From Rhodobacteraceae bacterium CCMM004 (GTDB taxonomy: Bacteria; Pseudomonadota; Alphaproteobacteria; Rhodobacterales; Rhodobacteraceae): 64,000 nucleotides of DNA. The notes under the pieces are model-generated. The model was not told the DNA's origin. It saw nothing but the letters and a program-made list of their open reading frames with translations, and made no database searches. A program made the position numbers and the translations under genes. The stretch covers positions 131,501-195,500 of the forward strand of contig RZWH01000004.1 of the NCBI GenBank assembly GCA_004005435.1. The letters are read 5' to 3'. Positions 1-64,000 of the stretch are shown one piece after another; positions within the stretch are counted from its first letter, which is position 1; every line of letters begins with the position of its first letter.

Positions 1-288
1 AGGCTGATAGACGAGCCCGCCCTCTGCCTTGGTGGCCTCGTAGCACTCGACGCCCTTCTCGGTGTTGTAGGCCGTCTCGCAGGGCAGCACGCGCGTCGCA
101 ACGCCGCCTATTCCGCCGTCGCGCTCGTTCAGCATGGTGAAGTAGTCGGCATAGGCATCTGCCAGCGGGATGCCGTTGGCGGCATACGGCCCCGTCCGAT
201 AGTCGAGCGATGGAAACACGAGGTCGGCCAGCGCCGGCCCGGCCGCCACTGCGGCGCCCAGCGCCAGCATGGTCAGGGTCTTCTTCAT
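1..288 (-). CDS. ABC transporter substrate-binding protein, LivK-like (N-terminal part only)
   Basis: The gene runs off the left edge, so about 96 N-terminal residues are visible. It starts at an ATG with a typical Sec signal peptide (MKKTLTMLALGAAVAAGPALA), then a mature start DLVFPSLDYRTGPYA, as in periplasmic binding proteins of branched-chain amino-acid-type ABC transporters (Peripla_BP_6). The pair of cysteines around residues 67 and 77 (LPCETAYN, VECYEA) fits that family. It lies 82 bp downstream of livM on the same strand and is the last transporter gene visible. Its substrate cannot be told from this part; the acyl-CoA synthetase at the head of the operon suggests a carboxylic or aromatic acid as readily as an amino acid. 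Confidence 0.82.
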   Translation of the reverse strand, partial: MKKTLTMLALGAAVAAGPALADLVFPSLDYRTGPYAANGIPLADAYADYFTMLNERDGGIGGVATRVLPCETAYNTEKGVECYEATKAEGGLVYQP

Positions 289-370
289 CAGGGTTTCTCC
301 TCCCGGTTTCGGCCCGCGTTGATCGGGGCCCTGTCATCGGGCGGGGCTGGCCCCGCCGCCTGTGCCCACC

Positions 371-1447
371 CTAGTGCGGGAACGGCCACAATCTCAATTT
401 CTCCTTGGTCAGCCGCCACAGCTGCGCCAGCCCGTGCGGCTCGACGATCAAAAAGAACACGATCAGTCCGCCGACGATCATGAACTCCAGATGCGCGGCC
501 AGATCCGTGGGCCAACCGAGTCCGCCTACCAGCACGTTCTTCAGCAGGACCGGCAGCAGCACCATGAAGGCCGCACCCGCAAAGCTGCCAAAGATGCTGC
601 CCAGCCCGCCGATGATGATCATGAACAACACGAGGAAGGATTTCTGGATCCCGAACGCCTCGCCCACCTCGACCGCGCCCAGGTAGACGGCAAAGAACAG
701 CGCCCCCGCGATGCCGACGAAGAACGACGAGACGGCGAAGGCGGTCAGCTTGGCCTTGAGCGGGTTCACCCCGATGATCTCGGCCGCGATGTCCATGTCG
801 CGGATCGCCATCCACGACCGCCCCATCGCCCCCCGCGTCAGGTTGCGCGCGATCCAGGCGCAGGCGATCACGAACAGCAGGCAGAACAGGTAGGCGGCCC
901 AGGGCGGCGTCTCTGGCCCGGTGACGGGCACGCTGAACACGGTGCGCTCGGGCGCCGAGATCTGCCCCGAGGCCGAGTAGTTGTAGAACCACGACACCCG
1001 GTTGAAGAGCCAGACGAGGAAGAACTGCGCCGCCAGCGTCGCCACGGCCAGGTAGAACCCCTTGATCCTCAGCGACGGCAGGCCGAACACCACGCCCACC
1101 GCGGCGGTGATGATCCCCGCGGCGATGATGTGGAAGGTGATGTTCACGTCGGGAAAGGCGGTCATCAACTTGTAGCAGCCATAGGCGCCCACCGCCATGA
1201 AACCGCCGGTGCCCAGGCTCACCTGCCCGCAATAGCCCGTCAGGATGTTCAGCCCGATGGCCGCGATGGCGTAGATCAACAGCGGCAGGAACACCGCGTT
1301 GACCCAGTAGTCATTGATGACGAAGGGCACCAGGACCAGCGCCACGGCGACGATCAGGTAATATCCCCAGCGGTCGATCCTGAGGGGAAATGTCTGGCCG
1401 TCGTCCTCGTAGGACGTCTTGAAGTCGCCCGCCTCGCGATAGAACAT
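371..1447 (-). CDS. livM: Branched-chain amino-acid-type ABC transporter permease LivM
   Basis: A 358-residue integral membrane protein with about ten hydrophobic segments. It contains LNILTGYCGQVSLGTGGFMAVGAY, typical of LivM, and the EAA-like coupling loop region (GRSWMAIRDMDIAAEIIGVNPLKAKLTAFAVSSF shows the conserved AIRD and K-x-K-LTAFAVSSF elements). An N-terminal extension of roughly 30 residues precedes the first helix, as in many LivM proteins. It pairs with LivH at the inner membrane and is energised by LivG. The start ATG lies 3 bp after the stop of a small membrane-protein gene, so it is probably co-translated with the chain upstream. Confidence 0.93.
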   Translation of the reverse strand: MFYREAGDFKTSYEDDGQTFPLRIDRWGYYLIVAVALVLVPFVINDYWVNAVFLPLLIYAIAAIGLNILTGYCGQVSLGTGGFMAVGAYGCYKLMTAFPDVNITFHIIAAGIITAAVGVVFGLPSLRIKGFYLAVATLAAQFFLVWLFNRVSWFYNYSASGQISAPERTVFSVPVTGPETPPWAAYLFCLLFVIACAWIARNLTRGAMGRSWMAIRDMDIAAEIIGVNPLKAKLTAFAVSSFFVGIAGALFFAVYLGAVEVGEAFGIQKSFLVLFMIIIGGLGSIFGSFAGAAFMVLLPVLLKNVLVGGLGWPTDLAAHLEFMIVGGLIVFFLIVEPHGLAQLWRLTKEKLRLWPFPH

Positions 1448-1450
1448 TCC

Positions 1451-1708
1451 CTACCTCCGTCTCCGCCGTGCCCGTTGCGGGCGGGCCATGGCCAGAAAGA
1501 TCAACCCCAGCCCCATCAGGGCCACCACAGGCGCCAGCCCCAGCCAGTAGTCGGGGGCGAAGGCCCCAGGCCCCGTCTGGCCACGGGTCGAGGCCACCCA
1601 GGTCTTGATCGCGGGGCCGAAGATCTTCGGTGCGTTCTGGAGCATCACCATCCCGCCCGCCAACCAACAGGCCATCGCGGCAAGGGTGAAGACAAGGCGC
1701 CGCATCAT
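1451..1708 (-). CDS. Small two-helix membrane protein, 85 aa
   Basis: No family recognised. Two hydrophobic segments (about residues 4-22 and 56-76) are separated by a polar loop rich in glycine and threonine; the C terminus ends in a run of arginines (QRARRRRR), predicting a cytoplasmic tail. Its start overlaps the preceding gene by ATGA, and a second ATG follows the first at once. It ends 3 bp before livM. It could be a small subunit or stabiliser of the transporter, but this is inferred from position only. Confidence 0.68.
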   Translation of the reverse strand: MMRRLVFTLAAMACWLAGGMVMLQNAPKIFGPAIKTWVASTRGQTGPGAFAPDYWLGLAPVVALMGLGLIFLAMARPQRARRRRR

Positions 1709-1926
1709 CGCTCACCTCCCAGCCGGCGTGCCGCCGTCGCCGCCATGGCGAGGCACACCAGCGCGGCCAGCCCCGACGACGCCATCGCCCCCCGCGCAGC
1801 GGCGCACCCCGCGCCGGTGGGACAGGCGGACCAGGCCGTGACGAACGCCGTCACCGCCACCCACCCGGCCCCCAGCGCGCCGAGGGAGAAGAGCGCCAGA
1901 GCGGCCCAGGCGATCCCCGCCTTCAT
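1705..1926 (-). CDS. Small two-helix membrane protein, 73 aa
   Basis: No family recognised. Hydrophobic segments cover about residues 5-31 and 49-67, joined by a short loop with two cysteines (SACPTGAGCAAA) that could form a disulfide if the loop is periplasmic. The C terminus is basic (ARRLGGER). It overlaps both neighbours by 4 bp (ATGA): the VOC-fold gene upstream and the 85-residue membrane-protein gene downstream. Gene reality rests on this tight coupling and on its membrane-protein composition. Confidence 0.66.
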   Translation of the reverse strand: MKAGIAWAALALFSLGALGAGWVAVTAFVTAWSACPTGAGCAAARGAMASSGLAALVCLAMAATAARRLGGER

Positions 1927-2300
1927 GCCCCGACCTCGCGCGCATCGCCGGGCCAGTCGTCGCCCTGTGGCCCGACGAGGCAGAAGCGGTGGCCAGACGG
2001 CGCCTCCATCACGATCCAGGTCTTGATCCGCGCCACCTCGGTCGCGCCCAGGGCGACGAGGCGCGCGGCCTCCGCCGCGCGGTCGTCGGTCTCGATATCC
2101 AGGTGCACCCGCGGCGGGTGGTCGACCTTCTGCAACAGGACCCGGGGCTGGCCTTCGTGCCCGTCGAACTGCGCGTATTTGCCGTCGGGGTCCACGACGC
2201 CCTCCCTGCCCAGCACCTCGGACCAGAAACCCACGACCTCGCTCAGGTCGTCCACCTGGCAGTCGATCACCACCACACCCAGCCGCCGCTTATGCGCCAT
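1923..2300 (-). CDS. VOC-family (glyoxalase/bleomycin-resistance fold) protein
   Basis: A 125-residue single-domain protein starting MAHKRRLGVVVIDCQVDDLSEVVGFWSEVLG, the first beta-alpha unit of the VOC fold, then FDGHEGQPRVLLQKVDHPPRVHLDIETDDRAAEAARLVALGA and a C-terminal MEAPSGHRFCLV. The usual metal-site positions look occupied (H of VHLDIE, an E near the end in VMEAPSGHRFCLV). Such proteins are dioxygenases, isomerases or binding proteins, and the reaction cannot be named. It overlaps the following gene by 4 bp and the preceding gene by 11 bp, which places a soluble enzyme inside a chain of small membrane proteins within the liv operon. Confidence 0.85.
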   Translation of the reverse strand: MAHKRRLGVVVIDCQVDDLSEVVGFWSEVLGREGVVDPDGKYAQFDGHEGQPRVLLQKVDHPPRVHLDIETDDRAAEAARLVALGATEVARIKTWIVMEAPSGHRFCLVGPQGDDWPGDAREVGA

Positions 2301-2469
2301 CGCTGCCTCCCATCCGGGCCGCGCCGACGAAACACGCCGCCGCGAGGCCCAAGGCCATCGCTGCCCAGCCCCAGACCGGCGCGCCGAAAGTGCCGAACGG
2401 CGCCGCCACCGCCGCGCAGAGGGCCAGAAGCCCCACCGTGCTGAGCATCCGCGACACCGCCCGCCTCAC
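2290..2469 (-). CDS. Small two-helix membrane protein, 59 aa (GTG start)
   Basis: No family recognised. The frame can start at GTG 2469, overlapping the upstream stop as GTGA, or at an ATG at 2448 that would give 52 residues. I prefer the GTG because every junction in this stretch is a 4-bp or similar overlap and it adds a basic N-terminus (VRRAVSRM). Two hydrophobic stretches cover about residues 9-29 and 32-52. Its 3' end overlaps the VOC gene by 11 bp. Confidence 0.58.
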   Translation of the reverse strand: MRRAVSRMLSTVGLLALCAAVAAPFGTFGAPVWGWAAMALGLAAACFVGAARMGGSDGA

Positions 2470-2666
2470 TCGTCCCGGATCAGGCGCGACCACCGCCGCT
2501 GCCTGAGCCTCTGCACGGCCCACAGCGCCAGTGCGATGCCGCCGACCATCGCCGCCCCCCAGCCCAGCCGCCCGGCCCAGCCCGGCGCGGTGATCGCCAG
2601 CACCCCCGCCGTCGCCCCGCCAGCCAACCCCAGCGTGCCCAGCAGTCCGACCACGCGCGCCTTCAT
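2466..2666 (-). CDS. Small two-helix membrane protein, 66 aa
   Basis: No family recognised. Two hydrophobic segments (about residues 5-27 and 36-52) are followed by a strongly basic tail (QRLRQRRWSRLIRDE), suggesting both termini are cytoplasmic. It is the first of the chain of tiny genes between livH and livM, and a repeat element with two GC-rich hairpins separates it from livH. It overlaps the next gene by GTGA. Confidence 0.62.
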   Translation of the reverse strand: MKARVVGLLGTLGLAGGATAGVLAITAPGWAGRLGWGAAMVGGIALALWAVQRLRQRRWSRLIRDE

Positions 2667-2682
2667 CGCGACCCCATCCCGA

Positions 2683-2742
2683 CTTTCCTTTGCAAATATC
2701 CCGGGGGAGTCGCGCCGCAGGCGCGGCGGGGGCAGCGCCCCC
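2683..2742. repeat. Dispersed composite intergenic element, copy A
   Basis: Read on the plus strand it has a ctttccttt-caaatatc motif at 2683-2700, a hairpin (cgcgcc/ggcgcg, 2711-2725) and a second hairpin (ggggg/ccccc, 2728-2742). The same order of motif and two hairpins recurs at 59345-59409, and a related form in opposite orientation at 61446-61492. It lies between livH and the small-gene chain, where it could act as a partial terminator or mRNA-stability element. Confidence 0.6.
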
Positions 2743-2759
2743 TTCCACCGCCCGGCGCC

Positions 2760-3746
2760 CTAGACCCGTTCAATGATCTTCTCCCCGAACAGGCCCTGGG
2801 GCCGGAACACCAGAAAGATCAGCGCCAGGACATAGGCGAACCAGTTCTCGGTCGCCCCGCCCAGCGCCGGGCCCAGCAGGAACTCGAACAGCTTTTCCCC
2901 CACGCCGATGATCAGCCCGCCGACGATGGCGCCGGGGATCGAGGTAAAGCCGCCCAGCATCAGCACCGGCAGCGCCTTGAGCGCGATCAGCGACAGCGAG
3001 AACTGCACGCCCGACTTGGCCCCCCACATGATCCCCGCGACCAGAGCGACGAACCCGGCGATGGACCACACCAGCACCCAGATGAAGTTGAGCGAGATGC
3101 CCACCGACAGCGCCGCTTGATGGTCGTCGGCCACCGCGCGCAGGGCGCGCCCGTGCTTGGTGTATTGCGAGAACGCCACCAGCACCGTCACCAGGACGGC
3201 CGCGATCAGCGTCGCCGCGATGTCGAGGTTGTCGATGAAGAAACCGTAGCCGAACAACTCGAACGTGGTCTCGTCCACCCAGATGTTGATGCCTTCGGGC
3301 AGGCCCACGTCCAGCGTCTTGATGTCCGATCCCCACATCATGTCGCCCAGCCCTTCCAGGAAATAGGCCAGGCCGATGGTCGCCATGAACAGGATGATCG
3401 GCTCCTGATTGACCAGGTGGCGCAGCACGATCCAGTTCACCGCCCAGGCAAAGGCGATCATCACCACCATGGTCAGCAGGATCGCCAGGAGCGCCGGCAC
3501 CTCCCAGCCGAAGCCGTGGATGTTGGTGCCGAAGACCACGTTGATCAGGTGCTCGAACGGCACCTGCCCCTCCATGATCCCGACGAGCGTCAGCGCGGCA
3601 AAGAGTGCCATGACCCCCTGGGCATAGTTGAAGATGCCGGAAGCCTTGAAGATCAGGACGAACCCCAGCGCCACCAGCGCATAGAGCACGCCCGCCATCA
3701 GCCCGTTCAGCGTGACCTCGATGGCGAATAGCAGTTGGTCGGGCAT
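2760..3746 (-). CDS. livH: Branched-chain amino-acid-type ABC transporter permease LivH
   Basis: A 328-residue polytopic protein. The N-terminal LNGLMAGVLYALVALGFVLIFKASGIFNYAQGVMALF is typical of LivH, with the conserved G-hydrophobic-F..SG.FN.AQG pattern. The C-terminal half has RALRAVADDHQAALSVGISLNFIWVLVWSIAGFVA (EAA-like loop contacting the ATPase) and GGFTSIPGAIVGGLIIGVGE, then ends FRPQGLFGEKIIERV. An insertion of roughly 40 residues around 80-160 lengthens it compared with the usual 290-300 residues. Its start overlaps the stop of the secreted-protein gene by one base (TGATG), so the two are translationally coupled. Confidence 0.94.
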   Translation of the reverse strand: MPDQLLFAIEVTLNGLMAGVLYALVALGFVLIFKASGIFNYAQGVMALFAALTLVGIMEGQVPFEHLINVVFGTNIHGFGWEVPALLAILLTMVVMIAFAWAVNWIVLRHLVNQEPIILFMATIGLAYFLEGLGDMMWGSDIKTLDVGLPEGINIWVDETTFELFGYGFFIDNLDIAATLIAAVLVTVLVAFSQYTKHGRALRAVADDHQAALSVGISLNFIWVLVWSIAGFVALVAGIMWGAKSGVQFSLSLIALKALPVLMLGGFTSIPGAIVGGLIIGVGEKLFEFLLGPALGGATENWFAYVLALIFLVFRPQGLFGEKIIERV

Positions 3747-4303
3747 CAGCTTGCGCTCCTCGAACAGTCGGGGTCGCGGGGGGCCGCCTCGCGCGCGGGC
3801 AGGTAGACGCGGAACAGCGCCGGTCCCGTCTCCTTCAACGAGAACTCCACCTGATAGAGCCGCCCGTCATAGGCGCAGCCCACATAAGGTCCGGCCGCGT
3901 CGCCTGCGAACAGCGTCACCGGCATCAGCCGCCCCTCGGCCCGCGCGCGGTGCACCCACAGGGCGTGACCCCCAGCGATGGCCGCGGTTGCGGGCGCACC
4001 GCCGTCGTCCAGCCGGCAGTCCGCATGGGACGGCGTATCGCCCAGCACCGCGGGCACGGCCCCGGTCAGCCGCGCCCCCACCGGATCGCCCGCGCCGACC
4101 GACAGCACCACCGCCGCGCCCTCGGGTCCGCGCAACCGCACCCGGTTCGCCGGGCAGGGCAGCGCGCCGCAGTCTGCCGTCCAGCCGCCGAACACCGCCA
4201 GCCGCCCGGTCTCGACATAGGCCACGCAGGCGTCCACCGCCGCCCGCCACCCCGCCGCCGCGGGCGTCGCCAGCAGGCAGAGCACCAGCGCGACCCTAAT
4301 CAT
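3746..4303 (-). CDS. Secreted cysteine-containing protein of unknown function, 185 aa
   Basis: No family recognised. A Sec signal peptide is clear (MIRVALVLCLLATPAAAGW), followed by a 165-residue mature domain with about six cysteines (DACVAY, ADCGALPC, ADCRLDD, VGCAYDG, PDCSRS) that would allow disulfides in the periplasm. It sits between livG and livH, overlapping livG's end by 8 bp and livH's start by 1 bp. Such a position inside a transporter operon suggests an accessory periplasmic factor, but nothing in the sequence shows a substrate or enzyme activity. Confidence 0.8.
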   Translation of the reverse strand: MIRVALVLCLLATPAAAGWRAAVDACVAYVETGRLAVFGGWTADCGALPCPANRVRLRGPEGAAVVLSVGAGDPVGARLTGAVPAVLGDTPSHADCRLDDGGAPATAAIAGGHALWVHRARAEGRLMPVTLFAGDAAGPYVGCAYDGRLYQVEFSLKETGPALFRVYLPAREAAPRDPDCSRSAS

Positions 4304-5117
4304 GGGCCACCCCCAGATAGGCGTCGATCACCTCCTGGTTGCCGCGCACCTCGTCCGGCGTCCCGTCGCCGATCTTGCGGCCATAGTCCATCACCACCAC
4401 CCGGTCGGAGAGGTCCATGACCACGCCCATGTCGTGCTCGATCAGGGCGATGGTGGTGCCGAACTCGTCGTTCACGTCGAGGATGAAGCGGCTCATGTCC
4501 TCCTTCTCCTCCACGTTCATCCCCGCCATCGGCTCGTCCAGCAGCAACAGCTTGGGCTCGGCCGCCAGAGCCCGCGCCAGTTCCACCCGCTTCTTCAGCC
4601 CATAGGGCAGCCGCGCCACCGGCGTCTTGCGGATGTGCTGGATCTCCAGGAAATCGATGATGCGCTCGACCTTGGCGCGGTTCTCGACCTCCTCCTTCTG
4701 CGCCCGGCCCCACCAGATCGCCTGGGACAGCAGGGAACTATCCATATGCGTCAGCCGCCCGGTCATGACGTTGTCCAGCACGCTCATCCCCCCGAACAGC
4801 GCGATGTTCTGGAACGTGCGCGCGATGCCCTGGCGGGCCACCTGATAGGGCTTCATCGGCGGGCGCTTCTCGCCCCGAAACCACACCTCGCCCTCCTGCG
4901 GCACGTAGAAGCCCGAGATCACGTTCAGCATCGAGGACTTGCCAGCCCCGTTCGGCCCGATGATCGCTCGGATCTCGCCCTCGCGGATGTCAAAGGAGAT
5001 GTCCTTGATCGCCTCCACCCCGCCGAAGCGCAGGGTGATCCCCCGCATGTCCATCAGCACATCGCCGATGGTGCGGCCGTCGGCGGTGACGATCGGATCG
5101 GCTGCGTCCTTCACCAC
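4296..5117 (-). CDS. livG: Branched-chain amino-acid-type ABC transporter ATP-binding protein LivG
   Basis: A 273-residue ATPase with Walker A GPNGAGKSS (about residue 54), Q-loop in the FQNIALF region, a divergent signature motif PYGLKKRVELARAL where most LivG proteins have LSYGQQR, Walker B LLLLDEPMAGMN and switch histidine in LIEHDMGVV. The start is a GTG at 5117 (a second GTG follows at once); there is no in-frame ATG before the conserved MRGITLRFGGVEAI. The partner LivF is not visible and may lie off the left edge. It energises LivH/LivM. Confidence 0.93.
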   Translation of the reverse strand: MVKDAADPIVTADGRTIGDVLMDMRGITLRFGGVEAIKDISFDIREGEIRAIIGPNGAGKSSMLNVISGFYVPQEGEVWFRGEKRPPMKPYQVARQGIARTFQNIALFGGMSVLDNVMTGRLTHMDSSLLSQAIWWGRAQKEEVENRAKVERIIDFLEIQHIRKTPVARLPYGLKKRVELARALAAEPKLLLLDEPMAGMNVEEKEDMSRFILDVNDEFGTTIALIEHDMGVVMDLSDRVVVMDYGRKIGDGTPDEVRGNQEVIDAYLGVAHD

Positions 5118-5123
5118 CCCGCC

Positions 5124-5145
5124 CCTTCATCTTGGCCCAAATACC
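5124..5145 (-). repeat. Short dispersed motif, copy B (GTATTTG..CCAAGATGAAG)
   Basis: On the minus strand this reads GTATTTGGGCCAAGATGAAG, which differs by one base from the motif at 61472-61492. It lies between the acyl-CoA synthetase gene and livG and contains an ATG that is not in the livG frame. Confidence 0.6.
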
Positions 5146-5196
5146 CACATCCCCGCCGTCCACCGGTCCCGCCGCCCGCAGCGGCGCGCGATCCAC

Positions 5197-5249
5197 GGGA
5201 CGGCGGGCGGGGCGATGTGCGCAGCACGAGCGTCGTCCCGCCGGTCATT
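5197..5249 (+). repeat. 53-bp intergenic repeat, copy 1
   Basis: Matches 11715-11767 at 49 of 53 positions. It contains a conserved outer inverted repeat (CGGCGG/CCGCCG) and an inner gtgc-gca-gcac hairpin, so a folded RNA or cruciform is possible. Its right edge covers the stop codon of the acyl-CoA synthetase gene. No other copy was noticed in the window. Confidence 0.75.
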
Positions 5250-7197
5250 CCGCCGCCATCCTCTGACTGTCGCCGACCACCTCGGCCTCCTGGATCTTCA
5301 GCGTTGCGCGGATCTTGCCCTTGCGGCCGTCCTCGTAGGTCACTTCCGTCTCGGTCGCGATCTCGTCCTGGCCGGAGTAGAGCGCGGCGATGATATCGGC
5401 GTATTTCTCTTCGATGATCCGGCGGCGGACCTTGCGGGTGCGGGTCAACTCGCCGTCGTCGGCGTCCAGCTCCTTGTGCAGCACGACGAAGCGGTGGACC
5501 TGGCAGCCCGACAGCATCTCGTCCTCGGCCACCGAGCGGTTCACCTGCGCCACATGCCCGCGGATCGTCTCCAGAACGCGGGGATGCTGCGACAGCTCCT
5601 GATAGGATCCGTAGGCGATGTTGTTGCGCTCGGCCCAGTTGCCCACCGCCGTCAGGTCGATGTTGACGAAGGCGCAGCACATCTCGCGGTCCGCGCCGAA
5701 CACCACCGCCTCCAGGATGTTGGGAAAAAACTTGAGCTTGTTCTCGACGTATTTCGGCGCGAACAGCCGTCCGTCGGCCATCTTGCCCACGTCTTTGGCC
5801 CGATCGATGATCCGCAGGTGGCCGCTGTCCTTTTCGATGAATCCCGCGTCACCGGTCGCCACCCAGCCCTCGGCGTCCTTGGTCGATGCCGTCGAGTCGG
5901 GGTTCTTGTAGTATTCCACGAACGTTCCCGGCGAGCGGTAGAAGACCTCGCCGCTGTCGTCGATGCGGATCTCCACCCCCGGCGAGGGCACGCCGACGGT
6001 GTCGGAGCGCACCTCGTGGTCGGGCTGCTGGGTGATGAAGACGCTGGCCTCGGTCTGGCCGTAGAGCTGTTTGAGGTTGATCCCAAGACCGCGGTAGAAG
6101 TCGAAGATCTCGGGCCCGATGGCCTCGCCCGCGGTATAGCCCACGCGCACCCGGCTGAGCCCCAGCGTGTTCTTCAGGGGGCCATAGACCAGCGCCTCGC
6201 CCATGCGGTACTTCAGCGTCTCCCAGCCGCCCACCGGACGGCCGTCGAGGATGTCCGGCCCCACCTTGCGGGCGTGCGCCATGAAGTGGTCGAAGAGCGC
6301 CTTCTTGATCCGCCCCGCGTCCTCCATTCGGATCATGGTGTGGGTGAGCTGCGTCTCGAACACCCGCGGCGGCGCGAAATAGTAGGTCGGTCCGATCTCG
6401 CGCAGATCGGTCATCATCGTGTCCTCGCTCTCGGGACAGTTGACGCAAAAGCCGGTCCAGTAGGCCTGCCCGACCGAAAAGATGAAGTCGCCGACCCAGG
6501 CCATGGGCAGATAGGCCAGGATCTCGTCGCCCGGGCGCAGATGGTCGAATTCACTGGAGTTCTTGGACGTCTCGATGATGTTGCGGTTGGACAGGACCAC
6601 GCCCTTGGGTCGCCCCGTCGTGCCGGAGGTGTAGAGCATGACGCAGGTGTCGTCGTAGCCCAGTCCGTCGCGGCGGCGCTGCAACTCGTCGCCGAAGCGT
6701 TCGCGCCAGGACCGCCCGGCGTTCTGCACATCCGTATAGGCGGTCAGCGCCGCGTGGTCGTATTTCCGCAGGCCGCGGGCGTCGAGATAGATGGTGTGTT
6801 CCAGCCCCGGCAGGCGGTCCAGCACGTCCTGGATCTTGTCCACCTGCTCCTGATCTCCCGCGATGGCAAAGCGGGCGCCGCAGTGGTCGAGGGCATAGGC
6901 GATCTCTTCGGCCGCGGCGTCGTGATAGAGAGGCACGGGCACGCCCCCGGCCATCTGCACCGCCACCAGGCCCCAGTACATCGCCGGCCGGTTGCGGCCG
7001 AGCAGCGCCACGTAGTCGCCTGGCGCGATGCCCAGGTCGAGAAGACCCAGCGCCAGCGCCTCGATCTCTTCGGCGGCCTCGGTCCAGGTCCAGCTCTGCC
7101 AGATCCCGAACTCTTTCTCGCGATAGGCGGGCTTGCCGCCGAACTGCGCGACGTTCCGCGCCAACAGCGCGGGGATGGAGACAAGCGCCTCTGTCAC
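5245..7197 (-). CDS. AMP-forming long-chain-type acyl-CoA synthetase
   Basis: A protein of about 650 residues of the ANL adenylating superfamily. It shows the P-loop YTSGTTGRPKG (about residue 190), a second core motif QLYGQTEASVF, the aspartate motif GWVATGDAGFI and a C-terminal IIDRAKDVGKMADGRLFAPKYVENKLKFFPNILEAVVFG; the long C-terminal domain resembles FadD15/ACSBG-type enzymes. It would activate a carboxylic acid to its CoA thioester using ATP. I chose GTG 7197 because a GGAGGA sits 7 bases upstream; the TTG at 7203 is too close to it. It is first in the operon before livG, so the transported compound may be its substrate. Confidence 0.9.
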   Translation of the reverse strand: MTEALVSIPALLARNVAQFGGKPAYREKEFGIWQSWTWTEAAEEIEALALGLLDLGIAPGDYVALLGRNRPAMYWGLVAVQMAGGVPVPLYHDAAAEEIAYALDHCGARFAIAGDQEQVDKIQDVLDRLPGLEHTIYLDARGLRKYDHAALTAYTDVQNAGRSWRERFGDELQRRRDGLGYDDTCVMLYTSGTTGRPKGVVLSNRNIIETSKNSSEFDHLRPGDEILAYLPMAWVGDFIFSVGQAYWTGFCVNCPESEDTMMTDLREIGPTYYFAPPRVFETQLTHTMIRMEDAGRIKKALFDHFMAHARKVGPDILDGRPVGGWETLKYRMGEALVYGPLKNTLGLSRVRVGYTAGEAIGPEIFDFYRGLGINLKQLYGQTEASVFITQQPDHEVRSDTVGVPSPGVEIRIDDSGEVFYRSPGTFVEYYKNPDSTASTKDAEGWVATGDAGFIEKDSGHLRIIDRAKDVGKMADGRLFAPKYVENKLKFFPNILEAVVFGADREMCCAFVNIDLTAVGNWAERNNIAYGSYQELSQHPRVLETIRGHVAQVNRSVAEDEMLSGCQVHRFVVLHKELDADDGELTRTRKVRRRIIEEKYADIIAALYSGQDEIATETEVTYEDGRKGKIRATLKIQEAEVVGDSQRMAAE

Positions 7198-7372
7198 GAT
7201 CAAATCCTCCCGGGGCCGGTTGTCCGGCTCTTTCCGCGGCGGGCGCGGATGTTCTCTACCGTGCCGAATTTGTCGGGCACGTCAATTCACCACCGCGACA
7301 TTTTCTTGCGTGACGTCGCCGCAGGACACAGCGGTCTGTCCCGCCGGGCCGATGCGGGTTAGGATCGGGCCC

Positions 7373-7537
7373 ATGGACGCGCTCGGCCTTGCCTACTACG
7401 CCGCGGTCTGCGGGCTGTTGGGACTGGGGGCGCCGTGGCTCGGCGCCCGACTGGCGCGCCTGGTCGTCGGCGCGCTGGTGGGCGTGGTGGCGGCGGGCGC
7501 GCTGCCGCTTTTGCGCGGAGCGTTCGGTGGCTACTGA
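7373..7537 (+). CDS. Small membrane protein, 54 aa
   Basis: No family recognised. An ATG preceded by AGGA at 8 bases opens a very hydrophobic peptide ([19 protein letters not shown]...) with two helices, about residues 4-20 and 28-50. It is divergent from the acyl-CoA synthetase operon and its last 7 bp overlap the end of the convergent M20 gene. It could be a real gene or a chance frame in GC-rich DNA. Confidence 0.45.
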
Positions 7538-8742
7538 GCCAGGGCGCGCGCGACCCCGTCCGCCAAAACCTCCAGCCCGGCGACCAGGTCGGCCTCGGCC
7601 GTGTCCTCGGCAAAGTCGTGGCTGATCCCCCCGATCGAGGGCACGAACAGCATCGCTGCGGGCATCACGTCGGCAATGTTGGCGGCGTCGTGTAGGGCGC
7701 CTGAGGGCATCCGCCGCCAGCGCCCCGGCGCCCGGTCCTCGGCCGCCGCCGCCAGCGCATCGCGCAGGCGGGCGTCCATGGCCACAGGGTCGCGGCCCCG
7801 CGAGCGGCCGAAGCTCAGGTCGATCCCGCGCGCCGCGGCCACTTCGTCCAGAACGCCCCGGATCTCGGCTTCCATCGCTTCCAGCACATCCGCCGCGCCG
7901 TCGCGCCATTGGACCGAGAAGGTCGCGCGTCCCGGCACGATGGACGGCGCGTTGGGGTGCACGGCCACGTGGCCCACGGTCCAGACGCTTGCCGGTCCCA
8001 TGCGGGCGGGCAGGCGCTCCTCCAACGCGGCCACCACCGCGGAGAGGCCCCGCACCGCATCGTGGCGGCGGTCCATCGGCGTGGTCCCGGCGTGGTTCTG
8101 CGCGCCCGTAAGCGTGACCGTGATGTCACGGATGCCGACGATGGAAGAGACCACGCCCACCGCCTCGCCCGCATCGTCCAGCACCGGTCCCTGCTCGATA
8201 TGCATCTCCACGAAGCCGGCGAAGCGGTCGCGCGGAACGCTGCCGGTCACCAGCCCCTTCATCCTTGCCCGCGCCGCGCCCAGTGTCTCGCCATCCCGAT
8301 CGCTGAGCGCGTCGGCCGCGTCCTCGTCCAGCACGCCCGCCCAGACCGCGCTGCCGGTGGTGACGCCAAAGCGTCCCTCCTCGTCCTGGAACGACACCGC
8401 CGAGACCGGCGGGCCGCCCGCCTCCGCCGCCGCCCGCGCCACCTCCAGCCCGGCGCAGACGCCCAGCGCCCCGTCGAGCCAGCCGCCTTCGGGCTGGCTG
8501 TCGCTGTGCGAGCCCACCAGCAGCCCCCCTTCGGCCGCAGCAAGGCCGAAGACGTTGCCCATCGGGTCGATGACCGGGTTGAGCCCGCCCTCGGCCATCC
8601 GCTGGACCAGCCACATGCGGGCGGCGATGTCGCTGTCGGAATAGGCCGGACGCACCACGCCCTTACCCTCTCCCGCGGCGCCGATGGAGCGTAGGAACTC
8701 GAGATCGCGCAGAAACCGGTCGGGCCGGATCGGCAGTGTCAT
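7531..8742 (-). CDS. M20-family Zn-dependent hydrolase (allantoate amidohydrolase / N-carbamoyl-L-amino-acid hydrolase type)
   Basis: A 403-residue enzyme of the hydantoinase/carbamoylase branch of M20. Metal-site motifs are present: [19 protein letters not shown] (H and D ligands, about residues 77-90), FQDEEGRFG (catalytic and ligand glutamates), [13 protein letters not shown] (ligand histidine), and a C-terminal [13 protein letters not shown] histidine. The dimerisation insert contains [15 protein letters not shown]. It would hydrolyse an N-carbamoyl or ureido compound in the cytoplasm. It follows the formate dehydrogenase gene by 83 bp on the same strand, with a double palindrome between them that abuts its ribosome-binding site (GGGGAG). 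Confidence 0.88.
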
Positions 8743-8755
8743 GACAGAAACTCCC

Positions 8756-8800
8756 CGATTTTTCGCCGAAAAATCGCAGCAATTTTTCGGCGAAAAATTG
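8756..8800. other. Tandem AT-rich palindromes forming one long hairpin
   Basis: Two odd-length 21-bp palindromes, 8756-8776 and 8780-8800, are built as tttttcg-x-cgaaaaa and spaced by cag. Each can fold alone, or the two can pair with each other into one stem of about 20 pairs with a 3-base loop. The element lies between the formate dehydrogenase stop and the M20 start; on the minus strand it ends directly before the M20 Shine-Dalgarno. It may be a terminator for the dehydrogenase or a switch over the M20 ribosome-binding site. Confidence 0.8.
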
Positions 8801-8825
8801 TGACAGGGGAAGCGTAGCCGATCCG

Positions 8826-11609
8826 CTATTGCGCCGCCAGCGGCGTTTCGTCGACGGCCTCGACCCGGACCGCCGAAAACTTGAACTCCGGGATCTTGCC
8901 CCAGGGATCGAGCGCGGGATTGGTCAGGAGGTTCGCCGCCGCCTCCACGTAGGCGAAGGGGAGGAACACCATGTCCTCGGCCACGGCCCGGTCGGCGCGC
9001 GCCGTCACCTCGACGCTGCCGCGGCGGCTGGTAAGCCGCACCTTGCCGCCCGGTGCCACGCCGAGCCGCCGCAGCGTCGCGGGATGCATCCCGCAGGTCG
9101 CCTCGGGCTCGACCGCGTCCAGAACCGCCGATCGCCGGGTCATCGACCCTGTGTGCCAGTGTTCCAGCTGCCGCCCGGTGGTCAGGATCATCGGAAAGCT
9201 CTCGTCAGGCAGCTCGGCCGGCGGCGTTACCCGCGCCGGCGTGAACTTGGCACGCCCCGCCCGCCGCGGGAAGCCGTCGCCGAACACCACCGACTGACCC
9301 GGATCCTCGTTGGACAGGCACGGATACTGCACCGCCCCCTCGGCCTCCAGCCGCTTCCAGGTAATGTGATGGAGCGAGCGCATGGACATCTTCATCTCGT
9401 CGAAGACTTCGCGCGGATCGTCGTAGTCCCAGTCGAGCCCGATGCGGTTGGCCAGGTCCACGATGACGCGCCAATCCTCGCGCGCCTCGCCCGGGGGCGG
9501 CACGGCGGGGCGGCCCATCTGCACCTGGCGGTTGGTGTTGGTGACCGTTCCGCGTTTCTCGGGGAATGCGGCGGCGGGCAGGATCACATCCGCGAACATC
9601 GCCGTTTCGGTCAGAAAGATGTCCTGGACCACCAGGTGGTCGAGATGGGCCAGCGCCTTTCTCGCATGGCCCACGTCGGGGTCGGACATCGCCGGGTTCT
9701 CGCCCAGGACATACATCCCCCGGATCTCGCCGCGATAGACGCGGTCCATGATCTCGACCACGGTGAGGCCAGGCGCCGCGTCGATCTGCGTGCCCTTCCA
9801 GATGTGGCGAAAGAGTTCGCGCACCTCCGGGTCGGCGACGCTCTGATAGTCCGGCATGACCTGGGGGATGAGCCCGGCATCGCTGGCGCCCTGCACGTTG
9901 TTCTGCCCGCGCAGGGGATGCAGGCCCGTGCCTGGCCGCCCCACCTGCCCGCAGAGCAGCGCCAGGGAGATCAGGCAGCGCGAGTTGTCGGTGCCGTGAA
10001 TATGCTGGCTGACCCCCATGCCCCAAAAGATCATCGCGCGGCGGGCCCCGGCATAGGTCCGCGCGACCTCGCGGATCGTCTCGGCGTCGATGCCGCAGAG
10101 CGGCGCCATCTTCTCCGGCGGGAAGGCGCGGATATGGTCGCGGAACTCGAAGAAGCCTTCGGTGAAGCCCTCGATATACTGCCGGTCGTAGAGCTTTTCC
10201 TCCACGATCACGTTCATGATCGCGTTCAGCAGCGCCACGTCGGTGCCCGGGCGGAACTGAAGCATGTGGGTCGCGTGCCGCTTGAGCGCCTGACCGCGCG
10301 GGTCGATCACGATCAGGTCGCCACCCCGCTTGGCGAACTGTTTGAAGAACGTGGCGGCGACGGGGTGGTTCTCGGTCGGGTTTGCGCCGATGACGATGGC
10401 GCAGTCGGCGTTCTCGATCTCGTTGAAGCTGGCTGTGACGGCGCCCGAGCCCACGTTCTCCATCAGCGCCGCGACGGACGAGGCGTGGCAGAGGCGGGTG
10501 CAGTGGTCGACGTTGTTGTGGCCAAAGCCCTGGCGGATCAGCTTTTGAAACAGATACGCCTCTTCGTTGGTGCACTTGGCGCTGCCGAAACCGGCCACCG
10601 ACTTGCCGCCGAAGAAGCTGCGCAGGTCGGCCAGGCCGTGGGCAGCGACGTCCAGGGCCTCGTCCCAGTCGGCCTCGCGGAAATGGGTCCAGGGGTTCGC
10701 GGGGTCCACGTTCAGCCCCTTTTCCGGCGCGTCGTCGCGGCGGATCAGAGGGCGGGTCAGCCGGTGGGGGTGATGGATATAGTCGAACCCGAAGCGCCCC
10801 TTGACGCAGAGGCGCCCCTCGTTCGCCGGGCCGTTTATGCCGTCGGCCTTGACCACCTTGCCGTCGCGGACCTTCAGCGACACCTGGCAGCCGACACCGC
10901 AGAACGGACAGACCGACGCGACCTCGTCGTCCCAGGTGCCGCCGTCGCCACGCTGGGCCTCGTCCAGCACGCGGGCCTCCATCAGCGCACCGGTGGGACA
11001 GGCCTGCACGCATTCGCCGCAGGCGACGCAGGTGCTCTCGCCCATGGGATCGGCGAAGTCGAAGACCGGATAGCTGTCGTGCCCGCGCCCGGCCATGCCG
11101 ATGACGTCGTTGACCTGAACCTCGCGGCAGGCGCGGACGCAGAGGCCGCACTGGATGCAGGCGTCGAGGTTGACGCGCATCGCCACATGGCTGTCGTCCA
11201 GGATCGGCACGCGGGCGGGCTCTAGCGGCGGCAGGCGGCTGTCCTCCACCCCCTGCGCGGCGGCCATGGTCCAGAGGTGGCTCGACCGGTCGTGGGCGTC
11301 GGCCTGTGGGGGCTGGTCGGCCAGCAGCATCTCCATCACCATGCGCCGGGCCTTGGTCTCGCGCGGGGCGGCGGTGGTCACGGTCATCCCCTCGACGGGT
11401 CGGCGGATGCACGACGCGACCAGCGCCCGCTCGCCCTCCACCGCGACCATACAGGCGCGGCAATTGCCGTCTGGGCGGTAGCCGGGGGCGGACTTGTGAC
11501 ACAGATGCGGCAGGGTGGTGCCCTCGCGCCGGGCGACGTCCCAGATGGTCTCGTCCGGCCCTGCCGCGACGGCGCAGCCGTCGAGGGTAAAGCGGATGGT
11601 GTCGGTCAT
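8826..11609 (-). CDS. fdhF: Formate dehydrogenase alpha subunit (Mo/W-bis-MGD), orphan
   Basis: A 927-residue enzyme, formate to CO2. An N-terminal 2Fe-2S domain has C37, C50, C53 and C67, followed by two 4Fe-4S motifs ([11 protein letters not shown] and [15 protein letters not shown]), the CPFCGVGC cluster of the molybdopterin domain, and the active-site region [13 protein letters not shown], where Cys takes the place of selenocysteine. It continues with the molybdopterin-binding core and a C-terminal molydopterin dinucleotide-binding domain. This layout matches alpha subunits of NAD-linked formate dehydrogenases (FdsA/FdhF), but no fdsB, fdsG or fdsD homologue is adjacent. The ATG at 11609 has GGAGG 6 bases upstream. 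Electron partner unknown. Confidence 0.92.
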
Positions 11610-11714
11610 GGTGGGCCTCCCCGGGTCGTCCCCGACCTTAGAGCAGCAGGGCGTCGACCGGAACAGGCCCGGGGCGACGAAACCCGGCCCGTTTGCGTCC
11701 CGCGGGGCGGCGAC

Positions 11715-11767
11715 GGGACGGCGGGCGGGGCGACGTGCGCAGCACGAGCGCCGTGCCGCCGGACATT
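11715..11767 (+). repeat. 53-bp intergenic repeat, copy 2
   Basis: Second copy of the element at 5197-5249 (49 of 53 identical, same orientation). Here it lies in the 209-bp divergent region between formate dehydrogenase and the histidine phosphatase, 51 bp before the latter's ATG. The inner gtgc-gca-gcac hairpin is unchanged; the right arm has one substitution. Confidence 0.75.
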
Positions 11768-11818
11768 GGCAACGGCCGCCTGACGCGGTAGGCGCGGAGC
11801 ACAGACAGGGAGACCGGC

Positions 11819-12463
11819 ATGGGAGAGATCGTCCTCGTCCGCCACGGACAGGCCAACAGCAGCGCGCAGGACGAGGCGTCCTACGACCGGCTCAGCGACC
11901 TCGGGCACCGCCAGGCCGACTGGCTGGGCCGCTGGTTCGCCGACCGGGGCGAACGCTTCGACCTGGTTCTTTCGGGCAGCCTGCGCCGCCACCGCGAGAC
12001 CGCCGCGGGGATGGGCCATGCCGACGCCCAGATCGACGCGCGGCTGAATGAGATGGACTATTTCAACCTCGGCCGGGCGCTGGAGGACGGGCACGGCGTG
12101 CCGTTTCCCGGCCCCGACGACTTCGCCGCCCACGTGCCCCAGGTGATGCGCGCCTGGCACGCGGCCGAGATCCGCGGCGACGAGACCTTCGTGGAGTTCG
12201 AGGCCCGCGTCACCGGCGCCCTGATCGACGCGGCCGAAGAGGGGCGGCGGGTGCTCTGCGTCACCTCGGGCGGGGTCATCGGCATGGCCCTGCGTCACAT
12301 CCTCGGTCTCGACCCCGAGCGGATGGCCCATGTCCTGCTGCCGATCCGCAACTCCTCGGTCCACCGCCTTCTGGTCCGGGGCGAACAGATGCTGCTGGCC
12401 GAATTCAACGGAACGCCGCATCTTGACGCCCATGACCGCGCCCATGCGCGCACCACCTATTGA
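11819..12463 (+). CDS. Histidine phosphatase family protein
   Basis: A 214-residue single-domain enzyme of the phosphoglycerate-mutase-like clan. It opens GEIVLVRHGQANSS, with the RHG phosphohistidine motif at about residues 8-10, has a second arginine in LSGSLRRHRETA, and a catalytic histidine-like position in CVTSGGVIGMALRHIL (SGG in place of the more common THG). It probably acts on small phosphoesters in the cytoplasm; the substrate cannot be deduced. It is followed after 10 bp by the saccharopine dehydrogenase gene and is likely co-transcribed with it. Confidence 0.87.
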   Translation: MGEIVLVRHGQANSSAQDEASYDRLSDLGHRQADWLGRWFADRGERFDLVLSGSLRRHRETAAGMGHADAQIDARLNEMDYFNLGRALEDGHGVPFPGPDDFAAHVPQVMRAWHAAEIRGDETFVEFEARVTGALIDAAEEGRRVLCVTSGGVIGMALRHILGLDPERMAHVLLPIRNSSVHRLLVRGEQMLLAEFNGTPHLDAHDRAHARTTY

Positions 12464-12473
12464 GGGGCCACGG

Positions 12474-13556
12474 ATGAGCCACGACACGACCGCCGCGACC
12501 GGCACCGTTCACCTGTGGGTGCGGGGCGAGCCGCGGGCGAACGAGGCGCGCGTGGGCGTGACTCCCGAGGGCGTGGCCACGCTGATCGGCCGCGGGATGC
12601 GGGTGACGGTCGAGGACAGCCCCGCCCGCGCCATCGGGATCGAGGGATACCGCCGCGCGGGGGCCGAGATCGCGGACTTCGGCGCCTGGACCGACGCGCC
12701 GCAGAACGCGGTGATCTTCGGGCTCAAGGAACTGCCAGACGACGACACGCCCCTGCCGCACCGCCACATCATGTTCGGCCATGCCTACAAGGGGCAGGCC
12801 GACGGCGCCCGGCTCCTGCGCCGCTTCGCCGCCGGAGGCGGGACGCTCTACGACCTGGAGTATCTGGTGGACGCGGACGGACGCCGCATCGCCGCCTTCG
12901 GCTATTGGGCGGGGTACGCCGGCGCGGCCGTCGCCGCCATGGCCTGGGCTGCGCAGGCGGACGGCGGCATCTGCCCGGCGGTGTCGACCTACGCCGATGC
13001 CGAGGCGCTGACCCGCGACCTGACCGCGCGGCTGGACGGCACGGGGTCGCAGCGGCCCGGGGCGCTGATCATCGGGGCCAAGGGACGGGTCGGCACCGGC
13101 GCCGCCGATCTCTGCGCTGCCGTCGACATCCCCACGACCCTCTGGGACCAGGAAGAGACGCGCCACGGCAGCCCCTTCCCCGAGGTGCTGGAGCACGCCC
13201 TGTTCCTCAACTGCATCCTGGCCCAGCCCGGCGCGCCCATCTTCGTGCCCGCCGACACCGGATCGCGCGTGCGGGCGTTGCGGGCCATCGGCGACATCGC
13301 CTGCGACCCGACCTCGGACTTTTCTCCGATCAAGGTCTACGACCGCACGACGACCTGGGACGCCCCCGCGCTGCGGGTCCACCGCAGCCCGCCGCTCGAT
13401 GTGGTGGCCATCGACAATCTGCCCGCGATGCTGCCGGTGGAGTCGTCCGAGGATTATGCGGCTCAACTCCTGCCCGCGCTTCTCGACCTCGACCGGATAG
13501 ACCGGGGCGTCTGGGGCCGCGCGGAAGAGACCTTTCGCGCCCACCTCCCGGACTGA
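12474..13556 (+). CDS. Saccharopine dehydrogenase, L-lysine-forming type (Lys1-like)
   Basis: A 360-residue protein. The N-terminal half has the alanine-dehydrogenase/transhydrogenase fold start HLWVRGEPRANEARVGVTPEGVATLIGRGMRVTVEDSP, including R and E residues that bind substrate in Lys1, and IFGLKELPDDDTPLPHRHIMFGHAYKGQ with the K-x-E-L and H-x-x-K catalytic pair. The C-terminal half has the nucleotide-binding ALIIGAKGRVGTGAADL (GxxGxxG). Lys1 catalyses saccharopine + NAD to lysine + 2-oxoglutarate. In bacteria such enzymes work in lysine breakdown or in compatible-solute metabolism; no partner Lys9-like gene is adjacent. Confidence 0.86.
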   Translation: MSHDTTAATGTVHLWVRGEPRANEARVGVTPEGVATLIGRGMRVTVEDSPARAIGIEGYRRAGAEIADFGAWTDAPQNAVIFGLKELPDDDTPLPHRHIMFGHAYKGQADGARLLRRFAAGGGTLYDLEYLVDADGRRIAAFGYWAGYAGAAVAAMAWAAQADGGICPAVSTYADAEALTRDLTARLDGTGSQRPGALIIGAKGRVGTGAADLCAAVDIPTTLWDQEETRHGSPFPEVLEHALFLNCILAQPGAPIFVPADTGSRVRALRAIGDIACDPTSDFSPIKVYDRTTTWDAPALRVHRSPPLDVVAIDNLPAMLPVESSEDYAAQLLPALLDLDRIDRGVWGRAEETFRAHLPD

Positions 13557-13559
13557 GAG

Positions 13560-14291
13560 TCAGGAGAACAGCTTGTAATAAAGCGCGTCGGGCAGGAGCG
13601 CAGAGGCGCGGAACATCGCGCCGAAACTCGCCGGGATCGTCGCCTTGAACTTGCGGCTCTCCATCAGATCGAAAACCCCGCGCGCAGCCTCCTCCGGCTC
13701 CATCATCATCGGCATCTTGAAATCGTTCTTCTGGGTCAGACGGGTGCGGATGAAGCCGAGATTGGCCAGTTGCACGCGCACGCCCGTGTCCTTGAGATCG
13801 GCATGCATGGACTCGGCCAGGTGCATCAGCCCAGCCTTGGACGACGAATAGCCGATAGAGCCCGGAAGCCCGCGGTAGCCCGACAGCGAGCCGATCGCGA
13901 CCACATGGCCGCTGTTGCGCGCGACCATCTGCGGCACGGTCCGCCCAAAGACCCGGGCGGCGCCTGTGAGGTTGACGTCGAACATCGTCGTCACCTCGTC
14001 GGCCACCCATTCCGTCGCGGGCTGCGGCCAGTAGACCCCGGCGATGTAGACGACGCCATGGACGTCGCCCGCCGCCTCGGCCGCGCGGGCGACGCTGTCG
14101 TCGTCCGAGACGTCCATGGGAACGGCCCGTGCGTTGCCGCCCAAGGTCTCGGCCAGCGCCTCCAGCCGGTCGGCGCTGCGGGCGCTCAGCACCAGATCCG
14201 CGCCGGCCCGGCTCATCCGCTCGGCCAGGGCCCGGCCCAGCCCCTCTGACGCCCCCACCAGCCAATAGGTTCGGTCGCGCCAACGGCTCAT
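13560..14291 (-). CDS. SDR-family oxidoreductase, last gene of the RpoE-linked operon
   Basis: A 243-residue short-chain dehydrogenase. It has WLVGASEGLGRALAERM (cofactor-binding GxxxGxG), VVYIAGVY in place of NNAG, SLSGYRGLPGSIGYSSSKAGL (catalytic Ser and YxxxK) and a C-terminal tail unlike classical SDRs. The start ATG overlaps the DUF3833 stop by ATGA. It corresponds in position to the last gene of the five-gene operon next to rpoE in Rhodobacter sphaeroides. Substrate unknown; a role in modified or oxidised lipid handling is inferred from the operon. Confidence 0.88.
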   Translation of the reverse strand: MSRWRDRTYWLVGASEGLGRALAERMSRAGADLVLSARSADRLEALAETLGGNARAVPMDVSDDDSVARAAEAAGDVHGVVYIAGVYWPQPATEWVADEVTTMFDVNLTGAARVFGRTVPQMVARNSGHVVAIGSLSGYRGLPGSIGYSSSKAGLMHLAESMHADLKDTGVRVQLANLGFIRTRLTQKNDFKMPMMMEPEEAARGVFDLMESRKFKATIPASFGAMFRASALLPDALYYKLFS

Positions 14292-14851
14292 ATCGGGTCC
14301 TCCTTGCGAATCGTGGCGATCAGTTCGGCCACCAGGATGCCGAACTTGCGGAACTGGCTGCGGTTCACCACGGTCCCGTTCGGCATAAGATACATCCAGT
14401 CGACGGCGTCGAGCAGGTGGCCGCCCGCATCCTCGGGCAGGCGGATGCGATAACGCAGCTGCACCGCCGGTCCGGCGGCGCGCCCTTGGGCGACGCCGAT
14501 CACATCCGACGCCCGCGCGGTGAAGCGGCCGTCGTTGCCGACGCTCAGATGCCACGCGCGGTTCTGCGTCGCGCCGCTGTCGTAGCGAAAGGTCTCGGCC
14601 AGCACGCCGCTGGCCCCGTCCCACACCCCCTCCATCTCGGCGGTGAAGCGAGAGGTCAGCCGCCCCGTCGGGCCAAAGATTGCACCCTCGCAGAGCAGGC
14701 GCCCCTCGAGGTGCCGCCCTAGGTCGAAGTCGGGACCGATCCCTTCGTAGTCCTCGGGCACCTGACCGGCAAAGCCCAGGAACCGGCCCCGCGCCCAGAC
14801 GACGAGCGCGATCAGCCCACCTCCGACCAACAGAAACACCAGTTCACCCAA
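14288..14851 (-). CDS. DUF3833 family protein
   Basis: A 187-residue protein with an N-terminal membrane anchor (MGELVFLLVGGGLIALVVWARGRF). The body resembles DUF3833: DLGRHLEGRLLCEGAIFGPTGRLTSRF, W-x-G-x-x-G-V-L-x-E-x-F-R-Y-D-S-G, and RLPEDAGGHLLDAVDWMYLMPNGTVVNRSQFRKFGILVAELIATIRK. The function of the family is unknown; members are often encoded with lipid-modifying enzymes. It overlaps the MFS gene by 8 bp upstream and the SDR by 4 bp downstream, as expected for an operon. Confidence 0.85.
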   Translation of the reverse strand: MGELVFLLVGGGLIALVVWARGRFLGFAGQVPEDYEGIGPDFDLGRHLEGRLLCEGAIFGPTGRLTSRFTAEMEGVWDGASGVLAETFRYDSGATQNRAWHLSVGNDGRFTARASDVIGVAQGRAAGPAVQLRYRIRLPEDAGGHLLDAVDWMYLMPNGTVVNRSQFRKFGILVAELIATIRKEDPI

Positions 14852-16118
14852 GCTCGCCTCCTTCGATCTGCGGCGCCCGTGCCAGGAGCACCAGCGCCGC
14901 CAGCTTCAACCCGCAGGGCACCACCGCGTAGAGCCATGTCAGGGTGACAATGGCGGCGGAGGGGTTGTCGGTTCCGGGGCGAAAACCCACGGCATCCAGG
15001 ATCGGCAGCAATGTCAGCGCCGCCAGCGCGAGCGAAGCCTTGCTGACAAGGGACCACAGGCCGAACCCGGCGGCCGCCTGCGGCGCAATCCGGGCCATGC
15101 GTGCGGCAAATAGCGCAGGCAGGAGGGTGAGGTCAGCCCCCACCGCCGCCCCCGACGCGATGCAGATGAGCGCAAAGGCCGCGACGTCCCCGGGGCCGAG
15201 CGTCGCGGCAAAGGCGAAGGTTACGATGGCCAGAGCCATCCCGGCCATAAGGGCGCGGCGCGGCCCGATGCGGCGCGCCGCCAGGCCCCAGGCCGGCGCC
15301 GATGCGGCCGCCGCGGCAAAGAACAGCAGCAGGAGCGGCCCCTCCCACCCCGGGGCCTCCAGGCGGCTCTCGACGAAGAACAGGAACAGGGTGGAGGTGA
15401 CGGCCACCGGGGTGGCGTTGATCAGCGCGATCAGGAGAAGGCGGCGTGCGGGGCGATCTCGTACCACGTCGCCCAGGACCGACAGGCCGTCGGGGGCCGG
15501 GCCCGCGGCCGCACGCCACTCCCGCGCCATCGCGGCCACGGCCAGGGCGGCGAGCGCGGCAAAGCCCGCGGCAAAGAGCGCAAAGGGCGACGGACCCAGC
15601 GTGATCAGCGCCACCGGCGCCACCGAGGCCACGCAGACCCCCACCAGCGCCCCTGTCTCGCGCCAGGCCGCCAGCCGGACATGGCCGCGCTCCCCCATCG
15701 CCGCACCGCGCAAAACGCCCTGGGCGTAGAAGGTGATGGTTAGAAAGCTGAAGGCCGAGAACAGCCCGGTGAGCGTCAGCGCAAACCACCAGACCGGGGG
15801 GATCGGCGGCGGCACCGCAAAGAGGCCGATCATCGACAGGGCCATCAGCGCCGCGGCGGCGGCCACGGCAGCGCCGCGGTGGCGCGCCAGCCTCTGCGAC
15901 AGCCACCCCAGGGCGGGGTCCTGGATCACGTCGATCAGCCGGAGCGCCGCCAGGACGGCTCCGAGGCTCGCCAGGCCCACGCCGTAACTGTCCACGTAGA
16001 ACTTGGGCGCGTGGATGTAGATCGGCAGCCCAGCCATCGACAAAAGCCCCGCAAAGAGGGCGTAACCGGCGAGCCGGGACGGACCCGCCGCGTCCGCACC
16101 TGCGGAGGCCGTGGTCAA
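14844..16118 (-). CDS. MFS transporter of the GPH/MFS_2 type (TTG start)
   Basis: A 424-residue protein with twelve likely helices. The segment KFYVDSYGVGLASLGAVLAALRLIDVIQDPALGWLSQRL is the glycoside-pentoside-hexuronide-like signature (D-P-x-x-G in the first cytoplasmic loop). I place the start at TTG 16118, which overlaps the DUF1365 stop as TTGA; an upstream GTG at 16178 would lie deep inside DUF1365. The transported compound is unknown. The protein is conserved in the RpoE-adjacent operon, so a substrate linked to membrane lipids is an inference from context. Confidence 0.84.
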   Translation of the reverse strand: MTTASAGADAAGPSRLAGYALFAGLLSMAGLPIYIHAPKFYVDSYGVGLASLGAVLAALRLIDVIQDPALGWLSQRLARHRGAAVAAAAALMALSMIGLFAVPPPIPPVWWFALTLTGLFSAFSFLTITFYAQGVLRGAAMGERGHVRLAAWRETGALVGVCVASVAPVALITLGPSPFALFAAGFAALAALAVAAMAREWRAAAGPAPDGLSVLGDVVRDRPARRLLLIALINATPVAVTSTLFLFFVESRLEAPGWEGPLLLLFFAAAAASAPAWGLAARRIGPRRALMAGMALAIVTFAFAATLGPGDVAAFALICIASGAAVGADLTLLPALFAARMARIAPQAAAGFGLWSLVSKASLALAALTLLPILDAVGFRPGTDNPSAAIVTLTWLYAVVPCGLKLAALVLLARAPQIEGGELG

Positions 16119-16882
16119 TGGCTGATCTCTTCGGCGGGCGGGACGGGGCGGCGGCGGTAGGACGCCCCCTTCCACCACAGCTTCAACGCCTGCCAGTGGA
16201 TCAGGCCGAGCACCCGCCGCGACCCGAACGGACGCCGCAGGCAGGCGCCGAGCAGCGCCGCGCCGGACAACGGCCGCCGCGGGCCGGTCAGCGTGGCGAT
16301 CAGCCCGCCGCTCTCGCCGTTGCGATAGTCGATCCAGATGCCGATCCGGTCGTCGCGGATGTCGAAGCGAAAGCGATAGGCGCCGGCCACCTCCTGAAAC
16401 GGCGACACGTGAAAGATCTTGGTCGCAGTCAGCGTGTCCTCGGCCGTGATCGGGCGCAGGTCGTCGTGGTGGCAGAGATAGTTGTGGCGGTCGCCGAACG
16501 TGTTGCTGACCTCGGCCACGACGGCGCGCAGGCGCCCCTCCCCGTCATGCGCCAGCCAGAAGCTCACTGGGTTGAACACGTGCCCCAGAACGCGCGGCTG
16601 CGCTAGGAGGAGAAGCCGTCCGCCGGTGGCATGGGCCAGTCCGCGCGCCTCCAACACCTCGCGCAGCCAGGCGGCGCCGCGGCCCTGCCCCGGCGGACCG
16701 CCATGGTCGCGGTCGTGCAGCGACACCGCCCCGGCCCGGTTGCGGGCAAGGGGCCAGGGCCCGGGCACCGCCGCCTCGGCATCGAGGAGCAGGTAGTCGA
16801 CGCCGTAGCGAAAGGCGTTGCGCACGCCGCCCCGCCTGCCGTGATAGGTCTCGCCTGCGATATGGTCGATGAGGGCCGTCAC
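16115..16882 (-). CDS. DUF1365 family protein (RSP_1090-like)
   Basis: A 255-residue protein with the hallmarks of DUF1365: start DHIAGETYHGRRGGVRNAFRYGVDYLLLD, the RVLGHVFNPVSFW motif, AVVAEVSNTFGDRHNYLC, KIFHVSPFQEVAGAYRFRF and HWQALKLWWKG. The start is GTG 16882, overlapping the flavoprotein stop as GTGA. In Rhodobacter sphaeroides the homologous gene next to rpoE is required together with its flavoprotein neighbour for normal ChrR turnover under singlet oxygen (from memory of that literature). The biochemical activity is uncertain; it is almost always paired with the flavoprotein and with cyclopropane-fatty-acid-synthase-like enzymes. Confidence 0.9.
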   Translation of the reverse strand: MTALIDHIAGETYHGRRGGVRNAFRYGVDYLLLDAEAAVPGPWPLARNRAGAVSLHDRDHGGPPGQGRGAAWLREVLEARGLAHATGGRLLLLAQPRVLGHVFNPVSFWLAHDGEGRLRAVVAEVSNTFGDRHNYLCHHDDLRPITAEDTLTATKIFHVSPFQEVAGAYRFRFDIRDDRIGIWIDYRNGESGGLIATLTGPRRPLSGAALLGACLRRPFGSRRVLGLIHWQALKLWWKGASYRRRPVPPAEEISH

Positions 16883-18174
16883 GCCGCCGCCTGGTTGGCC
16901 GGATCCGCCATGGCCCGCACCACGTCGACGGCGCTGGCGAACCCGTCCTCGTGGAACCCGTTGCGCATCCAGGCGCCGCAGAACCAGGTGTTGCGGGTGC
17001 CGTTCAACGCCCGGATCTCGGCCTGACCCTCCAGCGCGGCGGCGTCATAGACGGGGTGGCGGAACTCGACCTCGTCGTAAATCAGCGCCTCGTCCACCGG
17101 GCGGGTGCCGTTCAGCGTGACGAACATCGGATCGTCCAGAGGGATCGGCTGGAGCGAGTTCATCCAGTAGGTCAGGTCGATCCGGTCGGGGCGTCGTCCC
17201 GGCGCCTCGGTATAGTTCCAGCTGGCCCAGGCCCTCCGCCGCTGGGGCATGACCGAGGTGTCGGCATGGAGCACCGCGCGGTTCGGCTGATATCGCACCT
17301 TGGAGAGCGCCAGGCGCTCGCGCCCGTCGGCATCGGACAACATCGCCAGCGAGTCGTCGGAATGGGTGGCCAAGATCACCTCGTCAAAGTGCTCTTCGGC
17401 CCCGCCCCGGGCGCGGATCATGACCCCCGGCCCGTCGCCGCGCCGGATCGCCGCGACCGGCGCGCCGGTCCTGAGGTCGACGCCGCGGGCGGTCAGGCTG
17501 GCCTCCAGCCGCCGAACGTATTCGACCGAGCCGCCGTCCACGGTATACCACTGATGCTGTCCCGTCGCGCCCAAGAGCGCGTGATTGCGAAAGAAATCCA
17601 GCAGCGCCCGCGCCGGGAAATCCAGGATGTCCTGCGTCGGCGTCGACCAGATCGCCCCGGAGAGGGGCAGGAGATAGTAGTCGCGAAACCACGGCCCCGT
17701 GCCCAACGCGTCGAGGAGCGCACGGATGCTCAGCGATCCGTCCCCGGCCGCTGCAGGGCCGTGGCGGTTGAACCGCATCACGTCGCGGAGCATCCGCAGG
17801 TAGGCCGGCTTTAGCGCATTGGTCGGCTGACAAAACAGCGCCGCAGGCGAGCGCAGTCCGAACTCCAACCGCCCGCCGTCGATCGACGCGCCGAAGCTCA
17901 TGTCGCTCTCTACATACGGGACGTCCAGCGTCTCGAAGAGACCGAGGAGACCGGGATAGTTCACCTTGTTGAAGACGATAAAGCCGGTGTCGACCGGCTG
18001 ATCCCCGCGCTTGCCGGCCAAAACCGTGCGGGCGTGGCCGCCCAGGCGCGTCGCGGCCTCGTAGAGCACGACGCGGTGGCGGTCGGCCAGCAGGTGCGCG
18101 GCGGCGAGCCCGGAAATCCCGCCCCCGACGACGGCGACGGATCGCCGGTCGGTGTTGATCGTCTCGAATGGCAT
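16879..18174 (-). CDS. FAD-dependent amine-oxidase-like protein of the fatty-acid-modification type (RSP_1091-like)
   Basis: A 431-residue flavoprotein. The N-terminus has SVAVVGGGISGLAAAHLLADRHRVVLYEAATRLGGHA, a GxGxxG FAD-binding Rossmann motif followed by the R-x-G-G-H-A element of this family. FIVFNKVNYPGLLGLFETL and SWNYTEAPGRRPDRIDLTYWMNSLQ are further family landmarks. Homologues are annotated in connection with cyclopropane or furan fatty acids. It is the first gene of the operon, 225 bp from and divergent to rpoE, with AGGAG ahead of the ATG. It probably acts on unsaturated membrane acyl chains during singlet-oxygen stress; this is inferred. Confidence 0.88.
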   Translation of the reverse strand: MPFETINTDRRSVAVVGGGISGLAAAHLLADRHRVVLYEAATRLGGHARTVLAGKRGDQPVDTGFIVFNKVNYPGLLGLFETLDVPYVESDMSFGASIDGGRLEFGLRSPAALFCQPTNALKPAYLRMLRDVMRFNRHGPAAAGDGSLSIRALLDALGTGPWFRDYYLLPLSGAIWSTPTQDILDFPARALLDFFRNHALLGATGQHQWYTVDGGSVEYVRRLEASLTARGVDLRTGAPVAAIRRGDGPGVMIRARGGAEEHFDEVILATHSDDSLAMLSDADGRERLALSKVRYQPNRAVLHADTSVMPQRRRAWASWNYTEAPGRRPDRIDLTYWMNSLQPIPLDDPMFVTLNGTRPVDEALIYDEVEFRHPVYDAAALEGQAEIRALNGTRNTWFCGAWMRNGFHEDGFASAVDVVRAMADPANQAAA

Positions 18175-18201
18175 GTCGTCTCCTGCCTGGGTCGTTCCTT
18201 G

Positions 18202-18231
18202 CCGCTACGGCCGGGCGGCGCGATTGGATTG
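18202..18231 (-). promoter_or_regulatory. Weak candidate RpoE promoter for the flavoprotein operon
   Basis: On the minus strand CAATCC (18231-18226) is followed after 18 bases by TAGCGG (18207-18202), the same spacing as the plus-strand promoter across the intergenic region. The -35 matches TGATCC at only 4 of 6 positions. It would give a leader of about 20 bases before the ATG at 18174. Expected from homology to the RpoE regulon, but weak on sequence alone. Confidence 0.35.
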
Positions 18232-18257
18232 CCCGTCGTCTTTTTTGCCGCACCCTT

Positions 18258-18286
18258 TGATCCGCCTCACGTCCCGCGACGTAGAT
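18258..18286 (+). promoter_or_regulatory. Candidate RpoE-dependent promoter of rpoE-chrR
   Basis: TGATCC (18258-18263), 18-base spacer, TAGAT (18282-18286). This fits the TGATCC-type -35 and T-A-rich -10 described for Rhodobacter RpoE promoters and would make the sigma factor autoregulated. Transcription would begin near 18293, about 105 bases before the rpoE ATG. Confidence 0.62.
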
Positions 18287-18399
18287 CGATTATGTTGACG
18301 GAACACTCACACCTTGCGGAGGGGGCTTTATCGGGCGGAGCGGTGCTCTATGCTCGGTCGCGACAGACGCGAACCGTGCGCGCGACGTGCGATAGGACG

Positions 18400-18963
18400 A
18401 TGACCCCAGACGTAACCACCCGCGACTGGTCGCAGGTGCTGAGCCAGATACGCTCGCACCGGGACCAGGCCGCCTTTGCCGACCTCTTCACGCACTTCGC
18501 CCCGCGGGTGAAGGCGTTTTTGCTGCGCTCGGGCGCGTCCGAGACGCTGGCCGAGGAGTGTATGCAAGAGGTCATGGCCACCGTCTGGCAGAAGGCGCAT
18601 CTGTTCGACCCCAGCCGCGCGGCCGCGTCGACCTGGATCTTCACCATCGCGCGGAACCGCAAGATCGACGCCCTGCGCAAACAGCGGCAGCCGCAACCCG
18701 AGGACCTGACCTGGGGCCCGGAGACCGAGCCGGACCAGACCGACGTGGTGATCCTCCAGCAGGAAACCGAGGAGCTGGGGCGCGCCCTGGCCACCCTCCC
18801 CGAAAAACAGCGCGATCTGATCGAGCGCGCGTATTTCCACGATCTGAGCCACAGCCAGATCGCCGAAGAGACCGGGCTCCCGCTCGGCACGATCAAGTCG
18901 CGCATCCGCCTGGCGCTGGACCGGCTCAGGCACGCGATGCGACAGTTGGACCGACCGAAATGA
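18400..18963 (+). CDS. rpoE: ECF RNA polymerase sigma factor RpoE (singlet-oxygen response type)
   Basis: A 187-residue sigma factor. Region 2 spans about residues 20-90 (LFTHFAPRVKAFLLRSGASETLAEECMQEVMATVWQKAHLFDP...STWIFTIARNRKIDALRKQ) and region 4 about 125-180 (LPEKQRDLIERAYFHDLSHSQIAEETGLPLGTIKSRIRLALDRLRHAM). It directs RNA polymerase to stress promoters and is held inactive by ChrR. The open frame extends further upstream, but ATG 18400 gives the normal family length. The stop overlaps the chrR start by ATGA. The ChrR partner and the divergent operon identify it as the RpoE of the Rhodobacter type (ECF11 group). Confidence 0.92.
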   Translation: MTPDVTTRDWSQVLSQIRSHRDQAAFADLFTHFAPRVKAFLLRSGASETLAEECMQEVMATVWQKAHLFDPSRAAASTWIFTIARNRKIDALRKQRQPQPEDLTWGPETEPDQTDVVILQQETEELGRALATLPEKQRDLIERAYFHDLSHSQIAEETGLPLGTIKSRIRLALDRLRHAMRQLDRPK

Positions 18964-19610
18964 CAACTGACATCTCTCACCACCTGACCGAGCCGCTGCT
19001 CATGGCCTATTCGGCCGGCACCCTGCCCGAGGCGTTCAGCCTCGTGGTGGCGAGCCACGTGTCCCTCTGCGACGAGTGCCGCGCGCGGCTGGGCGCCTAC
19101 GACGCCGTGGGCGGCGCGATGCTGGAGGACTGCGGCGTCGCGTCTCTCGGCGCCAATGCCTATGCCGAAACGCTCGCTCGGATCGCCGAGCGGCCCGAGG
19201 CGCCGGTGCCGCCGCCCTCGGCCGATCTCGCGACCTTTCCAGCGCCGCTGCGCGATTACGTCGGCGGCGACCTCGACGCGGTTCAGTGGCGGGCCGTGGG
19301 CGGTGGGGTGAAGCAGGCGATCCTGCCCACCTCGGCCGACGCGTCGGTGCGGTTGCTGTCGATTCCCGGCGGGGCCGCGATGCCGGACCACGGGCACCGC
19401 GGGGCCGAGTTGACCCTGGTGCTGCAAGGGGCGTTCCACGACGAGGACGGCACCTTCGCCCGCGGCGACGTGGAGGTCGCCGACGAGCACCTGAACCACC
19501 GGCCGGTGGCCGCGCGCGGCGTCCCATGCATCTGTCTCGCCGCGACGGACGCGCCGCTCAGGTTCAGCGGCCTGATGCCGCGTTTGGCGCAGCGGTTTCT
19601 GCGGATCTGA
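18960..19610 (+). CDS. chrR: Anti-sigma factor ChrR (zinc ASD domain plus cupin)
   Basis: A 216-residue protein in two domains. Residues 1-85 form the zinc anti-sigma domain with ligands H8, H33, C37 and C40 (H-x-x-x-C-x-x-C within ASHVSLCDEC), which binds and inhibits RpoE. Residues about 100-205 form a cupin (SIPGGAAMPDHGHRGAELTLVLQGAFHDEDGTFARGDVEVADEHLNHRP), with H and E residues of the metal site; in Rhodobacter this domain is needed for the response to singlet oxygen. Its 3' end overlaps the convergent rmuC gene by 47 bp. Confidence 0.93.
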   Translation: MTTDISHHLTEPLLMAYSAGTLPEAFSLVVASHVSLCDECRARLGAYDAVGGAMLEDCGVASLGANAYAETLARIAERPEAPVPPPSADLATFPAPLRDYVGGDLDAVQWRAVGGGVKQAILPTSADASVRLLSIPGGAAMPDHGHRGAELTLVLQGAFHDEDGTFARGDVEVADEHLNHRPVAARGVPCICLAATDAPLRFSGLMPRLAQRFLRI

Positions 19611-20748
19611 CCTCGTCCCGCGGGCTCGCGGGGGCGAAGTCCAGCGCGTCGATCCGTGCCGCCCGGCGCCCGGCCCGGGCGGCTGCGACGCTCACGCCCT
19701 CGACGTCGCGGCGCACCTGGTCGAAATGGTTCTCCAGCTTGTCCGCCCGCGCGACCACCAGCTCTAGATCGCGCGACAAGTGCTTCAGGGCGGTGCGGAT
19801 CTCGGCCGCATGTTCGGCCAACCGCACGTCGGTGAGCGCCGCGCGCAGGGTGGTCAGCGTCGCCATGCAGGTGGTCGGCGAGACGATCCAGACCTTGCGC
19901 GCGAACCCCTCGCGCACGACGTCGCCGAAATTGCCGTGCAGTTCGGCATAGACCGCCTCGGACGGCAGGAACATCATTGCACCCTCGGCCGTCTCGCCCG
20001 CCACGATGTAGCGCTCGGCGATGTCGGCGACGTGCCGTTTCACTGCCGTGCGGAACTGCCTGGCGGCAGCCGTGCGGGCGCGATCGTCTCCGGCCGCGCG
20101 CAGCGCCTCGTAGGATTCCAGGGGGAACTTGGCATCGACGGCAATGGGCCCGGGCGGGTGCGGCAGACGGATCAGGCAGTCCACACGTCGCCCATTCGAC
20201 AGCGTCGCCTGCCACGTCCAGGCATCGGGCGGCAGCGCGGCCGCGACCACGTCGCGCAATTGGATCTCGCCGAAGGCGCCGCGCGCCTGCTTGTTCGACA
20301 GAATGTCCTGGAGGCTGAGGACGTCGCCCGACAGCCGCGCGATGCGCTCCTGCGCCCGGTCGATGGTCTGCAATCGCTCTTCCAGCACGCCGAGGGCGCG
20401 GGCGGTCCGGGTGGAGGACCCGGTGACGCTCTCCGACAGGCCGGCGCCGACCTGGGCCAGGCGGTTCTCCATCAGCTCCAACATCCGCGCCTGGCTGGCG
20501 GCCTGGGTATCGCCCAGATGGCTAAGCCCGCCGGCGAGGTGCTGTTGGCCGTCACCCAACGCCTGGACCCGTTGCGCCAGCCATCCGACCTGGGCCGCAA
20601 GGGGGGCCGCCGCGCGAGCTGCGCGCCCGGCCCGCACCACCGCCATGGTCAGCAGGATCAAGAGCGCCAGGACGATGGCCGCCACCCCCGCGCCGGCCAG
20701 AACCGCCGGATCCTCCCACGATACGGGCCGACCGGCGATCTCGATCAT
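19564..20748 (-). CDS. rmuC: DNA recombination protein RmuC
   Basis: A 394-residue protein: an N-terminal membrane helix (about residues 11-33), a coiled-coil segment with [26 protein letters not shown], then the RmuC domain with [34 protein letters not shown] and [46 protein letters not shown]. The D-A-K-F motif resembles a nuclease-fold core. RmuC limits some DNA rearrangements; its biochemistry is not settled. The start ATG overlaps the mutL stop by ATGA. Confidence 0.92.
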
Positions 20749-22583
20749 CGCCGCCCGAACAGCCGCTCGATGTCCGCCAGCTTCAACTCGACATAGGTGG
20801 GGCGGCCGTGGTTGCACTGACCCGACAGGGGTGTCGCCTCCATCTCGCGCAGAAGCGCGTTCATCTCGTCGGCGCCCATACGCCGCCCGGCCCGCACCGA
20901 TCCATGGCAGGCCATGCGGCTGAGCACCGCGTTGATGCGGGTCTCCAGAAGACCGCTGTCGCCCAGGTCTGCCAACTCGTCGAGGATGTCACGGAGCAGC
21001 GGCGCCGCCTCGACCCGGCCGAGGACGGCGGGCGTTTCTCGGACCGCGACAGCCCCCTGGCCGAAGGGCTCGACGGTGAGCCCCAGGCGGACCAACGAAT
21101 CGGCATGGTCGAGCAGGCGCCGGGCGTCTTCGGCGCCCAGCTCGACGATCTCCGGGATGAGCAGCGCCTGGGCGGCAACCCCGCGGTCGGCCATCTGCCG
21201 CTTGAGCCGTTCGTAGACCAACCGCTCGTGCGCGGCGTGCTGATCGACCAGGACAATGCCGTCGGCGGTCTGGGCGACGATATAGGTGCCGTGGACCTGC
21301 GCCCGGGCCGCGCCGAGGGGGTGCGCGGCCTCGTCGGGCGCGGGCGCCTCGGGCTCGACCCGGGCGAGCGGCGCGTCGGTCTCGGCAAAGCCCGGGGCCT
21401 GTAGGGCAGTCGCAACGGCGAGCGCCCGGGGGCCGGGGCGGTCCATCTGATAGACCCTTGCGGCGCCGCCCGCGGGCTCGGGACGGAGCGCGCCCAGGGT
21501 GGCGCCAGCCACGGTGGTCGCGGCCCGGTGCCCGGCCTCTGCCAGGGCGTGGCGCAGCGCCGACACGATCAGGCCCCGGGCCACGCCGGGCTCGCGGAAC
21601 CGCACCTCGGACTTGGCCGGGTGCACGTTCACGTCGACCCGCATCGGATCGACCTCCAAAAACAGCACCGCCGCTGGGTGGCGGTCGCGGCTGAGGAGGT
21701 CGGCATAGGCGCCCCGCAGCGCCCCGATCAGCAGCTTGTCCCGCACCGGCCGGCCGTTGACGTAGAGAAACTGCGCCACCGCCGCGCCGCGGGAGTAGGT
21801 GGGCAGCGCGGCATAGCCCGACAGAACGATCCCCTCGCGCTCGGCCCGGATGCGCAGCGCGTTCTCGGCGAACTCGGCCCCCAGGACGCGGGCCAGGCGG
21901 CGGTGCAGCGCGTCGAAGAGATCGCCAGCCTCGGCGTCGGCCCGGAACACCGTGCGCGGGCTGCCGCCGCCCACCTCGCGGAGGGTGAAGCCGACGCCGG
22001 GCTCGGCCATCGCCAGACGCTTGACCGCGTCGCCGATAGCCTGGGCCTCGGCCCGGTCGGAGCGCAGGAACTTCAGCCGCGCGGGCGTCGCATGGAACAG
22101 ATCGCACAGCTCGACGGTCGTGCCCCGCGTCAGGGCGGCGGGACGCACCGGCTCGGCCACCCCGCCGCAGACGCGCAGACACGCGGCCTCGGCCCCCGCG
22201 GCGCGAGACGTCACGCTAAGCCGCCCCACGGCGCCCAGCGACGGCAGCGCCTCGCCACGAAAGCCGAAGGTGTGGATGTTCATCAGGTCGCTGCCGTCGA
22301 TCTTGGACGTCGCATGGCGGGTCAGCGCGAGAGGCAGATCCTCGGCCGTCATGCCGCAGCCGTCGTCGGTGACCCGGATCAGCGCCTTGCCCCCCGCCGC
22401 ATAGTCGATGCCGATCCGCCGCGCCCCGGCGTCGAGCGCGTTCTCCACCAACTCCTTGACCGCCGAGGCAGGACGCTCGACCACCTCGCCCGCGGCGATG
22501 CGGTTGACCGCAGCGGCATCCAATTGCCGGATTCGCGGCCGGTCTAGGGCATCTTGGCCGATGTGGGGGTCGTCGAGGGACAT
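20745..22583 (-). CDS. mutL: DNA mismatch repair protein MutL
   Basis: A 612-residue protein. The GHKL ATPase half starts [37 protein letters not shown] with [14 protein letters not shown] and [13 protein letters not shown] motifs. After a Pro/Ala-rich linker (about 330-430) the C-terminal dimerisation domain contains the endonuclease motif [12 protein letters not shown] (DQHAx2Ex4E), absent from E. coli MutL but usual in this class, and ends in [38 protein letters not shown]. It nicks DNA for mismatch repair with MutS. Co-transcribed with rmuC. Confidence 0.96.
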
Positions 22584-22637
22584 GCCACTAGACGTAGCAC
22601 GATCCCCCGCGTTTTGACCACTGGGAACTGCGCCGGA

Positions 22638-23948
22638 TCAGTTCGCCGGGTTCAGCCCCTCGGGCCGCCCGACCACCACGAAATGCAGCTCGTCGGCGCG
22701 GTAGATGCGCTCGGCCACCCGCCGCACGTCCTCCAGCGTCACCGCCCGCACCTGGTCGTTGCGGGTGGCGATGTAGTCGATGGGCAGATCCTCCATCTGC
22801 ATCCCGACCATGATCCCCGCGATGCGCGCATTGCCGTCGAAGCGCAGGGGATAGGCGCCGGTCAAATAGGTCTTGGCCGCCTCCAGTTCGTCCTCGGTGA
22901 TCGTCTCGGCGATCTTGGCCCATTCCTCGCGGATGACCTCGACCGATTCGGCGGCACGCGCGTTGGCGGTGGCGGCATGGCCCATGATCAGCTCGGCGTT
23001 CAGCATCGGCGCCAGGTAGGTGCCGATCCCGTAGGTCAGGCCGCGTTTCTCCCGCACCTCGGTCATCAGCCGCGAGCTGAACCCGCGGCCGCCGAAGATA
23101 TGGTTGGCCACGAAGGCGGCAAAGAAGTCTGGGTCGTCGCGCTCGATCCCCTCGTGACCGAAGAGGATCACGGACTGCGGCGTGTCGAACTCCACGACCG
23201 TCACACCCCCCTCCAGCGCATAGCCCGCGTCGCCCGGCAGCGGCGCACCGGTCTGCGGCAGCTCGCCCAGAAGGTCGTCGAGCAGGAGGCCCAGATCCTC
23301 GGCCGAGATGTCGCCCACGGCGCCGACGAAGACCCGGTCGCTGACCAAGACGTCGCGATGCGCCTGGACGATGTCGTCGCGGGTCAGCGCCGCGACGCTC
23401 TCCAACGTGCCGTCCATGGCGGTGCCGTAGGGGTGGTCGGGAAACGCCATCGCGTCGAAGGTCCGGCTGGCGATGGTGTCGGGATCCTGGGCATCGCTGG
23501 CGATGATCGACAGGACCTGAGCGCGCACCCGCTCGACCGCGTCCTCGTCGAAGCGGGGGTCGACCAGCGCCGAGCGCAGGAGCGCCACAGCCTCGTCCCG
23601 GTTCTCGGTGAGGAACCGTGCCGAGACGGACATCGAATCGTCCCAAGCGTCGAAGTCGTAGGAGGCGGCGAGGCTTTCCCGCGCGGCAGCGAAGCCCTGG
23701 GCGTCGAGATCGCCGGCGCCCTCTTCCAACAGACCGGTCATCAGGTTGACCGCGCCGCGTTTGCCCGGGCGGTCCAGCGCGGCCCCGCCGCGAAAGCGGA
23801 TCTCCAGCGCGGTGAAGGGGATCGAGCGTTCCTCGACCAGCCAGGCGCGGATGCCGCCGGGCGACACCACCTCTTGGATGTCGACCTCGGCGCGGGCGGG
23901 CAGAGCGGCCCAAACGGCGACCGCGGCGGCAAGAACGATGCGGATCAT
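22638..23948 (-). CDS. M16-family peptidase, non-catalytic partner subunit
   Basis: A 436-residue protein with a Sec signal peptide (MIRIVLAAAVAVWAALPARA). It has the M16 fold landmarks (LEIRFRGGAALDRPGKRGAVNLMTGLLEEGAGDLD, FGHEGIERDDPDFFAAFVANHIFGGRGFSSRLMTEVREKRGLTYGIGTYL) but the zinc motif HxxEH is missing from the place where the upstream partner has it. The C-terminal R/Y pair of the substrate-binding domain (REKRGLTYGI) is kept. The two genes overlap by ATGA, as for alpha/beta subunits of processing-peptidase-like heterodimers. Periplasmic. Confidence 0.9.
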   Translation of the reverse strand: MIRIVLAAAVAVWAALPARAEVDIQEVVSPGGIRAWLVEERSIPFTALEIRFRGGAALDRPGKRGAVNLMTGLLEEGAGDLDAQGFAAARESLAASYDFDAWDDSMSVSARFLTENRDEAVALLRSALVDPRFDEDAVERVRAQVLSIIASDAQDPDTIASRTFDAMAFPDHPYGTAMDGTLESVAALTRDDIVQAHRDVLVSDRVFVGAVGDISAEDLGLLLDDLLGELPQTGAPLPGDAGYALEGGVTVVEFDTPQSVILFGHEGIERDDPDFFAAFVANHIFGGRGFSSRLMTEVREKRGLTYGIGTYLAPMLNAELIMGHAATANARAAESVEVIREEWAKIAETITEDELEAAKTYLTGAYPLRFDGNARIAGIMVGMQMEDLPIDYIATRNDQVRAVTLEDVRRVAERIYRADELHFVVVGRPEGLNPAN

Positions 23949-25300
23949 TGGATCGCCTCCTCGGCAGGGGTGGCGTCCGCGGGGGCGGTCAGCCACCCGG
24001 TGACCGAGGCGCGCCGGTCGAAGACCTCGGCCGCGGCCGCCAGGATGTCCTCTTCGGTCACGGCTTGCAGGATGTCGGGCCAGGCCTCCACGTCCTGAAC
24101 GGTCAGGCCGCTGGTCAGCGCCATGCCATAGGTCCGGGCGAGGGATTGCAGATCGTCCTCCCCATAGATCAGCGCGGCCCGCAGCCGCATCTTGATCCGG
24201 TCGAGTTGCTCGGCGTCGACCCCCTCCTCCAGGAACGCGGCCACCGCGTCGTCCAGCGCTGTCTCGGCCTCGTCCAGCGACACGCCCTCCGCAGGCACGA
24301 TCAACAGGCCGAAGCTCGTGTCGTCCAACGACGTGCCGCCGTAGAACGCGGAGGTGTAGATCGCCTGCCCCGTTTCGAACTGGAGCCGCCGGTTCAACTC
24401 GGACGTCTGCCCGCCGCCCAAGACCTGCGCCAGGATGGTCAGCGCCGCCGCCGTCTCTTGATCGCCGGCGTCCCGCTCCGGTGCGAGATAGGTGCGCACC
24501 ACATAGGGTTGCGCGACTCGTGGGTCTTCGAACACCAGCCGCCGCTCGGCCAGGTGCGGCGGTTCCTGCGGGCGTATCCGCTCGGGCAGATCCGGATTGG
24601 CCGGGATCGGCCCGTAATGCGTCTCGGCCAACTGCCGGACCTCGTCCGGCGTGACGTCGCCCGCGACGATCAGGATCGCGTTGTTCGGGGCATAGTAGGT
24701 GCGATAAAAGTCGACCGCGTCCTCCAGCGCCAGCTGCTCGACCTCGTGCATCCAGCCGATCACCGGAATGCCGTAGGGATGGTTCTGATACAGCGCCGCC
24801 GATCTCTGCTCGGCAAAGAGGGCGCCGGGATCGCTCTCGGTCCGCTGGTTGCGCTCTTCCTGCACCACCACGAGTTCGGTCGCGATGTCGCGGTCGTCGA
24901 GCTGGAGGTTGACCATGCGGTCTGCCTCCAGCTCCATCATCAGGTCCAGACGGTCCGCCGCCACGCGCTGGAAATACGCCGTATAGTCCTGGCTGGTGAA
25001 GGCGTTGTCGGTGCCGCCATTGGCCGCCACCAACTCGCTGAACTCGCCCGGCGCACGCACCTCCGTGCCCTTGAACAACAGGTGTTCGAGGTAGTGGGCG
25101 ATGCCCGAGCGGCCCGGCGGCTCGTCCGCGGCGCCCACCCGATACCACACCATGTGGACGACGGCGGGGGCGCGGTGGTCCTCCAGCACGACGACCTCCA
25201 TCCCGTTGTCGAGGGTGAAGGTGTGGACCTCTGCCGCCCGAAGCGGCAGCGCGGCGGTCATGAGCACCCCCAGGAGGGCGAGAAACGGCAGGCGGGGCAT
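23945..25300 (-). CDS. M16-family zinc metallopeptidase, catalytic subunit
   Basis: A 451-residue periplasmic protease with signal peptide (MPRLPFLALLGVLMTAALPLRA) and intact inverted zinc motif HYLEH (H69, E72, H73); the distal glutamate is likely in VVQEERNQR. It resembles pitrilysin/processing-peptidase-like proteins found as pairs in alphaproteobacteria. The neighbouring gene supplies the non-catalytic half. The substrates of such pairs are peptides of the cell envelope; nothing here narrows this. Confidence 0.92.
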   Translation of the reverse strand: MPRLPFLALLGVLMTAALPLRAAEVHTFTLDNGMEVVVLEDHRAPAVVHMVWYRVGAADEPPGRSGIAHYLEHLLFKGTEVRAPGEFSELVAANGGTDNAFTSQDYTAYFQRVAADRLDLMMELEADRMVNLQLDDRDIATELVVVQEERNQRTESDPGALFAEQRSAALYQNHPYGIPVIGWMHEVEQLALEDAVDFYRTYYAPNNAILIVAGDVTPDEVRQLAETHYGPIPANPDLPERIRPQEPPHLAERRLVFEDPRVAQPYVVRTYLAPERDAGDQETAAALTILAQVLGGGQTSELNRRLQFETGQAIYTSAFYGGTSLDDTSFGLLIVPAEGVSLDEAETALDDAVAAFLEEGVDAEQLDRIKMRLRAALIYGEDDLQSLARTYGMALTSGLTVQDVEAWPDILQAVTEEDILAAAAEVFDRRASVTGWLTAPADATPAEEAIQ

Positions 25301-25386
25301 GGCGGATCCTTTGCTGACGGTCTGCGGCCAGACTTACGCCGCACCGCGCCGCGTTCAATCCCGATGGCGCGGTTGTGAGCCGGGGC

Positions 25387-25914
25387 TCAGCGGTCCTGCC
25401 AGCCCTCGGGGGGCACCGCGGGGGTCCAGACCCCGGACCGGCGCAGGCGCTCCAACTCCTCGTACTGGTCGAGCGAGAGGGGGCGATACGCCTTGAAATA
25501 GACGTTCACGTTGAAGAGGCGTTCCAGGAGCCGCCCGTCGTTCTCGCGCCGATACTCCAGATCGGCGGCGGCCAGGGTCTGACGGATGCCCGCCTCGACC
25601 CCATAGCGGGTGGTGTGCGAGATCAGGGCCGGATCGCGCAGGCCCCCGCCGACCAGAGCCGAGGGCCGCCCGCCCAGGGCCGCGACCGCATCGGCGTTCG
25701 GGGTCGGGTCGGTGCGGTTGGCCTGACCCGGAGTCGGCGGCGGCAGGTCATTGTAGCTCGCCGGCGCCTGCAACGGCTTGGTCGGCAGGATGCCGAACTC
25801 GTCGGGTCCGTCGTTGGCGGCGGTGAGGTTCAACAGGCGCGGCTGGTCGCTGCACCCGGCCACGGCCAGCGCCATCGCGGTGGCCAGCGCCGCCATGTGC
25901 CATCCACGCCGCAT
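25387..25914 (-). CDS. DUF3035 lipoprotein
   Basis: A 175-residue protein. The signal peptide MRRGWHMAALATAMALAVAGCSDQP ends in a lipobox (AVAG|C), so it is lipidated and membrane-bound. The body has the DUF3035 features DEFGILPTKPLQAPASYNDLPPPTPGQANRTDP. I chose ATG 25914 because GGAGGGG lies 5 bases upstream; the frame continues to an ATG at 25956 with no such site. The gene directly follows lspA, which encodes the peptidase that would process it. Function unknown. Confidence 0.88.
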   Translation of the reverse strand: MRRGWHMAALATAMALAVAGCSDQPRLLNLTAANDGPDEFGILPTKPLQAPASYNDLPPPTPGQANRTDPTPNADAVAALGGRPSALVGGGLRDPALISHTTRYGVEAGIRQTLAAADLEYRRENDGRLLERLFNVNVYFKAYRPLSLDQYEELERLRRSGVWTPAVPPEGWQDR

Positions 25915-25965
25915 CGGCACCCCTCCGGTCGTATCGTCGCGCGTCGTCATCGCCATCGGTTTAGC

Positions 25966-26457
25966 CTATCGTTTGCGGGGCGTCACGGGCTGTTTCCGCC
26001 CGTTCCCCGTGAACAGGATCAGACCCAGCGCCCCGGCAAAGATCGAGATATCGGCGACGTTGAAGGCGTAGGGGTTGTCGATGCCGCAGCACGACATGTT
26101 GAGGAAATCCGCAACCGCGCCATAGAGGATACGGTCGAGCACGTTGCCCAGCGCCCCTCCCACCAGCAGGCCGGCCGAGATCTGGGCCAGCTTTCCGCCG
26201 CCCTCGCGCCGCATCCACCACACGACCCAGACGCAGATGGCCAGGGCGATGGCGATCAGGAGCCAGCGCATCGCCTCGGCGTCGTTGGCGAAAAGGCCGA
26301 AGTTCACCCCGCGGTTCCAAGCCATCCTGAGGTTCAGAAACGGCGGCCAGACGTCGATCGCCCCGACCGAGCGCAGGTTCAGGACGTGAACGACCACGAT
26401 CTTGAGCGCCTGGTCGAGGGAGAAGACGATGATGGCGGTGATCCACAACCTGCGCAT
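25966..26457 (-). CDS. lspA: Lipoprotein signal peptidase (signal peptidase II)
   Basis: A 163-residue inner-membrane aspartyl peptidase with four helices. The conserved boxes are [43 protein letters not shown] and [19 protein letters not shown]; the catalytic aspartates are those of GNVLDR and NVADIS. It cleaves prolipoproteins before the lipidated cysteine, including probably the DUF3035 lipoprotein encoded next. It follows purH by 10 bp. Confidence 0.96.
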
Positions 26458-26467
26458 CGGGGCCCCC

Positions 26468-28051
26468 TCAGTGCCGGAAATGCCGCTGGCCGGTCAGGAC
26501 CATGGCCAGACCGGCCTCGTTGGCGGCCGCGATCACCTCGTCGTCGCGCATCGCGCCGCCGGGCTGTATCACCGCGAGCGCCCCTGCCCCCGCCGCGGTC
26601 AACAGCCCGTCGGGAAACGGAAAGAACGCATCCGACGCGACCACCGAGCCGATGGTCGGCGGCTCGGCCAGGCCCATCGCCTCGGCCATGTCGCGGGCCT
26701 TGTGCGCGGCGATGCGGGTGCTGTCGACGCGGCTCATCTGTCCCGCGCCGATGCCAACCGTGGCACCGTTCTTGGCATAGACGATGGCGTTTGACTTCAC
26801 ATGCTTGGCCACCGTCCAGGCAAACCGCAGGTCGGCCATCTGCGCCTCGGTCGGCGTCCGCTCGGTCACCACGCGCAGGGCGTCGGGGTCGAGCGGCGCG
26901 ACGTCGGCGTCCTGCACCAGGAACCCGCCCGTCACCGGCTGAGCGCGGAGCGCGGACCCCGGCGCCGCGGCGTCGCCGGTGAGCAACAGGCGCAGGTTCT
27001 TCTTGGCCGCAAAGATGTCGCGCGCGGCCTCGTCGGCGTTGGGGGCGATCACCACCTCGGTGAAGATCGCCGTCACCGCCTCGGCCGTCTCGGCGTCGAG
27101 AGGGCGGTTCAGCGCCACGATCCCGCCGAAGGCCGACACCCGGTCGCAGTCGTAGGCGCGAGCATAGGCCGCGGCCGGGGTCGCGCCCAGTGCCACGCCG
27201 CAGGGATTGGCGTGCTTGACCACGACGCAGGCGGGGGTGTCGGCGGCGAACTCGCGCACCAGGGCCAGCGCCGCGTCGGCGTCGGCGATGTTGTTGTAGC
27301 TCAGGGCCTTGCCCTGGACCTGCCGCGCGCCGGCGATCCCCGCCCCCGACCCGTCGGCATAGAAGGCCGCGGCCTGGTGCGGGTTCTCGCCGTAGCGGAG
27401 GGGCTGGACCAGCCGCCCGGCAAACACCCGGCGACGCGGCGGTTCCGCCTCCGCCGCGGCCATCCAGGCCGACACCGCGGCATCGTAGGCGGCCGTGCGG
27501 GCATAGGCGATCCCTGCAAGCTCGGTGCGGAAAGCCTGCGTCGTCGCCCCGCCCCTCGCCGCCATCTCGTCGCCCAGGCGGGCGTAGTCCTCGACGTCGG
27601 TGATCACGGCCACGTGGGCGTGGTTCTTGGCCGCCGCGCGCAGCATTGCCGGGCCGCCGATGTCGATGTTCTCGACGCAGGCGGCGCGGCCGGCGCCCGA
27701 GGCGACGGTCTCTTCGAATGGGTAGAGGTTCACGACCAACAGGTCGATGGGCGCGATCCCGTGGGCCGCCATGTCCTCGGCATGGGCGTCGCGGAGCGCC
27801 AAGAGGCCGCCATGCACCATCGGGTGCAGTGTCTTGACCCGTCCATCCATCATCTCCGGGAACCCGGTGAGGTCGGCGACGTCGCGCACCTCCAACCCCG
27901 CCTCGCGCAGGGCCCGCGCCGTGCCGCCGGTCGAGATCAGTTCGACCCCATGCCCGGCCAGCATCCGCCCCAGGTCGGCCAGCCCGGTCTTGTCCGACAC
28001 CGACAGCAGCGCCCGCCTGATGGTCACCTCGTCCTGCACGCAGTCCTCCAC
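26468..28051 (-). CDS. purH: Bifunctional AICAR formyltransferase / IMP cyclohydrolase PurH
   Basis: A 527-residue enzyme for the last two steps of IMP synthesis. The N-terminal cyclohydrolase domain has [37 protein letters not shown] and NLYPFEETV; the C-terminal transformylase has [13 protein letters not shown], the catalytic [21 protein letters not shown] and [31 protein letters not shown]. The start is GTG 28051, two bases after the heparinase stop; further in-frame GTGs at 28039 and 28027 are possible starts, the last giving a length closer to other PurH proteins. Confidence 0.96.
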
Positions 28052-28052
28052 C

Positions 28053-29801
28053 TCAAACCAGCGCGGCCAGATCCTCGCGGGACAGGTCGCGCACGGCGTC
28101 GGGAGTATCCTTTGCCTTGGCCAGCGTCCAGCTTACGCGGGTGGCATAATCCACCGCCGCGGAACTCAGGACGATCTGTCGCGTGGCCCGCGGCGCCAGG
28201 CGCCCGTCCTCCAGATAGACCGACGGCTCCAGCAGCATCTCGGCGGCGCCGGTGTGGCGGAACACCCAGACCTCGCCCGACTTCAACACCAGCGACACCG
28301 CCGAGCCGCCGAGGTCCAGCTCTGCGTCCACGTCGGGGTGCAGGTGGAACCGCACGCGGAACGGGATCCCGCGGAGGCCCGTGCGATCCAGCGCGGCGTC
28401 GAAGCGGCGCTCGTCGGAGCGCTCGATGGTCGCCAGCACGTCCTCGCCCTTGATCCCCCGCCCGTCGTCCGACAGGTGGATCTGGCGCACATGGGTCAGG
28501 CCGTGGGTCCGGCGATAGCCGTCGTGACCGGCGATCAGGCCGGTGGAGCGGCGGGTGTGCCGACGCTCGATCCGCACGTCGCGCGGCGCGTCGGTCAACA
28601 GCTCCGCCTTTTCGCCCGAGATCAGGCCCGTCACCCCCAGTCGCGACGACGAATAGCCGTCGATGGCGAGGGTCGAATGCGACGGGGTGGCCCGGCCCGC
28701 GCGGCGCCATTTGTCGCCGAAGGACTTGCCCGAGCCGCAGTTGACGATCAGCGGACGGCGGCCCGAGGTCAGCTCCATCGCCAAGGTCGAGGCGTGGGCG
28801 TCGGCGGAATGCGCCTCGTCCGGGGGCGGCGCGGCGTCGAGGATCAGACTGGTCCGACCATAGCCCAGCCGGGCATAGCCCATGGCGTCGCCCTCGGCCT
28901 TGGGTCCGCGCACCCCGGCCTCGGCCAGCGCCTGGTCCAGGCGCCCCTCGGCCCCGCGCCCGCCGCCATGGAACCGCGCGAGCGCTCCATCGGCGTGCCG
29001 CAACGCGCGGAGTGTCGGCGCGATCCGGTCGAGGGCGGCCAGGTGCTCGTCCGCCGGGTCGATGTCCGAGGCGCGCAAGGCTCCCGCGGTCCAGGCGAGG
29101 AGCACGAAGATCTCCATCAGCTCTTCGGGCGCGCGCGAGGGGATGCCGCCGCCCGAGTCGATCTGCGCGGCGCATTCGCGGCCGAGGGCGCGGCAGGCGG
29201 CGGGCACGTAGCGCTCGCGCCCGGTGAGCGCCAGCCCGGCATAGATCAGCCCGCCCAGCGCCTCGAACCGCGGCAGGCCCACCGGCGCAGCCTTCCACCG
29301 CCGCGCCAGGAATGTGGTCTGCTGAGCCATCGCGCGAAAGAACCGCCGCGAGGCGCCGGGATCGACCCCGTTCAACAGCATCACCGCGTGGTTGATCCAG
29401 CGGATCAGGCGCTGACCGGTGAGGTCCGGTGTCCATCCCGCGCCGCTGCCTCGCCCGTAGCGCAGGATCCAGCCATGGGTCCAGGCGCGCGCGCGGGTCG
29501 CGGCGGCCGCGTCGCCCACCGCCGCCAGATCGTCGAGCCAGGAGAAGCCGTGGAGCGCTCTGTCGAACGCGGGCGAGACCTGCGGCAGATCCCAGATCGC
29601 CGTCTCCGGCGCCTCCACGAGGTGCCCGGCGAAAAGAAAGTTTCCCGCGCAGATCTGACGTCCCCGGGCGAACCGGCCCAGGCTTTTGGGCTCGGGCTGA
29701 GAGGTGAAGGCGGTGGCGGGACGCGACAACGCCGCCATCCGCGCATGCGCGCGGTTCATCCAGCGCTCGCGGCGCAGCGGGAAAGGTTCGGTGTCGGCCA
29801 A
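28053..29801 (-). CDS. Heparinase II/III family protein
   Basis: A 582-residue protein with an alpha-helical first half (about residues 60-300: [17 protein letters not shown]-like toroid, [10 protein letters not shown]) and a beta-rich heparinase II/III C-terminal domain with [57 protein letters not shown] and [20 protein letters not shown]. No signal peptide is seen. These proteins are encoded beside purH in many alphaproteobacteria; whether they cleave a polysaccharide there is unknown. The start is a TTG at 29801; an internal ATG at 29759 is an alternative. Confidence 0.88.
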
Positions 29802-29926
29802 GGGGCCTGCTCGCTCTGCCAGCGTTCATCGCGGGTCTTGGCCAGAGAGGATAGCGGAAAAGGAGTGCGGTGTCACGGGTTTGGCGCACGGCCGCGCCGC
29901 CATCGGCCGGGCGGCCGAGGAGGACC

Positions 29927-30619
29927 CTAGCCCGCGTCGTCCTTCAACTGGAGCATTGCCGAGCCCATGGCGACCTCGATATAGCGGCGGATCTCGGCCT
30001 CGGCGCCGTCGGCGTCGCCCGCCACGATCCTCTGCCGGACGAGGTCGAGCTGGGCCATCCCCTCCTCGACCTGACCCGGCCGCGACAGCGACAGGGCGCG
30101 CACGAGCTCGATCCGGGCGTTGAGATGGGCCAGCATCTCTTCGGCGATCGTGTTGTCCGCGATCTCGGCCATGTAGGTGATGTACCGGGTGGAGTGGGCG
30201 ATCTGGGTGTGCGGACCGCAGTGGCGGATCGCGTGGTCCAGCCGGTCCAGGATGACCTTCAGATGCGCAATCTGTCGGTCCGTCGCCCGGGCGACGAAGG
30301 CGCGGATGATCATGACCTCCAGTTCGGCGCGGACCTGGTAGATCTCGCGCACGGTCTTTTCGGTCAGTTTGGTGATGCGCAGGCCCTGGTGGGGCACCGC
30401 CTCGCCCAAGCGTTCGGCGTCAAGCTGGCGGATGACCTCGCGCGCGGCGGTGCGGCTGATGCCGTGGGTCTCGCACAGCGCCCGCTCTGTGAGGCGGGCG
30501 CCGGGGGGGAGCGCGCCCGACGCGATGGCGCGGCGCACCTCTTTCAGGACGTCCTCTCGCACCAGGCGGGTCCGGGACGCGCCGCTGCCCTGTGACTGCC
30601 GCCGCCCGCTCCCGGCCAT
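29927..30619 (-). CDS. GntR-family transcriptional regulator, FadR/FCD subfamily
   Basis: A 230-residue regulator. The winged helix covers about residues 20-85 (REDVLKEVRRAIASGALPPGARLTERALCETHGISRTAAREVIRQLDAERLGEAVPHQGLRI), and the helical FCD ligand domain about 95-220 (VREIYQVRAELEVMIIRAFVARA... HLNARIELVRALSLSRPGQVEEGMAQLDLVRQRIVAGDADGAEAEIRRYI). The metal-ligand histidines usual in FCD are only partly visible. It is the last gene of the peptide-transport operon and very likely controls it through the operator at 37433-37445. AGAGG precedes the ATG. Confidence 0.92.
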   Translation of the reverse strand: MAGSGRRQSQGSGASRTRLVREDVLKEVRRAIASGALPPGARLTERALCETHGISRTAAREVIRQLDAERLGEAVPHQGLRITKLTEKTVREIYQVRAELEVMIIRAFVARATDRQIAHLKVILDRLDHAIRHCGPHTQIAHSTRYITYMAEIADNTIAEEMLAHLNARIELVRALSLSRPGQVEEGMAQLDLVRQRIVAGDADGAEAEIRRYIEVAMGSAMLQLKDDAG

Positions 30620-30650
30620 GTTTACCTCTTACTCGCAATGCCGCCTCGTA

Positions 30651-30689
30651 GGGTCGGGGCGGGCACGGGTCGACTGTCCTGCCCGACCC
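30651..30689 (-). terminator. Hairpin between the M20 gene and the GntR gene
   Basis: gggtcgggg at 30651-30659 and gcccgaccc at 30681-30689 pair with one bulge around a 21-base loop. On the minus strand it lies 15 bases after the M20 stop and is not followed by a clear T-run, so it may be a partial terminator or processing site that lowers expression of the regulator gene relative to the transporter. Confidence 0.42.
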
Positions 30690-30704
30690 GGGGCCGCCCC
30701 GCCG

Positions 30705-32123
30705 CTATTCGGCGGCGACGGGCGGGCGCGTCTCGGCCGGGATCGGACAGCTATAGGGGAACTCGGCCAGATGCGCGGCATGTACCTTCTTGGCGTTGGC
30801 CAGCAGCACCTCGTTGGCGATCACGCTGCGGGCGGTCGCCGCCATCACCTTGGCCGCGTGCTCCATTCCCTTATGGGCGAAGGGCTCTTTGCCCTGGGCG
30901 GTCAACTGCCAAGTGTGAAACGGGGTTCCCATCGCGCAGGTGGCGACGCGCGCCTGGACCGTAGGGACCGCCCAACTCACATCGCCTACGTCGGTCGACC
31001 CCATGCCGCCGGCAAAGGGCCGGTCCAGCGGAGCGACGAAATCGCAGAGCGCCAGGTCGTAGTCGGGCTTCATGCTGAGGCGTTGGAACGTGTCGGCGAT
31101 GTCGGCCTTGGTCAGCGTCTCGCGAATTTCGCGGGCGAAGGTCACATCCTCGTCGTCGAACGGCACCGGCCCGAGCGCGTCGAACTCGGCCTGCATCGCC
31201 TCTTCCAGCGGGCGGTTGCCCACCAGGTTCGAGACGGCGGAGTGCACCTTGGACGTCACCTGGGTGCCGGTCATCAGGGCCGCGCCGTCGCCGATCGCCC
31301 GCACGCGGGCCAGTAGATCGCCGAGGCCCTGCAAATCGCGGCTGCGGATCAGCTGCCGCACGGTCGCCTTGGCCTGGACCACGTTGGGCGCAGGGCCCCC
31401 CGCATCCAGATAGGCATAGTGCACCCGCGCGTCGTCGGGCATGTGTTCGCGCATGTAGTTCACGCCGATGTTCATCAACTCCACCGCGTCGAGCGCACTG
31501 CGCCCCAGCTCGGGCGCGGCCGCCGCATGGGCCGCCTTGCCGGTGAAGGTGAAGTCGATGCGCATGTTCGCCAGCGACCGGGCGTCGTCCACACCGTTGA
31601 AGCTGGCGGGATGCCAGGTGATGGCGATGTCGACGTCGTCGAACAGCCCCTCGCGGACCATGTAGGTCTTGGCCGCGCCGCCTTCCTCGGCCGGGCACCC
31701 GTAGTAGCGCACGCGCGCCGCGATCCCCTCGGCCGCCAGCCAATCCTTCACCGCCGTCGCCGCCAGCATCGCCGCGGAGCCCAGCAGGTTGTGACCGCAG
31801 CCATGGCCATAGCCGGTGGCATCGATGCTCTGGGGTTCGGCCAACCCCGGCGCCTGGCTCAGTCCGGGCAGCGCATCGTATTCGCCGAGGATCGCGATGA
31901 CGGGACCGCCCTCGCCCGCCTCGCCCATCACCGCCGTCGGAATGCCGGCGATGCGTTCCTGCACGCGGAACCCCTCGGCCTTGAGCATAGCGGTATGCTC
32001 GGCGCAGGAGCGCGTTTCCGTATAGGCGATCTCGGGCATGTCGAAGACGCGGTCGGACAGCCCGATATACTCTTCGCGCTTGGCCTCGACGTAGGACCAA
32101 ATCGGGTTCTCGTTGGATGACAT
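30705..32123 (-). CDS. M20-family amidohydrolase, AbgB-like
   Basis: A 472-residue metallo-hydrolase of the M20D/AbgB branch. It has ILGEYDALPGLSQAPG, the metal motif GYGHGCGHNLLGSA, PAEEGGAAKTYMVREG with the catalytic glutamates, and the lid-domain FTFTGKAAHAAAAPELGRSALDAVELMNIGVNYMREHMP. AbgB cleaves p-aminobenzoyl-glutamate; relatives cleave other N-acylated amino acids or dipeptides. The start at ATG 32123 has GGGAGGG 5 bases upstream. The gene is downstream of the ABC transporter on the same strand, so it probably hydrolyses the imported compound in the cytoplasm. Confidence 0.9.
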   Translation of the reverse strand: MSSNENPIWSYVEAKREEYIGLSDRVFDMPEIAYTETRSCAEHTAMLKAEGFRVQERIAGIPTAVMGEAGEGGPVIAILGEYDALPGLSQAPGLAEPQSIDATGYGHGCGHNLLGSAAMLAATAVKDWLAAEGIAARVRYYGCPAEEGGAAKTYMVREGLFDDVDIAITWHPASFNGVDDARSLANMRIDFTFTGKAAHAAAAPELGRSALDAVELMNIGVNYMREHMPDDARVHYAYLDAGGPAPNVVQAKATVRQLIRSRDLQGLGDLLARVRAIGDGAALMTGTQVTSKVHSAVSNLVGNRPLEEAMQAEFDALGPVPFDDEDVTFAREIRETLTKADIADTFQRLSMKPDYDLALCDFVAPLDRPFAGGMGSTDVGDVSWAVPTVQARVATCAMGTPFHTWQLTAQGKEPFAHKGMEHAAKVMAATARSVIANEVLLANAKKVHAAHLAEFPYSCPIPAETRPPVAAE

Positions 32124-32146
32124 CTTACCCTCCCTGCGAGATGTGG

Positions 32147-32911
32147 TCACTCTGCGGTCACCGCGGCGCGGCTCGCCGCGATCAAGGTGCGTGTGTATTG
32201 CTCCTGCGCGCGCTGGGCGCGCAGATCCTCGACGCTCATTTCCTCGACGATGCGGCCCTGGGTCATCACGGCGATGCGGCTGCACATATGCGCGATCACT
32301 CGCAGGTCGTGGCTGACCATCACATAGGTCAGCCCGCGGGCCCGGCGCAGCGCGTTGAGGACGTTGAGCACGCCCGCCTGCACCGACACGTCCAGCGCAG
32401 ACGTGGGTTCGTCGAGCAGCAGGATCCGCGGCTCCAGGAGCAGGGCGCGCGCCACGGCCACACGCTGGCGCTGGCCCCCGGACAACTGATGCGGATAACG
32501 ATAGGCGTATTCGGGGGCCAGGCCGACATCCACCAGCACCTGCGCGATGCGGTCGTCGCGTCGGTCCAGACGGTAGATCTCCAGTGGCTCCATCAGCGTC
32601 GCGCGGATCATCCGGCGTGGGTGCAGCGAACCATAGGGATCCTGAAACACCATCTGCACCGTCTTGAAGAAGGCGCGGGCGCGCGGGCGCGGCGCCATCT
32701 GGCCGTCGATCAGCACGCCGCCCTCGTAGTCGTCGAGCAGACCGGTGACCGCCCGCAGGATCGTGGACTTGCCACTGCCGGACTCGCCGATAATGCCGAA
32801 GGCGTCCCCGGGCGCGACGCTAAAGCTCGCCCGGTCCACGGCCTGGACTCGCGCACGACCGTGGCCGAAGGCGATGGACAGGTCGGCGATTTCGAGGCTC
32901 GGCGCGCTCAT
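32147..32911 (-). CDS. Dipeptide/oligopeptide-type ABC transporter ATP-binding protein (DppF/OppF-like)
   Basis: A 254-residue ATPase. Walker A GESGSGKSTI, Q-loop VFQDPYGSLHPRRMI, signature LSGGQRQRVAVARAL, Walker B ILLLDEPTSALDVS and switch histidine in VMVSHDLRVI. The C-terminal extension typical of OppD/OppF is short (QYTRTLIAASRAAVTAE), as in simple DppF forms. It overlaps the companion ATPase gene by 4 bp. Works as a heterodimer with it at the inner membrane. Confidence 0.94.
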   Translation of the reverse strand: MSAPSLEIADLSIAFGHGRARVQAVDRASFSVAPGDAFGIIGESGSGKSTILRAVTGLLDDYEGGVLIDGQMAPRPRARAFFKTVQMVFQDPYGSLHPRRMIRATLMEPLEIYRLDRRDDRIAQVLVDVGLAPEYAYRYPHQLSGGQRQRVAVARALLLEPRILLLDEPTSALDVSVQAGVLNVLNALRRARGLTYVMVSHDLRVIAHMCSRIAVMTQGRIVEEMSVEDLRAQRAQEQYTRTLIAASRAAVTAE

Positions 32912-33756
32912 TTCCGGATCTCGGTCAGCCAGGAGGGATCGTATTCGGGCACGATCAGCTCGTCGACCGCGTGATCGAGCGGCGGCAGGCTGGCGTGCAG
33001 GGAGACAGTGTAGGGATGGGTGGCCTGCGACAGATCCCGCGCCGCGAGTTCCTCCATCACCTGGCCGCCATACATGACCAGGACCCGGTCGCAGAAGTCG
33101 CTGACCAACGGCAGGTCGTGGGAGATCAGGATCAGGCCCGCGCCCTGCGCCTCGACCCGCTCGTTCAGGATTTCGAGGATCTGCCCCCGCACCGTCACGT
33201 CGAGCGCCGAGGTCGGCTCGTCCGCGATCACCAGTTCGGGAGACGCGATCAGCATCATCGCGATCATGACCCGCTGCCCCATGCCGCCGGATAACTCGTG
33301 GGGGTAGAGGTCGACGACGCGCCGCGGGTCGCGGATATGCACATCCTCCAGCATCGCCAGCGTGCGGTCGCGCGCCTCGGCCCGGCCCGCCCGGGTGTGG
33401 ATGCGATAGGACTCCATGATCTGCGCCCCCACCGTCTTGAGCGGATTGAGCGCATATCGCGGGTCCTGGAGGATCATCGCGACGCGGCCCCCGCGGATGT
33501 CGCGCATCTGCGCCTCGCTCGCAGTCAGCAAGTCGACATCGGAGAGGCGGAGGGCGTCGGCGCTGACCCGCGCCTTGGGCGGGAGCAGACGCATGATCGC
33601 ACGCCCGGCCGTGGATTTGCCCGAGCCGGACTCGCCCACGATCCCCAGCTTCTCGCGCCCGAGGGTAAAGGAGATGCCGCGCAGGGCGTCGGAGTATCCG
33701 TGGGCCGACGGATAGGCCACGCGCAGGTTGCGAACGTCGAGCAAGGGATCAGTCAT
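32908..33756 (-). CDS. Dipeptide/oligopeptide-type ABC transporter ATP-binding protein (DppD/OppD-like)
   Basis: A 282-residue ATPase with Walker A GESGSGKSTAGRAIM, Q-loop MILQDPRYALNPLKTV, signature LSGGMGQRVMIAMML, Walker B LVIADEPTSALDVT and switch motif ISHDLPLVSDFCDRV. The C-terminal region HPYTVSLHASLPPLD is the conserved Opp/Dpp tail (usually HPYT-x-x-L); the cysteine cluster of OppD iron-sulfur forms is absent. It overlaps the permease gene by 8 bp and the partner ATPase by 4 bp. Confidence 0.94.
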   Translation of the reverse strand: MTDPLLDVRNLRVAYPSAHGYSDALRGISFTLGREKLGIVGESGSGKSTAGRAIMRLLPPKARVSADALRLSDVDLLTASEAQMRDIRGGRVAMILQDPRYALNPLKTVGAQIMESYRIHTRAGRAEARDRTLAMLEDVHIRDPRRVVDLYPHELSGGMGQRVMIAMMLIASPELVIADEPTSALDVTVRGQILEILNERVEAQGAGLILISHDLPLVSDFCDRVLVMYGGQVMEELAARDLSQATHPYTVSLHASLPPLDHAVDELIVPEYDPSWLTEIRK

Positions 33757-34672
33757 TGCGCGGATCGAGCACGTCCCGCAGGCCGTCGCCCAGCAGGTTG
33801 AAAGCGAGACTGACCAGCATGATCGCGGCCCCCGGCGTCGCGGCGAGCCACCAACTCGTCAGCATGAACTGCCGCCCCGAGGCCAGCATCGCGCCCCATT
33901 CGGGGCTGGGCGGCTGCGCGCCGAGGCCCAGGAACCCGAGCCCGGCGGCCGTCAGGATGATGCCGGCCATGTTGAGCGTGACGCGCACAACCACCGAGGG
34001 CAGGCAGATCGGCATCACGTGCTTGAGGATCAGCCGCATCGAACTGGCTCCCTGGAGCCGAGCCGCGGCGATATAGTCGGATTTACGCACCGTCAGCGCC
34101 TCTGCGCGGGCGAGCCGCGCGATGGGCGGCCACGCCGACAGCGAAATGGCGATCACCGCGTTCTCGATCCCCGGCCCCAATGCTGCGACGAAGGCGAGCG
34201 CCAGGATGAGCGACGGAAAGGACAGGAAGACGTCGACCAGCCGCATCGCCACGATGTCGAACCAGCCTCCCAGATAGCCGGCGGTGGCGCCGACGGCGAG
34301 GCCGATCGGCCCTGCGATCGCCGCCACCAGAAGCGCCATCATCAGCGTGATCCGCGCCCCGTAGAGGATGCGAGTCAGGATGTCCCGGCCCAGATCGTCG
34401 GTCCCCAGCCAATGCTGTGCCGAGGGCGGCTGCAGGCGCGCGGTCAGGTCTTGCTGCAACGGCGAATAGGGCGTGAGGTACGGCCCGATGACCGCCATCG
34501 CGACCAGCAGCACCAGCACGATCAGTCCGGCCAGCGCTGCGCGGTTGGCGATCAGGCGCTGCCAGCCGCGCCAGAAGGCCTGGGCGCGGGCCTGCCGCGG
34601 CGAGCTGGCGGTCGGCGCCTGGAGCCAGTCGCGGAGGCTCTGGCGTGCGGGGGTCGCTGGGGTATCGGTCAT
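33749..34672 (-). CDS. Dipeptide-type ABC transporter permease (DppC/OppC-like)
   Basis: A 307-residue membrane protein. The N-terminal cytoplasmic region is followed by LIANRAALAGLIVLVLLVAMAVIGPYLTPYSP, then HWLGTDDLGRDILTRILYGARITL (the DppC signature), and the EAA loop EALTVRKSDYIAAARLQGASSMRLILKHVMP. It ends with the usual GLGFLGLGAQPPSPEWGAMLASGRQ and NLLGDGLRDVLDPR. ATG 34672 overlaps the DppB stop by ATGA. Forms the channel with the DppB-like subunit. Confidence 0.94.
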   Translation of the reverse strand: MTDTPATPARQSLRDWLQAPTASSPRQARAQAFWRGWQRLIANRAALAGLIVLVLLVAMAVIGPYLTPYSPLQQDLTARLQPPSAQHWLGTDDLGRDILTRILYGARITLMMALLVAAIAGPIGLAVGATAGYLGGWFDIVAMRLVDVFLSFPSLILALAFVAALGPGIENAVIAISLSAWPPIARLARAEALTVRKSDYIAAARLQGASSMRLILKHVMPICLPSVVVRVTLNMAGIILTAAGLGFLGLGAQPPSPEWGAMLASGRQFMLTSWWLAATPGAAIMLVSLAFNLLGDGLRDVLDPRND

Positions 34673-35742
34673 CGCGTCCTCGGATCGAACACGCGGTAGA
34701 ACACGTCGCTCAGAAGATTGAGCGTGATGAAGATGAGCCCCACGATCATCGTGCAGCCCAGCACCGCGTTCATGTCGGCGCGGAGCAGCGCCGTGGTCAG
34801 ATACCGCCCGAAGCCGGGCCAGGCAAAGACGGTTTCGGTCAGCACCGCCCCTTCCAACAGAAATGCATAGGACAGGGCGACCACGGTGACGAGCTGCACC
34901 GCGATGTTCGGAAAGGCATGGCGCCAGATGACGCTCTGCCGCGAGGCGCCCTTGGCCTGGGCGGCGATGATGTATTCCTGGCTGAGCTGCTCCAGCATGA
35001 AGCTGCGCGTCATCCGGCTGATATAGGCCATCGCGCCGTAGGCGAGGATCGACGCGGGGAGCACGATGCGGCTGAAGACGTCGGCGAAAATGTCCCAGCG
35101 CCCGGCCATGGCCGAGTCGACCAGATAGAGGCCGGTCCTGACCTCCAGATCGTATTGAAAGACGATGTCGATGCGCCCCGGCGGCCCGACCCAGCCCAGA
35201 GCGGCGTAAAATACCGTCAGTCCGAGGAGGCCCAGCCAGAAGATCGGGGCGGAGTAACCAATGAGCGAGACGACGCGCACCACCTGATCGATCCATGTGT
35301 CGCGGTTCGCGGCGGCCACCACGCCCAGCGGTATGCCCAGCCCGGTGCCCAGGATCATCGCCACCGTAGCCAGCTCCAGCGTCGCCGGAAACACCCGCAG
35401 GATGTCCTCGGCCACGGGCCGGCCGCTGGTCAGCGACGTGCCGAAATCGAATTGCAGGCTGTTCCAGACATAGGTGACGAACTGTTCCCACAGGGGTTTG
35501 TCGAGGCCCAGTTTGACCACCATCCGGTCATACGCCTCCTGGCTCGCGTCGTCGCCCAGGATGGCCAGGACGGGATCGAGCGGCAGCAGCCGCCCGATGA
35601 AGAAGGTCAGGGCCAAGAGACCCAGGATCGTGACGGAGACGGAAACGACCGTCCTGAACACCTGCCCGCCCATCCTGCCCCATCGCATGGATGAGACAAG
35701 ATGGGGGGCGGATTCGGTGCCGGCAGGATCGCTTGCCGACAT
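34669..35742 (-). CDS. Dipeptide-type ABC transporter permease (DppB/OppB-like)
   Basis: A 357-residue permease. After an unusually polar N-terminus it has FRTVVSVSVTILGLLALTFFIGRLLPLDPVLAILGDDAS and the periplasmic loop with NSLQFDFGTSLTSGRPVAEDI, then the EAA loop LSQEYIIAAQAKGASRQSVIWRHAFPN and the ending FITLNLLSDVFYRVFDPR. It is slightly longer than most DppB proteins (about 310-340 residues), mainly at the N-terminus and in the central periplasmic loop. It starts 3 bp after the binding-protein stop. Confidence 0.94.
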   Translation of the reverse strand: MSASDPAGTESAPHLVSSMRWGRMGGQVFRTVVSVSVTILGLLALTFFIGRLLPLDPVLAILGDDASQEAYDRMVVKLGLDKPLWEQFVTYVWNSLQFDFGTSLTSGRPVAEDILRVFPATLELATVAMILGTGLGIPLGVVAAANRDTWIDQVVRVVSLIGYSAPIFWLGLLGLTVFYAALGWVGPPGRIDIVFQYDLEVRTGLYLVDSAMAGRWDIFADVFSRIVLPASILAYGAMAYISRMTRSFMLEQLSQEYIIAAQAKGASRQSVIWRHAFPNIAVQLVTVVALSYAFLLEGAVLTETVFAWPGFGRYLTTALLRADMNAVLGCTMIVGLIFITLNLLSDVFYRVFDPRTR

Positions 35743-35745
35743 GCC

Positions 35746-37347
35746 TTAGTTTTTCTCGATCAAGGGATAGTAGGCGCGGAACGCATTCCACTTCCACGTC
35801 TTGACCGAGTCGCTCAGCGCCGCCGTATCCAGCAGTTGGAACGAGTAGGCGAAGGGCCCGGTCTGCATGTGATCGCGCTGGATCTCCTTATACATCTCGA
35901 TTTGCTTGGCCTCGTCGCGCTCGAACAGGGCGTCATCGACGCGCTGATTGAAGTCCTCGCTGAACCACGACGCGCGCCAGGTCGGGAACATGGTCAACGC
36001 CGCCTCCTCCGAGTTGTCGGGGTTCACCGCATGGCGCGACAGCATCCCGTGGGCATGGGGAACGGCGGTCTGCCAGGACAGCATGATCGTGTCGAACTCA
36101 CGCCCACGGAAGGCCGAGAAGAGCTGGGCGTTCGCCATTTGCTCGATCTCCAGGTCGATGCCGACCTTGGCCGCGTTCTCCTGCACATGCTGCGCGATGG
36201 GCGAGGCGTAGGGCAGCGTGCCGATGAACAGACGCGCGGAGAACCCGTCGCCATAGCCCGCCTCGGTCAAGAGCGACTGCGCCTTTTCCAAGTCGAGCGA
36301 GAACGGCTGACCCTCGGCCTCGTCCAAGGCACCCAGCGCGCCCAGGGGCACGACGCTGGCCCGCGGCATCCCGAGGAAGGCCATGACCGTATCGGCCATC
36401 CCGTCGTAGTCCATCAGATACTTGAAGGCGAGCCGGACGCGGTCGTCGGCGAACCGCTCATCGGCACTGTTGAAGCCCATGTAGTAGAGCTGGTGCATCG
36501 GCGTCGAGGCGACCTCGATGTCCGGGTTCTCGTTCAGATCGCGCAGATCCTCGGCGCCCAGATCGCGCGCCACGTCGATGTCGCCCTGCTCCAGCAGCAG
36601 GCGCTGCGCCTGCGCCTCGGCCACGTGGCGGATGATGATGCGCTTCACGTTGGGCGGGGTGCCGTGGTAGTTTTCGTTGGCCTCCAGGACCACCGCCTCG
36701 CCCGCGTTCCACTGGCGCAGCGCATAGGGCCCGACACAGGCACTGTTGGTGGTGAGGTAGCCGTTGCCGAAATCGCCGTCGACCTCTTCGCCCATCAGGA
36801 GTTCGCTATCCAGCACATTCGCCACCCGGTTCGACGCGACGGCCTGAAGGATCAGCGCGGTGGGATAGGGCCGCGACAGGTTCATTTCGAACGTGGTGTC
36901 GTCGATCGCGACAAAGTCGGCCTCGGCATTTTCGGCGACGAAGCCGAACTCGGTCAGCGTGGCGGCATTGCCGAAGCCCAGCTTCAGCACCCGCTGCATG
37001 GACCACGCCACGTCCTCTGCGGTGACCGGGTTGCCCGAGGGGAACACCGCGTTGTCGACCAGGTTGAAGGTGATCTTCATCCCGTCTTCGGAGACCGTCC
37101 AGTCCTTGGCGATGGCCGGGACCACCGCGGACTCGTCCTCGGGGTCGATGGCGACCAGGCTGTCGCAGATGTTGAGGATGATCTCGTTGGTGACCACCTC
37201 GCCGATCTGGGCGGGATCGAAGGTGCTGATCGCGTCGATGTTGCGCGCCATGACCAGCGTATCGGGCGGCGTTTCGGCAAACGCGGGCGCGACGCCGGCG
37301 AACGCCGTCACGGCCACGCATCCCGCAAGGTTCCTATAGGTTTTCAC
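35746..37347 (-). CDS. Peptide-type ABC transporter substrate-binding protein (SBP_bac_5, DppA-like)
   Basis: A 533-residue periplasmic protein. I chose GTG 37347, which opens a signal peptide (VKTYRNLAGCVAVTAFAGVAPAFA) and has GGGGGA 8 bases upstream; the frame continues to an earlier start at 37419 that would add a polar leader before the signal sequence. The family landmarks are LVMARNIDAISTFDPAQIGEVVTNEII, VFPSGNPVTAEDVAWSMQRVL, YFMGFN-like YYMGFNSADERFADDRVRLAFKYLMDYDGMA and SWQTAVPHAHGMLSRHAVN. It is the first gene of the transporter operon. Ligand not deducible. Confidence 0.93.
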   Translation of the reverse strand: MKTYRNLAGCVAVTAFAGVAPAFAETPPDTLVMARNIDAISTFDPAQIGEVVTNEIILNICDSLVAIDPEDESAVVPAIAKDWTVSEDGMKITFNLVDNAVFPSGNPVTAEDVAWSMQRVLKLGFGNAATLTEFGFVAENAEADFVAIDDTTFEMNLSRPYPTALILQAVASNRVANVLDSELLMGEEVDGDFGNGYLTTNSACVGPYALRQWNAGEAVVLEANENYHGTPPNVKRIIIRHVAEAQAQRLLLEQGDIDVARDLGAEDLRDLNENPDIEVASTPMHQLYYMGFNSADERFADDRVRLAFKYLMDYDGMADTVMAFLGMPRASVVPLGALGALDEAEGQPFSLDLEKAQSLLTEAGYGDGFSARLFIGTLPYASPIAQHVQENAAKVGIDLEIEQMANAQLFSAFRGREFDTIMLSWQTAVPHAHGMLSRHAVNPDNSEEAALTMFPTWRASWFSEDFNQRVDDALFERDEAKQIEMYKEIQRDHMQTGPFAYSFQLLDTAALSDSVKTWKWNAFRAYYPLIEKN

Positions 37348-37432
37348 GGTCGATTTCCCCCTGTGTGAAAATTTTTGCTCATTCTTCGGAGCAGGCGCGT
37401 GTTTCCCGAGACGGGACACTTGTGCTCTCTAT

Positions 37433-37468
37433 ATTGTATGACAATACATAGGCCATAAGGGCAGTCAA
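37433..37468 (-). promoter_or_regulatory. Transporter promoter with overlapping GntR/FCD-type operator
   Basis: The palindrome ATTGT-ATG-ACAAT (37433-37445) contains TTGTATGACAA, an exact fit to the TnGTnnnACnA pattern of FadR/FCD regulators. On the minus strand TTGACT (37468-37463) and TATTGT (37446-37441), 16 bases apart, form a plausible promoter whose -10 is covered by the palindrome. It lies 86 bp before the binding-protein start and 97 bp before the divergent fusion peptidase, so one bound regulator could block both. Confidence 0.62.
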
Positions 37469-37542
37469 GAAAAGATAAACCGCCGCTGCCGGGACCAGGA
37501 CCGCGCCGTCGCCTATCCGGCGCACATCTCAAGGGGACAACG

Positions 37543-40317
37543 ATGAACAACGAGGCACTTTACCCGCCGATCCAGCCCTTCGCGACCCATCGCCTCGCGG
37601 TCGATTCCCCCCATGTTCTGTATGTCGAGGAATCGGGAAACCCCTTCGGCATACCGGTGGTGTTTCTGCATGGCGGGCCCGGCGCCGGGAGCAAACCGGC
37701 GCAGCGGCGCAGCTTCGATCCCGCCCGCTATCGCATCGTCCTGTTCGACCAGCGGGGGTGCGGCCGCTCCACCCCGTCGGCCGAGTTGCAGGGGAACGAC
37801 ACCCAGGCGTTGATCGCCGATATCGAGAGGGTTCGCGCGCATCTGGGCATCGACCGCTGGATGGTCGCGGGCGGCTCCTGGGGCAGCCTGCTGAGCCTGG
37901 CCTATGCCATCGCCCATCCCGACCGATGCAGCGCGCTGCGGGTGCATGGCATCCTGCTGGGCCGGCCCGAGGAGGTGCGGTTCTGGTATCATGGGATCGG
38001 AACCCTGTTCCCCGACGCCTTTGAGGACTACGCCGGCCATGTCCGGCCCGACGAGCGGGACGACCTACTGACCGCGTATTACACCCGCCTGATCGACCCC
38101 GATCCCCAGGTGCACATCCCCACCGCCCAGGTACTGCGCGGGTTCTCCGCCCGCACGCAGACCCTGCTGCCCAGCGCGGCGCACGTGTCGGCCCTGTCGC
38201 AGCCGAAGGCAATGTTGGAATGCTCGCGGCTCTTTGCCCATTACTGCGTCAACGGGTTCTTCCTCCCCGAAAACCACATCCTCGACAACATCGACCGTAT
38301 CCGTCACCTGCCCTGCGAGATCGTGCAGGGCCGCTACGACGTGGTGACCGCGATGACGAGCGCGTGGGATCTGCACCGCGCCTGGCCAGAGGCGCGGTTT
38401 ACAGTGGTCGACCTGGCCAACCATGTGGCCACCCCCGAGGCGCCGGACCTGTCCACGGCGCTGCGCGCCGCCTCCGACAGGCTGGCCGACGGGCCCGACC
38501 TGCCGCCCATCGAGAGCTATCTCGCCGCGCGCGCGCACCACTCGCCTGCGGTGTCCGAGGATGGCGCGGTCATGGCCTGGCTGTCGGACGAAACCGGGTT
38601 CGATCAGATCTGGTCGCGCGATCTGACCGACCCCGACGCTCCGGCGGTCCTGCGCACCTGTCTCTCCGAACGGGTCTGCGGCTTTGCCTTTCGCCCCGGC
38701 AGCCGGGACCTCCTGTTCACCACCGACGCCGGCGGCAACGAGCATTTCCAACTCCATCTCCTGCGCGAGGGGGCCGCGGCGCCAGACGCCCTGACCGAGG
38801 CGCCGGGCGTCGTGCACAACTGGGGCTGCTTCGATGCGTCCGGCGGGCGCATCGCCTATGCCAGCAACGCCGTCGATCCCACGGCGATGCAAATCCACCT
38901 GCGCGATCTCGACAGTGGCAAGGACGAGGTGATCCTGACCGGCCCCGGCTATCGCACGCCCCGCGCCTTCACCCCCGACGGCACGGCGCTGCTGGTCGAG
39001 GACAACCGCGACGGCATGTTCGACGCGGCCCTCGATCTGGTGCCGCTGGATGGCGGTGCGGCGACATCCCTGCTCCCCGGCAATCAAGGGCACGGCAGGG
39101 GTGCGCACATCAACGCCACGCGCTGGGTCGACAAGGGCGCGCGGCTGCTGGCGGCCACGGACCACGGGCAGAGCTTTCACGGGCTCGCCCAGATCGACGC
39201 CGAGAGCGGCGCGCTCGCCTGGCTGGCACAGCCCGCCGGGGACGTGGAGGCGATGGCCGTCGACCGCGCACAAGAGACCGTCGCCTATGCCTGGAACGAC
39301 GAGGGTTACAGCCGCCTGGTCCTGCTCGACCGCACGACGGGCGCCGAGACCGAGCTGGCCCTGCCCGAGCCCGGCCGGGTGACGACTCTGCTCTTCGCGC
39401 CGGACCAGGCGGCGGTGATCGTCGCGCTGGCCCGGTTCCGCGGGCCGTCGCGGATCCTGCGGATCGCCCGCGACGGCGGAGCCGCGGACATCCTGTGCCA
39501 GGGCGACACCGTCCTGGCGAAAGAGGACACGGTCGAACCCACCATCGAACGGTTTTCCAGTTTCGACGGTGCCGAAGTGCCCGCCTTCGTCTTCACCCCG
39601 CGCACCCCGGCCCCGCCCGAGGGACGGCCGGTGTTCTTCATCGTGCACGGCGGGCCGGAGTCGCAATACGCGGCGCATTGGCGATCCGACGCCCAGTATC
39701 TGGCCCGGCGCGGGTGGCTCGTCGTTGCGCCGAACGTGCGCGGCTCGACCGGCTACGGGCGCGCGTGGCAGGCGGCCGACGATCTGGAGCTGCGCATGGA
39801 CCCGGTGCGCGACCTCAAGGCGATCCGCGATGCGGTCGCGGCGCGCGCCGATGTCGATGACCGGCGCATGGTCGTTTCGGGGCAGAGCTATGGCGGCTTC
39901 ATGGTCCTGGCCGCGATCACCGAGTATCCCGACGACTGGTGCGCGGCGGTCGATTTCTACGGCATCGCCGATTTCAACACCTTGCTGGCCGCGACCGGCC
40001 CCTGGCGGCGCAAGCTGCGCGCGGTGGAGTATGGCGACCCCGACACCGAGGCGGGCCGCGCGATGTTGGCCGAACTGTCGCCCTATCGAAAGGTGGGCGG
40101 CATCCGCACCCCGCTGTTTCTGGCCCATGGCGGCGACGATCCCCGCGTCACCCCCGCCGAGAGCGAGCTGGTCTATGCCGCGCTCATCGGCCGGGGCCAT
40201 GACTGCGAACTGATCCGCATCGACCACGAAGGGCATGGCTTCGTGCGGCTGAAGAACCGCCAAAAGGTCTTTGGCGCCATGATGCGGTTTGTCGAAACCC
40301 GTGCGAGGAGTGCGTGA
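37543..40317 (+). CDS. Proline iminopeptidase fused to S9 acylaminoacyl-type peptidase
   Basis: A 924-residue fusion of two complete serine peptidases. Residues 1-315 are a proline iminopeptidase (S33): HGGPGAGS, FDQRGCGRS, nucleophile S112 in GGSWGS, D266 in GRYDVV and H294 in LANHVATPEA. Residues 318-680 form a beta-propeller-like region starting PPIESYLAARAHHSPAVSEDG; residues about 690-924 are the S9 catalytic domain with S782 in GQSYGG, D866 in HGGDDPR and H898 in DHEGHGF. Both triads look intact. No signal peptide, so cytoplasmic. Each half normally occurs alone. The gene is divergent from a peptide transporter and overlaps an amidase gene, which suggests stepwise breakdown of imported peptides. 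Confidence 0.9.
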   Translation: MNNEALYPPIQPFATHRLAVDSPHVLYVEESGNPFGIPVVFLHGGPGAGSKPAQRRSFDPARYRIVLFDQRGCGRSTPSAELQGNDTQALIADIERVRAHLGIDRWMVAGGSWGSLLSLAYAIAHPDRCSALRVHGILLGRPEEVRFWYHGIGTLFPDAFEDYAGHVRPDERDDLLTAYYTRLIDPDPQVHIPTAQVLRGFSARTQTLLPSAAHVSALSQPKAMLECSRLFAHYCVNGFFLPENHILDNIDRIRHLPCEIVQGRYDVVTAMTSAWDLHRAWPEARFTVVDLANHVATPEAPDLSTALRAASDRLADGPDLPPIESYLAARAHHSPAVSEDGAVMAWLSDETGFDQIWSRDLTDPDAPAVLRTCLSERVCGFAFRPGSRDLLFTTDAGGNEHFQLHLLREGAAAPDALTEAPGVVHNWGCFDASGGRIAYASNAVDPTAMQIHLRDLDSGKDEVILTGPGYRTPRAFTPDGTALLVEDNRDGMFDAALDLVPLDGGAATSLLPGNQGHGRGAHINATRWVDKGARLLAATDHGQSFHGLAQIDAESGALAWLAQPAGDVEAMAVDRAQETVAYAWNDEGYSRLVLLDRTTGAETELALPEPGRVTTLLFAPDQAAVIVALARFRGPSRILRIARDGGAADILCQGDTVLAKEDTVEPTIERFSSFDGAEVPAFVFTPRTPAPPEGRPVFFIVHGGPESQYAAHWRSDAQYLARRGWLVVAPNVRGSTGYGRAWQAADDLELRMDPVRDLKAIRDAVAARADVDDRRMVVSGQSYGGFMVLAAITEYPDDWCAAVDFYGIADFNTLLAATGPWRRKLRAVEYGDPDTEAGRAMLAELSPYRKVGGIRTPLFLAHGGDDPRVTPAESELVYAALIGRGHDCELIRIDHEGHGFVRLKNRQKVFGAMMRFVETRARSA

Positions 40318-41960
40318 TGGACCGGCCCGAGATCACTCCCGAGACCATTGCCGGCGCCGAGCCGTTGGCCGGCGTCTCCTATACCGAGGCCCAGCGTGCG
40401 CAGATCGCGGCGCTCCTGCCCGAGCAGATGGACGCGACCCGCCGGCTGCGCGCGATGGGCATCGGCAACGGGGTGCCGATGGCCTGTCGCTTCGATCCGC
40501 GCCTGCCCGGGTTTCGGATGCCCGACCTTTCCGACACCCAGGTCTACAGCGCCACCGATCCCGGCCCCCTGCCCGACGATCCCGCCAACATCGCCTTTGC
40601 CCCGGTTACGCGGCTGTCGGCCTGGCTCGCCAGCGGCGCCATCGACAGTGTCCGGCTGACCGAGATCTACCTCGACCGGATCGACCGGATCGCTCCGGCA
40701 CTCCGCTGCATGGCCACCGTCACCCCCGATCTGGCGCGGGCCGAGGCGGAAGAGGCCGACGCCCGGCGCGCCCGCGGCGACATCCCCGGCCCGCTTCTCG
40801 GCGTGCCCTATGTGGTCAAGGACCTTTTCGACACCGCGGGGATCGCCACCGGTTGGGGCGCCGAGCCCTATCGCGACCGGGTGCCCGACGAGGATGCCGA
40901 AGTCGTCTGCCGGATGCGCGCCGCAGGCGCCGTGCTGCTGGGCAAGTCCTCGCTGGGTGCGCTCGCGCGCAACGACGTGTGGTATGGCGGTCGCACCAGC
41001 AATCCGTGGAACCCCGACGAGGGCTCCAGCGGATCGAGCGCGGGGTCTGCCGCGGCGACGGCGGCCGGGCTCTGCGGATTTGCCATCGGGACCGAGACGC
41101 TGGGCTCCATCGTGACGCCGTCGCAGCGCTGCGGCACCACGGGGTTGCGCCCGACCTTCGGCCGGGTGTCGCGCCGCGGCGCCATGGTCCTGGCCGCCAC
41201 GCTGGACAAGGCCGGCCCGATCTGCCGGGCGGTCGAGGACACGGCGATGGTCCTGGCGGCGCTCAACGGCGCCGATTCCGACGACCGCGGGTCCATCGCC
41301 GCGCCGTTCCATTTCAACGCCAACGACGGCGTGGAGGGCCTGCGCCTCGGCTACCTGCCCGAGGCGTTCGGCGAGGGCGCGACGGCGACCGACCGCCACG
41401 CCCTGGAGACCGCGCGCGGGCTCGGCTGCACGGTGGTCGAGGCGGCTCTGCCCGATCTGCCCTACGACGCGCTCCGCAACATTCTGATGGCCGAGGCGGC
41501 GGCGAATTTCGAGGAGCTGACCTTCAGCGGTCGTGACGAACTGCTGACGGTGCAGACCGACGAGGCGTGGCCCAACACCTTTCGCCGCGCGCGATTCCTG
41601 TCGGCGCCGGATCACGTGCAACTGGACAAGCTGCGCTACCTGACGATGCAGGCGCTGGACGGGCTGTTCCGGGAGGTCGACGTTTTGATCGGCCCGCTGT
41701 CGACCGGGCCGATGCTCGTCGCGTCGAACTTTACAGGGCATCCGTGCCTGCACCTCCGCGCCGGGTTCGCCGATCGTCCCAGCCGCCCGCCGTTCGGCCC
41801 CGACCGCCCGGCCGAGCCGGGGGAGCCGCTCTACACGGTCCCCATGGGCATCTCGCTGTGGTCGGGGCTGTTCCGCGAGGACCGGATCCTGTCGCTGGGC
41901 CTGGCGCTGGAGCGCGCGCTGGGCGTGGCCGACCGGAGGCCGCCCACCGCCGCGGTGTAG
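40317..41960 (+). CDS. Amidase signature family protein
   Basis: A 547-residue amidase. The Ser-cisSer-Lys triad is visible: Lys in VVKDLFDTAGI (about residue 168), cis-Ser in the GSSGSSAGSAAATAAG block and nucleophile Ser in GTETLGSIVTPSQRCG. It hydrolyses a carboxamide or C-terminal amide; GatA function is unlikely because no gatB/gatC is near. The ATG at 40317 shares one base with the peptidase stop and has GAGGAG 6 bases upstream, so the two are translationally coupled. A preceding in-frame GTG at 40314 is an alternative. Confidence 0.9.
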   Translation: MDRPEITPETIAGAEPLAGVSYTEAQRAQIAALLPEQMDATRRLRAMGIGNGVPMACRFDPRLPGFRMPDLSDTQVYSATDPGPLPDDPANIAFAPVTRLSAWLASGAIDSVRLTEIYLDRIDRIAPALRCMATVTPDLARAEAEEADARRARGDIPGPLLGVPYVVKDLFDTAGIATGWGAEPYRDRVPDEDAEVVCRMRAAGAVLLGKSSLGALARNDVWYGGRTSNPWNPDEGSSGSSAGSAAATAAGLCGFAIGTETLGSIVTPSQRCGTTGLRPTFGRVSRRGAMVLAATLDKAGPICRAVEDTAMVLAALNGADSDDRGSIAAPFHFNANDGVEGLRLGYLPEAFGEGATATDRHALETARGLGCTVVEAALPDLPYDALRNILMAEAAANFEELTFSGRDELLTVQTDEAWPNTFRRARFLSAPDHVQLDKLRYLTMQALDGLFREVDVLIGPLSTGPMLVASNFTGHPCLHLRAGFADRPSRPPFGPDRPAEPGEPLYTVPMGISLWSGLFREDRILSLGLALERALGVADRRPPTAAV

Positions 41961-41970
41961 GGCGCTCGGC

Positions 41971-42933
41971 TCAGCCCGTCCCGGCCAGCATCCCCTCGAC
42001 CAACCGCTGCACCCGCAGCGCCTCTTGGGGGGTGGCCAGGGGGTGCGGCTGGCCCTTCAGGCACAACGCCAGCGCGTCGAGTTGCGCCCGGAGGCTGGTC
42101 GCGCGGGTGTCCGCGGGCGCATCGCCCAGGGGCGCGAAGGGGCCGCCGTCCGACCGCGTCAGGATGCTGAACTCGCTGATGCGATAGCTGGCGCGGGTGC
42201 CCTTGAAGGTGACCTCTTGCCGATCCGGCTGCGCCCCGCCGACGCTGATCATCACGCTCACGGGAACGCCCGCGGCGGTTTCGAGCCGGGCCAGCAAATG
42301 GGTTTCGCAGAGGGCGGGATCCTCTGGGTAGGCCGGTTTCGCCCACACGAGCGTCAAGGGCCCGACGATCCGCTCGGAGAAGAACAGGAAATGCGACAGG
42401 ACCTCACGCGTCGGTCCGCCCTCGGCGCGAAACCGCAGCCAGTCCGCGGACCGCTGCCAGGCGCGTGGCCAGGCCGGGTAGGTCACGACGATGTCCACCC
42501 CGACGACATCGCCCATGGCGCCGGACCCCGCGGCCTCGGACACCTTGGCCAGGGCGGTCCCGGCCGCCTGGGTGAAGTTGACTGCGGCGGGCACACCGTG
42601 CCGCTCCAACTCGGCCACCAGAGCCTCGCTCTCCGCCACGTCGACGCCCAGGGGTTTTTCCAGGAACAGCGCCTTGCCCGCGGCGGCGGCCTCCAGCGCA
42701 TAGGTTTTGCGCGGCTGCGGCGGACAGGCCAGGTAGATCAGATCGGCCGCCGCGATGGCGGCCTCTGCGCTGGCCGCAACCGTGGCCTCGGGCGCCAGAT
42801 CACGGGCGGCGGCCCAAGTGCCCTCGTCGGGATCCCAGAGGACGGCCGGAGAAAACTCGTCATGCGGCTGCATGTGTTCGAGCATCCGTCGCCCCATGAT
42901 GCCCAAACCGATGATCGCTGTCTTGGTCGCCAT
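41971..42933 (-). CDS. Gfo/Idh/MocA family NAD(P)-dependent oxidoreductase
   Basis: A 320-residue protein. The N-terminal Rossmann domain has TAIIGLGIMGRRMLEHMQPHDEF, LIYLACPPQPRKTYALEAAAAGKALFLEKPLGVDVAE (the EKP motif with catalytic lysine) and NFTQAAGTALAKV. The C-terminal domain carries REVLSHFLFFSERIVGPL, with the histidine usual at the active site. It probably oxidises a sugar or cyclitol. It is convergent with the amidase (10 bp apart) and downstream of rsmB on the same strand at 142 bp. I could not assign a substrate. Confidence 0.86.
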   Translation of the reverse strand: MATKTAIIGLGIMGRRMLEHMQPHDEFSPAVLWDPDEGTWAAARDLAPEATVAASAEAAIAAADLIYLACPPQPRKTYALEAAAAGKALFLEKPLGVDVAESEALVAELERHGVPAAVNFTQAAGTALAKVSEAAGSGAMGDVVGVDIVVTYPAWPRAWQRSADWLRFRAEGGPTREVLSHFLFFSERIVGPLTLVWAKPAYPEDPALCETHLLARLETAAGVPVSVMISVGGAQPDRQEVTFKGTRASYRISEFSILTRSDGGPFAPLGDAPADTRATSLRAQLDALALCLKGQPHPLATPQEALRVQRLVEGMLAGTG

Positions 42934-43075
42934 GCGCTGTCGCCTCGTGTCGCGGGTGGTTTCTGAGGGTGCCGGGCGGCGCGTGCTACGGTGGCCGCCC
43001 CCTGCGGGATGTGCCATCTCGGCGGCCCGTGTGCAAATCGCCGCCGAGACGGGCGCGGATCTCCCAGCCGGTCCG

Positions 43076-44353
43076 TTATCGCCCCGGTGTCTCGAAGCGC
43101 ACCGCATAGAACCCGTCCATCCCCCCCGCCTCGGGCCTGCGGTCGGGCCGGAGGCGCAGGCCGCCCTCGGAGCCCAGCCAGTCGGCCGGAACGCCCGCCA
43201 GCGGCCGTGGCGGCGCGACGGTCAGCCCGGGGTGACGGGTCAGGGCGTCCTTCACCTGCTCCTCCCCCTCGTCGATGAGGAGCGAGCAGGTGCAGTAGAT
43301 CAGCCGTCCGCCGGGGCGCAGATGCCCCAGCGCCGCGTCGATCATCCGGGCCTGGAGGGCGAAAAGGTCGGGGAAGTCGTCCGGGCTCTTGGCATAGGGC
43401 AGGTCGGGGTGGCGGCGGATCGTCCCCGTGGCGGTGCACGGCGCGTCGAGCAGCACGGCGTCGAAATCGCCCGCGCCGTCCCAGGTCAGCGCGTCGGCCA
43501 CCACGGTGCGGGCCAGCAGACGGCAGCGCGCCAGGTTTTCGGTCACCCGGGCCATCCGCGCCTCGGAGATGTCGAGCGCGGTCACCTCGGCGCCGGCAGC
43601 GGCCAGTTGCAGGGTCTTGCCCCCCGGCGCGGCGCAGAGGTCGAGGACGCGCTCGCCCGGAGCGGGGTCGAGCAGGCGCACCGGCACAGCCGCCGCGGCG
43701 TCCTGCACCCACCATGCCCCTTCGTCGTAGCCGGGCAGGGCGCTGACCCGGCCCGGGTCGCGCAGACGCACGCTCCCCGTCGGGAGGACCGTGCCGCCCA
43801 GGCGCGACGCCCAGGCCACGGTCTCGGCCGGGACGGTCAGGTCCAGGGGAGCGCCCGCGGCATGTGCCGCCTCCATCGCCGCGACGACGTCCTTGCCGTA
43901 GTCGGCGACCAGCGGTTTGCGCAGCCACTTCGGTAGCCGCGGCAAGGGCAGCGCCTGCCACACCTCGGTGCCCTGGGCCACGGCACGGCGCAGCACGGCG
44001 TTGGCCAGACCGGCCTGCCCCGCCGTGCGCTCGGTCTCGCGCAACAGCGCCACGGCGGCGTTGACCGCACCGTGGGGGGCGGCACCGTCCTGGAACACCT
44101 CGAACAGCGCCAGGCGCAGCGCGTCGTGGGTCCGCTCCCGCGGTTTCATCCTGAGGAACGGCCCCAGCATCCGGTCGGCGCGGTCCTGCCAGCGCAAGGT
44201 TCCGGCGGCCAGGCGCTGGGCCCGCGCGCGGTCCTCGGCAGGCAACTGCGCCGTCAGTTTCGGCGCCGCCTCGGACAGGAGCCGGCCCGCGCGCACCGCG
44301 TCGAGCAGGGTCAGTGCGGCGCGGCGCGGGGCCAGGCCGGCCTCGGGGCCCAT
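43076..44353 (-). CDS. rsmB: 16S rRNA m5C967 methyltransferase RsmB
   Basis: A 425-residue protein with an N-terminal NusB-like RNA-binding domain (LTLLDAVRAGRLLSEAAPKL... WQDRADRMLGPFLRMKPRERTHDALRLALFEVF) and a C-terminal SAM domain: DLCAAPGGKTLQLAAAGAEVTALDIS, the DAPCTATGTIRRHPDL motif with one catalytic Cys, and IYCTCSLLIDEGEEQV with the second. It methylates C967 of 16S rRNA during ribosome assembly. Divergent from the SDHAF4-like gene. Confidence 0.93.
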   Translation of the reverse strand: MGPEAGLAPRRAALTLLDAVRAGRLLSEAAPKLTAQLPAEDRARAQRLAAGTLRWQDRADRMLGPFLRMKPRERTHDALRLALFEVFQDGAAPHGAVNAAVALLRETERTAGQAGLANAVLRRAVAQGTEVWQALPLPRLPKWLRKPLVADYGKDVVAAMEAAHAAGAPLDLTVPAETVAWASRLGGTVLPTGSVRLRDPGRVSALPGYDEGAWWVQDAAAAVPVRLLDPAPGERVLDLCAAPGGKTLQLAAAGAEVTALDISEARMARVTENLARCRLLARTVVADALTWDGAGDFDAVLLDAPCTATGTIRRHPDLPYAKSPDDFPDLFALQARMIDAALGHLRPGGRLIYCTCSLLIDEGEEQVKDALTRHPGLTVAPPRPLAGVPADWLGSEGGLRLRPDRRPEAGGMDGFYAVRFETPGR

Positions 44354-44433
44354 GGGCGTGTCCTTTCGTCCTGGCGCGCCCGGGTTGAGCGGGCCGCCGC
44401 GGGGCGTATATCAAAGGGGCCAAGCGAACAAGG

Positions 44434-44625
44434 ATGCCGCCGATGGACGACGACCGCGACACCGCCGACCTGCCCCCCGCGGCCCGCCGGGCCCTCGCCG
44501 AGGCCGAGTCGCGTCGCAAGACCGCGCCGAAGACCGACCTCCCCCCCGAACTGGGCGGCCGCGACGGGCCCGAGCCGGTGCGCTATGGCGATTGGGAGCG
44601 CAAGGGGATCGCGGTCGACTTCTGA
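44434..44625 (+). CDS. DUF1674 / SDHAF4-like protein
   Basis: A 63-residue protein. The C-terminal motif GRDGPEPVRYGDWERKGIAVDF matches DUF1674, the family of succinate dehydrogenase assembly factor 4, which binds flavinylated SdhA and helps it join SdhB. The N-terminal half is polar and probably unstructured. It is divergent from rsmB, an arrangement seen in related genomes. An ATG three codons further in is an alternative start. Confidence 0.88.
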   Translation: MPPMDDDRDTADLPPAARRALAEAESRRKTAPKTDLPPELGGRDGPEPVRYGDWERKGIAVDF

Positions 44626-44637
44626 CCCGCGGAGGGG

Positions 44638-45015
44638 TCAGCGGAGGCGCAGATTGGCCACGTCTCCGGTGCCGCGGTCGGCTGTGAACCGCACGGTGCT
44701 GCTGCGCACCTCGACCCGCTGGCAGTTGGCCGGGATGACCTCGTTACCGTATCGTAGCTCGCGGCAGAAATAGCGGCCCTGCCAGTTCCAGCTCCCCGTC
44801 ACCGGCTGGCCGAAGGCGCGGCCGGCGATCTGGCCGCTCGGCGACACGCGCAGGCGAATCCCGCCCAGCGCGTAGGTCAGTTCGCGCCCGTTCACCAGAG
44901 TCACGAAGGTGCCCCGGTCGGTGATCTGGGTAAAGCTGTCGGCGCTGGCGGGCGCGGGGACGGCAGCCGCGGTCAGGCCGGCGGCAAGGGCGAGGGCGGC
45001 GAGGGCGCGGGGCAT
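44638..45015 (-). CDS. Secreted protein of unknown function, 125 aa
   Basis: No named family recognised. A signal peptide (MPRALAALALAAGLTAAAVPAPASA) is followed by a small domain: FTQITDRGTFVTLVNGRELTYALGGIRLRVSPSGQIAGRAFGQPVTGSWNWQGRYFCRELRYGNEVIPANCQRVEV, with two cysteines that could pair. The frame extends upstream to 45063, but the signal peptide begins at ATG 45015, with GGAG 8 bases upstream. It lies downstream of dapB. Periplasmic location is inferred. Confidence 0.82.
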   Translation of the reverse strand: MPRALAALALAAGLTAAAVPAPASADSFTQITDRGTFVTLVNGRELTYALGGIRLRVSPSGQIAGRAFGQPVTGSWNWQGRYFCRELRYGNEVIPANCQRVEVRSSTVRFTADRGTGDVANLRLR

Positions 45016-45072
45016 GGACGGGTCTCCGGCAACAGTGGGTCGCAAGAGATACGCGTCGCGCACGCGCGCGGA

Positions 45073-45888
45073 TCACTTCATCCCCAGGACGTCCAGCATA
45101 TCGTAGTGCCCCGGCTTCTGCTCCAACCCCCATAGCGCGGCCTTGATCGCCCCCCGGGCGAACAGTGTCCGGTCGGTGGCGACATGGCCCAGGGTCACGA
45201 TCTCGCCCTCGCCGGCAAAGATCACCTCGTGGCTGCCGACGATGTCGCCGCCGCGGATGGCGGAAAATCCGATGCGCCCCTGCTCGCGCGCGCCGGTGAT
45301 GCCGTCGCGGCCGCGGTCGGACATGGCGGCGAGGTTGACGCCCCGGCCCTCGGCCGCAGCCTCGCCCAGCATCAGCGCTGTGCCCGAGGGCGCGTCGACC
45401 TTGTGCCGGTGGTGGCGCTCGACCACCTCGATGTCGAACGCATCGTCCAGGGCCGCCGCCACCTCGCGCACCAGACGGGTGAGCAGGTTGACCCCGAGGC
45501 TCATGTTCCCCGCCCGCACGACGACGGAATGGCGCGCAGCGGCGTCGATGGCGGCGATGTCCTCGCCGGTCAGCCCGGTGGTTCCGATCACGTGCACCGC
45601 GCGCGCCTGGGCGGCCAGCTCGGCGACGGCGCGGGTGGCGGCGGGGGCGGTGAAATCGATCACCGCCTGGGCCGTCGCCATCGCCTCCAGCGCGTCGTCG
45701 GTGACGGTCACGCCGACGTCGGACCCGCCCATCGCCGCGCCGACATCGCGGCCGATCCAGGGGTGCCCGCCCTGCTCGACCGCGCCCACGAGCCGCGCGG
45801 CGGGGCTGTCGCAGACGGTGTGGATCAGCATCCGGCCCATGCGCCCGGACGCGCCGGTCACGACAATCCCAGGCAGGTCTTCGCTCAT
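45073..45888 (-). CDS. dapB: 4-hydroxy-tetrahydrodipicolinate reductase DapB
   Basis: A 271-residue enzyme of lysine and diaminopimelate synthesis. It has [16 protein letters not shown] (dinucleotide-binding), [42 protein letters not shown] and the signature [24 protein letters not shown] with the catalytic His and Lys. It ends [21 protein letters not shown] as usual. It is divergent from rbfA, an arrangement common in Rhodobacterales. Confidence 0.96.
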
Positions 45889-45990
45889 CGTCCGTCCCCT
45901 CCTTGTCCGACGGTCCGTCCCATACCTCGCGCGCCGGGCGGAGGCAAAGGGCCAGTTGCGCGCCGCGCCGCGACGGCCTAAGTCCCGGCC

Positions 45991-46392
45991 ATGGCAAAGC
46001 ACCGTTTCTCCGAAGGCGCCGGACCCTCGCAGCGGCAGCTCCGAGTCGGCGAGTTGATCCGCCGGACCCTGTCCGACGTGCTCAACCGCGGCGAGGTCCA
46101 CGACCCCGAGCTGAACGCCCTGTCGATCACGGTGGGCGAAGTGCGCACCTCGCCCGACCTTAAGATCGCGACGGTCTATGTCCTGCCCTTGGGCGGAGAG
46201 CGGCGGGACGAGGCCATCGCGGCACTCAAGCGCAACAAGCCCGAGCTGCGCCGGGCCGTGTCCCGGGCGACGACGCTCAAGTTCGCGCCGGACCTGCGGT
46301 TCGTCATCGACGAGACCTTCGACCGTCTGGACGACGCCCGGCGGCTGTTTTCGGACGCGCGCGTCCGCCGCGACGTGGACGACGCGGAATGA
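45991..46392 (+). CDS. rbfA: Ribosome-binding factor A
   Basis: A 133-residue single KH-like domain: [57 protein letters not shown] and [34 protein letters not shown]. It binds the 30S subunit and helps maturation of the 16S rRNA 5' end. The stop overlaps the next gene by ATGA. Confidence 0.96.
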
Positions 46393-47132
46393 GGCGCCTG
46401 TGGCGGGCGGTCGCGCTGGCGCTGGCGGCCCTACCCGCGGCGGCGCCCGCGGCGACCTGCAACCGCTTCGCCTTCGACGGCGCCAGCTTCACCGCCTGCC
46501 GCGTCGATCTGCGGCAGGAGACTCTGCGGCTGTGGCTCGAAGACCCGTCCGGCCGCCCCTACGGCACCTTTCGGGCGCTCGACGACGCGCTGGCGCGGCG
46601 TGGCGAGCGCCTGGGCGTGGCGATGAACGGCGGCATGTATCACGAAGACCGCGACCCTGTGGGTCTCTATATCGAGGATGGGCGCGAAGCGATGCGCGTG
46701 ATCACCTCGGACGGTCCCGGCAACTTCGGCCTCCTGCCGAACGGGGTGTTCTGCATCGAAGGCACCCGCGCCCGGGTGATCGAAAGCCGCGACTACGCCG
46801 CTGCGCCGCCCAACTGCCGCTATGCCACCCAGTCCGGGCCGATGCTGGTCATCGACGGCGCGCTGCATCCGCGGTTCCTGGCCGACAGCGATTCGCTCTA
46901 CATCCGCAACGGGGTGGGCGTCTCGGACGACGGCGGGACGGCGTGGCTGGCGATCTCGAACGACCGGGTGAACTTCCACCACTTCGCGCGCTTCTTCCGC
47001 GACGGGCTCAAGACGCCCGATGCGCTCTACCTCGACGGCAACATCTCGCGGCTCTATGCGCCCGATCTGGGCCGCCACGATCCCGGCTGGCCGATGGGAC
47101 CGATCCTCGGCACGGTCGAACCCTCGGGCTGA
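46389..47132 (+). CDS. DUF2233 / phosphodiester-glycosidase-like secreted protein
   Basis: A 247-residue protein with a Sec signal peptide ([21 protein letters not shown]). The mature domain has [23 protein letters not shown], the N-G-G-M-(Y/F) motif of the NAGPA/DUF2233 fold, then [46 protein letters not shown] and [13 protein letters not shown]. Family members resemble the phosphodiester glycosidase that uncovers mannose-6-phosphate; the bacterial substrate is unknown. It sits between rbfA and truB with a 4-bp overlap and an 11-bp gap, so it is co-expressed with translation genes without an obvious link. Confidence 0.88.
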
Positions 47133-47143
47133 GGCAGGGCGGA

Positions 47144-48052
47144 ATGGGACGGCGGAAATCGGGGCGCACGATCAACGGCTGGGTGATCCTGGACAAGCCC
47201 GCGGGCGTCGGCTCGACCGACATGGTGACGCTGGTGCGCCGCGCCTTCGACGCGCGCAAGGCGGGACATTCGGGCACGCTGGACCCTGCGGCGACGGGGC
47301 TCTTGGCCATCGCGCTGGGCGAGGCGACCAAGGTGATCCCGCACATCGCCGACGCGCTCAAGGCCTATGACTTCACCGTCCGGCTGGGGCAGGCGACCGA
47401 CACAGACGACGCCGATGGCACGGTGACCGTCGAGAGTGCGCTGCGACCCACCGATGCCGAGATCGCTGCGGCGCTGGTGCCAATGACCGGCGACATCCTC
47501 CAGGTTCCACCGCAGTATTCGGCGGTGCGCGTCGACGGGGAGCGTGCCCATGCCGTCGCCCGCCGCGGCGACACGGCCGAGATCGCGGCCAGGCCGCTCT
47601 ATGTCGACAGCCTAGAGATGACCGGCCGGCCCGACGCCGATCACGTCCACCTGCACATGGTCTGCGGCAAGGGCGGGTATGTGCGCGCCATTGCCCGCGA
47701 CATGGGCGAGGCGCTGGGCTGTCATGCCCATGTCGCCGGGCTGCGACGGGTCTGGTCGGGCCCCTTCGACGTCGCGCGCGCGGTGACGCCCGACGCGGTC
47801 CGCGCCGCCGCCGAGGCCGGGACGGTGGATGACCTGCTTTTGCCGCTAGAGGCCGGGCTGGCGGAGCTGCCCGAGGCGCGGGTGAGCGAGATCGCCGCGG
47901 CACGCCTGAGAAACGGCAACCCGGGCGAGGTTCTGTCCACCGACGCCGCATTCGGCGAGGCCGCCTGGGCGTCCTGCCGGGGCACGGCGGTGGCGCTGGG
48001 CACCTACCGGGCCGGGATGCTGCACCCCACCCGCGTGTTGGTGCGACCATGA
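47144..48052 (+). CDS. truB: tRNA pseudouridine-55 synthase TruB
   Basis: A 302-residue enzyme that makes pseudouridine 55 in tRNA. It has INGWVILDKPAGVGSTDMVTLVRRAF, the catalytic AGHSGTLDPAATGLLAIALGEATK (Asp nucleophile in GTLDP), YDFTVRLGQATDTDDADGTV, QVPPQYSAVRVDGERAHAVARRG and VCGKGGYVRAIARDMGEALGCHAHVAGLRR. The C-terminal PUA-like tail is short. In most relatives rpsO follows truB directly; here about 4 kb separate them. Confidence 0.96.
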   Translation: MGRRKSGRTINGWVILDKPAGVGSTDMVTLVRRAFDARKAGHSGTLDPAATGLLAIALGEATKVIPHIADALKAYDFTVRLGQATDTDDADGTVTVESALRPTDAEIAAALVPMTGDILQVPPQYSAVRVDGERAHAVARRGDTAEIAARPLYVDSLEMTGRPDADHVHLHMVCGKGGYVRAIARDMGEALGCHAHVAGLRRVWSGPFDVARAVTPDAVRAAAEAGTVDDLLLPLEAGLAELPEARVSEIAAARLRNGNPGEVLSTDAAFGEAAWASCRGTAVALGTYRAGMLHPTRVLVRP

Positions 48053-48555
48053 TCGTGCGCGAGCACCTCAAGGGCGACGCGGCCAGCGTCGCCGTGTACT
48101 CCCCTTGCGAGCGCTATCGCTATCTGCTCACCCGGACCTGGGATCCGGCGGGCGACAAGGCGCTCTTCGTCATGCTGAACCCCTCCACCGCCACGGAGGT
48201 GCAGAACGACCCGACGGTCGAACGCTGCGAGCGGCGGGCGCGGGCGCTGGGCTGCGGCGCGTTCCGGGTGTGCAACATCTTTGCCTGGCGCGAGACCGAC
48301 CCGAAGAAGATGCGCGCCGCGGCCGATCCGGTCGGCCCCGCCAACGATGCCGCCATCGCCGAGAGCTGCCACTGGGCCGACCGCATCGTCTGTGCCTGGG
48401 GCACCCATGGAGCGCATCTGGATCGCGGGCCGAAGGTGGAGGCACTGATGCGCGCGACCGGCCGTCCGCTGACCCATCTCGGCTTGACCAAGGACGGCCA
48501 CCCCAAGCATCCGCTCTACATCGCATACACCGCGCAGCCTGCGCCCTGGGCCTGA
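48049..48555 (+). CDS. DUF1643 family protein
   Basis: A 168-residue protein with the DUF1643 landmarks YRYLLTRTWDPAGDKALFVMLNPSTATEVQNDPTVERCERRARALGCGAFRVCNIFAWRETDPKKM and CHWADRIVCAWGTHGAHLDRG. The D-P-T-x-x-R-C and N-x-F-x-x-R motifs are typical. Function unknown; the family is found in bacteria and phages. The ATG overlaps the truB stop (ATGA), so it is read with truB. Confidence 0.89.
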   Translation: MIVREHLKGDAASVAVYSPCERYRYLLTRTWDPAGDKALFVMLNPSTATEVQNDPTVERCERRARALGCGAFRVCNIFAWRETDPKKMRAAADPVGPANDAAIAESCHWADRIVCAWGTHGAHLDRGPKVEALMRATGRPLTHLGLTKDGHPKHPLYIAYTAQPAPWA

Positions 48556-48581
48556 GCCGCCCTAGGGGAAATGAGCCGCCC

Positions 48582-50318
48582 TCAGGGAAAGATGTCGGGC
48601 CGCTGCTCCACATAGATGTCGAGCGCGCTGGCCCCCGGCGCGCCCGTCAGCACCGCCATCAGCGTGCCGTCGACGCGGACCTCGGCGTTCTCGCCCGAGG
48701 CGTCGGGCGTCACCTCGACCGCCATCTCGCGCACGCCGGTCTGCGGGTCGAGCGAGATGCGCAGGACATCCCCGCCGGGCACGAAATCGGCGATCTCCGC
48801 CACGGCGACGCTGCCGTCCTCGGCCTTGGCGCCCTCGAAGAGCCAGAACACGTCGGCGCCTGCACCGCCCGTGGCCGTGTCGCCGCTGTCGAAGCGCAGC
48901 ATGTCGTCCCCCGCCCCGCCGTCAAGCGTGTCGGCGTCGCCGTCGACGAACCAAGCATGCTCGCGGTGCTCGGCCTTGATCCGCTCCGCGTCGGTGCCGC
49001 GGTGGTCGATATGGTCGTCGCCGTCTCCGCCCGACAGGCTGTCGGCCCCGGCGCCGCCGCGGATGGTGTCGTCGCCGCCACCGCCGTCGATGGTGTCGTC
49101 GCCCGCCGCCGGATCCTGGGAAGCGTGTTCGCCGCCGTCGAGATACTCGGCCGCGGCCCCGCCCGCGATGATGTCGTCGCCCGCACCGCCGTGCAGCAGA
49201 TGCCGGGCGGCGGCGCCGGGGGCGTCGTCCCCGGCGCCCGTCAGCACGTCGTCCCCGGACCCGCCATAGAACGCGCCCGCACCGGCCCCCGCGGTCAACA
49301 CGTCCGCCCCCGCGCCGCCGAAGGCATAGGCCGCCCCCGCGCCGCCGGTCAGGGTATCGTCCCCCGCACCGCCGTCCACGGCCTCGGCCGGGCCGCCCGC
49401 CGCGGTGACCTCCGCCGCCGCCTGGGACAGGGTCAGCGTGCCGGGATCGCCGCCGCCGACCGTCGCCGTGTCGTCGCCCTCGGTCAGCGCGGAAACCTCC
49501 GCCGGCCCGTCACTCAGGCCGACCGCCGAGGCGCCGGCCTCCGCCATCGCGGCGGCCAGCGTCTGCGCGCCTTCGGGGATCTCGGGACCCAGCACCGGTT
49601 TCAGCACCACGTCCGGGTCGGCGCCGGGCGGCGTCGGCTCGTCCGGCACCTCCGGGTCCTCGGGCAGAAGCGTGTCGCCGCCCCCGGGTTCGGCAGGGGT
49701 CGGCTCGTCGGGCACCTCCGGGTCTTCGGGGAGGAGCGTCCCTCCCTCCCCGTCCTCCAGCTCCATCCCCTCCAGCACGGTGAGGAGCGGCACCGCAACA
49801 GGGCCGTCCAGTCCTGCGACGATCAGGTCGATGTCCCCCGACGGCACCTCCTCCAACCCGGCGAACCGCACCTCCGACACCTCGTCCTCAACCGCGATGG
49901 CCAGCGAGGCCGGAGCGGCCTCGGCCCCCTCGCCACCGGCGGAGGTCAGCGTCAGGGCGGTGACGTCGGCGGGCAGCTCCAGCGCCATCCGCATCTGGCC
50001 CGGGGCGAAGTCGTCGATGGTGGACACCCCCTCGGGCGGGGCGAAGCGCAGGTCGTAGGACGGCGTGCCATCGGGCGCACCGGTCCCGGGGCCGGGCGGA
50101 ACCTCGGCGGGCGCGGGGGCGGGTTCCGGGTCGGTGTCCTGGTCGTCCGGCGGGGGTGGGGCGGCGGCGTCGTCCGCCACCTCCGCCTCCAGGAGGTCCG
50201 CGCCATCGCCGCCCGGGGTGGGCACGTCGCCGCTGTCGTCCTCGTCGTCGTCGTCCATGAGAAAAGCAGGCATCGCGGCCGCCGCGAAGAGACCGGCAAA
50301 CATCAATCCTGCAAGCAT
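48582..50318 (-). CDS. Anchored acidic protein with RTX calcium-binding repeats
   Basis: A 578-residue protein. Residues 1-21 are a hydrophobic anchor or signal (MLAGLMFAGLFAAAAMPAFL), then DDDDEDD and a Pro/Asp/Glu-rich linker to about residue 85. Residues about 195-225 hold a duplicated LLPEDPEVPDEPTP unit. From about 305 to 480 there are nine-residue RTX repeats (GGAGDDTLTGG, GGSGDDVLTG, GGGGDDTIRGGAGADSLSGGDGDD), which bind calcium in a beta-roll. The last 70 residues (DFVPGGDVLRISL...VRVDGTLMAVLTG...LDIYVEQ) resemble the end of the neighbour at 50916-51731. Probably surface-exposed. Type I secretion genes are not adjacent. Confidence 0.85.
   Translation of the reverse strand: MLAGLMFAGLFAAAAMPAFLMDDDDEDDSGDVPTPGGDGADLLEAEVADDAAAPPPPDDQDTDPEPAPAPAEVPPGPGTGAPDGTPSYDLRFAPPEGVSTIDDFAPGQMRMALELPADVTALTLTSAGGEGAEAAPASLAIAVEDEVSEVRFAGLEEVPSGDIDLIVAGLDGPVAVPLLTVLEGMELEDGEGGTLLPEDPEVPDEPTPAEPGGGDTLLPEDPEVPDEPTPPGADPDVVLKPVLGPEIPEGAQTLAAAMAEAGASAVGLSDGPAEVSALTEGDDTATVGGGDPGTLTLSQAAAEVTAAGGPAEAVDGGAGDDTLTGGAGAAYAFGGAGADVLTAGAGAGAFYGGSGDDVLTGAGDDAPGAAARHLLHGGAGDDIIAGGAAAEYLDGGEHASQDPAAGDDTIDGGGGDDTIRGGAGADSLSGGDGDDHIDHRGTDAERIKAEHREHAWFVDGDADTLDGGAGDDMLRFDSGDTATGGAGADVFWLFEGAKAEDGSVAVAEIADFVPGGDVLRISLDPQTGVREMAVEVTPDASGENAEVRVDGTLMAVLTGAPGASALDIYVEQRPDIFP
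49633..49739 (-). repeat. 41-bp in-frame direct repeat inside the RTX gene
   Basis: The 41-bp unit at 49633-49673 recurs at 49699-49739 with a few third-base changes, 66 bp apart, encoding TLLPEDPEVPDEPTP twice. The period is a multiple of three, so copy number can vary without breaking the frame. Confidence 0.8.
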
Positions 50319-50472
50319 CCTACGCGCCCTCCGGCAAACGCCCCCGTTCCCCGCCGCTTGTATCTGCGACAGATTGAGGGTCCGTGTCGAAGATTGATTG
50401 CATTCGAGGTTAATTGCGCCGGAGCCGGCGAATGCGGCGCGCTCCGCCCCCTGTCCCGCCAGGACGCAAGCC

Positions 50473-50515
50473 GGGCAGCGCCGCCGTTCTCGCTCCTTTC
50501 ATAGGTGCGGCAGCC
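50473..50515 (+). repeat. 43-bp imperfect direct repeat, unit 1
   Basis: Matches 50615-50657 at 34 of 43 positions, with the central ttctcgctcctt identical. The units start 142 bp apart. Confidence 0.65.
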
Positions 50516-50614
50516 TCGACGCCGACCTGGCGCGGGACGCCCACCGTGCATCTGGCCCCGTCTCTCACGCCCAGCCCGGCGACACGCAGGGCTGCGCCGT
50601 GCCCCGCCTCGGCG

Positions 50615-50657
50615 GGGCGGCGCCGTCCTTCTCGCTCCTTCGATAGCGGTGGCCGCC
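50615..50657 (+). repeat. 43-bp imperfect direct repeat, unit 2
   Basis: Second unit of the repeat at 50473-50515. It is preceded by gccccgcctcggcggggc, itself a small hairpin (50600-50617). Confidence 0.65.
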
Positions 50658-50730
50658 CCAGCGCCCATCTCGCGCAGGTCCTCCCGGCACAATGCGCGGG
50701 GCTCGCCCCACGGCACTGCCGGGCAGCGTC

Positions 50731-50768
50731 GTCCTCATCACTCGGGCCGATGGCCGGATGATGAGGAC
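50731..50768. other. Strong 10-bp inverted repeat with inner stem
   Basis: gtcctcatca (50731-50740) and tgatgaggac (50759-50768) are perfect complements; within the 18-base loop ggcc-gat-ggcc forms a second stem. It is directly preceded by the gccgggcagcg motif. Candidate structured RNA or end of a former mobile element. Confidence 0.7.
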
Positions 50769-50863
50769 CCCGCCGCCCCCGGGTGGGCGCTACCCTGCCG
50801 TCTCGCCAAGGCCGGTTCGCGCGGGCCGTGTTCTACCTTAGGGCATAGAAGGCAAAGGCCGAA

Positions 50864-50894
50864 GGCCCGGTCACGTCGCGAAACGTGCCGGGCC
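50864..50894 (-). terminator. Terminator-like hairpin after the 271-aa anchored protein gene
   Basis: ggcccgg-t-cacgt / acgtg-ccgggcc form a 12-pair stem with one bulged base and a 6-base loop, 22 bp past the stop at 50916 on the minus strand. The following bases (TTCGGCCTTTGCCTT) are only weakly T-rich, so it may be Rho-assisted. Confidence 0.52.
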
Positions 50895-50915
50895 GAAGAG
50901 AGCGGTTCTTTGGGA

Positions 50916-51731
50916 TCAGGCGGCTTCGATCACCACAACATCGTTCGACGTGATCGTGCCGCTGGCGTCGACGACCCGTCCCACCGGTGTGCCGTCGACC
51001 GAGATGGTCGTGCCGCCGGCGTCGGATTGCACCCCGACCTCCGGCTCCGACGTGCCCTCGCCGGCCGGGACGGTGACGACCAGCACATCCTCGCCGGGGT
51101 CGAAGCCGTCGATGACGCCCACCGCGCCGTCGCCGTCGCCGCCCGAGAAATCGGGGGCGGGGACCGGGGCCGGCGCTTCGGCGACGGAGGGCGTGGGTTC
51201 GGCCACCGGCGCCTCGGGGACGGCCGGGGTCGCGACCTCTTCACCGCTGTCCTCGATCCCGGGGTCTGCCGGGCCGAGGACGGCCCCACCGCCGCCCACC
51301 GTGGCACCGCCGCCGACGGTCGCACCGCCCTCTCCAGAGGTCACCGTGCCGGGATCGGCGCTCTCGGACCAGCCATCGCCATCGGAGGAGAGACCCTCGC
51401 CGCCGGTGGCGGGCGCCTCGGCCCCGTCCTCGCCGGAATCCCCGTCGCCGGAGTCCCCGTCGCCCAAGCCGTCGTCGCCCAGATCGCCGGTTACGTCGTC
51501 GACGACAGGGTCGTCCTCGTCATCATCGTCGAAGTCGTCGTCGGCTGTGTCGTCACGGTCGTCGAACAGATCCCCGACGCCGCCCTCGGGTTCGTTGTCC
51601 CGGCCGTCCTCGGTCAGCGAATCGGTGTCGGTCTCGTCCTCGGCGCTCAGGCTCTCGCCCCGGTCGAAGAACAGAGCGTCGGCCGCGAACCCCAGCGCCA
51701 CCAGCCCCAAAAGACCACCCAACATATACAT
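50916..51731 (-). CDS. Anchored acidic protein sharing the C-terminal module of the RTX protein
   Basis: A 271-residue protein. ATG 51731 is chosen because GGAGG lies 6 bases upstream; the frame continues to 51794. Residues 1-20 are hydrophobic ([20 protein letters not shown]), followed by an extremely acidic stretch to about residue 110 (runs such as [18 protein letters not shown]), a Gly-rich stretch and a Pro/Ala/Glu linker. The last 60 residues ([35 protein letters not shown]...[12 protein letters not shown]...VVVIEA) resemble the end of the RTX protein. No RTX repeats of its own. No named family recognised. Confidence 0.8.
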
Positions 51732-52088
51732 GGAGCACCTCCGCGTAGCGCCCATCGCAGCAGACGACGGGACCAAATCCGCAGACCACACCACCCGTTC
51801 GGACCGTCGACATCAACCGAATTGATGAAAATGCGGCAAAAACTGTCGGTTCGGCACCGCCTTCGCCGGACAATCGCCAACCCGGCGCCGCATTGTCGAC
51901 GGCGCGCCGACAGTCCTCTTCACGGTTGGCGCGACCGCGACTCGGTGGCGGGGCCGCACCCCCTTTCCTTTGCCGCGGCGAGGCGCTATTGGGCCGGTCT
52001 TGTTCCCGGGCAATCCTGGGGGCGCCTCCACGGGCCAGCGCTGGACGACATCCCGGCCTGCGCCATCACCTCTAGCAAGGAGACCCCG
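51732..52088. other. Divergent regulatory region between the anchored protein gene and rpsO
   Basis: 357 bp with no convincing gene. It must hold the rpsO promoter and leader; a complementary pair gggcgcctcca/ctggacg-type folding is possible near 52020-52055 but not compelling. The ribosome-binding site AAGGAG is 6 bases before the rpsO ATG. Confidence 0.5.
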
Positions 52089-52358
52089 ATGTCGATCACC
52101 ACCGAAGAAAAGGCCCGCCTGATCAAGGAATACGGCAGCAAGGACGGCGACACCGGTTCGCCCGAAGTGCAAGTCGCGATCCTGACCAGCCGGATCACCA
52201 CGCTCACCGAGCACTTCAAGACCCACAAGAAAGACAACCATTCGCGCCGCGGCCTGCTCAAGCTCGTGGCCCAGCGCCGCAAGCTGTTGGACTACACCCG
52301 CGCCAAGGACGAGGCCCGCTATCGCGACCTGATCCAGCGCCTGGGCATCCGCCGCTAG
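52089..52358 (+). CDS. rpsO: 30S ribosomal protein S15
   Basis: An 89-residue protein, the usual length, with [86 protein letters not shown]. It binds the central domain of 16S rRNA. The ATG follows AAGGAG. It is followed by a strong terminator and then pnp. Confidence 0.98.
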
Positions 52359-52382
52359 GTCCAGCGCCGACCGCAGGACAGA

Positions 52383-52414
52383 GGCCGCGCCGTGGGACAC
52401 CGGCGCGGCCTTTT
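52383..52414 (+). terminator. Intrinsic terminator after rpsO
   Basis: ggccgcgcc (52383-52391) and ggcgcggcc (52402-52410) form a 9-bp perfect stem with a partly paired loop, followed by tttt (52411-52414). It lies 24 bp after the rpsO stop and would separate rpsO from pnp. Confidence 0.85.
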
Positions 52415-52583
52415 CCGTTCCAGCGACCGGACTGCGCTGCGCGCGCATCCGGCCGCAGGTGCGCCGATAGCGCCGAAACTGCGCCACGCACGCACCCTTT
52501 TCATCTACGGCGCGCTCCTGTAAAGGCGTCCAATCTGAGACGTGGCGCTCTGACCCCGGCGCTGTGCGACAGGATTGGGGGTC

Positions 52584-52601
52584 GGCGGCAATGGGGCCGC
52601 C
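52584..52601 (+). other. Hairpin in the pnp leader
   Basis: ggcggc-aatggg-gccgcc, 50 bp before the pnp ATG. In many bacteria a leader stem-loop cut by RNase III allows PNPase to autoregulate its mRNA; this is a candidate, inferred from position only. Confidence 0.4.
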
Positions 52602-52650
52602 ATGCAAAATGGGCACTCGGACCGCCGAGACAGGCCCGGAAGGACGCTGA

Positions 52651-54780
52651 ATGTTCAACGAAGTCAAGAAATCCATCCAGTGGGGCGAAGAGACGCTGAC
52701 ACTGGAAACGGGAAAGATCGCGCGCCAGGCCGACGGCAGCGTCGTCGCCACCTATGGCGAGACCAGCGTGATGGCCAACGTCACCTTTGCCAAGAGTCAG
52801 AAGCCCGGACAGGACTTCTTCCCTCTCACGGTGCACTATAACGAGAAATACTATGCCGCGGGCAAGGTGCCCGGCGGCTTCTTCAAGCGCGAGGCGCGAC
52901 CGACGGAAAAGGAGACGCTGACCTCGCGTCTGATCGACCGTCCGATCCGCCCGCTGTTCGTGCCGGGGTTCAAGAACGAAGTGCTCGTCATGTGCACGGT
53001 TCTGTCCCACGATCTGGTCAACGACCCCGACGTCGTGGCGATGATCGCCGCGTCGGCGGCGCTGACCCTGTCGGGCGCGCCCTTCATGGGGCCCATCGCG
53101 GGGTGCCGCGTCGGTTTCTCGGACGGCGAGTATGTGCTGAACCCCGAGATCGACGACATGCACGATCTGCGCAACAACCCCGAGCAGCGGCTCGACCTGA
53201 TCGTCGCGGGCACCAAGAGCGCGGTGATGATGGTCGAATCCGAGGCCTACGAGCTGAGCGAGGCCGAGATGCTGGGCGCCGTGACCTTCGCCCACGAACA
53301 GATCCAGCCGGTCATCGACCTGATCATCGATTTGGCCGAAGAGGCCGCGAACGAGCCCTTCGACTATCAGCCGGCCGACACCTCGGATCTGGCCGAGGCG
53401 GTGCGCGCCGCGGGTGAGGACAAGGTCCGCGCAGCCTACAAGATCCTCGACAAGCAGGAGCGCACGACGGCCCAAAACGCCGCGCGCGACCACATCATCG
53501 CCAGCCTGACCGAAGAGCAGCGCGAGCATCCCGACCTGGTTGGCGTGATCAAGAAGCTTGAGGCCAAGGTTCTGCGCGGCGACGTCGTCAAGAACGGCAC
53601 CCGGATCGACGGGCGGGCGCTGGACCAGGTGCGGCCCATCGTGGCCGAGACCGGCCTCTTGCCCCGCACCCACGGCTCGGCCCTGTTCACCCGGGGCGAG
53701 ACTCAAGGGTTGGTGATCACCACGTTGGGCACCGGCGACGACGAACAGATGATCGACGCGCTCCAGGGCACGTATCGTTCGAACTTCCTGCTGCACTACA
53801 ACTTCCCGCCGTATTCGGTCGGCGAGGTCGGGCGCGTCGGTCCTCCGGGACGTCGCGAGATCGGCCATGGCAAGTTGGCGTGGCGGGCGTTGCAGGCCGT
53901 GCTGCCGGCGGCGACCGACTTTCCCTATACCGTCCGCGTGGTGTCCGAGATCACCGAGTCGAACGGCTCGTCCTCGATGGCATCGGTCTGCGGCGGGTCG
54001 CTGTCGATGATGGACGCGGGCGTTCCGCTGAAGGCGCCGGTCGCGGGTGTGGCCATGGGTCTGATCCTGGAGGACGACGGCTCCTACGCGGTGCTGACCG
54101 ACATCCTGGGCGACGAGGACCACCTGGGCGACATGGACTTCAAGGTCGCCGGCACCGAGAACGGCATCACCTCGCTGCAGATGGACATCAAGGTCGCGGG
54201 CATCACACCCGAGATCATGGAAAAGGCGCTGGCCCAGGCCCGTGACGGCCGGCTGCACATCCTGGGCGAGATGAACAAAGCGCTGAGCGAGGCGGCCGAG
54301 TTCTCTGAACACGCCCCGCGTATCGAGACCATGACCATCCCCACCGACAAGATCCGCGAAGTGATCGGGTCGGGCGGCAAGGTCATCCGCGAGATCGTCG
54401 AGACGAGCGGTGCCAAGGTGGACATCAACGACGACGGCGTCATCAAGATCGCTTCGGCAAACGGCGAGGCCATCCAGAGGGCCTATGACATGATCCACTC
54501 GATCGTGGCCGAGCCCGAAGAGGGCAAGGTCTACAAGGGCAAGGTGGTCAAGATCGTGGACTTCGGCGCCTTTGTGAACTTCTTCGGCAAGCGCGACGGC
54601 CTGGTCCATGTGAGCCAGATCGAGAACCGCCGCCTGAACCATCCTTCGGACGTGCTGCAGGAAGGTCAGGAGGTGTGGGTCAAGCTTCTGGGCTTCGACG
54701 ACCGCGGCAAGGTGCGCCTGGCGATGAAGATGGTCGACCAGGAGACCGGCGAAGAGAAGAAGAAGGAAGAGGCTGAGTAA
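52651..54780 (+). CDS. pnp: Polyribonucleotide nucleotidyltransferase (PNPase)
   Basis: A 709-residue enzyme that degrades RNA by phosphorolysis as a trimer in the degradosome. Two RNase PH-like domains: residues about 10-230 ([48 protein letters not shown]) and about 310-540 ([58 protein letters not shown]). A KH domain follows ([15 protein letters not shown]) and an S1 domain ([31 protein letters not shown]). The usual length and an acidic C-terminus. Confidence 0.98.
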
Positions 54781-54798
54781 GCCTCTGCCCCGCTCTGA

Positions 54799-54935
54799 CA
54801 TCCACAGCTGGATGCCGGAGACTACGCTCGCCTAGCCTATAGGCCCCCGCCCGGCGGCACGCCGGGCAGCGCCGTCCCGCACTCCCGGGGCGGCGTTTCG
54901 GCGCCTCGCCTCGGGACGGAGCCGCCGTTGGCTCC
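54799..54935. other. Three small hairpins in the pnp downstream region
   Basis: catcca/tggatg (54799-54814), cccggcg/cgccggg (54850-54866) and ggagcc/ggctcc (54918-54935). None is followed by a T-run. One or more may end the pnp transcript or that of the convergent gene at 54982. The middle one carries the gccgggcagcg motif also seen at 50471 and 50719. Confidence 0.4.
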
Positions 54936-54981
54936 AGGCGGATGCGGTTCGCTCTAGCGGCGTCCCGCTCCCCGGCCCGGA

Positions 54982-56907
54982 TCAGGCCTGAGCCGCCATC
55001 CACATCGGCCCGCCCTTCCAGCGGGGGAAGCCGTAGCCCAGGATCATGACAACGTCGACGGCGTCGGGATCCGCGGCGATCCCCTCGGAGACCAGCGCGC
55101 GCCCCTCCTCCTGCATCGCCGTCAGGATCCGCTCCATTATTGCGTCGCCGTCCAGCCGCGCATCGCCGCCGCCGTGCCGCGCGATCATCTGTTCGACCTC
55201 AGGGTCCGGTTCGGCCCCGCCCGGACCGTGGCGATACCAACCCGCGCCGGTCTTGCGCCCCAAACGGCCCGCGGCGATCAGCGCGTCGGCGACCGCATCG
55301 GCGGGGCCCGGCGCGGCCCCCTCGGCGGCCCGGCGGCGGCGCGCGGCCTGTCCGATGTCGAGCCCCGCCAGGTCCTGCATCTCGTAGACACCCATGGGAA
55401 AACCGAAGTCGCGCATGGCACGGTCGATGTCCCAGGGCGGCGTGCCGTCCATCATCATCACGTCGGCGGCGCGTCGGTAGGCGCTCATCACCCGGTTGCC
55501 GATGAAGCCGTCGCAAACCCCCGTGGGCACCGCCGTCTTGCCCAAGCGCTTGGCCAGGGCCAGGCCGGCGGCGATCGCCTTGGGCGCGGCGCGCGGGGGC
55601 ACCACGACCTCCACCAGCTTCATCACGTGGGCGGGCGAGAAGAAGTGGAGCCCGATCACCCGCGCCGGATCCGCCGTCGCCTCGGCGATCCGGCCGACAT
55701 CCAGATAGGAGGTGTTGGTGGCCAGGACCGTCCCCTTCGGCATCACCTCGTCCAGGGCGGCAAAGACGTCGCGCTTGACACCCATGTCCTCGAACACCGC
55801 CTCGATCACCAGGTCGGCCTCGGTCAGGGCGCCGATCTGCGTGGCGCAGGACAGGCGCGCCATCGCGCGGGCATGGCCCTTCTGGTCCAGCTTGCCGCGG
55901 TCCATGGCGCCGTCGAGGATCACCTCGACCCGGCCGCATCCTGCGACCAGGGAGGATTCGTCGCGTTCCAGCAGGATCACCTCCAGCCCGGACAGCAGGC
56001 AGGCCGCGGCGATCCCGGCGCCCATGGTGCCCGCGCCGACGATGCCGATCCGCTGGAATTCGGGCCAGGCGACGGTCTGGGGCGTGGGCAGCCGCGACAC
56101 CGCCCGTTCGGCGAAGAAGACGTGACGGAGGGCCGCCGACTGCGCGCCCGCCTTGAGTTCGACAAAGGCGGCGCGCTCGGCCGCCAGCGCCGCATCGGCC
56201 GAGAGGCGCGTCGCCCGGTCCACCGCGGCGACCGCCGCCGCCTGGGCGTGCCGTCCCCCGGCTCGGGCGGTCGCGGCGGCGCAGCGATCGGCCCAGTCCG
56301 GCCCCGGCGCCATAGCCGGCCGGCCGATCAGCGGCACGGCCGCCTCCGGCACCTGCGCCCGCGCCGCCGCCACCACGTCGCCCTGGGCCACGGCGTCGAT
56401 CAGCCCGATCTCGGCCGCGCGTGCCGCGTCCACCGGGCGGCCCGACACGATCAGGTCCAGCGCTGCCTCGGGCGCCACCAACCGCGGCAGCCGCACCGTC
56501 CCCCCCGCGCCGGGAATCAATCCGAGGTTCACCTCTGGGAACCCCAGCTTGGCCCCCGGCGCGGCGACCCGCGCGTGGCACGCCAGCGCCACCTCCATCC
56601 CGCCGCCCAGGCACGTTCCGTTGATCGCCGCGACCCACGGCACCGGCGCCCCCTCGATCGCCGCGATCACCTCGGGCAGCGATGGCGGCTCGGGCTCCAG
56701 CGCGAACTCGTGGATATCGGCCCCCGCGATGAAGCTTCGCCCCCGGCCGGTCAGCACCACCGCCCTGAGCCCGTCCATCGCCGCGGTCTCGTGCAGCGCG
56801 TGGATGAGTCCCGCGCGCACCGCGCGCGCGAGCGCGTTCACGGGCGCGTGCGCGACGGTCACCACCGCGACGTCGCCCAGTCTTTCGATCAAAACCGCAT
56901 CAGTCAT
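54982..56907 (-). CDS. Fused enoyl-CoA hydratase / 3-hydroxyacyl-CoA dehydrogenase
   Basis: A 641-residue bifunctional enzyme. Residues 1-190 are a crotonase domain (FIAGADIHEFAL, NGTCLGGGMEVALACHARVAAPGAKLGFPEVNLGLIPGAGGTVRLPRL) and residues about 285-640 the NAD-dependent dehydrogenase (RIGIVGAGTMGAGIAAACLLSGLEVILLERDE, SCATQIGALTEADLVIEAVFEDMGVK, GLHFFSPAHVMKLVEVV, GVCDGFIGNRVMSAYRR). It resembles the peroxisomal type of multifunctional enzyme and is shorter than FadB. The ATG at 56907 has GGAGG 5 bases upstream; GTG 56913 would overlap that site. Divergent from the 2-aminobenzoyl-CoA-type gene, so likely completes the beta-oxidation-like steps after ring opening. Confidence 0.92.
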   Translation of the reverse strand: MTDAVLIERLGDVAVVTVAHAPVNALARAVRAGLIHALHETAAMDGLRAVVLTGRGRSFIAGADIHEFALEPEPPSLPEVIAAIEGAPVPWVAAINGTCLGGGMEVALACHARVAAPGAKLGFPEVNLGLIPGAGGTVRLPRLVAPEAALDLIVSGRPVDAARAAEIGLIDAVAQGDVVAAARAQVPEAAVPLIGRPAMAPGPDWADRCAAATARAGGRHAQAAAVAAVDRATRLSADAALAAERAAFVELKAGAQSAALRHVFFAERAVSRLPTPQTVAWPEFQRIGIVGAGTMGAGIAAACLLSGLEVILLERDESSLVAGCGRVEVILDGAMDRGKLDQKGHARAMARLSCATQIGALTEADLVIEAVFEDMGVKRDVFAALDEVMPKGTVLATNTSYLDVGRIAEATADPARVIGLHFFSPAHVMKLVEVVVPPRAAPKAIAAGLALAKRLGKTAVPTGVCDGFIGNRVMSAYRRAADVMMMDGTPPWDIDRAMRDFGFPMGVYEMQDLAGLDIGQAARRRRAAEGAAPGPADAVADALIAAGRLGRKTGAGWYRHGPGGAEPDPEVEQMIARHGGGDARLDGDAIMERILTAMQEEGRALVSEGIAADPDAVDVVMILGYGFPRWKGGPMWMAAQA

Positions 56908-56931
56908 GAGCACCTCCGTTTCCCTAGATAC

Positions 56932-56981
56932 TTTAAGCTTAAAATATTTATTTCAAGCATAAAATGTTTTTCCTTGAAATA
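56932..56981. promoter_or_regulatory. AT-rich operator-like region between divergent catabolic units
   Basis: Within about 50 bp there are a perfect palindrome tttaagcttaaa (56932-56943), an 18-bp direct repeat (56932-56949 and 56952-56969, 15 of 18 identical, exactly 20 bp apart) and an inverted repeat tatttcaag/cttgaaata (56949-56957 and 56973-56981). The patch stands out against the GC-rich surroundings. It sits between the fused dehydrogenase and the monooxygenase/reductase and is the best candidate for binding of the MarR regulator encoded at 60183-60638. Confidence 0.68.
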
Positions 56982-57035
56982 AAATTCGCGGCGACCTAGG
57001 TTGAGGCTCAGGTTAGGGATGACAGGGGACATGCT

Positions 57036-59327
57036 ATGCGCGTGGCCTGCCTCGGCGGGGGCCCAGCGGGGCTCTATTTCGCGATTTCGCTCAAGCTGCG
57101 GCGTCCAGAGGCGGACGTCACGGTGATCGAACGGAATCGCCCGGACGACACATTCGGCTGGGGCGTCGTCCTCAGCGATGAGACTTTGGACAACCTCGCC
57201 GCCAACGACGCCGAGAGCGCCGAGGCGATTCGCGGCCATTTCGCCTATTGGGACGACATCGCGCTGGTTCACCGGGGCGACCGCATCGTGTCGACCGGGC
57301 ACGGGTTCTGCGGCATCGGCCGTCAGCGGCTGTTGCTGCTGTTGCAGGAGCGGGCGCGCGCGTTGGGCATCGACCTGCGCTTCGAGACCGAGGCTGAGAG
57401 CGCCGCTGCCTACGCCCAGCGCTACGACCTCGTGGTCGCCTCCGACGGACTGAACAGCAAGACCCGGACCGAGTTCAAGGACACGTTCCGCCCCGACATC
57501 GATCTGCGCCGATGCCCCTTCGTCTGGCTGGGCACGCATCAGAAGTTCGACGACGCCTTCACCTTCATCTTCGAAAAGACCGACCGCGGATGGGTCTGGG
57601 CCCATGCCTACCAGTTCGACGACGACACCGCGACATTCATCGTCGAGTGCAGCCAGGCGACCTACGACGCCTGGGGGTTCGGCGAGATGAGCAAGGAGGA
57701 CAGCGTCGCCGCCTGCGAGGCGATCTTTGCCGACCACCTGGGCGGCCACAGCCTGATGTCGAATGCCGCCCATATCCGCGGTTCGGCCTGGATCCGATTC
57801 CCCCGCGTCCTATGCGAGCGCTGGCATCACGACAATGTCGTGCTGTTGGGCGACGCGGCGGCGACGGCGCATTTCTCCATCGGCTCGGGCACCAAGCTGG
57901 CGCTGGAATCGGCGATCGCGCTGGCCGAGTACGTGACCGCCGAACCGACGCTGGACGCCGCCTTTGCCCGCTACGAGGATGAGCGGCGGCTGGAGGTGCT
58001 GAAGCTTCAGTCAGCGGCCCGCAACTCGGTTCAGTGGTTCGAGGATGTGGAGCGGTATCTGGACCTCGACCCGGTCCAACTGAACTACTCCCTCCTCACC
58101 CGGTCGCAGCGGATCGGGCACGAAAACCTGCGCCTGCGCGATCCCAAATGGATGGCTCAGGCCGAACGCTGGTTCCAGCGGCAGGCCGGCCTGCCCGCCG
58201 ACGCGCCGGTGCGCCCGCCGATGTTCGCCCCCTTCGCCCTGCGCGGCGTGACGCTGAAAAACCGCGTCGTGGTCTCGCCGATGGCGCAATACAAGGCGGC
58301 CGATGGCTGCCCCACCGACTGGCACCTCGTCCACTACGGCGCCCGGGCCAACGGCGGCGCGGGCCTCGTCTATACCGAGATGACCTGCGTGTCGCCCGAG
58401 GGCCGCATCACCCTGGGCTGCCCCGGCCTCTATGCGCCCGAGCACGAGGCTGCCTGGCGCCGCATCGTCGACTTCGTGCACGCCGAGACGGACGCGAAGG
58501 TCTGCTGCCAGATCGGCCATTCCGGCCGCAAGGGCTCGACCCAACTCGGATGGGAAGAGATGGACGCGCCCCTCGCCGAGGACAACTGGGAGACGCTGGG
58601 CCCCTCGCCCGTCCCCTGGTCCGACCGCACCGCGCCGCCGCGCGAGATGACCCGTGACGACATGGATCGGGTCACGGGCCAGTTCGTGGCGGCGACCCAG
58701 ATGGCCCAGCGCTGCGGCTTCGACATGGTCGAGCTGCACGCCGCCCACGGCTACCTGATCTCGTCCTTCCTGACGCCCCTGTCGAACCGCCGAACCGACG
58801 CCTATGGCGGCAGCCTGGAGAACCGGCTGCGCTGGCCCTTGGAGGTCTTCGCCGCCATGCGCGCCGCATGGCCCGAAGACAGACCCATGGCGGTGCGCAT
58901 CTCCGCCACCGACTGGGTGGACGGCGGGGTCACCCCCGACGACGCCGTGGCCATCGCCCGCGCCTTCTCCATGGCCGGGGCCGATCTCATCGACGTCTCC
59001 GCCGGCCAGACCTCGACCGAGGCCCAGCCGGTCTACGGTCGCATGTTCCAGACGCCGTTCTCGGACCGCATCCGAAACGACGCCGGCCTCGCCACCATGG
59101 CGGTAGGCAACATCACCGAGGCCGACCACGTCAACTCGATCCTGATGGCGGGCCGCGCCGACCTGGTGGCGCTGGCCCGCCCGCACCTCGCCGACCCTTA
59201 CTGGACCCTCCACACCGCCGCCGCCCTCGGCGACCGGGCCGAGCCCTGGCCCCTGCCCTACGAGGCCGGGCGCGACCAGCTCTGGCGCCTCGCCGACCGC
59301 GCCGCAGACCAGGCGGGGGCCGTCTGA
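57036..59327 (+). CDS. 2-aminobenzoyl-CoA monooxygenase/reductase-like flavoprotein (salicylyl-CoA 5-hydroxylase family)
   Basis: A 763-residue fusion. Residues 1-375 are an FAD monooxygenase ([33 protein letters not shown], and [30 protein letters not shown], the GD motif). Residues about 390-760 are an Old-Yellow-Enzyme reductase ([89 protein letters not shown]). The same fusion is known for 2-aminobenzoyl-CoA monooxygenase/reductase of Azoarcus evansii, which hydroxylates and partly reduces the aromatic ring. The kynA gene and probable CoA ligase nearby support anthranilyl-CoA as substrate. Confidence 0.9.
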
Positions 59328-59344
59328 TGCGCCGGGGCCATCCC

Positions 59345-59409
59345 AACTTTCCTTGTCAAATATCCTCGGGGGGAGTCCGCGCCAGCGGACGGGGGGCCGA
59401 CAGCCCCCC
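59345..59409. repeat. Dispersed composite intergenic element, copy C
   Basis: Same order as copy A: aactttcctt-caaatatcc motif (59345-59364), hairpin gtccgc-gcca-gcggac (59375-59390) and hairpin gggggg/cccccc (59391-59409). It lies between the monooxygenase/reductase and SDR genes, where it could partly stop transcription. Confidence 0.62.
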
Positions 59410-59442
59410 TGCATCGTCGGCCGCCGGCGCCGAGGCCGGGGC

Positions 59443-60186
59443 ATGAGCGCATCCGGCCGCCATGCCGTCGTCACGGGCGGCGGGTCGGGCGTCGGCGCCG
59501 CCATCGCCCACGCGCTGTCCGGCGCCGGGGCCGCGGTGACGGTGATCGGCCGCGACGAGGCCAAGCTCGCCGCGCAGGGCCTGCCCTACGAGGTCTGCGA
59601 CGTGACCGACGCGGCCGCCCTCCGCCGGGCGCTGGACCGGGCCATCGCCGCGCGGGGGCCCATCGCCATCGCCGTCGCGAACGCCGGAGCCGCCACTTCC
59701 GGCCCCCTGGCCAAGGCCGCGCCGGAGGACCTCGATGCGATGCTCGGGGTCAACCTCTACGGCGTCTTCCATCTCTGGCAGGCGGTGCTGTCCGACATGA
59801 CCGGCGCGGGATGGGGGCGGCTGATCGCCGTCGCCTCGACCGCGGGGCTCAAGGGCTATGCCTATGCCGCCCCCTATTGCGCGGCCAAACATGCAGCGGT
59901 GGGCCTGACCCGGGCGCTGGCGCAGGAGCTCGGCCGCACCGGGATCACTGTCAACGCGCTCTGCCCCGGCTTCGTCGACACGCCGCTGCTCGACGCCTCG
60001 CTCGACACCATCCGTGCGGCGACGGGCAAGGACCGCGCGACCGCCATCGCCGATCTGGTGGCCAGCAATCCGCAAAAGCGCCTGATCCATACCGACGAGG
60101 TGGCCTCGGCGGCGCTGTGGCTGTGCTCCGACGGCGCAGCGGCGGTGAACGGCCACGCGCTCAGCCTGTCTGGAGGCGAAGTATGA
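59443..60186 (+). CDS. SDR-family oxidoreductase of the anthranilyl-CoA cluster
   Basis: A 247-residue classical short-chain dehydrogenase: [32 protein letters not shown] (GxxxGxG), [48 protein letters not shown] (catalytic Ser, YxxxK) and [13 protein letters not shown]. Homologues accompany the 2-aminobenzoyl-CoA enzyme; it probably oxidises or reduces an alicyclic CoA intermediate. The stop overlaps the MarR start by ATGA. Start at ATG 59443, just after the repeat element. Confidence 0.9.
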
Positions 60187-60638
60187 CCGCGACCCCCCAA
60201 TCGCAGCCCGCGTCGAAGGCGCGCCTGCGCCTCTGGCTGCGGCTCTTGAAGACGACGCGCCGGGTCGAGGCGGACCTGCGCGAACGATTCCGCGCCGAGT
60301 TCGCGACCACCCTGCCGCGCTTCGACGTGATGGCGGCCCTGGCGCGCCAGGAGGAGGGTCTGAAGATGAGCCAGATCAGCGCGACCTTGCGCGTCTCCGG
60401 CGGCAACGTCACCGGCATCGTCGACCGCCTGGCCGAAGAGGGCCTGGTCGAGCGCTGCGCGGTTCCGGGCGACCGCCGCGCCGCCCGCGTGCGCCTGACC
60501 GATCTCGGCCGCGGCGAGTTCGCGCGCCAGGCCGAGGCCCACGAGGCCTGGATCGACGCTCTCCTGGGCGACGTGGAGGCCAACGAGGCGGCGTTGATGA
60601 GCCGCCGCCTGGACGCCCTGACCGAGGACAGCCGATGA
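60183..60638 (+). CDS. MarR-family transcriptional regulator
   Basis: A 151-residue winged-helix protein: [100 protein letters not shown]. The DRR wing motif ([11 protein letters not shown]) and SGGNVT recognition helix are typical. Relatives in aromatic-CoA clusters (BadR, CouR) are released from DNA by an acyl-CoA. It is translationally coupled to both neighbours and probably binds the AT-rich region at 56932-56981. Confidence 0.93.
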
Positions 60639-61435
60639 CCGACGCCCCCCGCCATTTCCGCCTCGACGTCGCCGACCGGGTCGCCCATATCCGCCTCGAC
60701 CGGCCGGAGCGCAAGAACCCCCTGACCTTCGACAGCTATGCCGAGTTGCGCGACTGGTTCACGGCCCTGCGCCACGACGACGCGATCCGCGCGGTGGTGA
60801 TCGGACCCAACGGCGGCAACTTCTCCTCCGGCGGCGACGTGCACGAGATCATCGGGCCGTTGACTCGGATGACGATGCCAGACCTCCTGCGCTTCACCCG
60901 GATGACCGGCGATCTGGTGCGCGCCATCGTCGGCTGCGGCACCCCGGTGATCGCCGCGGTGGATGGGGTCTGCGCTGGGGCGGGCGCGATCCTGGCCATG
61001 GCCAGCGACCTGCGCCTGGCCACGCCCAGAGCCAAGACCGCGTTTCTCTTCACCCGCGTCGGGTTGGCGGGGGCGGACATGGGCGCCTGCGCGATCCTGC
61101 CGCGCTTGATTGGTCAGGGACGGGCGGCCGAGCTGCTCTATACCGGGCGGACGATGACGGCCGAGGAGGGCGCGGCCTGGGGCTTCTACAACCGGGTGGT
61201 GGAGCCCGACGCTTTGGAGGACGCGGCCGTGGCGCTGGCGCGCAGCCTCGCCGACGGCCCCGCCTTTGCCCACATGATGACCAAGACGATGCTGGCGCAG
61301 GAGTGGTCCATGGGTCTCGACCAGGCCATCGAGGCCGAGGCGCAGGCCCAGGCGATCTGCATGAAGACCCAGGATTTCGTGCGCGCCTACGACGCGTTCG
61401 CGGCCAAGAAGACACCGGAGTTTCAGGGAGACTGA
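60635..61435 (+). CDS. Enoyl-CoA hydratase/isomerase family protein
   Basis: A 266-residue crotonase: [42 protein letters not shown] (oxyanion hole), [66 protein letters not shown]. The second glutamate position usual for hydratases is replaced around [11 protein letters not shown], so it may catalyse isomerisation or ring hydrolysis instead. It overlaps the MarR gene by ATGA and belongs to the anthranilyl-CoA cluster. Confidence 0.9.
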
Positions 61436-61445
61436 CGGTGGGCCA

Positions 61446-61492
61446 CCGGGGGCCAGCCCCCGGACCCCCGAGGTATTTGAGCCAAGATGAAG
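61446..61492. repeat. Dispersed composite intergenic element, copy D
   Basis: A hairpin ccggggg-ccag-cccccgg (61446-61463) is followed by accccc and the motif GAGGTATTTGAGCCAAG-ATGAAG. The motif matches copy B except for one base. The acyl-CoA dehydrogenase ATG at 61487 lies inside it. Confidence 0.62.
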
Positions 61493-62632
61493 GACAGGGT
61501 GGATCGAAGCTGGCTGGACTGGCCGTTCCTGGAGGACGGGCACCGCGACTTTGCCGCGCGGCTCGATGCGTGGTGCGACGGGTTGGCCGTGGATCATGGC
61601 GACGTCGATGCCGCCTGCCGGGAGCTCGTGCGGCGGCTGGGGGACGACGGCTGGCTTGCGCCGACGGCCGATCCCGAGGGCGGCGCTCTGGACCTGCGCA
61701 CCCTCTGCATCGCGCGCGAGACGCTGGCGCGACACGACGGGCTGGCCGATTTCACCTTTGCGATGCAGGGGCTGGGGACCGGGGCGCTGACCCTCTTCGG
61801 CACCGCGGCGCAGCGCGCGGCGTGGCTGCCCCGGACCCGGGCCGGGGACGCGATCGCCGCCTTCGCGCTGACCGAGCCGGGGTCGGGGTCTGACGTTGCG
61901 GCGGGGACGATGACCGCGACGCGGGACGGCGACGACTGGGTTCTGGACGGCGAGAAGACCTGGATCTCCAACGGCGGGATCGCCGACGTCTACACCGTTT
62001 TTGCCCGGACCGGGGAGGCGCCGGGGGCCAAGGGGCTGTCCTGCTTCGTCGTCGCCGCGGACGCGCCCGGCCTCACGGTGGCCGAGCGGCTGGAGACGAT
62101 GGCGCCGCACCCCCTGGCGCGGCTCGCCTTCGATGGCTGCCGGGTGCCTGGGGACGCGTTGGTGGGCACCGCGGGGGGAGGGTTCAAGGTGGCGATGTCC
62201 GTGCTCGACACCTTTCGCACCACGGTGGCGGCGGCCGCGCTGGGCTTTGCCCGCCGCGCGCTGGCCGAGACGCTGGAGCGGGTGACGGCGCGGCAGGTCC
62301 GGGGGCGGCCTCTGGCCGACCTCCAGATGGTGCAGGGTCACCTGGCCGACATGGCGCTCGACATCGATGCCGCCGCGCTCCTCGTCTATCGCGCGGCGTG
62401 GGCCAAGGACGCGGGCCAACCGCGGATCACCCGCGAGGCCGCGATGGCCAAGCTCCACGCCACCGAGATCGCCCAGCGGGTGGTGGATATGGCCGTCCAA
62501 CTGCACGGCGGTGACGGGGTGCGGACCGGTGCCACGGTCGAGCGCCTCTACCGCGACGTCCGCGCCTTGCGCATCTACGAGGGCGCCAGCGACGTGCAGC
62601 GCGTCGTCATCGCCCGGGCGGTGCTGGCATGA
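61487..62632 (+). CDS. Acyl-CoA dehydrogenase
   Basis: A 381-residue flavoenzyme: [91 protein letters not shown], then the helical C-terminal domain with [36 protein letters not shown]-like segment, [43 protein letters not shown]. The catalytic glutamate is probably the E of YEGASD. It would dehydrogenate an alicyclic or aliphatic CoA ester of the pathway. The first ATG lies in a dispersed repeat; GTG 61499, with AAGGA 4 bases upstream, is a good alternative start. Confidence 0.92.
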
Positions 62633-62678
62633 CCGCCGCCCGACCGCTCCTTTTGCCGACGAGATCGAGGATCCAACC

Positions 62679-63488
62679 ATGACCGACGCGCACACCGATT
62701 TCTCCCGAGACATGTCCTATGGCGACTACCTGCATCTCGACGCGATCCTGACCGCGCAGGCGCCGATCAGCGCGGCGCCGGACGAGATGCTGTTCATCGT
62801 CCAGCACCAGACCAGCGAGTTGTGGATGCGCCTGGCGATCCACGAGCTGACCGCCGCGCGGGATGCCATCGCCGCCGGACGTCTGCCCGAGGCGTTCAAG
62901 CTGTTGTCGCGGGTCAGCCGGATCATGGAACAGCTCAACGGCGCGTGGGACGTGCTGCGCACCATGACGCCCTCGGATTACACCACCTTCCGCGCGGCGC
63001 TGGGGCGGTCGTCGGGGTTCCAATCGATGCAGTATCGGATGATCGAGTTCCTCCTGGGCAACCGCAACCGCGCGCAGGTGCGCCCCCATGCCCACCGCCC
63101 CGACGACGCCCAGGCCCTCGAAGCGGAGCTGCGGCGCCCGTCCCTCTATCAGGTGGCTCTGGCCCATGCCGCCCAGAGCGGCTTTGCCGTCCCGGCCGAT
63201 GTGCTGGAACCCAGCGACCGCCCCCATGCCCGCCACGACGAGGTCGTCGAGATGTGGCGCCAGGTCTACGCCGACCCCGCGACCCACTGGCCGCTCTACG
63301 AGTTGGCGGAGAAGCTGGTGGACTTGGAGGACTACTTCCGCCGCTGGCGGTTCAACCACGTCACCACGGTCGAGCGCATCATCGGCTTCAAGCGCGGCAC
63401 CGGCGGCACCGAGGGGGTCGCCTATCTCAAGCGAATGCTGGCGGTAGAGCTGTTCCCGGACCTATGGTCGGTGCGGACGGTGCTGTGA
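62679..63488 (+). CDS. kynA: Tryptophan 2,3-dioxygenase
   Basis: A 269-residue heme enzyme, tryptophan + O2 to N-formylkynurenine. It has [85 protein letters not shown], and [34 protein letters not shown], where the H of FNH is the heme ligand and GTGGTEG binds substrate. Usual length for bacterial TDO is 260-280. It opens the kynurenine route that yields anthranilate, which the neighbouring CoA-type genes would consume. Confidence 0.96.
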
Positions 63489-63505
63489 CAGAAGGAGGAG
63501 ACGGC

Positions 63506-63952
63506 ATGGATCTGCAAAAGGGCATCACCCGCGACGGAGAGGGGGTCGACGGGATCGGCTGGAGCATCTTCGGCCAAGCCTACTACGCCAAGGCGCATTG
63601 CGACGCGACCTTCGCCTTCGAGACCAACAGCGCGCCGGGACAGGCGGTGCCGGTGCACATCCATCCCGACCAGGACGAGTTCATTCTCGTCCAGGAGGGA
63701 GAGTTGGATCTCAAGCTCGACGGGGAGTGGTTCAAGGCCCGCGCGGGCGATCTGGTGCGGATGCCGCGGGGCGTGCCGCATGGCTACTTCAACAAGTCCG
63801 ACAAGCCGTGCCGCGCGCTGTTCTGGGTGTCGCCTGCGGGCAGGCTAAAGGAGCTGTTCGACGCCCTGGACGAGCTGACCGACGAGGAGGAGGCGGTGCG
63901 CCTCTCGGCCGCGCACGATGTGGAGTTCCTGCCGCCCGAGGCGAACGCCTAA
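63506..63952 (+). CDS. Cupin-domain protein of the anthranilate cluster
   Basis: A 148-residue single cupin: FGQAYYAKAHCDATFAFETNSAPGQAVPVHIHPDQDEFILVQEGELDLKLDGEWFKARAGDLVRMPRGVPHGYFNKSDKPCRALFWVSPAGRL. The metal ligands H-x-H, E and H are all present. Cupins in such clusters are of unknown role; it is too short and too different to be 3-hydroxyanthranilate dioxygenase with confidence. It follows kynA by 17 bp with a GAAGGAGGA ribosome-binding site and is followed by the CoA-ligase start after 2 bp. Confidence 0.85.
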   Translation: MDLQKGITRDGEGVDGIGWSIFGQAYYAKAHCDATFAFETNSAPGQAVPVHIHPDQDEFILVQEGELDLKLDGEWFKARAGDLVRMPRGVPHGYFNKSDKPCRALFWVSPAGRLKELFDALDELTDEEEAVRLSAAHDVEFLPPEANA

Positions 63953-63954
63953 CC

Positions 63955-64000
63955 ATGCTGGGCCCGTCCGCGCATAACGACAGCTTTGCCCGCGACAACC
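63955..64000 (+). CDS. Probable benzoate/2-aminobenzoate-CoA ligase (first 15 codons)
   Basis: Only MLGPSAHNDSFARDN is visible before the right edge. The PSAH-x-D-(S/T)-FARDN start is characteristic of the benzoate-CoA ligase family, which includes 2-aminobenzoate-CoA ligase. This would supply the substrate of the monooxygenase/reductase. The call rests on this short segment and on context. Confidence 0.6.
   Translation, partial: MLGPSAHNDSFARDN

Follow-up and report, generated by a model that had tools for sequence, protein, structure and literature searches.

A single protein of 924 residues, encoded at 37543–40317 on the forward strand of a 64,000-nucleotide stretch of DNA (the window) from the marine-type bacterium Rhodobacteraceae bacterium CCMM004, joins an S33 domain of the prolyl aminopeptidase fold to an S9 domain resembling acylaminoacyl peptidases. 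Both halves are conserved, and the residues by which prolyl aminopeptidases read an N-terminal proline are replaced in the S33 half. We consider it fairly probable that the fusion is a cytoplasmic hydrolase with two active sites, belonging to a peptide-uptake operon and acting on imported peptide-like compounds, with its S33 site re-specialised. The gene offers a clean case of two peptidases known as adjacent operon genes turned into one protein. It also brings to light a subfamily whose members are labelled “prolyl aminopeptidase” by automatic annotation (as in locus L082 of Paracoccus aestuarii) and in which the proline-reading residues are gone, and it bears on the activity left to S33 enzymes once amine recognition is lost and on what the conserved M20/Opp operon imports.

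Results

The fusion is an intact and conserved gene

The open reading frame of the fusion contains no internal stop, and its ATG start is preceded by AAGGGGACAACG. The profile TIGR01249, an equivalog of prolyl aminopeptidase, matched residues 11–312 with 318.5 bits, which is above its curated cut-off of 259.75, and PF00326 (Peptidase_S9) matched residues 714–919 with 134 bits. The original prediction that S33 and S9 enzymes share one chain was thus borne out by both profile matches and the uninterrupted frame. Full-length fusions with 62–84% identity were found in eight other genomes, which are those of Stappia stellulata, Oceaniovalibus, Pseudoruegeria, Kandeliimicrobium, Jannaschia, Rubrimonas and two metagenome-assembled Rhodobacteraceae. 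When the fusion was compared with four relatives, the dN/dS was 0.10–0.20 in the S33 half and 0.11–0.28 in the S9 half, and both halves are under purifying selection. The conserved full-length homologues together with the low dN/dS ruled out a frameshift or a chance frame as the source of the fusion. The original prediction would have fallen with a frameshift, or with separate adjacent genes in all close relatives; no frameshift was found, and the close relatives keep the fusion.

The distribution of the fusion is sparse. A family-level sample of 296 genomes, one per genus, contained it in its own genome and in one other (63% identity, matching the Rubrimonas copy), and the order-level sample of 391 genomes likewise gave its own and one more. 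Four long S33 frames (G091, G625, G566 and G336) were searched for further fusions and had no S9 match. A description of an S33–S9 fusion was not found in the literature covered, which was that of open-access papers, outside subscription papers and domain-architecture databases. Antisense to the fusion, an open frame of 732 residues runs at 38065–40263 on the reverse strand and is most likely an effect of the high G+C.

The S33 half has the prolyl aminopeptidase fold and a changed substrate pocket

The S33 domain spans residues 1–316 (37543–38490, forward strand). Because this half was poor in the full-length AlphaFold model (mean pLDDT 68.6 overall), it was modelled alone, and the resulting model (pLDDT 87.8) matched 1wm1 with a TM of 0.95 and has a complete cap. 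In alignment to 1qtr, the triad is formed by Ser112 (37876–37878; Ser113 of 1qtr), Asp266 (38338–38340; Asp268) and His294 (38422–38424; His296), all on the forward strand, as the original prediction had placed it. The triad and the HGGPG motif of the oxyanion loop are invariant in all nine fusions.

Substrate recognition by the Serratia enzyme has been reported for Phe139, Tyr149, Phe236, Glu204 and Glu232, of which Glu204 and Glu232 bind the N-terminal amine of the substrate (reviewed in PMC9147577). The alignment and the site table showed that, on the forward strand, the fusion has Ser202 (38146–38148) and Phe231 (38233–38235) in place of the amine-binding Glu204 and Glu232, Cys235 (38245–38247) in place of Phe236 of the proline pocket, and His135 (37945–37947) in place of Arg136. 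Positions 136/204/232/236 in Serratia numbering read R/E/E/F in 48/48 canonical sequences sampled, and H/S/F/C in all the fusions and all unfused operon homologues. Further stand-alone S33 proteins of Alphaproteobacteria read R/S/F/C, H/S/F/G, N/S/F/V or S/S/F/V, and the triad is kept throughout, also in these. The pair of amine-binding glutamates expected of S33.001 is therefore absent from the fusion and from all homologues of its clade. The hydrophobic pocket of Phe139, Tyr149 and Phe236 is likewise incomplete, since Phe236 is changed to Cys in all fusions and operon homologues; position 139 is Leu or Phe, and position 149 depends on the alignment (Tyr/Phe in one, Trp in another). Proteins with E204S and E232F, unfused and stand-alone members included, formed one clade with a support of 100/100 in an S33 tree whose alignment retained the signature columns.

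A separate canonical proline iminopeptidase, reading R/E/E/F, is encoded elsewhere in the same genome (contig C20). Because the amine-binding glutamates are replaced and the canonical enzyme is separate, the S33 domain is probably not a proline iminopeptidase although it passed the TIGR01249 cut-off, and the earlier view of this half as a full enzyme of that kind was not supported. The loss of Glu204 and Glu232 was read from the alignment and the fold match, and a compensating residue may conceivably take their place.

Tandem pairs of stand-alone S33 genes from the E204S/E232F clade were observed in one alphaproteobacterial family (L107 8788–10739, L109 5514–7480 and L110 4275–6181). The second copy of these pairs has N or S at position 136 and V at position 236, and in L107 and L109 the pair lies, by eye, directly downstream of a short-chain-dehydrogenase-like gene.

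The S9 half resembles acylaminoacyl peptidases

The S9 domain (residues 317–924, or about 318–924; 38491–40314, forward strand) was assigned by profile and structure match and consists of a β-propeller and an α/β hydrolase domain. The list of structure matches of the full model is taken up by this part and is uninformative for the S33 half; residues 318–924 matched 5l8s with a Z of 36 over 584 residues. The nucleophile Ser782 in GQSYGG (39886–39888), Asp866 in DPRV (40138–40140) and His898 in EGHG (40234–40236), all on the forward strand, are invariant in 9/9 fusions, in agreement with the triad first proposed, and Arg868 is likewise invariant. In two loci of stand-alone S9 relatives (L072 9050–12461 and L076 4469–7064), a serine-hydrolase-like gene was seen by eye next downstream, and annotation places serine hydrolase genes at the ends of the Paracoccus and Ketogulonicigenium operons as well.

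The fusion adjoins a peptide-type importer

Divergent from the fusion, the reverse strand carries a family-5 periplasmic binding protein (SBP) gene of the peptide type (PF00496; 35746–37419), followed by genes for an OppB/DppB-type permease assigned by profile (34669–35742), an OppC/DppC-type permease read from its open frame with an approximate start (33749–34672), an OppD-type ATPase (32908–33756), an OppF-type ATPase (32147–32911), an M20 amidohydrolase (30705–32120, approximate start; TIGR01891, 240 bits) and a GntR/FCD regulator (29927–30619). The nearest solved structures of the M20 enzyme are HmrA and Xaa-Arg dipeptidase (3ram and 8xzc). On the forward strand, an amidase-signature hydrolase (PF01425; 40314–41960) begins with a GTG that overlaps the stop of the fusion in the sequence GTGATG. 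No LuxR gene was found among the listed coding frames between the GntR/FCD regulator and this amidase.

Of the eight other loci, six have the whole divergent importer (SBP, B, C, D and F) and the M20 gene adjoining the fusion, and five of these six also have the GntR regulator. The seventh locus is a short contig in which only part of the SBP gene is visible, and the Rubrimonas fusion has no importer genes within 8 kb. The downstream amidase is present in 3/8 of the other fusion loci.

Unfused operons contain the two enzymes as adjacent genes

In Paracoccus aestuarii (L082, a plasmid record), the S33 gene (8968–9945) and the S9 gene (9932–11725) share an overlap of 14 nt. Downstream of them lie the M20 and SBP genes, two permease and two ATPase genes, and genes for a serine hydrolase and MmgE/PrpD. 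In three plasmids of Neorhizobium galegae, 2–4 nt lie between the S33 stop and the S9 start, and the M20-SBP-B-C-D-F genes follow in the same order. The M20, SBP, OppB, C, D and F homologues of the unfused operons showed 51–71% identity. In the N. galegae VafX2 copy (L081 9965–18548), S9, M20, OppD and OppF are in broken pieces, whereas they are whole in the other two N. galegae plasmids, which suggests decay or sequencing errors. Ketogulonicigenium and Bartonella HY328 have an operon of this type with S9 and with no S33 alongside; that of Bartonella sp. HY328 (L086 10797–18696) has two M20 and three binding-protein genes. No S33 gene was found beside the stand-alone S9 genes of other Alphaproteobacteria in eight loci.

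In the S33 tree, the fusions grouped on a single branch (100/98) within a clade of operon proteins (99/95), and they did so too in the S9 tree (100/100), again within an operon clade (99/98); the S9 tree has several long branches, and the order of its unfused rows among themselves is unsure. Since the fusion stands on one well-supported branch in the separate trees of each half, a single origin from adjacent genes of a peptide-import operon is the simplest reading. Adjacent separate S33 and S9 genes are likely the ancestral state; both trees are unrooted, and the direction from separate to fused was deduced from separate genes being more widespread. Neither pairing is obligatory, because the Rubrimonas fusion occurs without the importer and the operons of Ketogulonicigenium and Bartonella HY328 without S33.

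Discussion

We propose that the Opp-type importer would bring a small peptide-like or amide-linked compound into the cell, where the S9C-type site would cut it as an oligopeptidase or in the manner of an acylaminoacyl peptidase. The S33 site would then hydrolyse a piece whose N-terminus need not be a protonated proline. Breakdown would be completed by the M20 enzyme, together with the amidase in those loci that have it. The fusion protein would be cytoplasmic, as it has no obvious signal peptide. Its most likely advantage would be a fixed 1:1 supply of two enzymes already co-expressed. Channelling between the S33 and S9 sites is possible, and operon coupling with fixed stoichiometry explains the fusion equally well, because the same operon type has adjacent separate genes. 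More tentatively, and with somewhat less than even confidence, we suggest that the S33 domain may found a distinct hydrolase subfamily, marked by E204S and E232F and acting on a new class of substrate, and that its fusion with S9 may be a two-step enzyme dedicated to one imported peptide-like compound of marine Rhodobacterales and not a general peptidase.

The TIGR01249 score, the fold match to 1wm1 and the intact S33 triad would also suit a fusion in which an S9 enzyme is joined to an active proline iminopeptidase and proline-rich or blocked peptides are channelled. That the equivalents of Glu204, Glu232, Phe236 and Arg136 are replaced in every fusion and unfused operon homologue, and that the genome has a canonical enzyme besides, makes this quite unlikely. 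Slightly better placed, though still unlikely, is an S33 domain that is no longer a peptidase and acts as an esterase, lactonase or amidase on a specific imported non-peptide compound, leaving the peptide work to S9, which might itself be an esterase-like acylaminoacyl hydrolase. It is a serious rival because most members of S33 are non-peptidases in a recent classification (PMC11878206). The triad kept while the amine-binding glutamates became Ser and Phe fits such a role, as do the amidase and M20 neighbours and, in Paracoccus, the beta-lactamase-type and MmgE/PrpD genes; however, the relatives of the importer and of the M20 enzyme are of peptide type, and the entire cap and fold remain very near those of prolyl aminopeptidases. 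A reading in which the S33 domain has no catalytic activity and instead provides the S9 enzyme with a structural or oligomerisation module is very improbable. The changed specificity residues and the related operons having S9 without S33 would agree with an idle domain, but the triad and HGGPG motif are invariant, the two halves are equally low in dN/dS, and the triad also persists in stand-alone relatives that carry these changes.

Among the known systems, the S33 half is nearest to prolyl aminopeptidase S33.001 (Serratia 1qtr/1wm1 and Xanthomonas 1azw), with which it shares the complete fold including the helical cap, the triad and the HGGPG and GGSWGS motifs; it differs in both amine-binding glutamates, Arg136 and Phe236, and in being joined to an S9 enzyme. 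The S9 half is similar over its whole length, propeller and hydrolase, to S9C acylaminoacyl peptidases (Sporosarcina 5l8s, Z 36; Aeropyrum 1ve6, Z about 32), including the triad and an invariant DPR, but its identity to them is about 18–23% and a whole second enzyme precedes it. The P. aestuarii and N. galegae pairs have the two proteins in the same order with the same S33 signature, and M20 and Opp genes next to them, but as two genes, which where annotated are named pip and S9 family peptidase. The PipR/PipA/AapA locus of Pseudomonas GM79, in which two cytoplasmic peptidases work together with an ABC peptide transporter (PMC4981722), is a functional analogue of the arrangement seen here, an ABC peptide importer beside peptidases predicted to be cytoplasmic. 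Its peptidases are separate and have demonstrated proline/alanine aminopeptidase activity, whereas the fusion is one chain, and its regulator is of the LuxR type, in contrast to the GntR/FCD regulator at the fusion locus.
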